A DNA stretch of 41,347 nucleotides from Sutcliffiella horikoshii DSM 8719 (GTDB lineage: Bacteria; Bacillota; Bacilli; Bacillales; Bacillaceae_I), in the NCBI GenBank assembly GCA_001648575.1, contig LQXN01000050.1, forward strand, positions 1-41,347, in the 5' to 3' direction. Positions 1 through 41,347 of the stretch are shown one piece after another. Below the pieces are notes generated by a model. That model did not search any database and was not told the DNA's origin. It worked only from the letters and a program-made list of their open reading frames with translations. Within the stretch, counting starts at the first letter, position 1; each line of letters begins with the position of its first letter. The position numbers and the translations under genes are program-made.

Positions 1-258
1 ATTTCCAACATGTTTAATAAGAAAATCCAAGGATGGATTAATTACTATGGACATTTCTATAAATCAGAAATGTATAGTGTATTGCGATACATCAATAGTT
101 GCTTGGTAAAATGGGTTCGCCGAAAATACAAGAAGCGAAAACATCGAAGAAGAGCAGAGTATTGGTTAGGAGCTATTGCCCATCGAGAACGCAAGTTATT
201 TTCACACTGGAAATATGGAATACTACCGGCTATGAATAATGGGAGCCGTATGAGCTGA
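1..258 (+). CDS. ltrA-like: Group II intron reverse transcriptase/maturase, C-terminal fragment
   Basis: The frame is open from the left edge, so only the last ~85 residues are present. They match the C-terminal maturase (GIIM, domain X) region of group II intron-encoded proteins, seen as GWINYYGHFYKSEMYSVLRY and, later, EYWLGAIAHRE. The protein assists splicing of its own intron and, with the RNA, copies the intron into DNA. The stop lies just after domain V begins, a usual overlap. No endonuclease (HNH) domain follows the maturase part. An ATG at 10 is internal, because codons upstream (I-S-N) fit the family. Confidence 0.85.
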   Translation: MSNMFNKKIQGWINYYGHFYKSEMYSVLRYINSCLVKWVRRKYKKRKHRRRAEYWLGAIAHRERKLFSHWKYGILPAMNNGSRMS

Positions 259-315
259 GAGGTTCACGTACGGTTCTGAGAGGGACTAAGGGGGAGGTTC
301 CCTTGGTCTACTTAC
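1..315 (+). mobile_element. Inner group II intron, 3' part (cut by window edge)
   Basis: This is the 3' end of a group II intron: the C-terminus of its reverse transcriptase/maturase, then the catalytic RNA end. Domain V is seen at 243-276 as a 34-nt hairpin beginning GAGCCGTA with the AGC triad at 244-246. Domain VI follows, with the 9-bp stem GACTAAGGG/CCCTTGGTC. The intron most likely ends at 315 in AC, matching the AY rule for group II 3' ends. From 316 the reading frame of another intron reverse transcriptase resumes with C-N-I-Y-V, the residues that follow YADD in these enzymes. The 5' end lies outside the window. Confidence 0.85.
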
Positions 316-951
316 TGTAATATCTACGTTCGTTCAAAGAGAGCAGGAGAACGAATCATGGAAAGCATCACAACTTTCATTGAGAGAAAATTCAAACTAA
401 AAGTAAACCATGAGAAAAGTGCAGTAGACCGACCATGGAAACGTAAGTTTCTAGGTTTCACTTTCACCTTTCATCGAAAGGAACCAAAAGTCCGAATCGC
501 TAAACAGAGTATTCAACGTTTTAAACAGAGAATAAGAGAAATCACTTCGAGAAAATGGTCTATCAGCATGAAAGATAGGATAAGAAAGCTAAACCGCTAC
601 TTGGTTGGCTGGCTAGGATATTATCAATTAGCTGATACCCCCTCGGTTCTAGCTAAGTTAGACGGATGGATTCGGAGAAGACTTCGGATGATTCGATGGA
701 AAGAATGGAAGAAAATTAAAAGCAAACATAGAAACTTAAAGAAGTTAGGTATTAAGCCTAATAAGGCATGGGAATGGGCAAATACTAGGCTGGGTTATTG
801 GCGTATCGCCAAAAGTCCAATACTAGATAGAGCCCTTGATAACCACTACTGGTTAAATCAAGGGCTCAAAAAGTTTGCTTACAAGATATCAAATATTACG
901 TTCGACTTAATTGAAACCGCCGTATACCGAACGGTACGTACGGTGGTGTGA
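316..951 (+). CDS. ltrA-like: Outer-intron reverse transcriptase/maturase, second exon
   Basis: The frame runs from 316 (C-N-I-Y-V-R-S-K-R-A-G) through an internal ATG at 358 to the stop at 949-951. It contains the end of the RT palm/thumb (RKFLGFTFTFHRKEPKVRIA) and the maturase domain (YLVGWLGYYQLADT, DGWIRRRLRMIRWKEWKK, KAWEWANTRLGYWRIA). In these enzymes YADD comes immediately before C-N-I-Y-V, so the inner intron interrupts the gene exactly behind the catalytic motif. The first exon is left of the window. Annotating the ATG at 358 as a start would be misleading: a functional protein should need splicing of the inner intron. Confidence 0.85.
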   Translation, partial: CNIYVRSKRAGERIMESITTFIERKFKLKVNHEKSAVDRPWKRKFLGFTFTFHRKEPKVRIAKQSIQRFKQRIREITSRKWSISMKDRIRKLNRYLVGWLGYYQLADTPSVLAKLDGWIRRRLRMIRWKEWKKIKSKHRNLKKLGIKPNKAWEWANTRLGYWRIAKSPILDRALDNHYWLNQGLKKFAYKISNITFDLIETAVYRTVRTVV

Positions 952-985
952 GAGGTCGGGGGTTAGTCACCCCCTCCTACTCGAT
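316..985 (+). mobile_element. Outer group II intron (probably class C), 3' part
   Basis: This is the continuation of a second group II intron downstream of the inner one. It has the rest of its reverse transcriptase (316-951), domain V at about 913-948 (ACCGCC...GGTGGT hairpin with a CGC-type triad) overlapping the stop codon, and domain VI at about 951-985 with a GGGGGT/CACCCC stem. The 3' boundary is placed near 985 from the CTACTCGAT end but is not certain. The CGC triad and the type of reverse transcriptase fit bacterial class C introns, which usually insert behind terminator hairpins; the upstream exon is off the window. Confidence 0.8.
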
Positions 986-1039
986 TTTATATGTTGTTTT
1001 CGTATACCTTGTTTGTGAATACTGCTTGCAAATTCAAGA

Positions 1040-1087
1040 CTATTTATGGATGAAAAGTCCAATTGCCGACTTTTCATCCATAAATAG
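1040..1087. repeat. Perfect 20-bp inverted repeat
   Basis: Arms 1040-1059 and 1068-1087 are perfect complements separated by an 8-nt loop. No T-run follows on either strand, so it is a poor intrinsic terminator. It lies between the outer intron end and the tRNA gene. It could be a mobile-element end, a protein-binding palindrome or a processing site. Confidence 0.7.
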
Positions 1088-1177
1088 CAACAATCTTTAA
1101 GGAAAGAGCCTTTTTATAAAATCTTCTTTACAAACTATTAACTACTAATTATAATAGTATTTACAGTCGAAAAATAA

Positions 1178-1249
1178 GATCTGATAGTTCAGTGGGAGAA
1201 CACTACCTTGACAGGGTAGGGGTCGGGGGTTCGAATCCCTCTCAGATCA
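1178..1249 (+). tRNA. tRNA-Val (GAC)
   Basis: A complete cloverleaf can be folded by eye. It has a 7-bp acceptor stem GATCTGA/TCAGATC, a 4-bp D stem GTTC/GAAC, and an anticodon stem CTACC/GGTAG with loop TTGACAG, giving anticodon GAC. The variable loop is 5 nt, and the T arm is GGGGG-TTCGAAT-CCCTC with one G-T pair. The discriminator base is A at 1249 and the CCA end is not encoded. A terminator follows at once. The 3' half of tRNA genes is a common integrase attachment site, and an integrase gene reads towards it from the right. Confidence 0.92.
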
Positions 1250-1255
1250 TCCGAT

Positions 1256-1301
1256 AAAAAAGCTGCAATCCCTTGATAATTAAGGGATTGCAGCTTTTTT
1301 T
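1256..1301. terminator. Terminator behind tRNA-Val (bidirectional)
   Basis: Stem 1260-1274 pairs with 1282-1296 (AAGCTGCAATCCCTT and its complement, 15 bp) around a 7-nt loop. It is flanked by a T-run on the plus strand and an A-run on the left, so it can work for the tRNA and for the integrase coming from the other side. Confidence 0.9.
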
Positions 1302-1352
1302 GCACGCTTCACTAGATACGGATTTGTTCACTGATATTTTTGTATTGCACAT

Positions 1353-2489
1353 TTACTGCACATTTATATTAAAAAAGTCATCTTCAAATTTTTGAGCTGT
1401 AAGTTTTTGCAGTTCAGAACTAACATGTGAATAATAATCTAATGTAACCTGTACACGGCTGTGTCCTAGTCTATCTGCTACAATCTTTGGGTTTTCACCT
1501 AGTGCCATTAATGTTGTAGCATGGAGATGGCGTAAATCATGAAAAGTGATTTTAGGTAAATTTGCTTGCTTAATAAGCGTATGAAACTGTCGAAGTAAGT
1601 TTCTAGGTTCAATTGGTTTACCATCAAAAGTACAGTTAACCAAGTCATTATCTATGTAACTAATTCCTAATTTGTTTTTAATTAAATCCTGTTTTTTCTT
1701 ATGTCCCTTAAGAAGTGTAGAAACATATTCAGAAATCATTACAATTCGGTTTGAAGAGTCAGTTTTTACGCTTTTAATAACTATCCCATCATTTTTCGTA
1801 CGTGTTAAACTCCTTTGAACATGTACTTTTCCACTTTCAAAATCTATATCATTCCATTTCAGGCCTAAGGTTTCTCCTCGTCTCATGCCAGTGAAAATTC
1901 CTAACAAATAAGGTGTTTCTAAATTTTTTTCTGTAACCAAGTTTAAAAACGTTTTTGTTTCAACTTTAGTCCAAAGTGTTTTTACTTTTGTTGTTTTTAC
2001 GCTTGGAGGAGATGAATCAGAAACAGGATTGGTTTTTAATAATTTCCAGGTTACAGCTTTTTTAAATGCTTGATTTAATATAGAATGCATTATTTTAATA
2101 TAGGCTGGAGATAATCCTTCTTCTACTTTTGCTTCATAAAACTCGTCAATTGAGAGAGTATCAATATTTGAAAGTTTTGTTTGCTTAAAGTAGGAAAGTA
2201 TATGTTTATCTGCAATAGTTCTTCTTGATTCGGCAGTAGTTACTTCTACATTTTTTCTATACGTTTTTTCAAACCAACGATTAAAAAAGACATCGAATTC
2301 TTCAATAGATGGTTCAAAGTATGAACCATCAACTACCTTGGATTGAATAAGGGTTAATTCTTCTTGTGCAGCTTTCTTAGTTAAAAAGCCCCCCCTATAT
2401 TTTTGCCTCCTTTTACCGGTTTTGGGGTCGGAACCCACGTCTAATCGAAAGTACCATTTACCTGTTTTTTTATCCTTTTTTATATTCAC
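1353..2489 (-). CDS. int: Tyrosine-type site-specific integrase
   Basis: 378 aa, normal for phage/ICE integrases of the Tn916/ICEBs1 type. Residues 1-50 resemble the N-terminal arm-binding (AP2-like) domain (KKTGKWYFRLDVG...KTGKRRQ). About 60-160 is the core-binding helical domain. The C-terminal half is catalytic: R203 in TGMRRGE, H317 and R320 in HDLRH, H343 in LGHS, and Y353 as probable nucleophile in TLDYYSH. The gene reads towards tRNA-Val, 104 bp away, the usual arrangement when the tRNA 3' end is the attachment site. No second att copy or linked excisionase was found near it, so the element may be degraded or its other end may lie outside the window. Confidence 0.93.
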   Translation of the reverse strand: MNIKKDKKTGKWYFRLDVGSDPKTGKRRQKYRGGFLTKKAAQEELTLIQSKVVDGSYFEPSIEEFDVFFNRWFEKTYRKNVEVTTAESRRTIADKHILSYFKQTKLSNIDTLSIDEFYEAKVEEGLSPAYIKIMHSILNQAFKKAVTWKLLKTNPVSDSSPPSVKTTKVKTLWTKVETKTFLNLVTEKNLETPYLLGIFTGMRRGETLGLKWNDIDFESGKVHVQRSLTRTKNDGIVIKSVKTDSSNRIVMISEYVSTLLKGHKKKQDLIKNKLGISYIDNDLVNCTFDGKPIEPRNLLRQFHTLIKQANLPKITFHDLRHLHATTLMALGENPKIVADRLGHSRVQVTLDYYSHVSSELQKLTAQKFEDDFFNINVQ

Positions 2490-2900
2490 TTGGATACTCC
2501 TTTTTTATTTCATATTTTTAGCATTCAGTTTCGTCAAAAAGTTAATTAGTTAAAACTGCTTTTTTAAATAGGTAAAAAGAAATCTGTTTCAGTTTTTGAA
2601 GAAGAGAATACCTGATGGATTTAATTAATAGAAACAAATGAAGTGGTGGTTGGGGAATTCTAGGAGAAGGCTTTGGTTCAATTGGGGTATTATTATATAA
2701 TAGCCCTCGCTTGTTGAAGATTAGTTATATTTGAATGTTTAAAACAAAGTTAAATCGTTAGTAAGATAGATAATGAGCTGGAAATTTTCACCAACAGGTT
2801 TATTCTTATTCCATTAAAGGGCCATATAATTGAATATAAAAAATATTTTTTGCCGTGCTTTATTAGAATTGTCGTTCTTCAATTAATTGTAAATTACCTA
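2490..2900. other. Intergenic stretch with a possible gene remnant
   Basis: No intact gene is seen. At 2615-2734 the plus strand reads M-D-L-I-N-R-N-K-stop-S-G-G-W-G-I-L-G-E-G-F..., an open stretch broken by TGA at 2639 that looks like a decayed small gene of unknown family (weak). At about 2806-2836 lies TTATTCCATTAAAGGGC followed by an ATTGAATA end, a copy of an intergenic repeat also found at 19667-19698. Confidence 0.4.
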
Positions 2901-2929
2901 TTTACAAAATTAACCGAATATTGGATAAT
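2901..2929 (+). promoter_or_regulatory. SigA-type promoter of the T-box/MFS unit
   Basis: A -35 box TTTACA (2901-2906) and a -10 box GATAAT (2924-2929) are separated by exactly 17 bp. Transcription would start near 2936, just before the first conserved T-box stem I sequence. Confidence 0.7.
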
Positions 2930-2935
2930 GTTAAA

Positions 2936-3223
2936 TAATATTAAAGGCGATGAAGAGAAGAGTAGGTAAAGGTAATCATTCACAGAGAGCTCCGTTTGGT
3001 GAAAAGGAGTAAGGATTTATTTACTGAAGCAAGCCTCTGAGCAGCACATTGGATCCATCTAGGTGATAGTGTGACAGGAGCTCCTGTTATAGAGCTAGGG
3101 TATTTGTATGATGTTAATACAGTATCTAATGAGGGTAATATGGTAACATATTATCAAACTGGGGTGGCACCGCGACACGCAATAACTCGTCCTCAAGACA
3201 ATGTCTTGGGGGTGAGTTTTTTT
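2936..3223 (+). ncRNA. T-box riboswitch (specifier probably CAA, Gln)
   Basis: This leader senses uncharged tRNA. Stem I begins GCGATGAAGAG..AGTA at about 2947-2964; an AGAGAGC motif and GGTGAA follow, and the 3' strand is CTGAAGCAAGCCTCTGAGC (3024-3042). Aligning that strand to the well-known glyQS specifier loop (GAA-N-specifier-purine-stem-GAGC) places the specifier at 3030-3032, CAA for glutamine. The T-box sequence GGGGTGGCACCGCG is at 3161-3174. Its variable base is C, which would pair with a discriminator G, as expected for Bacillus tRNA-Gln. Readings one base away (AAG, AGC, GCA) cannot be fully excluded by eye. The downstream gene is the MFS transporter. Confidence 0.88.
3185..3223 (+). 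terminator. T-box intrinsic terminator
   Basis: The stem ACTCGTCCTCAAGAC (3185-3199) pairs with GTCTTGGGGGTGAGT (3203-3217) around a 3-nt loop and is followed by a T7 run. It lies directly behind the T-box sequence, as needed for tRNA-dependent antitermination. Confidence 0.88.
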
Positions 3224-3256
3224 ATTGTCCAAATTTAAATTCTAAAAGGAGTGAAA

Positions 3257-4519
3257 ATGAAAATGCGTACAAAAATGATTTTAAAGTCGTGGAGATATCC
3301 TGTAATTTTATTGACTATTATTGGTATTTCTAGTATTGGGGAATGGGTGTATTTTTTAGCACTAAACTTAATTGTTCTTGATAAGATGGGGGTACTTGCT
3401 GTCTCAGGTCTATATATAATTAGAGCTTTATCTACTTTATTTACTAACATTTGGTCGGGTAGTCTGATTGATCGAATGAATAAAAAGCATCTTCTATTGT
3501 GGCTTAATATATTCCAGGCAGTGTTTATTGCTTTATTGCCGTTATTTTCATCTATTTGGACAATATACGGTCTTGTATTTTTAATAGGTATAGCTAGTTC
3601 CATTGCTGGTCCTACAACAATGACTTACATAACTAAGTTAATTCCTCAAGATAAAAGAAAACGGTTTAATTCCCTCGTAAGTTTTATTGATTCTGGAGCG
3701 TTTGTTACCGGACCTGCTATTGCGGGTATCATATTTATGAGTGGCACCCCTAATTTTGCGATATATGTTAATGCAGTAGCCCTTTTTTTAGCAGCACTAA
3801 TCACAATGTCCATGCCTAATATAGAAAAAAATGATTTTATAGAAACTAAAGACGAAAAACTCAGCTTAAAGGTTTTGAAAAAAGATTGGAAATTAGTTGT
3901 TGATTTTAGTCGTAAACACATCTATATAATGGTCATTTATTTACTATTTAGTGCGGTCATGGTTTTAGCAACGGTTATAGATTCACTGGAAGCAGCATTT
4001 GCTATTGAAGTGCTTTCTTTATCAGAGGGAGATTATGGATTCCTGGTAAGCGTTGCTGGTGCTGGAATAGTTGCAGGCTCTTTAGTAAACATAATTATTG
4101 TAAAAAAAGTAGCTACCTCTTGGCTGATTGGTCTTGGATCCTTGATGGTATCAAGCGGTTATATGATTTATGCTTTTTCGGGTGGGTTTTTGGTAGCAGC
4201 AATTGGCTTTTTCATTCTATCATTTTCAATGGCTTTTATTAACACAGGAATTTACACCTTTTATCAAAATAATGTTCCTGTCGAGGTAATGGGGCGGGTT
4301 GGTAGTATTTATAGTTTCATCGGAGCTTTTTTCACCATTATTGGAACAGTAATTTTTGGAATTATTGCGGAATTGATATCTATACAGATTGTTGTCATAT
4401 TAGGAACCTTAATTATGTTTGGAGTAACGATTATATTATTTATCTTTAATATTCAGCCCTCTAAAGCAAGTTTTTATTCTGAAGAAAAACTGAATCAAGC
4501 TTCTGAAACTGTATTATGA
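3257..4519 (+). CDS. MFS transporter, macrolide-efflux-like
   Basis: About 420 aa, nearly all hydrophobic, with the ~12 membrane segments of the major facilitator superfamily. The family signature after TM2 is seen as SGSLIDRMNKKHLLLW. It is most like MefA/MdfA-type proton-driven drug exporters; the substrate cannot be read from sequence. ATG at 3257 is chosen because AAAGGAG (3245-3251) lies 5 nt before it; a GTG at 3251 overlaps that site and is unlikely. The gene is controlled by the T-box leader just upstream, so it should be induced when the cognate tRNA, probably tRNA-Gln, is uncharged. A terminator follows at 4549. Confidence 0.85.
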   Translation: MKMRTKMILKSWRYPVILLTIIGISSIGEWVYFLALNLIVLDKMGVLAVSGLYIIRALSTLFTNIWSGSLIDRMNKKHLLLWLNIFQAVFIALLPLFSSIWTIYGLVFLIGIASSIAGPTTMTYITKLIPQDKRKRFNSLVSFIDSGAFVTGPAIAGIIFMSGTPNFAIYVNAVALFLAALITMSMPNIEKNDFIETKDEKLSLKVLKKDWKLVVDFSRKHIYIMVIYLLFSAVMVLATVIDSLEAAFAIEVLSLSEGDYGFLVSVAGAGIVAGSLVNIIIVKKVATSWLIGLGSLMVSSGYMIYAFSGGFLVAAIGFFILSFSMAFINTGIYTFYQNNVPVEVMGRVGSIYSFIGAFFTIIGTVIFGIIAELISIQIVVILGTLIMFGVTIILFIFNIQPSKASFYSEEKLNQASETVL

Positions 4520-4548
4520 CATGAGGTTAAATTAAAAAATATAACTAG

Positions 4549-4584
4549 AGCCTCGTTTCCATAGGATAGGAGATAGGGCTTTTT
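4549..4584 (+). terminator. Terminator after the MFS gene
   Basis: AGCCTCGTTTCC (4549-4560) pairs with GGAGATAGGGCT (4569-4580), with several G-T pairs and one mismatch, and is followed by TTTT. It is weaker than the other terminators but rightly placed. Confidence 0.55.
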
Positions 4585-4913
4585 GTAGGTCGGACGAAGA
4601 AGTTTTCCACCAGTTCGATCTTACTTATACTAGTTCATCCCTATTCAGTTTGAAGTGGATTACTTTCTGTTTCACTATAGACCCAAAGTTACCCTTACTT
4701 TCAATATCTACCTATACTTCAAGTGTCTTACATAAATAAACCTCATTGAAATACTGACAATAAGCGAGAAAATGGTATCTTCTTCAATCGAGTGCAAGAA
4801 TTGAAAATCAGGTTGCCATTTTAAGTTTCTTTTCTTTTATGAACTAACCCAGAAGAAATTGATATTCAAATAAAATACAAATCAACAATTATTGGATAGA
4901 TAGGAGGCTTTTT
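4585..4913. other. Intergenic, nothing recognised
   Basis: About 330 bp of AT-rich DNA with no open frame or clear RNA motif. The last bases carry the ribosome site AGGAGG of the next gene. Confidence 0.5.
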
Positions 4914-5366
4914 ATGTTAAAGGCTTGTTGGAAGTATTTCCTTTATATCCTTGACCATAAACTAAACGTGCTTATTGAATGCTGGAAAGAAGGATTATAC
5001 ATACAAGGCATTATTCATGATTGTTCAAAATTTTCACCAAATGAGTTTTTACCGTATGCTAAGAAGTTTTTTTACAATAGAGAAAAAAGTGCTGATGATG
5101 AATTGAAATGGAGATATGCCTGGCTGCACCATCAACATAAAAATAAGCATCATTGGGAATATTGGGTTGTTGATCCGAATAATAAACAGGCTTTGCCTAT
5201 CCCCAGAAAATATCTCCTAGAAATGGTATGTGATTGGCGGTCGTTTTCAAGGATCTGGGGGAGAAAGGTTAAAAATTCTACTTTAGATCTTACCAATAAG
5301 ATTGTTTTACACCCTGATACAAAAAAAGAACTAGAGGATATTATTAGAAATACAAATAATAGATAG
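4914..5366 (+). CDS. DUF5662 family protein
   Basis: 150 aa, close to full family length. It shows the histidine-rich pattern of this family: IHDCSKFSPNEFLPYA at about 39-54, LHHQHKNKHHWEYW at about 65-80, and a C-terminal WRSFSRIWG. The spaced His and Asp residues look like a metal site resembling HD-type folds, but no activity is established for the family as far as I know. The start is secure: AGGAGG sits 7 nt before ATG. It seems to stand alone; the next 300 bp hold no convincing gene. Confidence 0.75.
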   Translation: MLKACWKYFLYILDHKLNVLIECWKEGLYIQGIIHDCSKFSPNEFLPYAKKFFYNREKSADDELKWRYAWLHHQHKNKHHWEYWVVDPNNKQALPIPRKYLLEMVCDWRSFSRIWGRKVKNSTLDLTNKIVLHPDTKKELEDIIRNTNNR

Positions 5367-5450
5367 TGCCAAAGAAACAAGATGAATTGTACATACTAAG
5401 TTCATTAAACCAACTAATGATTTCATTTCAATTAATAGAAATGACCATCC

Positions 5451-5495
5451 ACTATCGGGCGCGATCCAGGAACAAGGATCAGCGCTATTTTTCTA
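5451..5495. repeat. Palindromic intergenic repeat, GGGCGC-type
   Basis: The sequence CGGGCGCGATCC..GGATCAGCGCT can fold into a hairpin. Related copies are at 6717-6766, 8997-9041 and 9896-9940. A GTG-started frame (5366-5650) runs through it without a ribosome site and is probably not a gene. Confidence 0.6.
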
Positions 5496-5716
5496 AGAAA
5501 GATTTTGAAAAAATTGAAGCAATACAACTCAGCAATTATGTGAAAATGCAACTTCTCTTCGTATGGAGTGTAGTTAGAATGAGGAAAAAGAAGGAAATAT
5601 TAAGCTGGATGTATAATATAATATTAATTGGAAGTTATAGAAAAATATAATGTAAATTCGCCGTTTTCCAGTTAAAAAGTAGATTATGAAATTAGATTTG
5701 AAAGGGGAAAAAATAG

Positions 5717-6043
5717 ATGTTAATATATTCTATTATTGCATTTTCAGCTTTGACAATTTCCATTGCAACAACAATATTGGCCGCTAATGGAAAACCTCAA
5801 TTTTATTGGGTTGCAGCATTAGGAATTTACATATTTAGTGTTCTTGCTGGATTTAGCATTGGCCAGATAACTATAGGTTTTACCTTTGTGTTACTAGCTT
5901 TGGCTATCGGGTTTACCTTTAATTTAATACGAAGTAAAATTCATTTTACAACTTGTCTTGGATTTGGCATAATTCTGGGATTAGCAGCAGTAGTTTTTGT
6001 TGATAATAAATGGTTGTTTTATCCAATATCACTTCTTAATTAA
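5717..6043 (+). CDS. Small membrane protein, unknown
   Basis: 108 aa, almost entirely hydrophobic, with about four predicted membrane helices (residues ~1-22, 29-48, 50-68 and 76-95) and short basic loops (IRSKIH). AAAGGGGAAA lies before the ATG. I do not recognise the family. It probably lies in the cytoplasmic membrane. No partner gene is close enough to call an operon. Confidence 0.65.
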   Translation: MLIYSIIAFSALTISIATTILAANGKPQFYWVAALGIYIFSVLAGFSIGQITIGFTFVLLALAIGFTFNLIRSKIHFTTCLGFGIILGLAAVVFVDNKWLFYPISLLN

Positions 6044-6058
6044 AGAGAGATTGTAAAA

Positions 6059-6121
6059 ATGAAAACTTCATTAGTACAAACAGGACAATATGGGAGTAAT
6101 GTTAAACAACAATTATTATAG
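6059..6121 (+). CDS. 20-codon ORF, possible remnant
   Basis: ATG at 6059, shortly behind GAGAGAT, reads M-K-T-S-L-V-Q-T-G-Q-Y-G-S-N-V-K-Q-Q-L-L and stops with TAG at 6119-6121. It could be the stump of a deleted gene or chance. Confidence 0.2.
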   Translation: MKTSLVQTGQYGSNVKQQLL

Positions 6122-6147
6122 AGCACATTAAATGAGGAGGATAGATT

Positions 6148-6654
6148 TTGAATAGTTTTGAAAAGGAATACCTTTCAATTGTGATACAGCAATTTAAACA
6201 ATTCAAATCGCGAGCAGAAAAGGTATTAATACAATTGTCCGATGAGGATATTCATTGGAAGCCCAATGCAGAATCTAATAATATTGCAATTATTATTCAG
6301 CATATTAGTGGTAATATGAACTCTCGATGGAGGGATTTTTTAATTACTGATGGAGAAAAGCAGTATAGGGAAAGGGATATGGAATTTATTGATCGAGGTG
6401 AGACGAGGGAAACCCTTATGCGAAATTGGGAAGATGGATGGTACTTACTATTTGATACCCTGGAAAATCTCGAAACAAAACAATTACATCAAACTGTAAC
6501 TTTAAGGAAACAACCAATAAGTGTACTACAAGCAATTCAAACGGAAATAGCTCACATAAGTTATCATTTAGGACAAATTTTATTTATTGGAAAACAAATA
6601 AAAGATAAAGATTGGACTATTTTGAGCATTCCAAAAAACGGTTCAAAAGAATAA
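6148..6654 (+). CDS. DinB-like DUF1572 family protein
   Basis: 168 aa, the usual length of DUF1572 proteins, which belong to the DinB/YfiT four-helix-bundle superfamily of putative metal-dependent enzymes. Family features are DIHWKPNAESNNIAI near residue 35, IIQHISGNM with a putative metal His near 52, and the C-terminal pair in AHISYHLGQILFIGK near 138-141. The substrate is unknown. It starts at TTG (6148) because GAGGAGG lies just upstream and the next ATG would delete helix 1. It appears to be a single-gene unit; a palindromic repeat follows at 6717. Confidence 0.85.
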   Translation: MNSFEKEYLSIVIQQFKQFKSRAEKVLIQLSDEDIHWKPNAESNNIAIIIQHISGNMNSRWRDFLITDGEKQYRERDMEFIDRGETRETLMRNWEDGWYLLFDTLENLETKQLHQTVTLRKQPISVLQAIQTEIAHISYHLGQILFIGKQIKDKDWTILSIPKNGSKE

Positions 6655-6716
6655 ATCTTAACAGTTAATATGCCTTCTCTATTTATTACAGAAATATTTT
6701 ATTATGTATAGTCGGT

Positions 6717-6766
6717 TCTTCCGCAATGGGGCGCTATCCTTTAACAAGGATCAGCGCTCATTTTTA
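6717..6766. repeat. Palindromic intergenic repeat, GGGCGC-type
   Basis: TTCTTCCGCAATGGGGCGC leads into a hairpin GCGCTATCCTT-TAAC-AAGGATCAGCGC. It is the best preserved of four related copies in the window and is placed between two genes. Confidence 0.7.
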
Positions 6767-6903
6767 ATATGGCCAAGATGAAGAATTACATATTGTAGGA
6801 ATTTTTAGATTATGAAATAATTGGAATTAAGCAATAGGCAGCATTGTGGAACAAGAACCATATGAATATATGTGAAATATCAGAAGCCTAAGGAGGGGTT
6901 AAA

Positions 6904-7482
6904 ATCACTTCTATATGTTTGGTTAGACACGGAGAAACTGATTGGAATTCAATAGGGAAATTTCAAGGAAGGTCTGATATACCACTAAATAGTAACGGTA
7001 CTTTGCAAGCTGAACAATGTAGACAATTTCTGAAGAATTCTCAATGGGATTTGATAATAACAAGCCCCTTAAAAAGAGCAAAGCAAACAGCAGAAATAAT
7101 TAATAAAGACTTAAATGTTCCCCTTATTGAAATGGATGAGTTTTTAGAAAGAAATTATGGTGATGCTGAAGGATTGACAATAAATGAAAGACTGTCAGCA
7201 TTTCCAACGAAAAACTATCCTAATCAAGAACAAAGAGACTCCCTTAAAAAGCGAGTAATAAAAGGAATCGAAAAAGTAAATCAATTGCACAACAGGAAGA
7301 AAATATTGCTCGTGTCACATGGAGCTGTAATTAATACAATTTTAGCTATGTTTTCAAATAATAAGATAGGCTCCGGGAAGACGAAGTTGATAAATGCGTG
7401 TATAAGTAATATTGAATTTGTAGAAGAAAAATGGAATATCAAGGATTACAATCAAGTAAATCATCTATCTCAATTTAGTTAA
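6904..7482 (+). CDS. Histidine phosphatase (phosphoglycerate-mutase-like), ATC start?
   Basis: About 192 aa of the histidine phosphatase superfamily. It has the RHG motif with catalytic His (LVRHGETDWN), the conserved FQGRSDIPLN, and the second catalytic His in LLVSHGAVINTIL near residue 143. Such enzymes remove phosphate from small metabolites; the substrate is not readable. Family alignment puts the first residue at 6904 (x-T-S-I-C-L-V-R-H-G), 7 nt behind a strong AGGAGG (6891-6896), but the codon there is ATC. The first conventional start in frame, TTG at 6919, lies 22 nt from that ribosome site and would remove the first beta strand. So either ATC is used, weakly, or the start codon has been lost. 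Confidence 0.8.
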   Translation: MTSICLVRHGETDWNSIGKFQGRSDIPLNSNGTLQAEQCRQFLKNSQWDLIITSPLKRAKQTAEIINKDLNVPLIEMDEFLERNYGDAEGLTINERLSAFPTKNYPNQEQRDSLKKRVIKGIEKVNQLHNRKKILLVSHGAVINTILAMFSNNKIGSGKTKLINACISNIEFVEEKWNIKDYNQVNHLSQFS

Positions 7483-7546
7483 GATGGTAGAGTATAATTT
7501 CAATTATAAAAATTGTGAAAAACATTTTGGTGTGGAGGAATGTTAA

Positions 7547-8182
7547 ATGGATTTACAAGATAGTTTAGGTCTAGCCTTTTTTACTATTGTACTTACTTTG
7601 TTTACTAATATAGGATTTAAATTTCTTCAAAATAAGTTTGACTTTATGGTTGATACTCAAAAATTCAAAAGGGAACATTATTATAGTCAATTAAAGGAAC
7701 TATACACGGAAGCCTATGCAATAGTTGCCCAATCAGAATTCTTAAGGACCTTCCATTCAATTGATCAGTTTGGCACTTTGAAGGAGATTCCTTTTTTAGA
7801 GGTTCAAAAGATCTTAACAAACCATAAGAAGGACTTATTCACTGGAGAAACATTAGAAGCTAATGAGGAAATTGTAGTAAATGCCATAGCTAAGTTTAAT
7901 AAAATTGGAATTGCAGAGTTGGTAATCAAAAAGAAGGAATTTGCTTCACAAAATTTATTAAAACTAGCTGTAGCTTATAGATATGTACATGAGCATTACT
8001 TAAATGATAAGTTAGTAGGTAATCAAGTAGAAAAATTTCAGATTAAAGAGCTCGAATTAATATATAAAATAGTAACTACAATTATATATGAAACAAATAA
8101 CAAATTGAAAGAATGTAAAATGGATTACAATAAAATTGAGCTTGAGAAAAGACAAATGGATAAAAGGATTTTTAACACATAA
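7547..8182 (+). CDS. Membrane-anchored protein of unknown function
   Basis: 211 aa. One N-terminal membrane segment (about 5-27, LGLAFFTIVLTLFTNIGF) is followed by a mostly helical, charged cytoplasmic part with many Lys and Glu. A good ribosome site (GGAGG) lies about 10 nt before ATG. I do not recognise the family; the layout (one TM and a long helical domain) is like many phage- or defence-associated unknowns, but nothing specific can be claimed. Confidence 0.6.
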   Translation: MDLQDSLGLAFFTIVLTLFTNIGFKFLQNKFDFMVDTQKFKREHYYSQLKELYTEAYAIVAQSEFLRTFHSIDQFGTLKEIPFLEVQKILTNHKKDLFTGETLEANEEIVVNAIAKFNKIGIAELVIKKKEFASQNLLKLAVAYRYVHEHYLNDKLVGNQVEKFQIKELELIYKIVTTIIYETNNKLKECKMDYNKIELEKRQMDKRIFNT

Positions 8183-8307
8183 ATGCCCTCAATGCCACCT
8201 GGCAGGAGGGATTATACAAGATGCATTCTTTTATTTCTTTAAAGGGAAGAGGGAGGTTAGTTTAATATTATTAGTATTTGATGTATTTTGGGAAAGGAGA
8301 GTTATTA

Positions 8308-8930
8308 TTGAGATTAGAAATTGGATTTATGCCAACTAAATGGATTTCTGACATTCCCGATTCTAGTGGTTTTTTTCCTTTTGCAATTGATGGAAAAAAG
8401 AGTATATAGTTGATTTTGATTTAACATTCACTGATGAAGAACCACTTGAATTTGTTTCTAACTGGATGAATCAAATTAATCAATTTCCTATGTACCTACT
8501 TGTTGAAGTTTATGAATACGAATAAGTGGAATATGAACAAGATTGCCATACATATAATATCCAGTTTGAAAGAATTATTTTTGATAAAGAAAATGATTGT
8601 TTTTATAAAGCGATTATCAAAAATCACAAACAGTTTAGGGTTATGCTCCCTTATGTATATAGTAATGGAAGTATAAATAATTTGGCTTTATGGTCGTTAA
8701 AAAAGGATGTTTTTAGTTTTGGGAAAAGAGATTTTAAAACTCTTTTTGGTATTAAAAAAATAATTACTCCAATTGTTACTCTTCTTGAAAATGACAGTGT
8801 ATTTTGGATTGGTTTTGATGGACTTAATATTGTTGCAATAACAAATGATAGTCAATTTTCAACAATTACAAATATCTCAAAAAAATTCCCACCTAAAACT
8901 GATTTTGTTATCTCCGAATATGAAGATTAG
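8308..8930 (+). pseudogene. Broken gene of unknown function
   Basis: A readable protein runs through three pieces. It starts at TTG 8308 behind AAAGGAGAG and reads LRLEIGFMPTKWISDIP... to TAG near 8404-8408. A one-base shift then lets it continue from 8409 as VDFDLTFTDEEPLEFV... to TAA at 8523. From 8526 it continues in the same frame for 134 codons (VEYEQDCHTYNIQFERIIF...), ending at 8930. Together this would be about 205 aa. The last part could be a separate GTG-started gene, but it has no ribosome site. The family is not recognised. One lesion looks like a missing base near 8406-8408, the other like a nonsense change. Confidence 0.5.
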
Positions 8931-8996
8931 AAATTATCTTAATCAATTAACTGGGTGCTTTAACCGAAGAACATTTACAAGTTATCTCGAAATCGA

Positions 8997-9041
8997 GTCT
9001 TCGGCAATCGGGCGCAATTGCTTAATAAACGCTTGCGTCCA
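8997..9041. repeat. Palindromic intergenic repeat, GGGCGC-type
   Basis: CTTCGGCAATCGGGCGCAATTGCTTAATAA... followed by GCTTGCGTCC. It is related to the copies at 5451, 6717 and 9896, and lies before the S51-like peptidase gene. Confidence 0.6.
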
Positions 9042-9116
9042 TATAATAAAATCGGGCCATATTGAGAATATTGTGTTGGTCACAAGAAAATAGAATGAGT
9101 AATGACGGGGATACTT

Positions 9117-9766
9117 ATGAAAATTCACTATTATTTAGGGTGGTTAGCAACTTTTTTCCAGAGAATCTGGGCAGGGTTTTACAGGAGGTTATAACCGATA
9201 GAAGATCGCTTGTTATGATTAGCTCGAATCCATTTTTTTATGAAGATGATGGTGCTACTGAACGTTCGTGGCTTGACCAGGCAGGCATTATGTTTGATGA
9301 ATATCATTTAATTAATTATCGCGTACAGAAGGAAGATGCACAAACGTTAATTCAAAGTGCTTCAGTCATTTTCTTGTTGGGTGGAAGTATTCTTAAACAA
9401 AAAGATTTTATGATGGAATATGAATTGTCGGATTTGATTAAAAAAAGCAGAGCAGTTGTTATGGGAGCAAGCGCTGGTGCGAACAATATCTCCGCTAAAT
9501 GGTTATGCTCGAAAAACTTTGGAGATGAAATAAGCTCTGTTTACGAAGGAATCGGCCTTGACGATTTTTCCGTCCTGTCTCACTTTGATCTTGAAAATAA
9601 CATTGCTCTGGTTCAAAGTGAACTGTCTCCCTTATCGGAAGAAATGAATATTTATGCGTCGAACAAAGATTGCGCTGTACGTACAAAGGGAGACAAAATC
9701 GACATTTCGGGTAATGTATATTTAATTTCATACTCAAGGATTCAGAAATTGGATGAGACGCTCTAG
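9117..9766 (+). pseudogene. S51-like serine peptidase (PepE/glutamine-amidotransferase fold), frameshifted
   Basis: The long frame carries the fold of peptidase family S51: an ITDRRSLVMISSNPF strand, VIFLLGGSILKQKDF, and the nucleophile elbow VVMGASAGANNIS with Ser in G-A-S-A-G. Its true N-terminus appears in another frame: ATG at 9117 gives M-K-I-H-Y-Y-L-G-W, and restoring one base at about 9144-9145 joins this to S-N-F-F-P-E-N-L-G-R-V-L-Q. The long frame can also be opened at a TTG at 9062, but that gives an N-terminus unlike the family. It is therefore either a decayed gene or a one-base sequence error. Family members hydrolyse Asp-X dipeptides or related bonds; the substrate is unknown here. 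Confidence 0.7.
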
Positions 9767-10250
9767 TTGTGGTGAATGGTTATGGCCTAATTGTATTAAT
9801 TTCTTTATACAAAGCTTCTATCTTAAATTTAGTGAAGGAGAACTAGGCAAGATAGGATTGTTTTTTCTTTATCCAGAATGCATAGATGTGCAGAACGGTC
9901 TTCAGCAAACGGGCGCGATCCTGGAACTCATTTTTCATTTTAGGGTTAAATTGTTGAGTAAAAGTATAGCTAAATTGGGAACTTAATTTGATGATTAAGA
10001 TGAAAATATGTATGGACTTTATTACTTGTTTGGACATTATGTTGTATCTTAGTTTGGGATCTCGTTCACCTTATTGTTGTTGGTCTTATATGGCTACGTT
10101 TTTACGGAAGTGACTGACGACTATTTGAGTATTGTTTATATTACCTATTATCCGATTCATTAAAACATTAGCCTACATAGACGTTACAAAATTGTTTAGG
10201 TTTTCGTTAAAGTTACGTGTTAATAAATTCAGTTATAAAAAGAAAAAATT
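9767..10250. other. Intergenic, repeat copy and possible remnant
   Basis: It holds a GGGCGC-type repeat copy at about 9896-9940 (TTCAGCAAACGGGCGCGATCC). At about 10013-10114 the plus strand reads W-T-L-L-L-V-W-T-L-C-C-I-L-V-W-D-L-V-H, a membrane-like stretch without a start codon in frame, perhaps the remnant of a small membrane protein. Nothing else is recognised. Confidence 0.4.
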
Positions 10251-10934
10251 TTATTTAGGGATTATATGTAGACCTTCACTCTCTCGCCAATCTGCGTAGA
10301 GTATACGCTTTTCATTTTCATATCCATTAGCAGTTAATTTGTTATGTAACCACTGTTTATCAAAGCCCTTTTCATGTAAGTTATCCCATAAAATTTCTCC
10401 ATCTAAAATTAATGATGTTGGGAGGTCTACTGGACTTTCTGGAAGATTAAAATCTTGCTTTTCTGGTTTTTGATACTTAGATTTTAATAATATGCTTAAT
10501 TGCCCATTAGCTTCCAGTATACCGTATTTGACTTCACGAACTGAAAAAACATTATTTTGTCGAAGCAAACTCAATACCTGATTTATATCCAATTTGTTCT
10601 TTTTAAGTAGCTTTCTGTCGATGACACCATTCCGAATGATGATATTAGGATTGCCTAAAAAGAGAGAACGTGTCGATTTGTTTTTTAGAGTTATAAACTC
10701 TATCCCCAACATGAGAAGAGTCCACAATCCGATGGCATATAAAAAATAAAAAGTGCTTACCTTATCTTCATAAATTGTATTTCCTAAAAAATCCCCAAGG
10801 ACTAATATAAAAACTAAGTGAAAGGGGGTTAACTGAGAGATAGATGTTCTACCTGTTATGATAATAATAACAAATAAAGCGACAAAACCTACGATAATTT
10901 TGATCGTCAGGAAGCCGATGTTAATTTCTTCCAA
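10251..10934 (-). CDS. yetF-like: YetF/DUF421 family membrane protein
   Basis: 227 aa, the usual length of DUF421 proteins. Three N-terminal membrane helices (about 8-28, 38-55 and 60-80) carry ITGRTSISQLTPFHLVFILV, the family signature. The soluble part has LFLGNPNIIIRNGVIDRKLLKKN, LSLLRQNNVFSVREVKYGILEANGQLS and a C-terminal second domain. B. subtilis paralogues YetF, YrbG, YdfR and YdfS are spore- or envelope-associated, with no firm biochemical role. It starts at TTG 10934 with GGGAGG about 9 nt upstream on this strand. It is a single gene with the promoter side to the right. Confidence 0.88.
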   Translation of the reverse strand: MEEINIGFLTIKIIVGFVALFVIIIITGRTSISQLTPFHLVFILVLGDFLGNTIYEDKVSTFYFLYAIGLWTLLMLGIEFITLKNKSTRSLFLGNPNIIIRNGVIDRKLLKKNKLDINQVLSLLRQNNVFSVREVKYGILEANGQLSILLKSKYQKPEKQDFNLPESPVDLPTSLILDGEILWDNLHEKGFDKQWLHNKLTANGYENEKRILYADWRESEGLHIIPK

Positions 10935-11274
10935 TGCGCTTTTCCTCCCGTTAAAGTATCCTTTTTTGGTTCTCTAATTTAAATTCGGCTAACTTATGAA
11001 AGGATATACAGACTCCTTACATTTTTGAGTTGATTAGAAAGTGGTAAATATCAAATTATTTTAGTAGTACGGAGGTAGTTTAAAGATTAAAATATTTCCA
11101 ATTTTTTTGTTATCAGCAACACTTTAAGGAAAGAATTGTTAAACAAGAAAACTGAGTTATCCCAAATTATCAAGAAAAATAAGTGGTTGGACTGTAGATT
11201 TAATATTGGTCATTTCACTTTACTTAGCTCCTTTATAGTATCACCTTTTTTGTAATAATTTATTTTCATCTTAT
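10935..11274. other. Intergenic, nothing recognised
   Basis: About 340 bp of AT-rich DNA between the yetF-like gene and the cardiolipin synthase terminator, both on the minus strand. No open frame or conserved RNA is seen. Confidence 0.5.
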
Positions 11275-11312
11275 AAAAAAATCCGTGCTAAAAGTTCTTC
11301 TAACACGGATTT
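11275..11312 (-). terminator. Terminator of the cardiolipin synthase gene
   Basis: AAATCCGTG (11279-11287) pairs with CACGGATTT (11304-11312). Read on the minus strand the hairpin runs into a T-rich tail (the A-run at 11275-11281). Confidence 0.85.
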
Positions 11313-11367
11313 AATCCTTTTTTAATAAAATGAGAATTTTTTAAATCTTGATTTAAGATATATTAAT

Positions 11368-12886
11368 TTATAATAATGGAGAAAGCAGGCGAGCACCTTG
11401 CTCAATAATACGCTCTGTCAGTGATCGTTGCAGCAAGTCTTCGATTCTTAAGAGTACAGAATCAGTAAGGTCGCACTCGAATTGCTGTGTGAGTTCCCTT
11501 GCCACATCAGCACTGTACAAGACTTCACTCACCTCGTAATTCAGACGAAAACTTCTCATATCATAGTTTGCTGCGCCTACTTCTGCAATTTCCTCATCTA
11601 TGATCATCAGCTTCGCATGCAACATCCCTTTGTCGTACTGGTAGATCTGGACACCAGCTTCTATAAGTTCCCCGTAGTAGGTACGGCTTGCAAAGCCTAC
11701 GATTTTGTGATCAATGTGGCGAGGAACCAGTAATCTTACACGCACACCACGAGCCACAGCTGTCTTTAATGCCATGATAATATCTGTTTCTGGTACAAAG
11801 TAAGGTGTTGTTATATCAATCGTCTTGGTTGCCTGTGTTATGCATATAAAGTAAGCTTGCCGAATGACTGGAGTAGGAACTCCGGGATTTCCTTCCAACG
11901 TGTGGATGTACGCTTTTTGCAATTTCCCTGTCTTTGGGGAATTGACTGTCATTTTACCATCTATGGCATACAACTCGGATCCCAATTCGGCTGACAATCT
12001 GGAAAGATCTACGCTGCCGGTTGGATTGGTTTCCTTTGACTTATATTTTTGGATTTTAGTGTTCTTTTTCGTTACCTTAGATTTTGTTTTTGACTTTATC
12101 CGTTCCGGCAAAGCGATATTCCAATGAACGTCGAAGATTGTTTGCAAATCGACTGCTACTTCCCCTATGATTTGCAAATGAGTGTCCCGCCAAAATCCTA
12201 CATCAGGCTTTAATCCTGTATATTCATACCCCACGTTCATACCGCCAGTAAAGGATTCCTTTCCGTCGACCGTAACAATCTTACAATGATCCCGGTAATT
12301 CCAATTGGACATAATCCAGGGGAATCGTAAAGGAAATATTGTCCGGCATTCTATTCCTGCATCCAACATCTGAAGGATTATGTGACGCGGAAATTTCTTG
12401 CTCCCCAAACCATCTCTTATAAAACGAACCCTGACTCCGTTTGCTGCTTTTTCGATCAGTAGTTCTGTGATACGATTACCAATTTGGTCATTCCGATAAA
12501 TGTAATATTCCAGGTCAATCGTTTTTTTGGGCTTTTTGTAGGGATTTGATGAGTTGTTCATACTTTGCTATTCCATTGTTAAGTACTTGGACTTGGCCGA
12601 ATCGAAGACCATGCACGGTGAAATTCCGCAAAGCATCAGCGATTACAGAGGCTGAATGACTATATGTATCAGGTAATTTGTAAGACTCATTATGAGAAGA
12701 GGTCAATCTTTTCCGATGAATACGCTTAGGATTTGATGTGCTAAGATATAACCAGAAACCAATGAGTGGAAAAATAAGGACGATTGTTATCCAATTTAAA
12801 GCTTTGGCAGGGCGACGAACTTCCCAAATTGCTATGAATAACATAAAAAACGTATTTAAAAGGTATAGATAAAAGATCCACTCCAA
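11368..12886 (-). pseudogene. cls: Cardiolipin synthase, split by a frameshift in an A7 run
   Basis: Two minus-strand frames together form a full phospholipase-D-type cardiolipin synthase of about 505 aa, which joins two phosphatidylglycerols into cardiolipin at the membrane. The first frame (12886-12515, TTG start behind GAGGG) has two N-terminal membrane helices and IFPLIGFWLYL. The second (to 11368) has both HKD motifs: HCKIVTVDG followed by FTGGMNVG, and HAKLMIIDEE followed by GAANYDMRS. The switch is at a run of seven A (plus-strand T 12522-12528): with six A the protein reads LIKSLQKAQKTIDLEYYIYR, the family sequence. It may be a pseudogene, a sequencing error or slippage; the second frame's apparent ATG start is not a real start. 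A terminator follows. Confidence 0.85.
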
Positions 12887-13211
12887 CTGAAATCCCTCAC
12901 TTGTTTTTCTCTTAACATGTACTAACTTTGTAGCGAGTATACGTTTGGAATACGAAGGGATTGTTTAGATGAACCTCTGTATTTCTCTCATGAGACACCC
13001 CAAAATGAATTTGCTATTAGCTTGTTTTTTGTTATGAATTTTTTATCCTAATTCATAAAACCTTTTTAAATTCACTTGAGTTTTTCCAAGCAGAAGGAAG
13101 AACGTTTTTCATGAAGTTATATGTACAAAGGTTTATGTATTGTTCCATAAATAACCGTTGTTTATCATTTCCTTATAATTCAATAATCTATCATAGACAT
13201 AGTAATGTGTG
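12887..13211. other. Divergent intergenic region
   Basis: About 325 bp between the divergent cls and sensor kinase genes. It should hold both promoters; only the kinase promoter (13212-13240) is convincing. Confidence 0.5.
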
Positions 13212-13240
13212 TTACATATATTGTAAACACCCATTAATAT
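13212..13240 (+). promoter_or_regulatory. Putative promoter of the sensor kinase
   Basis: TTACAT (13212-13217) and TAATAT (13235-13240) are spaced by 17 bp. The -35 box is weak. The start codon follows 39 bp behind the -10 box. Confidence 0.4.
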
Positions 13241-13278
13241 TTTTTTAAATAGTAATTTTTAAAAAAAGGAGATTTAAA

Positions 13279-15576
13279 GTGGGTAAATACTCTAGAGAAA
13301 TAAAACAAACTCTTTCAGATACAGGTATGGTTTACAAATTTACAAAAAAAGACAATTGTTTTATCCACACATTTTGCGATGGAGAATTGTTATATAAATT
13401 AGGTTTTGAGCCCGGAGATATATTAGGTAAAACGTTGTTTGATTTTTATCCGGAAGACTATGCTGCTGAGAAATCGGAATATTATAAAAAATCATGGGGC
13501 GGGGAATTTTGTGTTTTCGAAAGTTATTTAGTTGGTTTTAGTTATATTTGTACATTAAGGCCAGTTTTTCAGCAAGGAAAAGTAATTGAGGTGGTAGGTA
13601 CCAGTATCAATATTTCGGATAGAAAAGTTCTCGAAGAAGAAGCTCAACAAATCGAAAATTTATCTCGAACAGTACTTGAAACAATGTCAGAAGGGATATT
13701 TCTTGTAGAGAAATGTACCCAAGATAATGATGTTAAAGTCACTGCGTTAAACAAAAATGTAGAATTACAATTCGGTCTTAAATCTGGATATTATAATGAA
13801 AATACATTACTAAACATGGGGATAGAATTTATAAACGAGGACGGAACAACTTTATTTTATTCCGAATTGCCAGGAATTGTTACACAGAAATTGGGAGTTT
13901 CCTTTAACAACTTTATTATGGGAAAAAAGGATAAAACAGGTGGTGTGAGCTGGTACTCTGTAAATTCAAAACCACTTAACTATCCTCTGGAATATGGAAA
14001 AGGTACCCTTGTATCTTTTAAAGATATTACATATCAAAAGGAACAAGAGATTAAATTAATTGAAGCACATGAGTACCAAAAATCACTACTTAATACGTTA
14101 AATAGTGGGGTATTTGTTACTAATAAACGAAGAGAAATAACTGCAATCAACAGCTCTATGCTTAAAATGTTATGTTTAGATGGAAATTCTAATCAATATA
14201 TTGGAACCTACGCACCAAATTTTCATTATATATTTAAAAAACCAGAGGTATTTTTAAACTTTCTTAATTCTATAAGAGAAACCAAGCAATCCTCAGTAAT
14301 TGAACTAGAAACAGTGAATAATAAGATTCTTGAATGTCAATACTTACCTTTATTTATTCGTGGTAAATTTATTGGGGATATCTTCGAACTAATTGAAATT
14401 ACTGATCACAGGAAGATGGAGCTTGCTATCAATAAATCTAAAGAAGAAGCTGAAAAAGCAAATAAGGCTAAGTCCGACTTTTTATCAAAAATGAGTCATG
14501 AGTTAAGAACACCATTGAACGGAATACTAGGATTTGCTCAACTTCTCGACTTAGAAGAAGGATTAGATGAAAACCAACAAGATTCCATTCAAGAAATATT
14601 AAAAGCCGGTAGGCATTTGTTAAAACTAATAAATGACATTTTGGATTTATCTAGAATTGAGACTGGAAATTTAAAGGTTAATACAGAAGAAATATATTTC
14701 GATAGCATTTTGGAAGATTGTATTAAATTGCTTCGACCAATGGTGAATAAAAAAAACGTTACCATTTTTAACCAAATGAGTCGATTTAAAACTTTAGCAA
14801 TTGAAGGAGATTCCATTCGTTTAAAACAAGTTTTTTTAAATTTGCTTGATAACGCAATTAAGTATAATAGACCAAATGGAAAGGTCTATATTAGTTGTAT
14901 TCTAGCAAAAAACTACGTTGTATTTAGAATAAAGGATACTGGACTAGGTATTCCATTAGAGATGCAAAAAAGAGTATTTGATCCGTTTATTCGTCTTAAT
15001 ACTGCGGAAGAAGGTACAGGAATTGGACTTTCTATAACAGAGCAGCTCATAAAGTCAATGGGTGGTAAAATAGGGGTAAGTAGTACAGAGATTGAAGGAA
15101 GTGAATTTTGGTTTTGTCTCCCAATTTCCAATCAAACAAAGAAAGAACAACAGAAGCCTAATGAAACAAATATTATTGTTTCATATAATAAACTTCCAAA
15201 TGCGTTTCAAATTCTTTATATTGAGGACAATGCCTCGAATCATCGATTAATAGAAAAAATCCTATAGGGAGAACCTTCACTATCGTTGTTATCTGCAAAT
15301 AATGGGATGGAAGGTCTAAGGTTAATCGATAAAATTGAACGTAATCCAGATATCATCTTACTAGATATTAACCTACCTGATATAGATGGTTATGAAGTAA
15401 TAAGGAGAATACGGCAAAATGATAAAACAAAGAATATTCCTGTGGTAGCTATAAGTGCAAATGCCATGATGGATGAAAGGAAATATGCACTAGATAAAGG
15501 GTTTATAAAGTATATGACAAAACCTATTGATGTTCAGGAGCTATTATCTACATTGTACAGTATCCTAAAACATTAG
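13279..15576 (+). pseudogene. PAS-containing hybrid sensor histidine kinase with an in-frame TAG
   Basis: A cytoplasmic hybrid kinase with no membrane segment. It has three PAS-like domains (about 10-115, 130-255 and 265-390), a HisKA domain with phospho-accepting His407 in SKMSHELRTPLNG, and an ATPase domain with the N box (NLLDNAIKYN), G1 (DTGLGI) and G2 (GTGIGLS). It then enters a receiver domain (ILYIEDNASN). The frame is cut by TAG at 15265-15267; translation would resume in the same frame (G-E-P-S-L-S-L-L-S-A-N-N-G) and complete the receiver, with Asp696 in ILLDINLPD and the Lys of MTKPID, to 15576. Without read-through, a 662-aa kinase lacking most of its receiver is made. It starts at GTG behind AAGGAG. 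The LytTR regulator gene follows after 29 bp. Confidence 0.85.
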
Positions 15577-15605
15577 CTTAATGGGTTATTAGGGGGAGAA
15601 AGTAA

Positions 15606-16307
15606 GTGAGATTGCTAATTGCGGAGGACGACTTATCTTCCAGAAAATTTGTAAAGAAGTTAATCGAGCGGTTTACTGATTATAAAATTGTAGCCGAAGC
15701 AACTAATGGAGAAGAATTAATTAAATTGGTTGTAAGAGAGAAACCAGATGTAGCATTAGTTGACATAGGTTTACCTTTATTAAATGGAATGGATGCCATT
15801 AAATCGTGTAAGGAAGTAATTCCAGATTTACATGTAATTTTTATTACTGGTAATGATGAATACGCAATAGAAGCATTTAATATAAATGCAGCAGACTATA
15901 TCATTAAACCAATAGAATTTCCTAGATTACTTGAATCACTCGAAAGGGTGAAAAACTCTAATTCATCAGATCGTAATAAAAAGAAAGACCTAATGATTAA
16001 GCATAACAACAGTTATATCTTTATTCCAATGTGTGAAATCATTTTTATAGAAAGAAACGAGCGTAAATCTGTCATACACTCCATGAAGGGTCAATACGAA
16101 ACTAACGAACCATTATCTAACCTTGAAAAAATATTAGACCAACGTTTTCTGACATCACATCGCTCAAATATAATTAACATGGACTTACTTGATAAAATAG
16201 AAGCAGTAGGACATATGTATATTGCTTACTTCAAAAATTATAAAGAAAAAGCTAAAATAACAAAAAGCAAATTTCATTTTGTCCAAGAATTTAAAGCATC
16301 TAATTAA
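15606..16307 (+). CDS. LytTR-family response regulator
   Basis: 233 aa. An N-terminal receiver has acidic residues E7-D8-D9, phospho-acceptor Asp53 (VALVDIGLPL) and the switch Lys of YIIKPIEF. The C-terminal half is a LytTR DNA-binding domain (IFIERNERKSVIHS..., RFLTSHRSNIINMDLLDKIE). Such regulators bind paired direct repeats in promoters. It starts at GTG 15606, with AGGGGGAG just upstream. It lies 29 bp behind the hybrid kinase and is very probably its partner. A terminator at 16306 ends the unit. Its target could be the riboswitch/EAL unit that follows, but no binding repeats were found. Confidence 0.9.
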   Translation: MRLLIAEDDLSSRKFVKKLIERFTDYKIVAEATNGEELIKLVVREKPDVALVDIGLPLLNGMDAIKSCKEVIPDLHVIFITGNDEYAIEAFNINAADYIIKPIEFPRLLESLERVKNSNSSDRNKKKDLMIKHNNSYIFIPMCEIIFIERNERKSVIHSMKGQYETNEPLSNLEKILDQRFLTSHRSNIINMDLLDKIEAVGHMYIAYFKNYKEKAKITKSKFHFVQEFKASN

Positions 16308-16338
16308 AACTCAGCAAAAAAATGCTGAGTTTTAATTT
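16306..16338 (+). terminator. Terminator after the response regulator
   Basis: AAAACTCAGCA (16306-16316) pairs with TGCTGAGTTTT (16323-16333), followed by an AATTTT tail. A second hairpin TTTTTGATT-GAGT-AATCAAAAA follows at about 16345-16366. Confidence 0.85.
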
Positions 16339-16514
16339 TGATGAATTTTTGATTGAGTAATCAAAAATGGTGTATGAAATCACTATAAAGGTGTTTGAAA
16401 CCAATTAAATTGTGTCTGAATACGATTAGACAATATTTTATACTCCAACTAATATTATCTTTTGTAAGTACATTAAGTTTATCCTAGATTATAAAAAAGT
16501 ATTATATTCTGATT

Positions 16515-16606
16515 AGCTATACGATAAAGGCAAACTTATCGAAAGGTAAGGACGCAAAGCTACGAACCTAATGCAACATTGCTACGGTAGTCGGGTTACC
16601 GAAATT
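16515..16606 (+). ncRNA. Cyclic di-GMP-I riboswitch (GEMM-I)
   Basis: The conserved parts of the class I c-di-GMP aptamer are in order: AAAGGCAAAC, a hairpin capped by a GAAA tetraloop (CTTATC-GAAA-GGTAAG), GGACGCAAAGCTACG, CCTAATGCAACATTGCTACGG as tetraloop receptor arm, then GGTAGTCGGGTTACCG. It senses cellular c-di-GMP. A terminator follows at 16614. ACCGAAAT (16598-16605) is perfectly complementary to ATTTCGGT (16633-16640) inside the terminator loop, so an antiterminator can form that excludes both the aptamer's last hairpin and the terminator. From this I infer that ligand binding favours termination (an OFF switch); this is not proven. Confidence 0.93.
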
Positions 16607-16613
16607 AGTGGAG

Positions 16614-16656
16614 AAAAGATGACTCCCGTTTTATTTCGGTGTAGTCATCTTTTTTA
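16614..16656 (+). terminator. Riboswitch expression-platform terminator
   Basis: AAAGATGACT and AGTCATCTTT form the stem, followed by a T-run. It lies between the aptamer and the EAL gene's ribosome site. An alternative pairing with the aptamer's 3' end would break it. Confidence 0.85.
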
Positions 16657-16690
16657 TTCTTATATTTATAAAATGAAAGGGGGATTGTTA

Positions 16691-17401
16691 ATGTTAAATA
16701 ATTTTATTCTAAATGAACTATTTTCACACAGTTTCCAACCCATTGTGGATATCCAGACATGGTCAAGGATAGGGTTCGAAGGACTTCTTAGAACCTCACA
16801 TTTCGAGAACATTGAAGATACTTTCAAACTAGCAAAAACAGAAAAACAGCTCTATGAATTAGATTCACGGTCTATCCATAAAGCTGCTTTGACCTACCAT
16901 TCTGCAGGTTTTTCCAAAAAGGACGGTTATTTGTTTTTAAATGTATTTCCATCTACCCTTACAAATACAAATTTCCTACCTTTTATAAGGAAAATTATTA
17001 CTGAAAATACCTCTTTTAGTCAACAAATAATCTTTGAAATAAGTGAAATGGAAGTAATTAATGATTTTTCAAGTTTTAAAAAACATATTATCCAATTAAG
17101 ATCCGAGGGATTTCTATTTGCAATCGATGATGTTGGAAAAGGAAACTCTAATTTAAAATACATTATCGAGTTGGACCCGGATTTTATTAAATTGGATAAA
17201 TATTTTTCCAATAACTTGTATAAGGATTTGAAAAAACAGGAATTTATAAAAAGTATTATCCATTACACTGACAATCAAGCAATTAAATTAGTATTGGAAG
17301 GACTTGAAACCGAAATGGATTTAGCTATTGCAAAAGCTATTGGGGTCAAATATGGCCAAGGTTTTGTATTAGGAAGACCAGAAAGCTTAATTGTGGTTTA
17401 G
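16691..17401 (+). CDS. EAL-domain c-di-GMP phosphodiesterase
   Basis: 237 aa, a stand-alone EAL domain without sensor or membrane segment. It should cleave c-di-GMP to pGpG. Most metal and substrate residues are visible: Glu30 in FEGLLR (EAL appears as EGL), Asn in LFLNVFPS, Glu in FEISEME, the Asp pair in AIDDVGKGNS, Lys in FIKLDKY, Glu in LEGLET and Gln in GQGFVLGRP. It is therefore probably active, though the EGL and DDVGKG variants depart from consensus. ATG 16691 is chosen because AAAGGGGG is 7 nt upstream; longer frames run into the riboswitch. It is under direct control of the c-di-GMP riboswitch and 12 bp from the PilZ gene. Confidence 0.92.
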   Translation: MLNNFILNELFSHSFQPIVDIQTWSRIGFEGLLRTSHFENIEDTFKLAKTEKQLYELDSRSIHKAALTYHSAGFSKKDGYLFLNVFPSTLTNTNFLPFIRKIITENTSFSQQIIFEISEMEVINDFSSFKKHIIQLRSEGFLFAIDDVGKGNSNLKYIIELDPDFIKLDKYFSNNLYKDLKKQEFIKSIIHYTDNQAIKLVLEGLETEMDLAIAKAIGVKYGQGFVLGRPESLIVV

Positions 17402-17413
17402 AGGTGATAAGTA

Positions 17414-17959
17414 TTGAGCTATATAGTATTATTTCAAGCTATGATATTAATTTTTTTGCTAATATTATTTATTAAAGATGAACGAAAATTAGTAAAGCAA
17501 GGTCATATAATAGAGACTTTAAATAAAAATAATAAAACATTAAAGAAAGAACTAAATATTGTTAAAAAAACTAGTCCAATTGAAAAGAGAAATTCTTATA
17601 GAATCATACTTCCTAATATAGAAAGTACTTTTACTCTAATGGAATTTGATAATAATTCTTTAGGGAAATTAAAGAATAGGAATTTTAATGGAGTAATCGA
17701 GGATCTTAGTATTGGTGGTATGAAATTTCTAACGTCTATTGAATTTCCTGTAAAATACAATATATTAATTAAAATTAATTTTACTTTCTACGGCGAAGTA
17801 TTTGATTTAAAAGGTAAGATTATGAGAAGAGAAGATCACATTAAAGGGAAATCAATTTCATATGGTGTACAGTTTGTTGATTTATCTGTAAATGACATAA
17901 CAAGATTAAATTTAGCAATTCACAATTATCAAGTTGAAAATCGAAACAAAATTGGTTGA
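17414..17959 (+). CDS. Membrane-anchored PilZ-domain protein
   Basis: 181 aa. It has an N-terminal membrane helix (about 3-20), a coiled-coil-like linker (24-53), then a PilZ domain carrying both c-di-GMP binding motifs: RxxxR at 59-63 (RNSYR) and DxSxxG at 97-102 (DLSIGG). It should bind c-di-GMP at the membrane and pass the signal to an unknown partner. It starts at TTG behind GAGGTGAT, 12 bp after the EAL gene, so both are one transcript under the riboswitch. No clear terminator follows. Confidence 0.9.
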   Translation: MSYIVLFQAMILIFLLILFIKDERKLVKQGHIIETLNKNNKTLKKELNIVKKTSPIEKRNSYRIILPNIESTFTLMEFDNNSLGKLKNRNFNGVIEDLSIGGMKFLTSIEFPVKYNILIKINFTFYGEVFDLKGKIMRREDHIKGKSISYGVQFVDLSVNDITRLNLAIHNYQVENRNKIG

Positions 17960-18261
17960 TGAATATTGTAGCCCTTTCCCAATTGATTTTTGTTCTTACT
18001 TAGTTAGCCATGTAGGTCAGAGCTCCACAGTGATTTAACATTGGAAGTATTAAGCTATAATTTAGTGTGCTGATTTTAATAAAGCCTTGAATTCTAATAA
18101 AGTTGGACATTTATTTAAGTATCTCCAATGTGGAAAGCACTTAGATTAACAACAGATATAACTTAATTATAAAGGTTTGTGAAATAATGTACTGAACGGG
18201 TGTTAATGTTTAAGGAGAACATAACATAACAAAGTCATCTGCTGCACAGTACGAGATGAAT
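17960..18261. other. Intergenic, nothing recognised
   Basis: About 300 bp without a gene. GAACGGGTGTTAATG near 18194 resembles the TAACGGGTGCGTT motif that accompanies repeat copies at 22865 and 34586. Confidence 0.4.
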
Positions 18262-18320
18262 ATGCAGAATCATATTCAAGAATCTGGGAGCGATTGTAGC
18301 ATAATGGATTGCTCCTGAGG
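18262..18320. repeat. Palindromic repeat, GGAGCGATTGTAGCAT-type
   Basis: GGAGCGAT-TGTAGCATAATGG-ATTGCTCC is a hairpin with an 8-bp stem. It is related to 23451-23503 and 38826-38866. All three lie just upstream of the ribosome site of a small gene. Confidence 0.7.
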
Positions 18321-18337
18321 AAGGGGGATTTGAAACT

Positions 18338-18715
18338 GTGGGTGTTCTTTTTCGTGTGGAATTGTATGTAAGAAATATTGAAGAATCTATCAAGTTTTAT
18401 CAAGACATCATTGGTTTGAAACTCTATGGTAGGAATGAAAGGTCCGCACGTTTTAATTACGATAGTTTCTCATTATTGATAACCTCAGATACTGTCTTAA
18501 AAAATAATCATTATTTTAATAGTAAAGCTAAAAGCGAAGTTAAAGGAAATGGGTTTGAGTTAATTATAGTTGTAAATGAATTAGAAAAAGTACATTCTCG
18601 TTGCCTTGATTATAGTTACCCTATCGAAGTTGGTGTAGAAGAATATCCTTGGGATATGAGAGGCTTTAAGATTGCTGATCCAGATGGGTATTTTCTAAGA
18701 ATTACTTCTAAATAA
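18338..18715 (+). CDS. VOC-family (glyoxalase/bleomycin-resistance-like) protein
   Basis: 125 aa, a single VOC protein with two beta-alpha-beta-beta-beta modules. The first has VELYVRNIEESIKFYQDIIG and the second ends in FKIADPDGYFLRIT, both typical. These proteins bind metal and act in glyoxal detoxification, drug binding or ring cleavage; the substrate cannot be told. It starts at GTG behind GGGGGAT. Repeat elements flank it on both sides (18262-18320 and 18738-18771), so it resembles a stand-alone cassette. Confidence 0.87.
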   Translation: MGVLFRVELYVRNIEESIKFYQDIIGLKLYGRNERSARFNYDSFSLLITSDTVLKNNHYFNSKAKSEVKGNGFELIIVVNELEKVHSRCLDYSYPIEVGVEEYPWDMRGFKIADPDGYFLRITSK

Positions 18716-18737
18716 CCTTAATCAACCGATAAAATAA

Positions 18738-18771
18738 TGTTATTCAACAATCTAGAAGTTTTATTGAATAT
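18738..18771. repeat. Palindromic repeat, TTATTCAACAATCT-type
   Basis: TTATTCAACAATCTAGAAG...TTTATTGAATA is a worn copy of the element seen intact at 26435-26466 (TTATTCAACAATC with GATTGTTGAATAA). Confidence 0.6.
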
Positions 18772-18782
18772 CGAAATAAAAA

Positions 18783-18812
18783 ATTGGCTTTGAGGAATAA
18801 CTCCTCTAAGCC
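18783..18812 (-). terminator. Terminator of the signal-peptidase-like gene
   Basis: GGCTTTGAGGA pairs with TCCTCTAAGCC around ATAAC. On the minus strand it is followed by a T-rich run. Confidence 0.75.
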
Positions 18813-18866
18813 ATCTAGTGTGAAATTATTCATTTCCCGTGGCTAAGATTAAAGTTCAACCAATAG

Positions 18867-19478
18867 TTAATTCTTGTAACCGTATTGGTAGCCAAGCACT
18901 TTACCGATAATGTCGTCTTGACCGAGGTGCTGCATTGCTCCTCGCATCCAATCGTCACTAATCACAAAATACTCATCTTCGGCTAATTCCAGTTCTTTCA
19001 TAGTGGTATTGAAAATATCCATCATCCCTTCCTTATTGTACTCTACTCCTGCCTTATCCATCGCTGGAATATAACTGTTTTTATCAAAACCGAGTCGATG
19101 TGCTTTTCCATAAAACGCATCTAATTTCTTGTCATTGATAAAAATCTGCCCATCTGTAATCTTGACTGTTTCACCTGGAAGTGCAATTACTCGTGAAATC
19201 ATCTTGTCATTCGTACTATTGCTAAAGAATACAATATCTCCTCGAGTATATGAGGATGGTTCTAAACTTGGATCTATCACAAGAACTTTATCAAAGTAAT
19301 CGTGATTTCCTCGATCCATATTATCAGATAGGTAATGATGTTTCATCCAGTCGGGTTCAACTTCTTTAATAATACTTACATTAGCGTCCGTATCATTGTC
19401 CGTCACGGTTCCAGATGGTGAATTAGAAGAACAACCCATAAGTATTAATAATATAATTAAAAAAACGCCATATCTCAT
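18867..19478 (-). CDS. Signal-peptidase-I-like (S26) lipoprotein
   Basis: 203 aa. It begins with a lipoprotein signal peptide (hydrophobic 5-14, lipobox LMGC with Cys16), so it should be anchored on the outer face of the membrane. The rest resembles type I signal peptidase: Ser71 in DPSLEPSSYTRGDIVFF stands for the SMEPT nucleophile, RVIALPGETVKITDGQIFIN is the conserved core, and YFVISDDWMRGAMQ... resembles the family's GDN(R/S)..S box. At the catalytic Lys position (KR-I/V-IGLPG) the sequence has S95-R96, so the usual Ser-Lys dyad seems absent, although K92 is near. It may be a non-catalytic homologue. ATG is preceded by GGGGGAAT. Confidence 0.82.
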   Translation of the reverse strand: MRYGVFLIILLILMGCSSNSPSGTVTDNDTDANVSIIKEVEPDWMKHHYLSDNMDRGNHDYFDKVLVIDPSLEPSSYTRGDIVFFSNSTNDKMISRVIALPGETVKITDGQIFINDKKLDAFYGKAHRLGFDKNSYIPAMDKAGVEYNKEGMMDIFNTTMKELELAEDEYFVISDDWMRGAMQHLGQDDIIGKVLGYQYGYKN

Positions 19479-19499
19479 AATTATTCCCCCTTTATATAT

Positions 19500-19505
19500 A
19501 TTATA
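19500..19505 (-). promoter_or_regulatory. Putative -10 box of the S26 lipoprotein gene
   Basis: Read on the minus strand this is TATAAT, about 22 bp before the ATG. No good -35 box is seen. Confidence 0.35.
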
Positions 19506-19666
19506 CGGAAAAAAAAGGAAAACACTATTGTTAGTTGTGTATATATTTTGAATTTTTTTACTTTTATTCTTTCCTCTTTTCGAAAGCCTGGTTTATAAAA
19601 TATTGTGGCTTTTAAATAATAAATAGAAGGTTTATGGGAATTTATGTTAAAATATAGATATAGATG

Positions 19667-19698
19667 TTATTCCATTAAAGGGCAGTATTGTTGAATAA
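19667..19698. repeat. Intergenic repeat, TTATTCCATTAAAGGGC-type
   Basis: It shares TTATTCCATTAAAGGGC and a TTGAATA end with 2806-2836. The same short sequence thus appears twice, far apart, outside genes. Confidence 0.65.
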
Positions 19699-19741
19699 TA
19701 AACTAGAACAGCTTCTTACAGAACTGTTCTAGTTTATTATT
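19694..19741 (-). terminator. Perfect 18-bp hairpin behind the rsbR-like gene
   Basis: 19694-19711 pairs perfectly with 19724-19741 (AATAATAAACTAGAACAG). It lies just after the restored stop codon of the rsbR-like gene and probably ends its transcript, though the T-run is poor. Confidence 0.65.
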
Positions 19742-19747
19742 TCAGCA

Positions 19748-20571
19748 CTATTTTAGTAAGTAATCCAATGCATGTTTGACAGTAGCAAAAGAAGTTATAC
19801 GTGACAAGTTTATTCCACTATGAAGGTTGTTAAAGCTAGCTTAGGAGAGATTCCTGTAGTAATGATATGAATGCCCAATAATCGAAGAACATTGCCTATC
19901 TCATGAAAATTACGAGCGGTAACTTCATCTAAATGGGAAATTCCAGAAAAATCGGCAATAAGATAATTTAATTGTAGTTGTGAAATCTTTGGGACTACCT
20001 TATTTAATAGGAAATCAGCACGATTATGATCGATTTTTCCTATTAACGGAAGAATGGCAATCCCTTCCATAATTGGTACAACTGGGAAAGAAAGATCCTC
20101 TACTTCTTTCCTCATTTGTTCTTTATACAGCTCTGCATAATGCTCGTATGCTTGTACGGTTTCATCTAAACTTATATCCAGCATTTGGTTGATTCTTTTT
20201 AATAGCGACACTGTATCTTTAATAGATAAATTAAACTGTTCGCTAAGATCCATTACTAAATCTGCGAACACTTCACGGGTTGGAGCGTATCTTTTTACTA
20301 TTTCTGAAATCCTTCCATTTTCACCGACCTGACCAGCTGCATTCAATCTACTCCATTGAAATAACTCTGCAGGCGCTTTTTCCTCTTCATTGTTTATTAA
20401 TTTTCCTAGGAACTGGAATAAATTATTATACATGGAAATGGCTTTATTTTGTTCGTCTACTGATATCGTGGTATTGATCTGTTCAAGTACTCTTTCAACA
20501 ATATCTTCAGCCAGGATTCTAGATTCGTTTATTAGATAATTGGATAAGGATGATAATGAACGTGCTTCTAT
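19748..20571 (-). pseudogene. rsbR-like: RsbR-paralogue (STAS) stressosome protein, damaged
   Basis: The longest intact frame (20433-19810) covers the middle of an RsbR-type protein. It has a non-haem-globin-like N-terminal helical region and a STAS domain (VVPIMEGIAILPLIGKID, LIADFSGISHLDEVTA, LLGIHIITTGISPKLAL). Upstream the frame stays open through EARSLSSLSNYLINESRIL to ATA at 20571-20569, which sits 8 nt behind AAGTGAGG where a start should be. Downstream, one missing base at about 19823-19824 would restore HSGINLSRITSFATVKHALD and a stop at 19748. Restored length is about 274 aa, normal for RsbR paralogues, which help hold the SigB stressosome. At the position of the second RsbRA phospho-Thr there is Glu (L-D-E-V-T-A). 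Confidence 0.78.
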
Positions 20572-20787
20572 TAAGAAAACCTCACTTCCTAAAGATACGA
20601 TGGATTCGGGCTAGGAGCAGTATAAAACAAGTTCAATAAAATATTCTCCCTATATTAATCATAGTGTACTTGACGAAATTTGTACATTTGTACAATTAAC
20701 CATTGTTGCTGAATTAAGAAAAGAATAAATATGTTTGAATTTGAGCGGAAGTGGGTATAGCAAGTAGTTAGTAGGGGGGACTTGTTC

Positions 20788-20955
20788 ATGGAAGAAATTT
20801 GGTTAAACGAATCGGAAATCCAATTATTAAGTAGGGAGTTATACCTTACTCTTAGGCAATTAGAAAATTGCTTGGATAGAGAAATCAGGTTTATTTTATA
20901 TGATTATATAGTATTGCTTTCACATACAATTGATAGTCAGTGGGAACGTGGATAA
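20788..20955 (+). CDS. 55-aa protein, unknown
   Basis: ATG at 20788 follows AGGGGGG with good spacing. The frame reads MEEIWLNESEIQLLSREL..., ends in HTIDSQWERG and stops with TAA at 20953. It looks helical and acidic. I do not recognise it. It is transcribed away from the rsbR-like gene. The ribosome site and clean frame make it likelier than chance. Confidence 0.5.
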   Translation: MEEIWLNESEIQLLSRELYLTLRQLENCLDREIRFILYDYIVLLSHTIDSQWERG

Positions 20956-21625
20956 TGGCTGATTTTCGCTGGGGTCCACTCACTTCATTTTTGCAGTTCT
21001 GAACTAAAAACAATATTAATTTTTTCTTTTCTAATATCGGTATTATTGCAAACTCATGAAAATAAATCCGCGTTTGCTAGTGGTACACCAGCCAGTGCAT
21101 TCACCCAAGCAGAAAAAAACCTGAAGGATTGGCTCTCAAGACTTTTAACTTTATTATTATACTTTGTTTACTCACTCCACTCCAAGACAGTTATCAAGCT
21201 AGCCCTTTACCACTCCGTTTTGCGCTCATTGATAATTTTTTTCCACGATGCCTAGAATGGTTAGATTCTTAATTATGTGCTATTAGAATTATGGATCAAT
21301 GTTTGCATCATCCTATTGATCAAACTTTATTTCAAAGCTACAGCCACTGCCCTACAGTCTCTCACGAGGATAGTCCTTGAAATTAGAGGAGATGTAAGTA
21401 CTTTGAGAGTTTTATACTATATTAATAATTTTTTAATACAAGATGATGTTAAAGATTGTATTATTTTGGCGTAGGAGGTAAAGTCCAATGGTAAACAAAT
21501 AATCCGAGAAAATCTATTAGAGTTAACTGGAACCAATCTTAGGAGCTGTAATATTCGCTGTAAGAGGCGTTTTCTCACTTTTGTTATGATTGACCATTTC
21601 TTTACTTCCGATTTATTAAAATCCC
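20956..21625. other. Degenerate region without an intact gene
   Basis: About 670 bp. A strong GGAGG (about 21474-21478) followed by ATG at 21488 gives only M-V-N-K before TAA, which looks like the broken start of a gene. A stretch at about 21046-21130 reads KSAFASGTPASAFTQAEKNL and may also be a remnant. Nothing can be named. Confidence 0.4.
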
Positions 21626-22639
21626 TTATTTTTTCTTTGCTATTTCATCACGGTCAAGTGCCCGTGGCGGCTCTTCTAACCACCCATATTTAATCATTAT
21701 TTTAGCCCCATCATCTGCATATTTTAAGATTTCTCCTATAAGTCTGCTGTACATGATTCCAATATCTCTTCTAGGACTCATTGATATACTAGTTCCGTAA
21801 TAACCAACACTCATTGCAGTTAAGGCTGTACAATAAAACATCAGCTTTCTGTCAGAAAATGTGTATGTGGTTGAATCTGTAACTTCTGTTTCCCATGTCA
21901 TAGGACTAGGAAGGTCATTTTCGTTTAAATAAGATCTAAATATCTCACAATGCTTTTGTGCAATTTCTTTACCTCTTAAAATAAATTCAATTACATCATT
22001 TTTATCTGCAACCTGACTATACCCAATCATAGTGGCGGACCCTAGTGCATTTCTTTGGAAATTAGTGTAAAGGTTCGTAATTTCAGTTCCAGTTAATGGT
22101 CTTTTTTCTCCAAAGTACCCCGCAAGAAAGCTTTTCTTCTCCACAAAATCGAAGCTTTCAGGGATAGGAAGATACGGTGACTTGATATATAATCCCTTTG
22201 ATAACAATAGTTCGTTGGATTTCTTAATAATATCATCTGACTCACGTAAACAGTCACTAAAAAAAGTATAAACATCTTCTCTCACAGCAACAGGTAATGC
22301 CATACTATATGCGTTCAATCCCATTTTTCCTAATTGGTTAATAGCAATTAACGCATAAACATCAGAAAATAATCGAGGAGAGGTAGTATTTACATCTTCG
22401 TCTAATTTGAAACCGTGTGGAACGGGATAGCCTTCTTTATTTAATAGTTCTGTTACTTTTTTGATATGTGATTTTGATATAGCTAAAGCATGCTGAATCA
22501 TAGGTTTTATTTGTTCATCTTCAGCATTATGTAATTCATGTTCTAAATGACAAATATTCCCGCTATCATTCAGGTAAGTATTCCATAGATGAGTTATCTC
22601 TGCTGAAGTCAATCGAATTATTTTTCCATCAATCTTCAT
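21626..22639 (-). CDS. DUF3231 family protein
   Basis: 337 aa with two copies of the DUF3231 domain (about 10-165 and 180-330), each opening with an L-T-x-x-E-I-x-x-L-W/Y motif (RLTSAEITHLWNTYL, PLTGTEITNLYTNFQ) and carrying spaced His, Glu and Asp residues, as in ferritin-like four-helix bundles. DUF3231 proteins are common in spore-forming Bacillaceae; their role is unknown to me. GGAGG lies about 8 nt before the ATG. No co-directional neighbour is close. Confidence 0.87.
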   Translation of the reverse strand: MKIDGKIIRLTSAEITHLWNTYLNDSGNICHLEHELHNAEDEQIKPMIQHALAISKSHIKKVTELLNKEGYPVPHGFKLDEDVNTTSPRLFSDVYALIAINQLGKMGLNAYSMALPVAVREDVYTFFSDCLRESDDIIKKSNELLLSKGLYIKSPYLPIPESFDFVEKKSFLAGYFGEKRPLTGTEITNLYTNFQRNALGSATMIGYSQVADKNDVIEFILRGKEIAQKHCEIFRSYLNENDLPSPMTWETEVTDSTTYTFSDRKLMFYCTALTAMSVGYYGTSISMSPRRDIGIMYSRLIGEILKYADDGAKIMIKYGWLEEPPRALDRDEIAKKK

Positions 22640-22864
22640 TCCATTTATCCTCCAATATAGAATTTAAGTTAATGTGAATAACTTACCCTTAATTTAAAAG
22701 AAATATGAGTTGTATTAGGAAAAAAATGGAGGGGAAATAAAGTTGAACAGAAGATAAATTGTAGCCTCTCTGTGAAGTGACATACTTAAAGCTAATATTA
22801 CATAGTAAAGTTCGTGAAATCTCATCCTACATAAAGTATTGTGAAATAGTTCACTTAAGCTAAA

Positions 22865-22924
22865 GCTAACGGGTGCGTTAGATCAATAGCACTCTTCAGC
22901 AATCTAGGAGCTTTAATTGAATAG
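22865..22924. repeat. Intergenic repeat, TAACGGGTGCGTTAG plus TTCAGCAATCTAGGAG
   Basis: TAACGGGTGCGTTAG is followed by CTCTTCAGCAATCTAGGAGC and TTAATTGAATAG. It combines two motifs found separately at 34586 and 24119, suggesting a longer original element. Confidence 0.65.
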
Positions 22925-22954
22925 AATAAAATAAAATAAAAAGGAGGTGATAAA

Positions 22955-23388
22955 ATGATTGGAAGCAAAATTTTTTCAGCATTAATCACTAGTTTGTTAA
23001 TGATTATGCTTTATTCAGCTTATGATGGATTTGGTATAGGAATTTTTTTGGAATGTACTTACTTCCAATTGTTTTTATCTATGGGGTACCTTCTTCTATT
23101 TTATCGGACTTCGTTACTAAAAGGATGACGGGTAAAATACGAATGGTCGCAGCCTTCTTTATTCACATTTTCTTAGCTACATTATTCGTACTTATCCCAC
23201 TATTTTTTTCTGGGTACGAAAGGGAAATGTGGATGTCAGATTTAACTGTGTTGTTAGATGTTTTTTTCTTTATTAGTGCAATTTTATGTGCTTTAATCTT
23301 TTGGGTTACTGACGAATTGATAAAAAATGAGACTTGTAAATTAAAACGAAGAAAATTCCTGAATTGGATTGGGGATTTGAAAATATAA
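22955..23388 (+). pseudogene. Small integral membrane protein (UPF0715-like?), frameshifted
   Basis: The start is at ATG 22955 behind a strong AAGGAGGTGA. The first frame (MIGSKIFSALITSLLMIMLY...) runs into a T7 run at 23043-23049, and one more T would join it to the frame continuing as GMYLLPIVFIYGVPSSILSD... to 23388. The restored protein is about 143 aa with four membrane helices and a basic tail. The YGVPSSILSD motif recalls the UPF0715 (YwlA-like) membrane proteins, but this is a guess. The lesion is in a homopolymer, so a sequencing error is possible. Confidence 0.65.
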
Positions 23389-23450
23389 ACTTTGAACTAA
23401 CAAAGTCAGAGCAAGAGAATAACTAATTACTCTAGTTCGCACGAATAACC

Positions 23451-23503
23451 TTCGCTTGTAATTCCACTATCTAGGGCGATTGCAGCATAGTGGATCGCAC
23501 CTT
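23451..23503. repeat. Palindromic repeat, GCGATTGCAGCAT-type
   Basis: GGGCGAT-TGCAGCATAGTGG-ATCGCACC. It is related to 18262-18320 and 38826-38866 and is again just upstream of a small gene. Confidence 0.65.
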
Positions 23504-23557
23504 ACTTAAGAATTGAGCAGGACTACATAATAGAATTTTAGAGAAAGGCGGGATTAC

Positions 23558-24106
23558 TTGGATAAACCTAAATTTACTGGTATTATGCTATATCCTAGAT
23601 TTAGTGAGTATGAGCTTTCAGTGCTGCTGTCAGTATTACAACAAGGTGGAAAACACACTGTATATGTCGGATGAGATAATCAGGTTATAAAGGGGGAGGC
23701 GGGATTACCCTGTGTACCTGAAACAACTATCAAGGATATTAATTTAGAACATCTGGATAGTATAGTGTTGCCTGGAGTTGATGATTTTGAGCACCTTGTT
23801 AACCACAAAGAGCTTGCATCTTTTTTAATCAAGGTTAACGAACATAGACTGTTAATTGGAGCAATCTCTAGTGCTCCATACTTATTATCTATGAGTGGTG
23901 TTTTAGCTGACAAAAAATTCACGACAGGACTAACAAAAGAACAAAGAAACTTTTTAGGAACATTTACAGAAGGTAACTTTGAAAATTCCCCAGTGGTTGT
24001 AGATGATAATATTATTACTGCGAGAGGTTCTGCTTTCATTAATTTTGCATTTAGATTTGGAGATTGTTTAAATCTAGAATATCAAAAGGAATGGTACTAT
24101 TCATAA
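23558..24106 (+). pseudogene. DJ-1/PfpI-family protein with in-frame TGA
   Basis: From TTG 23558 the frame reads KFTGIMLYPRFSEYELSVLL... to TGA at 23672-23674, then continues in the same frame through DNQVIKGEAGLPCVPETTI, LDSIVLPGVDDF, the nucleophile-elbow region LLIGAISSAPYLLS, and ITARGSAFINFAFRFG to 24106, about 182 codons. This is the DJ-1/PfpI fold. The usual elbow Cys is replaced by Ser (A-I-S-S-A-P), so the normal protease or glyoxalase chemistry is doubtful even if restored. The TGA may be a point mutation. A diverged repeat follows at 24115. Confidence 0.75.
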
Positions 24107-24114
24107 TTGATAAG

Positions 24115-24303
24115 CATCTTCCGCAATCTAGGAGCGATTGTTGAATAAGTGTCTAACAAAATATACGATTAAAAACTCAGTTCATTTTCGAGCTGGGTTA
24201 TTTTTGTACACAAAAAGCACTGCAAAAAGCAGTGCAATTATAATGACATATTAACTTTCTTTTAGCGATACAAAAAATTGTGATAGGTAACGGAACCCGT
24301 TAG
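24115..24303. repeat. Long intergenic repeat, left copy
   Basis: About 190 bp clearly homologous to 26431-26627, in the same orientation. Inside are TTCCGCAATCTAGGAGCGATTGTTGAATAAG, then a terminator-like hairpin AACTCAG/CTGGGTT with a T-run, a GCACTGC-AAAAA-GCAGTGC hairpin, and the shared end GATAGGTAACGGAACCCGT. It might be a mobile non-coding element or a small RNA. The pair flanks the repeat-protein gene. Confidence 0.8.
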
Positions 24304-24498
24304 GATAAATCGCTCCTTTTCCGGTTCTTTTACTCGCTTGTTATATAGTCAGCGAGCAATATCATGGAAGGAAATCTTATTCATATTGCACTAAGAAATC
24401 CGTATGCATTCTTTCCATTTATTTCTTATTCAAATATTTCAGCTAAAGGTATTCGTTAAGATCCAAATTAAAAATTTAATCTTAAATACAGTTGAAGC

Positions 24499-25776
24499 TT
24501 ATTGGATTAAATTTTTTGTAAACACCCAACCGTTCATTTCCAGGTCATTCTCCCCTTTATATATTATATATGACCAGTTTTTCTTTTTATCTAGAATTAT
24601 TACAGGAGTGTTCATGGGTATTGTATCAAGCATTCCACTTTTTCTTCTATTAGATTTATATATGTTGGTTTCTCTATTAGTTATACGTACTTTATTAATA
24701 AGAGAATTGTCGTATACTTGTTGTTTTTGTAATTCAACTTTTATATAAGTTATATTATTTTTAACCGAAATATGCTCTAATTCGCGAGTTTGAAAAACTT
24801 CATTCTTCATTGATTCTTGCATGTAAGGTACTATTATCACATTCCATATAATTACAACTAAACCTAAATGATAAATTATATAGAAAAATGGACGTTTAGT
24901 TTTCAGCTCGGTTGGAAAATTAATGATTTTTCTACAAAGTTCGTTAATCCATTCGTATACATTTTGAGTATCACTTATTAGTAAATCTTCTTGATTTAAT
25001 TCTGAATCTGCGTTAAATTCTATAATTTCACTAGTTTTTATTTTTATGTCAGTAACTTTCTTAATATTCTCAACTAAGTCATTAGGAACTTCTATCCCCT
25101 TTTGAGAAATAGAATCCAAAGCTAGATTTATTTTCTCATAAGGTACCATACTTAATTGCTTATCAAGCTGTAAAGCTATCGCTCCAATATTACTTGTCAT
25201 TTGTGATGATTTACCTATCCCTACTTCTGATAGTCTTCTTACTTGCATATCAAATTGTAACATTGCTTTCCCAATGCCACTTGATAGTTGCATCGATTTA
25301 TCTATCCCTACCGAGAGTTTTTGGGTATCGAATTCAGATAATCTTTTAACTTGCTCATCAAATTGTAACATTGCTTTCCCAATACTACTTGATAGTTGCA
25401 TCGATTTATCTATCCCTACCGATATTTTTTGAGTATTGAATTCAGATAATTTTCTTACTTGCTCATCAAATTGTAACATTGCTTTCCCAATACTACTTGA
25501 TAGTTGCATCGATTTATCTATCCCTACCGATATTTTTTGAGTATTGAATTCGGATATTCTTCTTACTTGCTCATCAAATTGTAACATTGCTTTCCCAATA
25601 CTACTTGCTAGCTGAAGCGAGCTTTCTAACCCAAATGATTTTTCTAATGTATTTGTATATTCCCCAACAATTCTTTCTTTTCCAGTTCTATTCTTTTTTT
25701 CTAAAGAAGTGTTGATTTTGTTAACTTTTAAAGATTGTTCTTTAGAAATTTCACTAGCTTCTTTCAGTGTAACCAC
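24499..25776 (-). CDS. Tandem-repeat membrane protein with SH3-like C-terminus
   Basis: 425 aa, not recognised as a known family. Residues 48-190 hold four near-identical 36-aa units (core GIDKSMQLSSSIGKAMLQF), followed by a fifth diverged one to ~215; the DNA shows 108-bp tandem repeats at about 25207-25635. Each unit looks like an amphipathic helix pair, so the region may form a rod or oligomer. Residues 297-319 are one membrane helix (FFYIIYHLGLVVIIWNVIIV). Residues 360-425 look like a bacterial SH3 domain (MNTPVIILDKKKNWSYI... NGWVFTKNL). The start is uncertain: GTG at 25776 overlaps the ribosome site AGAGGTGG, and CTG at 25767 has better spacing (5 nt). It stands alone between two long direct repeats and next to the RM operon. 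Confidence 0.75.
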   Translation of the reverse strand: MVTLKEASEISKEQSLKVNKINTSLEKKNRTGKERIVGEYTNTLEKSFGLESSLQLASSIGKAMLQFDEQVRRISEFNTQKISVGIDKSMQLSSSIGKAMLQFDEQVRKLSEFNTQKISVGIDKSMQLSSSIGKAMLQFDEQVKRLSEFDTQKLSVGIDKSMQLSSGIGKAMLQFDMQVRRLSEVGIGKSSQMTSNIGAIALQLDKQLSMVPYEKINLALDSISQKGIEVPNDLVENIKKVTDIKIKTSEIIEFNADSELNQEDLLISDTQNVYEWINELCRKIINFPTELKTKRPFFYIIYHLGLVVIIWNVIIVPYMQESMKNEVFQTRELEHISVKNNITYIKVELQKQQVYDNSLINKVRITNRETNIYKSNRRKSGMLDTIPMNTPVIILDKKKNWSYIIYKGENDLEMNGWVFTKNLIQ

Positions 25777-26430
25777 CTCTTAACAAATGTCTGCTTTTTA
25801 ACTGAAAATATTGAACTAACAAAAATATAATTATTATAGTAGTTCCTAACCATGTTTTACCCGCCACCGGTAAGGTATCGCCAATTACAACAAATAATAA
25901 AACGTAATTTGATTATAACTAAATAATAACTATCTTTACATAAGAATACATATTAAAATTGACTATTCAGTATTTATTCCCTTGCCTAAATATCTTCTTT
26001 ATATGCATCCAATAAAAATCCATTGGGCACTGAATATGACATTCCTAACTTTATCATCACTTAATGGGTTTTTTTGTAATTTTAACAGGTATTAATGCCT
26101 TCTTTGTAGAAGAATGGAGAGAAAAATATTAATAGGCGGTAGGTTCAAAGAAGATTGTTTTTAGAATATACAGGTTGCAACGGGATGCCAGTGGCGATAC
26201 TTTCTCTATTTTTTACGAGCTAGAAGCCTTTATGTTTACCAATTACAAGGGAGCTCATGATTTTATTTCGTAGTTACCCTCCATGAACGGTTTAGAGATG
26301 CTATTACTACTCAATCCCGCACCGCAGCCAGCTTCTAGATAGTGAGGAAATATTATTGACAAGAGACCCCGATAAGATAATACCCTGATGAACAATAAAT
26401 AAAATAACAAGAGGCACATGCTTAAAGATG
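25777..26430. other. Degenerate intergenic region
   Basis: About 650 bp with no intact gene. At 26003-26132 the plus strand, after a one-base shift near 26060, reads MHPIKIHWALNMTFLT... then MGFFVILTGINAFFVEEWRE and stop, which looks like a decayed small membrane protein. The rest (26150-26430) is not recognised. Confidence 0.4.
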
Positions 26431-26627
26431 ACTTCTTTATTCAACAATCTGGGAGCGATTGTTGAATAAGCGTCCGACAAAATATACGTTTTATAACTCA
26501 GTTCATTTTCAAACTGGGTTGTTTTTTGTATACAAAAAGCACCGCAATAAGCAGTGCAATTATTATGACATATTAACTTGCATTTAGTGACGCAAGAAAA
26601 ATTTGTGCGATAGGTAACGGAACCCGT
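26431..26627. repeat. Long intergenic repeat, right copy
   Basis: It is homologous to 24115-24303 in the same orientation. Its first part is a good palindrome: TTATTCAACAATC with GATTGTTGAATAA. It shares AACTCAGTTCATTTTC, the CAAAAAGCAC..GCAGTGCAATTAT hairpin, ATGACATATTAACTT and GATAGGTAACGGAACCCGT with the left copy. Confidence 0.8.
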
Positions 26628-26653
26628 CAAGGTTTTATGGCGTTTTTACTGAT

Positions 26654-26686
26654 ACAAAAAATGCCCAGAGCTCTGAGCATTTTGTA
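26654..26686 (-). terminator. Terminator of the hsd operon
   Basis: AAAATGCCCAGAG pairs with CTCTGAGCATTTT. On the minus strand a T-run follows. A second hairpin, AAGCTAGTG/CACTAGCTT (26748-26776), overlaps the hsdR stop codon. Confidence 0.8.
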
Positions 26687-26757
26687 TTTATTCGTGTTTC
26701 TTGCATTTCTTTACGTCCAATATTTCTAAAAACAAATAAGTATTTAAGCTAGTGCCA

Positions 26758-29739
26758 TTACTGGACACTAGCTTGTTTTAATACTTCATATATGTGTTCT
26801 CCGACCTGACCTTCTAGTTGATCACGGAAGAAATCATCCTCTAACACTTTCCCAAAGAATCCTTGGTTTTTCTCATAACCTTCTACCACATAGTCCATAA
26901 ATCGTTTTCTAAACCCTAAAATAAAATCCTCATAAGTATTGTTCTGTGCTTGGGTTCGAAGGGTGGCATCACCTGCGGCGATGTCAACGATTTGCTGGAT
27001 GTTGAGCTTTTCATGATCTCCAAATTCCGTTCCATTTTTAGAATTTAGTCGTTCCAAAATGGCCGTAAGCGGATCTTTTGGAGGATCCTCGTTAGCTCTG
27101 CCTCCGCTAATATCAATACCCACTGTATAGTCTTCTTCGTCCTCTCCAAGGGAGATGCTGCCATGATCTTTCTTTTTAAGGGAGTAGAACTCCAGTACGA
27201 CCTTGTCCTCTAAGTCCACTTTTGTGCCAGGTTTTAGAGCAATTTTCTGCAGCAAATAGCGTAGATAAACAAACAGTTTGTGAAGATCAACGTCTTTAAA
27301 CGGAGTAATCTGCAAGACGAACATATAGATGCTGTTAAACTTTTTCGCTTTACTTACAAAATCACGTTGCTCTTCGTCCGTTAGGTTGCTATATCGGCGT
27401 TTTGCTGAATCGATTAGATTATTGGAAAGCTCGATGTCACGTTTTGTTTGTTTTTCTTTTTCCTTGTAGAGAATATCCATCAACTTATCGATTTCTTCGT
27501 CATTTAAAACCATATAATCCTGTATCTCTTGTTGAATGCTATAAAGCTCATTAGGGTCGATATCGCCTTCCAGGACGGTATCCTCATAATAAGGTTCAAA
27601 AGCTTTTCGGATGTCATCAGGGTCGTTTACAAAGTCTAGAATGAAGGTATCTTCTTTGCCAGGATAGGTTCGATTGAGGCGAGAGAGTGTTTGAACTGCT
27701 TTTAAACCTGAGAGCTTTTTATCCACAAACATGGTATGCAGCTTTGGTTGATCAAATCCTGTTTGGTATTTTTCCGCTACGAGTAACACTTGATATTCCT
27801 CACTATCAAACTTCTTAGGAAGCTGCTTTTCGGCGAATCCGTTCATCTCTGTTTCTGTATATTCCTCTCCACTGTTTTTTACCGTCCCTGAGAAGGCCAC
27901 CAATGCCTTCATATCCTTGTAATTCTTCGCTTTGATGTATCGATCAAATGCTATCTTGTAACGCACTGCATGAAGGCGGGAAGCGGTCACCACCATCGCT
28001 TTTGCCTGACCATTTAATTTTTTACTCGTAATGCGTCTGAAATGCTCAATAATGATTTCCGTTTTCTGATCAATGTTATGGGGATGAAGGCTCACAAATC
28101 GAGAAATCGCCTTTGTTGCCTTGGCACTTTCAAATTCAGGATCCTCTTCAATTTTCTTAGCGACTCTATAGTACATTTTGTAGGTGGTGTAGTTTTTCAA
28201 CACATCGATGATAAAACCTTCTTGAATCGCTTGTTTCATGCTGTAGAGGTGGAAAGGGTGAGGTTTCCCTTGTGCATCTTCTGTTCCAAACATTTTTAAT
28301 GTGCTGCCTTTTGGAGTGGCTGTAAAGGCAAAGAAACTAATGTTGGATTGTTTTCCAACGCGATTCATTTCATCAAGAATTTTATCCTCGGTGTCTTGTT
28401 CTTTTGCTTCCGCTTCCTCGTCCATCTTTTGAGCTTCTTCCAGTGTTAAACTGGTGGTAAGTGCGGCCATGTTTTTGCCACTCGTGGAGGAGTGTGCTTC
28501 ATCAATAATGATGGCGTATCTTTTATCTTTAAGTGTTCCGAGTTTATCCAAGATATTGGGAAACTTTTGAATCGTCGTGATGATGATTTTAACACCCTTG
28601 TTTAGTGCTTCTGCGAGCTGCGAGGAGTTCTCCTCGATTTTTTCTACCATGCCTGCTTTATGTTCTAGTTGATAGACCGCCTTTTGAAGCTGTTTATCCA
28701 AGATTTTACGGTCTGTGACTACAATCGCTCCATCGAATACGGACTCGTTATGTTCGTTATGCAGGGTAGCTAGTCGATGAGAGAGCCATGAAATGGAGTT
28801 CGTTTTGCCGCTTCCTGCACTGTGTTGGATTAGATACGATTGTCCTGGACCAAAAGCTTTTGCGTGCGTGAGCACCTTTTTAACAGCATCTCGTTGATGG
28901 TAACGAGGAAAGATAAGCGTTTCTTTTGTGAGGATGTTTCCTTCATCATCTTCATCTTCGTCAACAATGAGATAAACAAACTTATCAAGCACTTCTAGAA
29001 GGCCCTCGCGTGACAACAAGTCTTCCCAAATGTAATGCGTACTCAGTTTGCCTTTAATAATCGGGTTGCCTTTTCCTCCGTTGTCACCTTTATTAAAAGG
29101 AAGGAAGAACGTTTTGGTGCCGTTTAGCTTTGTCGTCATGAATGCTTCATTTGTGTCAACCGCAAAACAGACAAGTGTACGTTGCTTGAATCGGAAAAGA
29201 AGATCTTTGCGGCTTCTGTCATGCATCCATTGATGTTTGGCATCGCTTACATCTTGTCCTGTAAATTCATTTTTTAGCTCAAATGCAAGAACAGGTAGAC
29301 CGTTTAGGAAAATTACAAGATCAATTCGTTCCCCTTCTTTATGAACCAATTCCTCTGTTACAGAAAGTCTGTTTTTTTGATACAACTCCATCAGTTCTTG
29401 ATTCAAGGAGGTAGGAGGCTTGAAGTAAGCGAAATTCAGCTGCACGCCGTAATCTTTGATGCCTTTACGAAGTACATCAATCATCCCGCGGCGTTTCAGT
29501 TCTGCGTCCAGTCTTGATAAGATTTTTTGCCTGTATTGACCTTTGTAGATATCTTTTAATCTACCAAGAGCCTTTTCTTGCGTTTCCTCTAAAAAGGAGA
29601 ATAATTGCCATTCATCGACGGCATACTTCTTATTGTAATCCTTATTTTTGCCTTCCAGGTAACCATTTTCAGTGGTCAAGTATTCCTTGACCACTGTTTG
29701 AAAAGCCCGTTCTTTTAATATATCAGGTGTAACAATCAT
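26758..29739 (-). CDS. hsdR: Type I restriction endonuclease, R subunit
   Basis: 993 aa, the normal length. The N-terminal nuclease domain has the PD-(D/E)xK type core (IDLVIFLNGLPVLAFELK at about 138-155). The SF2 translocase motor follows with Walker A QHSAGSGKT, DEAH box IIIDEAHSS and motif III FFAFTATPKG. Later helicase motifs are VLLVAEKYQTGFDQP and QTLSRLNRT. The C-terminus should contact HsdM/HsdS. It cuts unmodified DNA at a distance after translocation, as part of the R2M2S complex. ATG 29739 overlaps the hsdS stop as ATGA, behind GGAGGTGA, so translation is probably coupled. It is the last gene of the operon; all key motifs are intact. Confidence 0.97.
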   Translation of the reverse strand: MIVTPDILKERAFQTVVKEYLTTENGYLEGKNKDYNKKYAVDEWQLFSFLEETQEKALGRLKDIYKGQYRQKILSRLDAELKRRGMIDVLRKGIKDYGVQLNFAYFKPPTSLNQELMELYQKNRLSVTEELVHKEGERIDLVIFLNGLPVLAFELKNEFTGQDVSDAKHQWMHDRSRKDLLFRFKQRTLVCFAVDTNEAFMTTKLNGTKTFFLPFNKGDNGGKGNPIIKGKLSTHYIWEDLLSREGLLEVLDKFVYLIVDEDEDDEGNILTKETLIFPRYHQRDAVKKVLTHAKAFGPGQSYLIQHSAGSGKTNSISWLSHRLATLHNEHNESVFDGAIVVTDRKILDKQLQKAVYQLEHKAGMVEKIEENSSQLAEALNKGVKIIITTIQKFPNILDKLGTLKDKRYAIIIDEAHSSTSGKNMAALTTSLTLEEAQKMDEEAEAKEQDTEDKILDEMNRVGKQSNISFFAFTATPKGSTLKMFGTEDAQGKPHPFHLYSMKQAIQEGFIIDVLKNYTTYKMYYRVAKKIEEDPEFESAKATKAISRFVSLHPHNIDQKTEIIIEHFRRITSKKLNGQAKAMVVTASRLHAVRYKIAFDRYIKAKNYKDMKALVAFSGTVKNSGEEYTETEMNGFAEKQLPKKFDSEEYQVLLVAEKYQTGFDQPKLHTMFVDKKLSGLKAVQTLSRLNRTYPGKEDTFILDFVNDPDDIRKAFEPYYEDTVLEGDIDPNELYSIQQEIQDYMVLNDEEIDKLMDILYKEKEKQTKRDIELSNNLIDSAKRRYSNLTDEEQRDFVSKAKKFNSIYMFVLQITPFKDVDLHKLFVYLRYLLQKIALKPGTKVDLEDKVVLEFYSLKKKDHGSISLGEDEEDYTVGIDISGGRANEDPPKDPLTAILERLNSKNGTEFGDHEKLNIQQIVDIAAGDATLRTQAQNNTYEDFILGFRKRFMDYVVEGYEKNQGFFGKVLEDDFFRDQLEGQVGEHIYEVLKQASVQ

Positions 29740-31118
29740 CTTTTCACCTCCAAATCGCTTTCATTGTAATTTCGAACATCAATTTTACCAGTAACAGCTT
29801 CATATATGAGAGATTGACGGTATTTTTGTAGCACTTCAATTTGGTTAAATATTTTATTGACTGCAATTTCTATTTCTTCGCTTTTGTTTTTTATAAATTC
29901 GAGAATATTTTTTTGTTCCTCTAAGGGTGGTAAAGCTATAGAAATCGATTTGACTATTTTTGAATTTAGCCCTGACATAATACTACCTTTAGAATTTATT
30001 CTTAAAAACTCTTCAACGTAGTTGCTTTTATCTATCACAAAAGAAATATACTTAGGAATAGCCATATTGGTCTTGATTTTTAATTTCATTAAATGTGAAT
30101 CGATAATGCCACTTGTATATGTTGAAGGTACGACTTGACTTTTTCCAATTGTTCCCATCATCGATATTAATAAATCACCTTGACTAACTTTATATTGAAT
30201 CATTTTTTTATACTTTTCATTACTAATGAATCTATGTCCTAAAGTAAAATTATTAGAAATTAGATTCTCTTGTCCGTAAACTTTATATTGATATGATTCG
30301 TTCATCTCATCTAGTTTCAAGCTGCTACCGAATGGTCCAATCCTAATATCGTCTAATAAATATTTTATCTTTTTTACTTCCCAATGCTCAGGAATTGGAC
30401 CAATCCACTCCACGCCGCTGTCCTTCATTTTCGCGTGGGGATTAAGCCCACGCGTCACGTTTTCGCTTATTAGAGATTGACGGTATTTTTGAAGGGTTTC
30501 TAGTAAAATCTTTTTGTGTTTTATTATTGTTTGGATATGCACAGATTTTTCATTAAGAAAATTAGCAATGGCTACTTGCTCCTGAAGGGGAGGATATAAA
30601 ACCTTAAAGTTTTTTACTAATGATAAATTAGTCCTTAATCTTGTTGAACCAGTTGAATGTGATTCAGCATTTGACCTAAAATAATTGCAATTAATTGCAT
30701 AAACCAAGAACCTTTTATCGATTTTTTCTTCATCTACCAAGAACTTAATGCAATCCGAAGAGATTAAATACCTATCATATTCGTTATTTACTATTGCTGC
30801 TCTAGCAACGGGCATCATTTTAGTAATAACAATATCACCTGGAAAAATGTTACTACGCTTCAATTTATTCGCTTTATCTTCTGATGTATATTTAGTATTT
30901 TTATTTATGTGCTCTCCGTCTTTAAGATTATTTAACTGAATAATAGGAATGCCAGAGTCGGTGTAATGTTCTGTTTTCAAATCAGAACCGAACGGTCCAT
31001 CAACAAAATTATCACTTCTATTAGTTGTTAGGTTTTTAAGTTTAATTTCATTCCAGTGAAAGGGTATTTCACCTACTAAAGGGATACTACTAATTTTATA
31101 GTCGTTATACCTTTTCAT
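29736..31118 (-). CDS. hsdS: Type I RM specificity subunit
   Basis: 460 aa with the two-half layout. TRD1 (about 20-170) begins GEIPFHWNEIKLKNL and is followed by the first conserved helix (LPPLQEQVAIANFLNEKS ... LQKYRQSLISE). TRD2 begins WIGPIPEHWEVKKIKYLLDD and is followed by the second helix (LPPLEEQKNILEFIKNKS ... LQKYRQSLIYEAVTGKID). Each TRD reads one half of a bipartite target; the target cannot be deduced. An identical 20-bp stretch occurs at the end of each half (29809-29828 and 30472-30491). The gene overlaps hsdM by 14 bp and hsdR by 4 bp. Confidence 0.96.
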   Translation of the reverse strand: MKRYNDYKISSIPLVGEIPFHWNEIKLKNLTTNRSDNFVDGPFGSDLKTEHYTDSGIPIIQLNNLKDGEHINKNTKYTSEDKANKLKRSNIFPGDIVITKMMPVARAAIVNNEYDRYLISSDCIKFLVDEEKIDKRFLVYAINCNYFRSNAESHSTGSTRLRTNLSLVKNFKVLYPPLQEQVAIANFLNEKSVHIQTIIKHKKILLETLQKYRQSLISENVTRGLNPHAKMKDSGVEWIGPIPEHWEVKKIKYLLDDIRIGPFGSSLKLDEMNESYQYKVYGQENLISNNFTLGHRFISNEKYKKMIQYKVSQGDLLISMMGTIGKSQVVPSTYTSGIIDSHLMKLKIKTNMAIPKYISFVIDKSNYVEEFLRINSKGSIMSGLNSKIVKSISIALPPLEEQKNILEFIKNKSEEIEIAVNKIFNQIEVLQKYRQSLIYEAVTGKIDVRNYNESDLEVKR

Positions 31119-33153
31119 TAAATATTCCCTCCATCAAATTCAATATTTCAGCTTCTTTTTGTTGGATTAACTCTTGATAAGCTGTTGATGGGGACAAAAA
31201 TTTATATTGATAAAAATGTCGTGTAATTGGAATTTCAAAGCCAACCTTTGTTTTACTCTCATCAATCCATGCACCAGGAACATGAGGAAACACTTCACGC
31301 TGGAAGTAAGCATGGATAGACTCACTCAACGGGACATTTTCCGTATCTCGAAGGGTCGGATCGGCTTCCATGTTCCCTTTTTTATCCTGACAAACGTCAG
31401 CCGTTTCATCTCGTTCAGAAAGCCCCATATAAATCGCTTTCCATAATCCCGTTTTCACTTCTGAAACACTGTCGAAAGCGGGTTTTAGCATAGCAATAAA
31501 CTCTTCACGATTTTTATATACCTTGTCAGAAATATTCTCCTGAAGGATAGCGATAATTTTCTCTTGCAGCATTTTACCTTCCTCTAGCTTCGCAAGTTTT
31601 TTAGTATCGGCTGCCTTTTTATCTTTTTTACGTTGAAGCTCCAGGTACACTTCTTCATCGAATAACTTAGCAAAAGCTGCCTCGTTGTAGAGATTTTCAA
31701 TCCGCTCTGGAGATATCATGAAATTTAATTGCAATGGGCGTTCAATGGTAATCTTTTGATATCCGAAGTCCTTCAAATCAAAAATCTTGCTCCGTTCATT
31801 CTCTTTGAAGTCACCGTAAATGCGGGATATCTCATTAATTTGCTCTTCAGTAATTTCGTTCCGCTTACTTCCGAGACTTTTTCGCATTTTGACGAAATAT
31901 TGCGTCGCATCAACCAATTGAATTTTCCCTTTACGAACGGCACCTTTTTCAAGTTTTTCGTTTTTTCTATTAGAAAGAATCCAGATGTACGTGGAAATTC
32001 CTGTGTTATAGAAAAGCTGATCGGGAAGAGCAACAATGCCTTCTAACAAGTCATTTTCAATAATCCAACGACGGATTTCGCTCTCGCCACTGCCAGCATC
32101 ACCAGTGAATAAGGGTGATCCGTTAAAGATTATTGCCATTCGGCTGCCTTTTTCATCTTGCTTCATTTTGGAGACCATGTGTTGTAAGAAAAGAAGGGAA
32201 CCATCGGAAGTACGCGGAAGCCCCGCACCATAGCGTCCATCAAACCCTTTTTCTTGGTGTTCTTCAATAATACTGGCACCGTAATGCTTCCAGTCCACTC
32301 CAAATGGAGGATTCATTAGAGCATAACGTACTTTTAAGTCCTTATGACCGTCATTATCATTTAACGAGTTGCCAAACGCGATATGTCCCGCATCTTGCCC
32401 TTTAATCAACAAATCGGCACAAGCAATCGCATAGGACTTCGGGTTTAACTCTTGTCCAAACACTTCTACTTGTGTGCTTGGGTTGAATTCTTTAATAAAC
32501 TCCGTTGCTTCCGAAAGCATTCCGCCCGTTCCGCATGCAAAATCTCCAACCTGGACAATCTTACCTTGTTGCATCAGTTCTGATGGGTCTTCGTTTAAGA
32601 TAAGGTTTACCATCAGCTTAATTACTTCACGAGGGGTATAGTGATCCCCGGCTTCTGCGTTTTCAGAAAAACGACGAATCAACTCTTCAAATATGTATCC
32701 CATCTGCATGTTGGAAACCTTTTCGACGCTAAGGTCCATTGCTGCAAACAGTTGAACGACACTATAAAGCAAGTCATGTTCGTCCATTTTCTTGATTTCA
32801 TCTTCAAAGTCAAAGCGTTCAAATATCACACGTACATTGGAAGAAAAGCCCTGTATGTAATTGCGAAGGTTCGCTGCGATGTTGTCGGGATCATGCAAGA
32901 GAGTTTGGAAATCAAACGGACTCGTGTTGTTAAAATCATATCCAGCGATTCTGTTTAAGATAGCATCATGTTTCACGGATTTCGCCTTTTCCAGCACTTG
33001 TGCTTTTGTCGGTACTAATAAGGAATCAAAGCGGCGTAATACGCTAAGTGGTAGGATTACATCACGATATTCTTCTTTCTTATAGGGGCCGCGTAGAATT
33101 TCTGCGTTTTTCCATATAAAGTTAACGAATTCATTATTTTCTATAATTTGCAT
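31105..33153 (-). CDS. hsdM: Type I RM methyltransferase subunit
   Basis: 682 aa, longer than the ~500-aa standard because of a C-terminal extension. The N-terminal HsdM_N helical domain is at about 1-140. The N6-adenine methyltransferase core has SAM-binding motif I (VGDFACGTGGMLSEA) and catalytic motif IV NPPFG (LMNPPFGVDWKHYG). The extension from about 490 is rich in charged residues (QRKKDKKAADTKKLAKLEEG) and ends FYQYKFLSP...EAEILNLMEG. It adds methyl groups to the HsdS-defined site. It is first in the operon; ATG is behind GAGGTGAT. No convincing promoter was found in the bases upstream. Confidence 0.96.
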   Translation of the reverse strand: MQIIENNEFVNFIWKNAEILRGPYKKEEYRDVILPLSVLRRFDSLLVPTKAQVLEKAKSVKHDAILNRIAGYDFNNTSPFDFQTLLHDPDNIAANLRNYIQGFSSNVRVIFERFDFEDEIKKMDEHDLLYSVVQLFAAMDLSVEKVSNMQMGYIFEELIRRFSENAEAGDHYTPREVIKLMVNLILNEDPSELMQQGKIVQVGDFACGTGGMLSEATEFIKEFNPSTQVEVFGQELNPKSYAIACADLLIKGQDAGHIAFGNSLNDNDGHKDLKVRYALMNPPFGVDWKHYGASIIEEHQEKGFDGRYGAGLPRTSDGSLLFLQHMVSKMKQDEKGSRMAIIFNGSPLFTGDAGSGESEIRRWIIENDLLEGIVALPDQLFYNTGISTYIWILSNRKNEKLEKGAVRKGKIQLVDATQYFVKMRKSLGSKRNEITEEQINEISRIYGDFKENERSKIFDLKDFGYQKITIERPLQLNFMISPERIENLYNEAAFAKLFDEEVYLELQRKKDKKAADTKKLAKLEEGKMLQEKIIAILQENISDKVYKNREEFIAMLKPAFDSVSEVKTGLWKAIYMGLSERDETADVCQDKKGNMEADPTLRDTENVPLSESIHAYFQREVFPHVPGAWIDESKTKVGFEIPITRHFYQYKFLSPSTAYQELIQQKEAEILNLMEGIFNEKV

Positions 33154-33781
33154 AAATCTATCACCTCAAGTAGTAAAATTTCGATCTTTTGTCGATTACC
33201 ATTTTTATTCTACAGTATGGCTCTAAACCATTTTGTCGAACTTTGTAGAATATAGGTAATTTGTATATTTATCAAGGGATGGAAGCTCAAAAAAACTCCT
33301 GCGATAGGACAAAACATTCGCCTTATACATTTTGATGAGGAAGGGTTCAAATGATAAGTGCTCAATTTCTTGGCTTTCTTTTTCGAAATGAAAAGATAGT
33401 GCAAAAAGTAGCGTACAGAAGATTTAAGTAGTTCGGTTGAGAGGTAGAAAACAGAAAATAACGGTTTATTTAGTGGCGATTTTACATAGGAATTCACTTT
33501 ATTATTATTGTTGGTATGAGAGTGTTTAGCGTATTTTTGCATATCGATTAGCAGGGGCTTTTAACATTAGTTTTAGCAGGTGGACAATATCTATTGGTCG
33601 GGGTTCAAAATGTTGCTAATGTGCCTGCTAATTTAACTGCTAATCCACAAAAACTATAAGGATTAATGGAAAAAGCATGGTACTATTAAAATATATGGTA
33701 TTCCATTGGAAACGGTCTTTCCAACGTCGAATACAATAAAATGGACTGATATATGTCATCAAATTAAAGGGGGGGACAAAT
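33154..33781. other. Divergent intergenic region with a small remnant
   Basis: About 630 bp between hsdM (minus) and the next plus-strand gene; it must hold their promoters. At about 33565-33657 the plus strand reads LVLAGGQYLLVGVQNVANVP... to TAA without a usable start, which looks like the C-terminus of a lost small protein. Nothing else is recognised. Confidence 0.4.
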
Positions 33782-34390
33782 ATGTCTAGAATACCAATTG
33801 GAACAATTATAGAAGGCGTAAAAAAATATGGACCAAAAGCAGGGAAAATTATTAAAGACAACCGCAAAGAGATAACTGCAGTGTTAGGTGTTTTAGGCGT
33901 AGGAGATGTAATTAAAAAACGTATGGAAAAGAAAGAAGAATCAAACAATACAGAAGGAGAAAAATGGCATTATAGGAAAAGGCGTTATAAACATTATGAA
34001 AATAAATTACTACCTGAATTGGATAGTCAAAATAGGAATGAACTTTTTCAGTATGTGCTTGAAATCGAAAAGTTTATTCAACAGATAAAAAATGAGAAAA
34101 AAGAAGATATTGGCATAAAAAAGCCTATACATGAAAAAAGAATTAAAGATTGGAATGATATTCTTATTCAAATTAAAGATAAAATGTCTACAAAAGATTA
34201 TCTTGAATTTATTAAAATTTATAACAACCCTAATTATCAAAGTGAATATTTTAAAGGTTTTGAGGGTGATGTTGAGAAATTTAAAAAACTCATTAATGGT
34301 GAAAAATATGATGATCTATTGAAATATACTGCAAAAATAACTAGTAGGAATATTGATCAAATCAAGAAAGATTTCTCACTAACAGACTAA
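33782..34390 (+). CDS. Protein of unknown function next to the RM operon
   Basis: 202 aa. The N-terminus (1-45) is amphipathic and glycine-rich (IPIGTIIEGVKKYGPKAGKI, ITAVLGVLGVGDVIKK), and could insert into or lie on a membrane. The rest is highly charged and helical (Lys and Glu rich). A strong GGGGGGG is followed by ATG. I know no family for it. Its place between a type I RM system and a kinase suggests a role in the defence region, by context only. Confidence 0.6.
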   Translation: MSRIPIGTIIEGVKKYGPKAGKIIKDNRKEITAVLGVLGVGDVIKKRMEKKEESNNTEGEKWHYRKRRYKHYENKLLPELDSQNRNELFQYVLEIEKFIQQIKNEKKEDIGIKKPIHEKRIKDWNDILIQIKDKMSTKDYLEFIKIYNNPNYQSEYFKGFEGDVEKFKKLINGEKYDDLLKYTAKITSRNIDQIKKDFSLTD

Positions 34391-34889
34391 TATAATGACC
34401 GAATAATTTAAGCCAACATGGTTAAAATAAAGGGCTGCCGCATGATCTTTTTAATTTGGGCAAAAGGGAAATACAATTGAGTATATGGATGCGTCTTCAT
34501 TCCCTTTCAGGATTCTCCCCCATGGACTTTTTCTGAGCGGAAAAGATAAGGAATGTTAAAAAAAGTGCAATGTGAATATTAAAGTAACGGGTGCGTTGAA
34601 TTAGGAAACCAGTTTTCTGTTTAAATTTTTTTGAACCTCTAACGTCAATGAAGTTAGAGGTTTTTTTATGTAGCATGAGAGAAAAAGCCTATTGAGGTTA
34701 TTTTAGACTAAAGTTACCTCTTTCTTTGCCTCATGTACCATTTCTCGCAGAGTATGTAATTTATCCAATCAAATCAACTCGTCTTAATCATAATCCGGGT
34801 GACTTTTACTACTTTTCCATAATAGGAAAATGAAAAATATGTTAATATTTACATTGTACTACTAAATTTGTTAATCTTGGGAGGGCAAG
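34391..34889. other. Intergenic, terminator and repeat fragment
   Basis: It holds TAACGGGTGCGTTGAATTAGG at 34586-34606 (the same motif as at 22869) and the terminator at 34634-34667. The promoter of the kinase should lie between 34700 and 34880, but no clear one is seen. Confidence 0.5.
34634..34667 (+). terminator. Strong terminator
   Basis: AACCTCTAAC (34634-34643) pairs with GTTAGAGGTT (34653-34662), followed by T7. It separates the unknown 202-aa gene from the kinase gene. Confidence 0.88.
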
Positions 34890-36110
34890 ATGGAGAACCT
34901 AGATGGATACATTCTAATAAAGTTAAATCAGATACGTTCAAAGTACAATACGGAAAAGGCAGTCTTATTAAAAAGCTACTACAATCAAAGTGAAAGTAAA
35001 AATTTAAATGAATTGTTCATGATTCTTCACAGCACGTTAAATGACTTATTTTTATTTCTAAATTCTAAGAATTATCGAGGTCAAGGAGGTCATTTTAATG
35101 CTGATCCAAGTAGGGATCTAATTGACATTATTGAAACAATAAAAGTTATTCAGGCAAATATTAAGGAGGATTTTGAAATTAGCTTTAGTTTAGATGAAGA
35201 ATATAATAGAGTAATTGAAGCCTGTTCAAAATTTTTATCTGGGAATGGTGGCAGCACGATTCCTAATGGATTCCCCAAAATTAGCATTATAGAATCAAGA
35301 GCCATTTTTTCTTTAGATAACTTTGTAGAAATAGGAGAAGAAAAAAACATAAAAAGGGCAAGAATAGAGCAAATTGGTCGGGGGTCATATTCTACAGTCT
35401 TTGAGTTTAAAGACTCTTTTTATGACACAAAGTTTGCTATGAAAAGGGCTTTTCCAACCCTTACTAAAGAAGAATTAGTACGATTTGAAAATGAGTATAA
35501 ATATTTAAAAACTCTAGATTCACCATTTATTATAAAGGCCTATGGATACGATGATAAAAACAAAGAATATACAATGGAATTAGCTGATCAAACTTTAGAG
35601 AAATATATTCTTAAGGATAGTAATAAACTATCTTTCCTAACAAGGAAAGCTTTATTGATACAATTACTAAGAGCTTTTGAATATATTCATGAAAAAGGAA
35701 TGTTACATAGGGATATAAGCTATCAAAATATTTTGGTTAAACATCATGATGATGGTACCTCCATGATAAAAGTATCTGACTTTGGATTAGTAAAAGCTCC
35801 AGAAAGTACATTGACAGAGAATGGAGCAAGTGTGAAGGGAGCAATAAATGATTCAACCGATCTTACGGTTGTAGGATATGAAAATTATGAGATTAGACAT
35901 GAAACATATGCCCTTGCTAAAGTAGTGTATTTTATACTTACAGGTAAAAGTTCTAATTTCCATCTTGAAAAAAATGATGAACTTAAAGCATTTATATTAA
36001 AGGCAATTTCCCCAGATAAAGAGAAGCGATTTACTGATATTAATGAATTGAGGGAGATATTACTTGAAAAAGTGCTCCCATCACTTAAAAAGAAATTAGT
36101 AAATGCGTAG
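34890..36110 (+). CDS. Stand-alone Ser/Thr protein kinase with novel N-terminal domain
   Basis: 406 aa, no membrane segment. Residues 1-150 form a helical N-terminal region I do not recognise (with YRGQGGHFNADPSRDLIDII). The kinase domain follows at about 155-400: glycine loop IGRGSYSTVF (162-171), Lys185 in FAMKRA, catalytic HRD at 273-275 in HRDISYQNIL, and DFG at 297-299. All catalytic residues are present, so it is probably active; the usual HRDxKxxN Lys is Ser-Tyr (HRDISYQN). It lacks the PASTA repeats of PrkC. ATG is behind GGGAGG. Its setting between RM and SIR2 genes suggests a phage-defence kinase, by inference. Confidence 0.85.
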   Translation: MENLDGYILIKLNQIRSKYNTEKAVLLKSYYNQSESKNLNELFMILHSTLNDLFLFLNSKNYRGQGGHFNADPSRDLIDIIETIKVIQANIKEDFEISFSLDEEYNRVIEACSKFLSGNGGSTIPNGFPKISIIESRAIFSLDNFVEIGEEKNIKRARIEQIGRGSYSTVFEFKDSFYDTKFAMKRAFPTLTKEELVRFENEYKYLKTLDSPFIIKAYGYDDKNKEYTMELADQTLEKYILKDSNKLSFLTRKALLIQLLRAFEYIHEKGMLHRDISYQNILVKHHDDGTSMIKVSDFGLVKAPESTLTENGASVKGAINDSTDLTVVGYENYEIRHETYALAKVVYFILTGKSSNFHLEKNDELKAFILKAISPDKEKRFTDINELREILLEKVLPSLKKKLVNA

Positions 36111-36190
36111 AATATACTTAATCATGAAAAAGGACCTCCCTACTAGTAAGCCGTTCTCTTTTGAAATATTCGCATAAGAAAAGGTAAGTA

Positions 36191-36249
36191 TAAAAATGCT
36201 AAAAACAGTGGATTTCCCTACTGAAATCTCACTGTTTTTAGCATTTTTA
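36191..36249 (+). terminator. Terminator after the kinase gene
   Basis: 36191-36210 pairs perfectly with 36230-36249 (20 bp), extended inward by GATTTC/GAAATC. T-rich on both sides, so it may work in both directions. Confidence 0.85.
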
Positions 36250-36571
36250 CAATCAATATATGATAATTCAGGGGAGATACTTCATGAACTAACCTAACGG
36301 GCAGAAATAGTTTATTTAGCGTTCCCATTCTATGGGTAGACGTACCAACAAACAATTACTTTGAAAGAACGGGCAATAAGAACCTTATGTTTCAAAATCA
36401 CTACTGGAACCTTAATAAGTTGTCATTTTAACAGAATAAAATCTGAACATAGCAAAGTACAGTGATGTACATGTTCTTCTTGTGTTTCTAAATTATATCC
36501 ATCATAGGCTTGCCCTTGTGTTGGATGATTAGATATTGTTAAACACGGGTGCGGAGCCTATACCATGATCA
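36250..36571. other. Intergenic, repeat fragment
   Basis: About 320 bp. AACCTAACGGGCAGAAATAG near 36290 recalls the TAACGGG repeats. No gene is seen. Confidence 0.4.
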
Positions 36572-36829
36572 TTATTTTCTCTTGCTACGGTTAATCCTTG
36601 CTCGATAGCCTAATCGTAAAAATCGGGGTAACTCATCTTGAATTTTTCCATCGATGACTTCCCTCACGTATTCATATTCCACTGCTTTTCCAGCTTCGTT
36701 CGCTCTTTTCACTACTTCTCTTAAACTATTCGTGTAGAAGGTGTCTGCTTCATAGGAATCCACCAGTTCAACATATGATTGCAACCGTTTTATTTCTTCT
36801 TTTGCCTTTGGTACAGTAATTAGTTTCAA
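36572..36829 (-). CDS. 85-aa protein of unknown function
   Basis: The start is set at TTG 36829 because AAGGAGG lies 9 nt before it; the longer frame from 36868 reads through that ribosome site. The protein is basic and helical (LKLITVPKAKEEIKRLQSYVELVDSY..., VVKRANEAGKAVEYEYVREV, GYRARINRSKRK). It resembles small conserved Bacillus proteins, but I cannot name it. The Arg/Lys-rich tail could bind nucleic acid. Confidence 0.6.
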   Translation of the reverse strand: MKLITVPKAKEEIKRLQSYVELVDSYEADTFYTNSLREVVKRANEAGKAVEYEYVREVIDGKIQDELPRFLRLGYRARINRSKRK

Positions 36830-37051
36830 TTCATACCGCCTCCTTAATGTATAGGTGAATTTCGACAAAATAGGTCTTATTACCTTCTTTTCAAAAAAAA
36901 GTAATAAATACGCAAACTTTTCTAGTCATTTATTTAACAAGGTACTTAGCAATTAGTCCTTTGAATCGTTTATTGCTCTTTAACATGTAACGGGAACAGA
37001 GTTATAAAAGTATGCTTTGTTTTTAGATAATTTTAATAACACTATATATTT

Positions 37052-37080
37052 TTGTGCTTTTTTGCTGGTTATTGTAAAAT
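37052..37080 (+). promoter_or_regulatory. Putative promoter of the SIR2-like gene
   Basis: TTGTGC (37052-37057) and TAAAAT (37075-37080) are 17 bp apart. The TTG start codon is about 31 bp downstream. Confidence 0.5.
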
Positions 37081-37111
37081 AATAGAAAAATAGATTTTGA
37101 GGGGGATACGT

Positions 37112-38653
37112 TTGAGTTTACCAACATTATCAGTATTTTTTGGAGCAGGGGCAGAAATTGGATACGGATTACCATCAGGAGGAAAGTTCGCATTAGAAAT
37201 ATTTAGGGTGTCAAACGAAGAAGATAAAGAATCGTTTCGGGAACAGATTCAGAGTATTGACTCTCGTTCTCAAATTGCTACTCAATGGCTTCCAGATAAT
37301 TATGCAAGCAAAAGGTTAAATGTCTTCGGTAAAGGTGAATTCGAAGGCCTTATCGCATCCAGTTTAGAAAACAGAAGAAGCAACATATTAGAGTACCTCG
37401 ACAACTTTGACACGAATGTTTCTAACATGTTGCGAAATTGGAAAGTAAACGAGACAGTTGTCCGTGAAAAATTCACTACAGAAACTGAAGAGCAGATTGG
37501 CGATATGAGATATAACCAAGCAATCAGGTTAAATGAGAAACTCGCTTCCCGTGTGCCGTTGTTCGAATCAGATTATTTTTCAGCATTCTTACGTTTATTA
37601 GAGAAGCACCCAACTGATCGCTATCTAAAAAGAATTGTAAGAGCCTATTTGGAGTTGCTCGTTGGAGCAATAGGGCAAAGCCTTGTTTCGCAACTTAACG
37701 AAGAGCTTTTTACGGCTGCACCTGATGAATTAAGCGTATTCGATGACTTATCAGGTATATTCTCTTTAAATTATCAAGGCGTCGGGCAAACAGGGATGGA
37801 GATTGTTATCGAAGAATTGCCTATTGAAGTCGATGAAACAACAGAAGGGTTAACGGTATTTAGAGAGTTAGGCCGTAGCATTCTAGAAGAAATCTATTGT
37901 CAGGCGATGGACTATCAAGCGTTGATTGACGGCCATTTTAGATACTTATACAATCCTAAGGCACAATGGGCTAAATTTAGCAGAATTGCTATCTTCCTCC
38001 ATACTGTTCAGAGGTATATTACAAACCATGTTCATGTTGACGAAACGAGGATATCAGAAGGGCCAGGATATTATCATGATTTAATAAATTTAAGAGAACA
38101 CTTTGATTTAAGAGCTGTAGGTACCACCAACTACAATAATTTCGTGCAACAAGTGTTGGCTGGAACAGAAATAGCAGAAACTCCAGTTTTCCATTTGAAC
38201 GGTAGTGTGATTGAATACTACGATCCATATAAAAACGAGATTCTAACAGAACCTTCTGCTGAAGAACGACGAGGGCGAATCTTAGTTCCCTTTATGTTTA
38301 CTCAAAGTGGTGTTAAACCTTTGACCTCCGTTAGTATGTCTAGAAAATATGTTGACCTTTACGATCACTTTGTTCAGTCGGATGCAGTATGTGTGATTGG
38401 TTATGGTTTCAACGGAGATGATGGTCATATAAATGGAATGTTCAGAAGTTTGGTTGAGCAAGAAAATAAACGGCTTTTCATTTTCCACTTTAAGAGTGAC
38501 AATCGTACTGAGCAGCAACTTGCAAGATATTATCAACAAAAACTACGATTGAATTCTTCTAGTAACATTAGAGTAATGTTAGTGGATGCCAATCGTACAT
38601 GTAATGAAAACATGTGGTACGAAACAGTGAAAAACGAGTTAATACCATCCTAA
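37112..38653 (+). CDS. SIR2-like (SIR2_2-type) protein, probable defence NADase
   Basis: 513 aa. The N-terminus has the NAD-binding loop FFGAGAEIGYGLPSGGKFA (from residue 9). The middle (50-330) is a long helical insert without known domains. Then come the other SIR2 blocks: GTTNYNNF with Asn340, FHLNGSV (361-367) and VCVIGYGFNGDDGHINGMF near the C-terminus. The usual LHG catalytic His is Asn363 here (LNG), with His361 two residues earlier. SIR2-like domains in bacterial defence systems deplete NAD+ on infection. TTG 37112 is chosen because GAGGGGG lies 6 nt upstream. It seems to be a single-gene unit ending at a terminator. Confidence 0.85.
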   Translation: MSLPTLSVFFGAGAEIGYGLPSGGKFALEIFRVSNEEDKESFREQIQSIDSRSQIATQWLPDNYASKRLNVFGKGEFEGLIASSLENRRSNILEYLDNFDTNVSNMLRNWKVNETVVREKFTTETEEQIGDMRYNQAIRLNEKLASRVPLFESDYFSAFLRLLEKHPTDRYLKRIVRAYLELLVGAIGQSLVSQLNEELFTAAPDELSVFDDLSGIFSLNYQGVGQTGMEIVIEELPIEVDETTEGLTVFRELGRSILEEIYCQAMDYQALIDGHFRYLYNPKAQWAKFSRIAIFLHTVQRYITNHVHVDETRISEGPGYYHDLINLREHFDLRAVGTTNYNNFVQQVLAGTEIAETPVFHLNGSVIEYYDPYKNEILTEPSAEERRGRILVPFMFTQSGVKPLTSVSMSRKYVDLYDHFVQSDAVCVIGYGFNGDDGHINGMFRSLVEQENKRLFIFHFKSDNRTEQQLARYYQQKLRLNSSSNIRVMLVDANRTCNENMWYETVKNELIPS

Positions 38654-38724
38654 GAAATTTAAAAAGCACGCACTTTTTTAATAACGGGTTTACTTCAGAG
38701 GTGCAAACAAGTAAATATCAATGC

Positions 38725-38767
38725 AAAACGCACTGTATTTCACATAGAAATTCACAGTGCGTTTTTT
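38725..38767 (+). terminator. Terminator after the SIR2-like gene
   Basis: AAAACGCACTGT pairs with ACAGTGCGTTTT, followed by a T-run. Confidence 0.85.
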
Positions 38768-38825
38768 ATTGTTATACCAACTATAAAATGAGTTTTTAAG
38801 TCTAAATCTACAATGAAATCACATA

Positions 38826-38866
38826 AGAATATAGGAGCGATTGTAGCATAGTGAAGCCCACTCCAA
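38826..38866. repeat. Palindromic repeat, GGAGCGATTGTAGCAT-type
   Basis: GGAGCGATTGTAGCATAGTGAAGCCCACTCC. It is the third copy of the type at 18262 and 23451, again 30-60 bp before a start codon. Confidence 0.7.
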
Positions 38867-38899
38867 TAGAAAACTATAAGTACAAGGGGAGTTTATCAG

Positions 38900-39086
38900 A
38901 TGTCTAACCCGTTTGATTGTATTACTGAGTTTATTTTTGTGGAAATCGCAGTTTCTCCAGCAGATGTAATCTTGGTTCCTGGTGCCGATCAGAAAAGTAA
39001 TTAGATATGAATGGATTTATGAAAGAGAATGGTTAATTAAAAAGGTAGTACGCAATTTTTCTGCAGAAGACTATCCATTAACTTAA
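38900..39086 (+). pseudogene. YdcF-like (DUF218) remnant
   Basis: ATG 38900, behind AAGGGGAG, reads MSNPFDCITEFIFVE... and ADVILVPGADQ, then stops at TAG 39002. PFDCITxFIF and ADVILVPG match the beginning of YdcF/DUF218 proteins, whose body is missing. From 39006 another frame reads YEWIYEREWLIKKVVRNF... to TAA at 39084, which could be the C-terminus of the same or another gene. I infer an internal deletion. Confidence 0.55.
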
Positions 39087-39090
39087 GTAA

Positions 39091-39131
39091 AAACTCCATC
39101 CCTATACGCTGGCAAGTTGGGATGGAGTGAT
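39091..39131. terminator. Terminator-like hairpin
   Basis: ACTCCATCCC pairs with GGGATGGAGT around a 16-nt loop. It follows the YdcF-like remnant. Confidence 0.6.
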
Positions 39132-39490
39132 TGTTCACCCACAGTAGTTGAACTCTACTGATTAATTCAATTTTATCTTTTTTAAATATGAAAGGCAAAT
39201 TAAGAATCCAATGTAAAATACAGTTTTAATAATAATTCTATCCCAAGTAAGGTCATACATTGGGGAGAGGAGAGTGCGATTTTCTTTGTGTCATTCAAAC
39301 CATGAATAGTATTATTTTAAGGGGATTATGTATTGTACCATTTGAACGTTTTTGGAATATTAAAAATAAATGGTTAATAAACGTATTACAACGAATGATA
39401 TTTATGGCAAAACAGCAACACACACTTTATAAACATGTAAAAAAATATTCATTGAAGTATAATTAGTACTTCAATGAATATATGCTTTCT
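39132..39490. other. Intergenic region with a weak small ORF and a hairpin
   Basis: A 54-codon frame (ATG 39302 to TAG 39464-39466) has no ribosome site and is doubtful. A perfect 15-bp inverted repeat, 39445-39459 with 39467-39481 (ATATTCATTGAAGTA and its complement), starts inside its end and spans its stop. Nothing else is recognised. Confidence 0.4.
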
Positions 39491-39718
39491 TTATAGTTTT
39501 ATATTATTCGTATGAAGGTTTTTTCTTTCTGACTTTAACCAATAAATAAAATCATTTCTAAACACTCTTTTACATCTCCCTATTTTAAGTAATGGGAAGT
39601 TTGGTCTTGACATTATTTCATATGCTGTTGGTTTTGAGATTTTTAATATTTCGCAAATTTCTTTAGCAGTAAGAATTAGCGGATAATCATTTTCTCCTTC
39701 TATGTTTTTCATTACCAT
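39491..39718 (-). CDS. Excisionase-type helix-turn-helix protein
   Basis: About 75 aa. The HTH_17/MerR-like fold is clear: LILTAKEICEILKISKPTAYEIM, then FPLLKIGRCKRVFRNDFIYWL. Such proteins act as excisionases or small DNA-binding regulators of mobile elements. ATG 39718 is used; the longer TTG at 39724 is less likely. It overlaps the end of the 51-aa gene (39687-39842) in another frame, so translation may be coupled. Any tie to the distant integrase at 1353 is unproven. Confidence 0.8.
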   Translation of the reverse strand: MVMKNIEGENDYPLILTAKEICEILKISKPTAYEIMSRPNFPLLKIGRCKRVFRNDFIYWLKSERKNLHTNNIKL

Positions 39719-39842
39719 TTCCAACTTTCATATTCGAATTGTTTTTCTCTTTTGAAGTAAGATCTTTCAACCAGGCATCCAAAAGGTTTAACCCTCGTTT
39801 TCTTGCATCAGCATCAGTCATATTCGTTTGATTATTCTTCAT
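39687..39842 (-). CDS. 51-aa protein upstream of the HTH gene
   Basis: The minus-strand frame begins ATG at 39842 behind a strong AAGGAGGA, reads MKNNQTNMTDADARKRGLN... and ends NEKHRRRK-stop at 39687. It is polar and basic at the end. No family is recognised. It overlaps the HTH gene by 32 bp in another frame. Its ribosome site lies in a 10-bp hairpin followed by T7. Confidence 0.6.
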   Translation of the reverse strand: MKNNQTNMTDADARKRGLNLLDAWLKDLTSKEKNNSNMKVGNGNEKHRRRK

Positions 39843-39872
39843 AAAAAAATCCTCCTTTTAGTAAAGGAGGAT
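39843..39872 (-). promoter_or_regulatory. Hairpin that sequesters the ribosome site and ends in T7
   Basis: ATCCTCCTTT (39849-39858) and AAAGGAGGAT (39863-39872) are perfect complements with a 4-nt loop. On the minus strand the 3' arm is the AGGAGG of the 51-aa gene and is followed by seven T, then the ATG. It can act as an intrinsic terminator or as a translational lock, so the module may be regulated here. Confidence 0.6.
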
Positions 39873-39923
39873 AAACAAGTTAAGTGCATTAAATAGTAAT
39901 GAACTTAAATAAGTGTTGTTTTT

Positions 39924-40781
39924 TTAAAAATTAAAACGTTGGAACTCTGTTGGATAAGAGAAATTTATTGAAGAACTTTTAACAATGAACATTATATTTA
40001 TTTGACTATTAATTACCGTTTGGCAATATCCTACTTCTATTGGTCCGAAATGTTTTAATAGAGATTTTAATTGCCAAAAGCCTTGTAGTTGTTTTTGTTT
40101 ATTAAAGATTTCAATAACAAATCCTCCTTGTTCCCAAAAAAGTAATCTAAGGTACAATTTCTCAGATTCATTAAAGTGTAGTATTACGCCTCTAACATCA
40201 TATACATACTGAAAATCAGGTCGAGAATGTAGCTTAGTTTGACTGTATTGAAGTGCTTGTTCTTCCGTTTTCTTTAATAAATTGATGAATTGATCTAGAT
40301 TCAAATGCGCATCAGGTAGATAATAAAAATACTCTGTTGTCCATTTGTTCTCGGGTTTTTCTTCTAATAACCAAGTAATAGGGAGCCTTGAGAATAAAGC
40401 AATAGTCGCTAATATTTCTATTCTGGGTGAACTTACTAAATTAATTTTTCTTATCTCTGGCATAGGGCTCGTGTTGGTGACAGTCTGTAGTCCCTTTAAA
40501 AAACGTAAAGCATCATTTGGGATACCATATTTAGTATAAAGACTTTTCTGTGGCATTCCTAATATTTCTTTGGTTAAAAGAATTTTAAATCGTCCTGCTA
40601 GCGATACTGATAATAAGAACTCTCTAAATAATACAGGTTGTTTTCTTAAAATTAATAGCTCAGGTAAATCAACTATTAATCTTCCAACTCCATCAGATTT
40701 CTTAGAAAAAAACTCTTCCTCTGTGATAATACCGTTTATAACTTCAATAATAGATTCTATTCCAGAACTTGGTTTTTTCAA
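39924..40781 (-). CDS. 285-aa protein of unknown function
   Basis: I do not recognise a family. It starts at TTG 40781 with a modest GGTGAT upstream. It has no membrane helix or clear catalytic motif. The N-terminus holds VGRLIVDLPELLILRKQPVL and the C-terminal half is beta-rich (RGVILHFNESEKLYLRLLFW, FVIEIFNKQKQLQGFW). It lies in the same direction as, and about 80 bp before, the 51-aa and HTH genes, so the three may be a small module of a mobile element, perhaps replication or control related. Confidence 0.55.
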   Translation of the reverse strand: MKKPSSGIESIIEVINGIITEEEFFSKKSDGVGRLIVDLPELLILRKQPVLFREFLLSVSLAGRFKILLTKEILGMPQKSLYTKYGIPNDALRFLKGLQTVTNTSPMPEIRKINLVSSPRIEILATIALFSRLPITWLLEEKPENKWTTEYFYYLPDAHLNLDQFINLLKKTEEQALQYSQTKLHSRPDFQYVYDVRGVILHFNESEKLYLRLLFWEQGGFVIEIFNKQKQLQGFWQLKSLLKHFGPIEVGYCQTVINSQINIMFIVKSSSINFSYPTEFQRFNF

Positions 40782-40948
40782 TTATATCACCAAGTTAATC
40801 GTAATATCATTTAATGAAAGTATCGCTGATGAACTTATAAAAGTTCAACAGGTTCTCTCTTACTTTTATTAGGTGAATCAATTTCATAATTGCTCTTTTA
40901 AAAAAATCATAGACATACAGAATTATGATTCCTTATACTTTTTTGGTT
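40782..40948. other. Spacer between the transposase and the 285-aa gene
   Basis: About 170 bp that should contain one end of the insertion sequence. No terminal inverted repeat can be defined, because the other end is outside the window. Confidence 0.4.
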
Positions 40949-41347
40949 TTATACAGCTTGCTGGCTATTTAATAAGGCATTAATACGATCGGCCGCTAAT
41001 TTTGTAGCGTTATAAACTAACGTTACGAGATCAAAATGAACTTTGGCACGCTTTCCGGTGCGATAACGAACATTGTTTAGCTGATAAAATTCTTTTAGGT
41101 ATGCATTAACCCGTTCCACTGCAGTTCGCCGTTTAAAGATGTTCTTCCAGGTCTTCGACCCACGCGCAGGTGCGGTGTATTTTCTAAGGTCTGTGGTTAT
41201 CCTTACTTTAAATACTTTTTGGCAAAGCTCATCATTAGCTAGAGGACAGGTTTGACATTCCTTAGGCCTCGAATATTTAAGGGTTTCATACTTTCGATCA
41301 AAGCTATCATATCGATAAGAATGCTCCCGCACACATGTGGGTGCGAA
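40949..41347 (-). CDS. DDE transposase, C-terminal part (cut by window edge)
   Basis: The minus frame is open to the right edge, so the GTG at 41332 is not the true start. The visible ~132 residues have the C-x2-C pattern ECQTCPLANDELC, then RTAVERVNAYLKEFYQLNNV and HFDLVTLVYNATKLAADR, as in the C-terminal part of IS4/IS1182-type transposases; the Glu in AVERVNAY is probably the last residue of the DDE triad. The frame looks intact to its stop. Confidence 0.85.
   Translation of the reverse strand, partial: FAPTCVREHSYRYDSFDRKYETLKYSRPKECQTCPLANDELCQKVFKVRITTDLRKYTAPARGSKTWKNIFKRRTAVERVNAYLKEFYQLNNVRYRTGKRAKVHFDLVTLVYNATKLAADRINALLNSQQAV

Follow-up and report, generated by a model that had tools for sequence, protein, structure and literature searches.

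A candidate patchwork defence island of Sutcliffiella horikoshii and a divergent SIR2-like family recurrently lodged in type I restriction operons

Organization of the locus

Does the group of genes around the type I restriction-modification (RM) operon of Sutcliffiella horikoshii DSM 8719 form a defence island, and what would be the role of its SIR2-like gene? The window analysed here, 41,347 bases long, is the entire contig C53 of a genome of 4.68 Mb assembled in 67 contigs. A first-pass annotation had described a defence island composed of an intact hsdM-hsdS-hsdR operon and, on the other strand, three unlinked genes coding for a 202-aa protein, a Ser/Thr kinase and a "SIR2-like NADase". 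All six ORFs are found as it described them. The operon is indeed intact, with overlapping genes whose products match the respective families over the expected domains. The gene hsdR (26758-29739, minus strand) codes for a 993-aa protein with Pfam SWI2_SNF2, ResIII and HSDR_N domains and a match to TIGR00348 (1.8e-60) that lies under the cut-off of that model. The specificity subunit encoded by hsdS (29736-31118, minus strand, 460 aa) has two stretches of Pfam Methylase_S and hits PADLOC Specificity_I at 2e-106, and hsdM (31105-33153, minus strand) encodes a 682-aa type I DNA methyltransferase recognized by Pfam N6_Mtase (5.2e-54) and HsdM_N and by PADLOC MTase_I (1.4e-270). According to the ORF coordinates, hsdM and hsdS overlap by 14 nt, and hsdS and hsdR by 4 nt. 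A genome of the same genus (L168) carries hsdR and hsdM with 84% and 78% DNA identity, respectively, and a largely different hsdS. Genes for TniQ and for a Mu-type transposase are located a few kb from its RM operon (L168 444-4422 and 7054-13411), which may be cargo of a Tn7-like element. The restriction operon of the window looks ordinary and mobile.

The three plus-strand genes, separated by intergenic gaps of ~0.5 and ~1.0 kb, are each followed by a hairpin, in line with the previous description of single-gene units with their own terminators. The hairpin downstream of the 202-aa gene (34634-34662, 14-nt arms) is followed by a T run and is a likely terminator (34634-34669, plus strand); the one after the kinase gene (36191-36249, plus strand) has perfect arms of 20 nt, and the one after the SIR2-like gene (38715-38775, plus strand) has 22-nt arms that are 86% complementary and a T run. 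A terminator consensus scan counted 6 terminator-like sites where shuffled sequences gave 2.5 (sd 1.6); in forward orientation it recovered none of the three post-gene hairpins, probably owing to its upper limit of 8 for the loop. The hairpin on the SIR2 side falls within a stretch (~38679-38825) with further copies in several genomes of the genus, which may be a dispersed repeat doubling as terminator.

Separate acquisition of the units, also proposed at first pass, agrees with the distribution of their relatives in different lineages. Among the ORFs of at least 100 aa in 53 stretches of DNA, some of them short, fetched around SIR2-family genes, neither the 202-aa protein nor the kinase had a relative at E 1e-5, and no SIR2-family protein was detected in the stretches fetched for relatives of the other two. 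We confirm the island described at first pass and the independence of its genes as units.

The SIR2-like protein and its family

The longest frame of the SIR2-like gene opens at 37097, and a TTG codon at 37112 sits directly after the sequence GGGGG. Translation probably starts at this TTG, giving a protein of 513 residues (37112-38653, plus strand). The protein scores 27.1 bits against Pfam SIR2_2 (4.9e-6; curated cut-off 24.5 bits), the match covering its C-terminal part only, and 21 of the 40 aligned family members match this model at E up to 0.01. It belongs to the SIR2 superfamily by this score and by a predicted SIR2 Rossmann fold. Antiphage SIR2 proteins are among the best structural matches of the predicted model, although Foldseek returned low TM-scores (about 0.2-0.5 in the sirtuin rows) and large rmsd values. 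The model predicts a SIR2 core made of residues ~1-32 and 330-513, interrupted by a helical insertion of ~300 residues.

The family search found 48 related loci, and five of nine plasmid records with matches were fetched in one search. The set used here comprises 53 SIR2-family loci, with 40 rows in the protein alignment and 44 in the tree. The nine loci left out of the tree are L050 and L081, which are split, L078, which has an in-frame stop, L057, which is close to L056, and the partial or distant L075, L080, L083, L085 and L086. Seven tree rows with too-short flanks were excluded from the RM rates, leaving 37 rows of known state.

The gene looks to be under constraint: compared to its Niallia circulans homologue, dN is 0.084 and dS, near saturation, is 2.67, with 61, 26 and 238 changes at the first, second and third codon positions. 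There is no full-length match to the PADLOC SIR2, Aga_SIR2 or ThsA models, the best hit reaching 29 bits over ~90 residues, and the best E-value of the 40 members to PADLOC SIR2-type models is 1e-7. Searching PDB by sequence gave no match at E up to 1 for the single protein and only chance-looking matches for the family profile. No relatives of the family were found in IMG/VR or PHROGs, nor was a relative of the protein found in any of 60 further sampled genomes related to that of the window. By its sequence, the protein belongs to a divergent SIR2 family without full-length match in the copies of PADLOC, Pfam and NCBIfam that were searched.

An apparently altered active site

Five motifs characterize the family in the 40-row alignment. 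The GAGAE loop (residues 11-15; 37142-37156, plus strand), likely nucleotide-binding, is invariant in 40/40. The TTNYN motif (residues 338-342; 38123-38137, plus strand) has invariant N340 and Y341 (40/40) and is followed by the LNGS motif (residues 362-365; 38195-38206, plus strand). T397, Q398, S399, G400, K402, P403 and T405 of the TQSGxKPLTS signature (residues 397-406; 38300-38329, plus strand) are kept in all 40 rows, as is His439 of the DDxHIN motif (residues 436-441; 38417-38434, plus strand).

For comparison, 14 of 22 wider SIR2_2 proteins were picked for having LHG or IHG. In the joint alignment, Asn340 is aligned with the Asn of the TTNYD motif in 14/14 comparators, and the catalytic Asn of TxN is present in all 40 family rows. 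The His of the comparators (14/14), within LHGS in other SIR2_2 proteins, stands opposite Asn363, kept in 40/40, the catalytic LHG histidine being absent from the aligned rows. The Asp/Glu of the comparators' TTNYD is found opposite Asn in 38/40 rows. A motif scan finds LNG in 51/53 loci; L085 has no match and L086, the most distant, has Thr. A profile-profile alignment instead places the HG motif of the comparators near residues 390-392 (ILVPF), where there is no His. The joint alignment is preferred because of the motif context and because a predicted strand (residues 359-361) directly follows the TTN strand and helix. Under either alignment, no histidine is aligned opposite the catalytic one. 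His361, beside the LNG motif and kept in 31/40, and His439 are possible stand-ins for catalysis.

SIR2-HerA (Nezha), DSR2 and ThsA effectors likewise combine a SIR2 core, a GAGA loop and a TxN motif. The window family differs from them, as judged from the joint alignment with SIR2_2 comparators, by LNG in place of LHG, by TTNYN in place of TTNYD, by its own TQSGxKPLT signature and by the ~300-residue helical insertion. The catalytic His appears to be missing and therefore the name NADase given at first pass states an activity that is an assumption. Among the titles and abstract beginnings listed by searches of open-access literature, which give weak evidence, none describes a SIR2 gene embedded in a type I operon, nor a sirtuin family in which Asn replaces His.

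These features could indicate a non-catalytic protein that binds NAD, ADP-ribose or a derived signal and acts as sensor or regulator, NAD hydrolysis being lost together with the His. The near-universal LNG and the maintenance of the GAGAE loop and Asn340 are consistent with this role, as is the finding that mutation of either the His or the Asn prevented activity of FAM118 sirtuins, according to the extract of that report (PMC12700824). Asn340, His439 and His361 could, on the other hand, each support catalysis, the strict conservation also fits altered catalysis, and the equivalence of the His and Asn columns comes from one of two alignments. We view a non-catalytic role as rather unlikely.

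Association with type I restriction operons

Profiles built from hsdM, hsdR and hsdS were applied to the 53 SIR2-family loci, 20 of which have at least one hsd gene. The SIR2-like gene is preceded by hsdS and followed by hsdR on the same strand in nine of the 53 (L021, L060, L063, L065, L070, L072, L073, L076, L079), two of these operons being damaged (an IS interrupts the hsdS of L021, and the hsd ORFs of L076 are short). Among the rows of known state, hsd genes are nearby in 5/18 from Bacillota and in 14/19 from other phyla, compared to 2/20 control loci, which carry other SIR2_2 genes from the window's class and include four stretches shorter than 20 kb. Bacillota show no excess over the control (p = 0.22); the difference between other phyla and control (7e-5) crosses phyla and is indicative only. 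Outside Bacillota, members of the family recur within type I restriction operons. In the tree, the label "adjacent" changes 4 times versus 11.4 in shuffles, with none of 500 shuffles as low. The five-row clade of the window has three other rows without hsd gene and L042, whose SIR2 gene lies ~500 nt downstream of hsdR; the distance is ~400 nt in the more distant L043. In Vibrio loci L071 and L074, hsd genes, an AAA/HNH-like pair that presumably resembles Septu and a PLD-type protein gene are found upstream of the SIR2-like gene in one direction. Both control positives (L135, L136) come from one genome and have the SIR2_2 gene after hsdR of an hsdM-S-R operon, on the same strand. The position beside hsdR is hence not unique to the SIR2-like family, and SIR2_2 genes may more generally tend to lie next to restriction operons.

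PrrC, which is linked to EcoprrI, offers a precedent for a protein that would guard restriction. By analogy, the SIR2-like protein might watch the type I enzyme and kill or arrest the cell when a phage disables it. The hsdS-SIR2-hsdR arrangement would suit such a guard, the more so as in 9/9 embedded cases the gap measured from match edges is below 60 nt, or there is an overlap, on at least one side. Against it, 18 of the 37 rows of known state are free of hsd genes for at least 5 kb in both directions, the closest kin of the window included, and the same operons also take genes coding for RhuM (L060), DUF6161 (L021) and DUF3800 (L075), as expected of a cargo slot. A guard of this kind is in our opinion unlikely.

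Vibrio cholerae TgvAB, embedded in a type I operon, provides phage defence independently of HsdR restriction activity, as stated in the excerpted text of that study (PMC11411939). TgvAB and Campylobacter RloF share with the SIR2-like family this lodging of extra genes within a type I operon, but they are GmrSD-like or DUF262 proteins, whereas the window protein has a SIR2 fold and is free-standing. The SIR2/HerA pairs of Streptococcus thermophilus (GAO_19) are reported to have their SIR2 genes between or downstream of RM systems in a defence island (PMC11514479); unlike the SIR2 gene of the window, GAO_19 is a two-gene system with HerA.

We favour as most likely, with about an even chance for the two parts taken together, a patchwork defence island in which a type I RM operon is joined by single-gene units of separate origin, and where the SIR2-like gene codes for an abortive-infection type of effector that acts alone and is triggered by infection. 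The SIR2 core would bind NAD or an NAD product, and the helical insertion would sense infection or keep the core inactive. With the usual catalytic His missing, NAD depletion may not take place. The kinase would be another unit of this single-gene sort, of the Stk2/PD-T4-6 type. In other phyla the same SIR2-like gene would be expressed together with type I restriction and serve as a second line of defence. Such a coupling was rejected for the window, where the SIR2-like gene lies outside the RM operon, on the opposite strand and ~4 kb from hsdM, a position that also speaks against the favoured reading.

A bolder proposal, possible though somewhat unlikely, is that the family represents a separate class of immune sirtuins that lack the catalytic His, bind NAD or transform it by another chemistry instead of simply consuming it, partner with type I restriction in several phyla and fire when restriction fails. 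Sirtuin phage defences are explained by NAD depletion in the portions of the literature consulted, and the cases tested there depend on the Asn/His pair. With its fold and Asn retained, its His lost and its frequent residence in restriction operons, such a widespread family would test whether there is a second chemistry of sirtuin immunity and whether restriction systems carry built-in back-ups. If this holds true, fold-based names like "NADase" would mislead annotation.

The kinase

The kinase gene (34890-36110, plus strand) codes for a 406-aa protein with a Pkinase domain (4.6e-27, residues 158-371) preceded by a conserved region of ~155 aa. This N-terminal region, considered an orphan at first pass, recurs in 12/398 sampled genomes of the class and 11/145 genera, the window's own genome included and two of the twelve relatives being weak with internal stops. 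It is also present in 25 plasmid records, 21 of them from Lactococcus, with four covering at least 80% of the region. Ten relatives that were aligned (nine genome loci and one plasmid) have a single architecture. K185, HRD, N280 and D297 are kept in 11/11 aligned rows, with DLG for DFG in two.

PADLOC profiles of defence kinases give hits (mad6 1.2e-30, Stk2 2.4e-30, PD-T4-6 8.5e-30), all confined to the kinase domain within residues 156-396; neither Stk2 nor PD-T4-6 is matched over its full length. MAD6, Stk2 and PD-T4-6 are likewise protein kinases of defence systems, the window kinase differing by its own N-terminal region and the C-terminal position of its kinase domain. Identity with CapK was rejected, CapK being a GHKL-type kinase with an HTH in the passages available of its description (PMC13373217). 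Defence genes lie within 2 kb at four of the nine genome loci of kinase relatives, five of which had their neighbours scanned; the fifth, L105, has only a weak candidate-system match. The relative follows brxL directly in a BREX locus (L101), is near a type II methyltransferase (L106), adjoins a PtuA-like ATPase (L099) or adjoins an AbiH-like gene (L102). IMG/VR holds one weak partial relative. The kinase and SIR2 domains do belong to families used in defence, as initially proposed.

The 202-aa protein

The product of the gene at 33782-34390 (plus strand) is a basic protein of unknown function. Described at first pass as lacking a recognizable family, it reaches the cut-off of none in Pfam, PADLOC or NCBIfam, yet it is not without relatives: they are found in 18/398 genomes of the class, its own included, the last two being weak. 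The gene of the closest one (76%) has PtuA/PtuB-like genes on one side and a type I RM operon on the other. Since hsd genes are near only 1/15 fetched members, the defence-island label is weakest for this gene. Six loci, all from one genus, have an HNH-cluster gene 45-56 nt downstream of it; a two-gene system with HNH is weakened by the restriction to a single genus and by the confirmation of HNH by Pfam in one of the six loci. In one genus the gene is located downstream of what we take to be smpB. Membrane anchoring is unlikely, as there is no evident membrane helix and the 19-residue hydropathy peaks at 0.84 in this protein and at 1.55 across 13 aligned ones. Its single-sequence model (pLDDT 44.6) was left out of the fold search. 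No relative was found in IMG/VR, the only PHROGs match has an E-value of 0.0046, and PDB searched by sequence gave only chance-looking matches.

An accidental collection of mobile genes, in which the three plus-strand genes have no defence role, would agree with the sparse hsd association of the 202-aa family, with the IS1182-type transposase fragment at the contig end and with a right-flank gene found beside three tyrosine recombinase genes in a sister genome, but is quite improbable given the recurrence of SIR2 homologues inside RM operons and the BREX and RM neighbours of the kinase relatives.

Other features of the window

The right-flank gene codes for a 285-aa protein (39924-40781) whose counterpart in the sister genome (L169) has 93% identical DNA; the three recombinase genes that it adjoins there are consecutive and perhaps form a recombinase-in-trio element, while the ORF list of the window has no recombinase trio. 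At the other end, a tRNA-Val followed by a tyrosine integrase gene (1178-2489) is a typical island border. Short stretches at ~23461-23522 and 38679-38991 recur at many places in genomes of the genus and are possibly small dispersed repeats. A 425-aa protein (24499-25776) contains several similar repeats, each ~35 residues long, and at its C-terminus a match to SH3_3 that narrowly misses the cut-off. A c-di-GMP-I riboswitch (16519-16603) precedes a gene that we take from its translation to be EAL-like, in a region with presumed histidine kinase, response regulator and PilZ-like genes.
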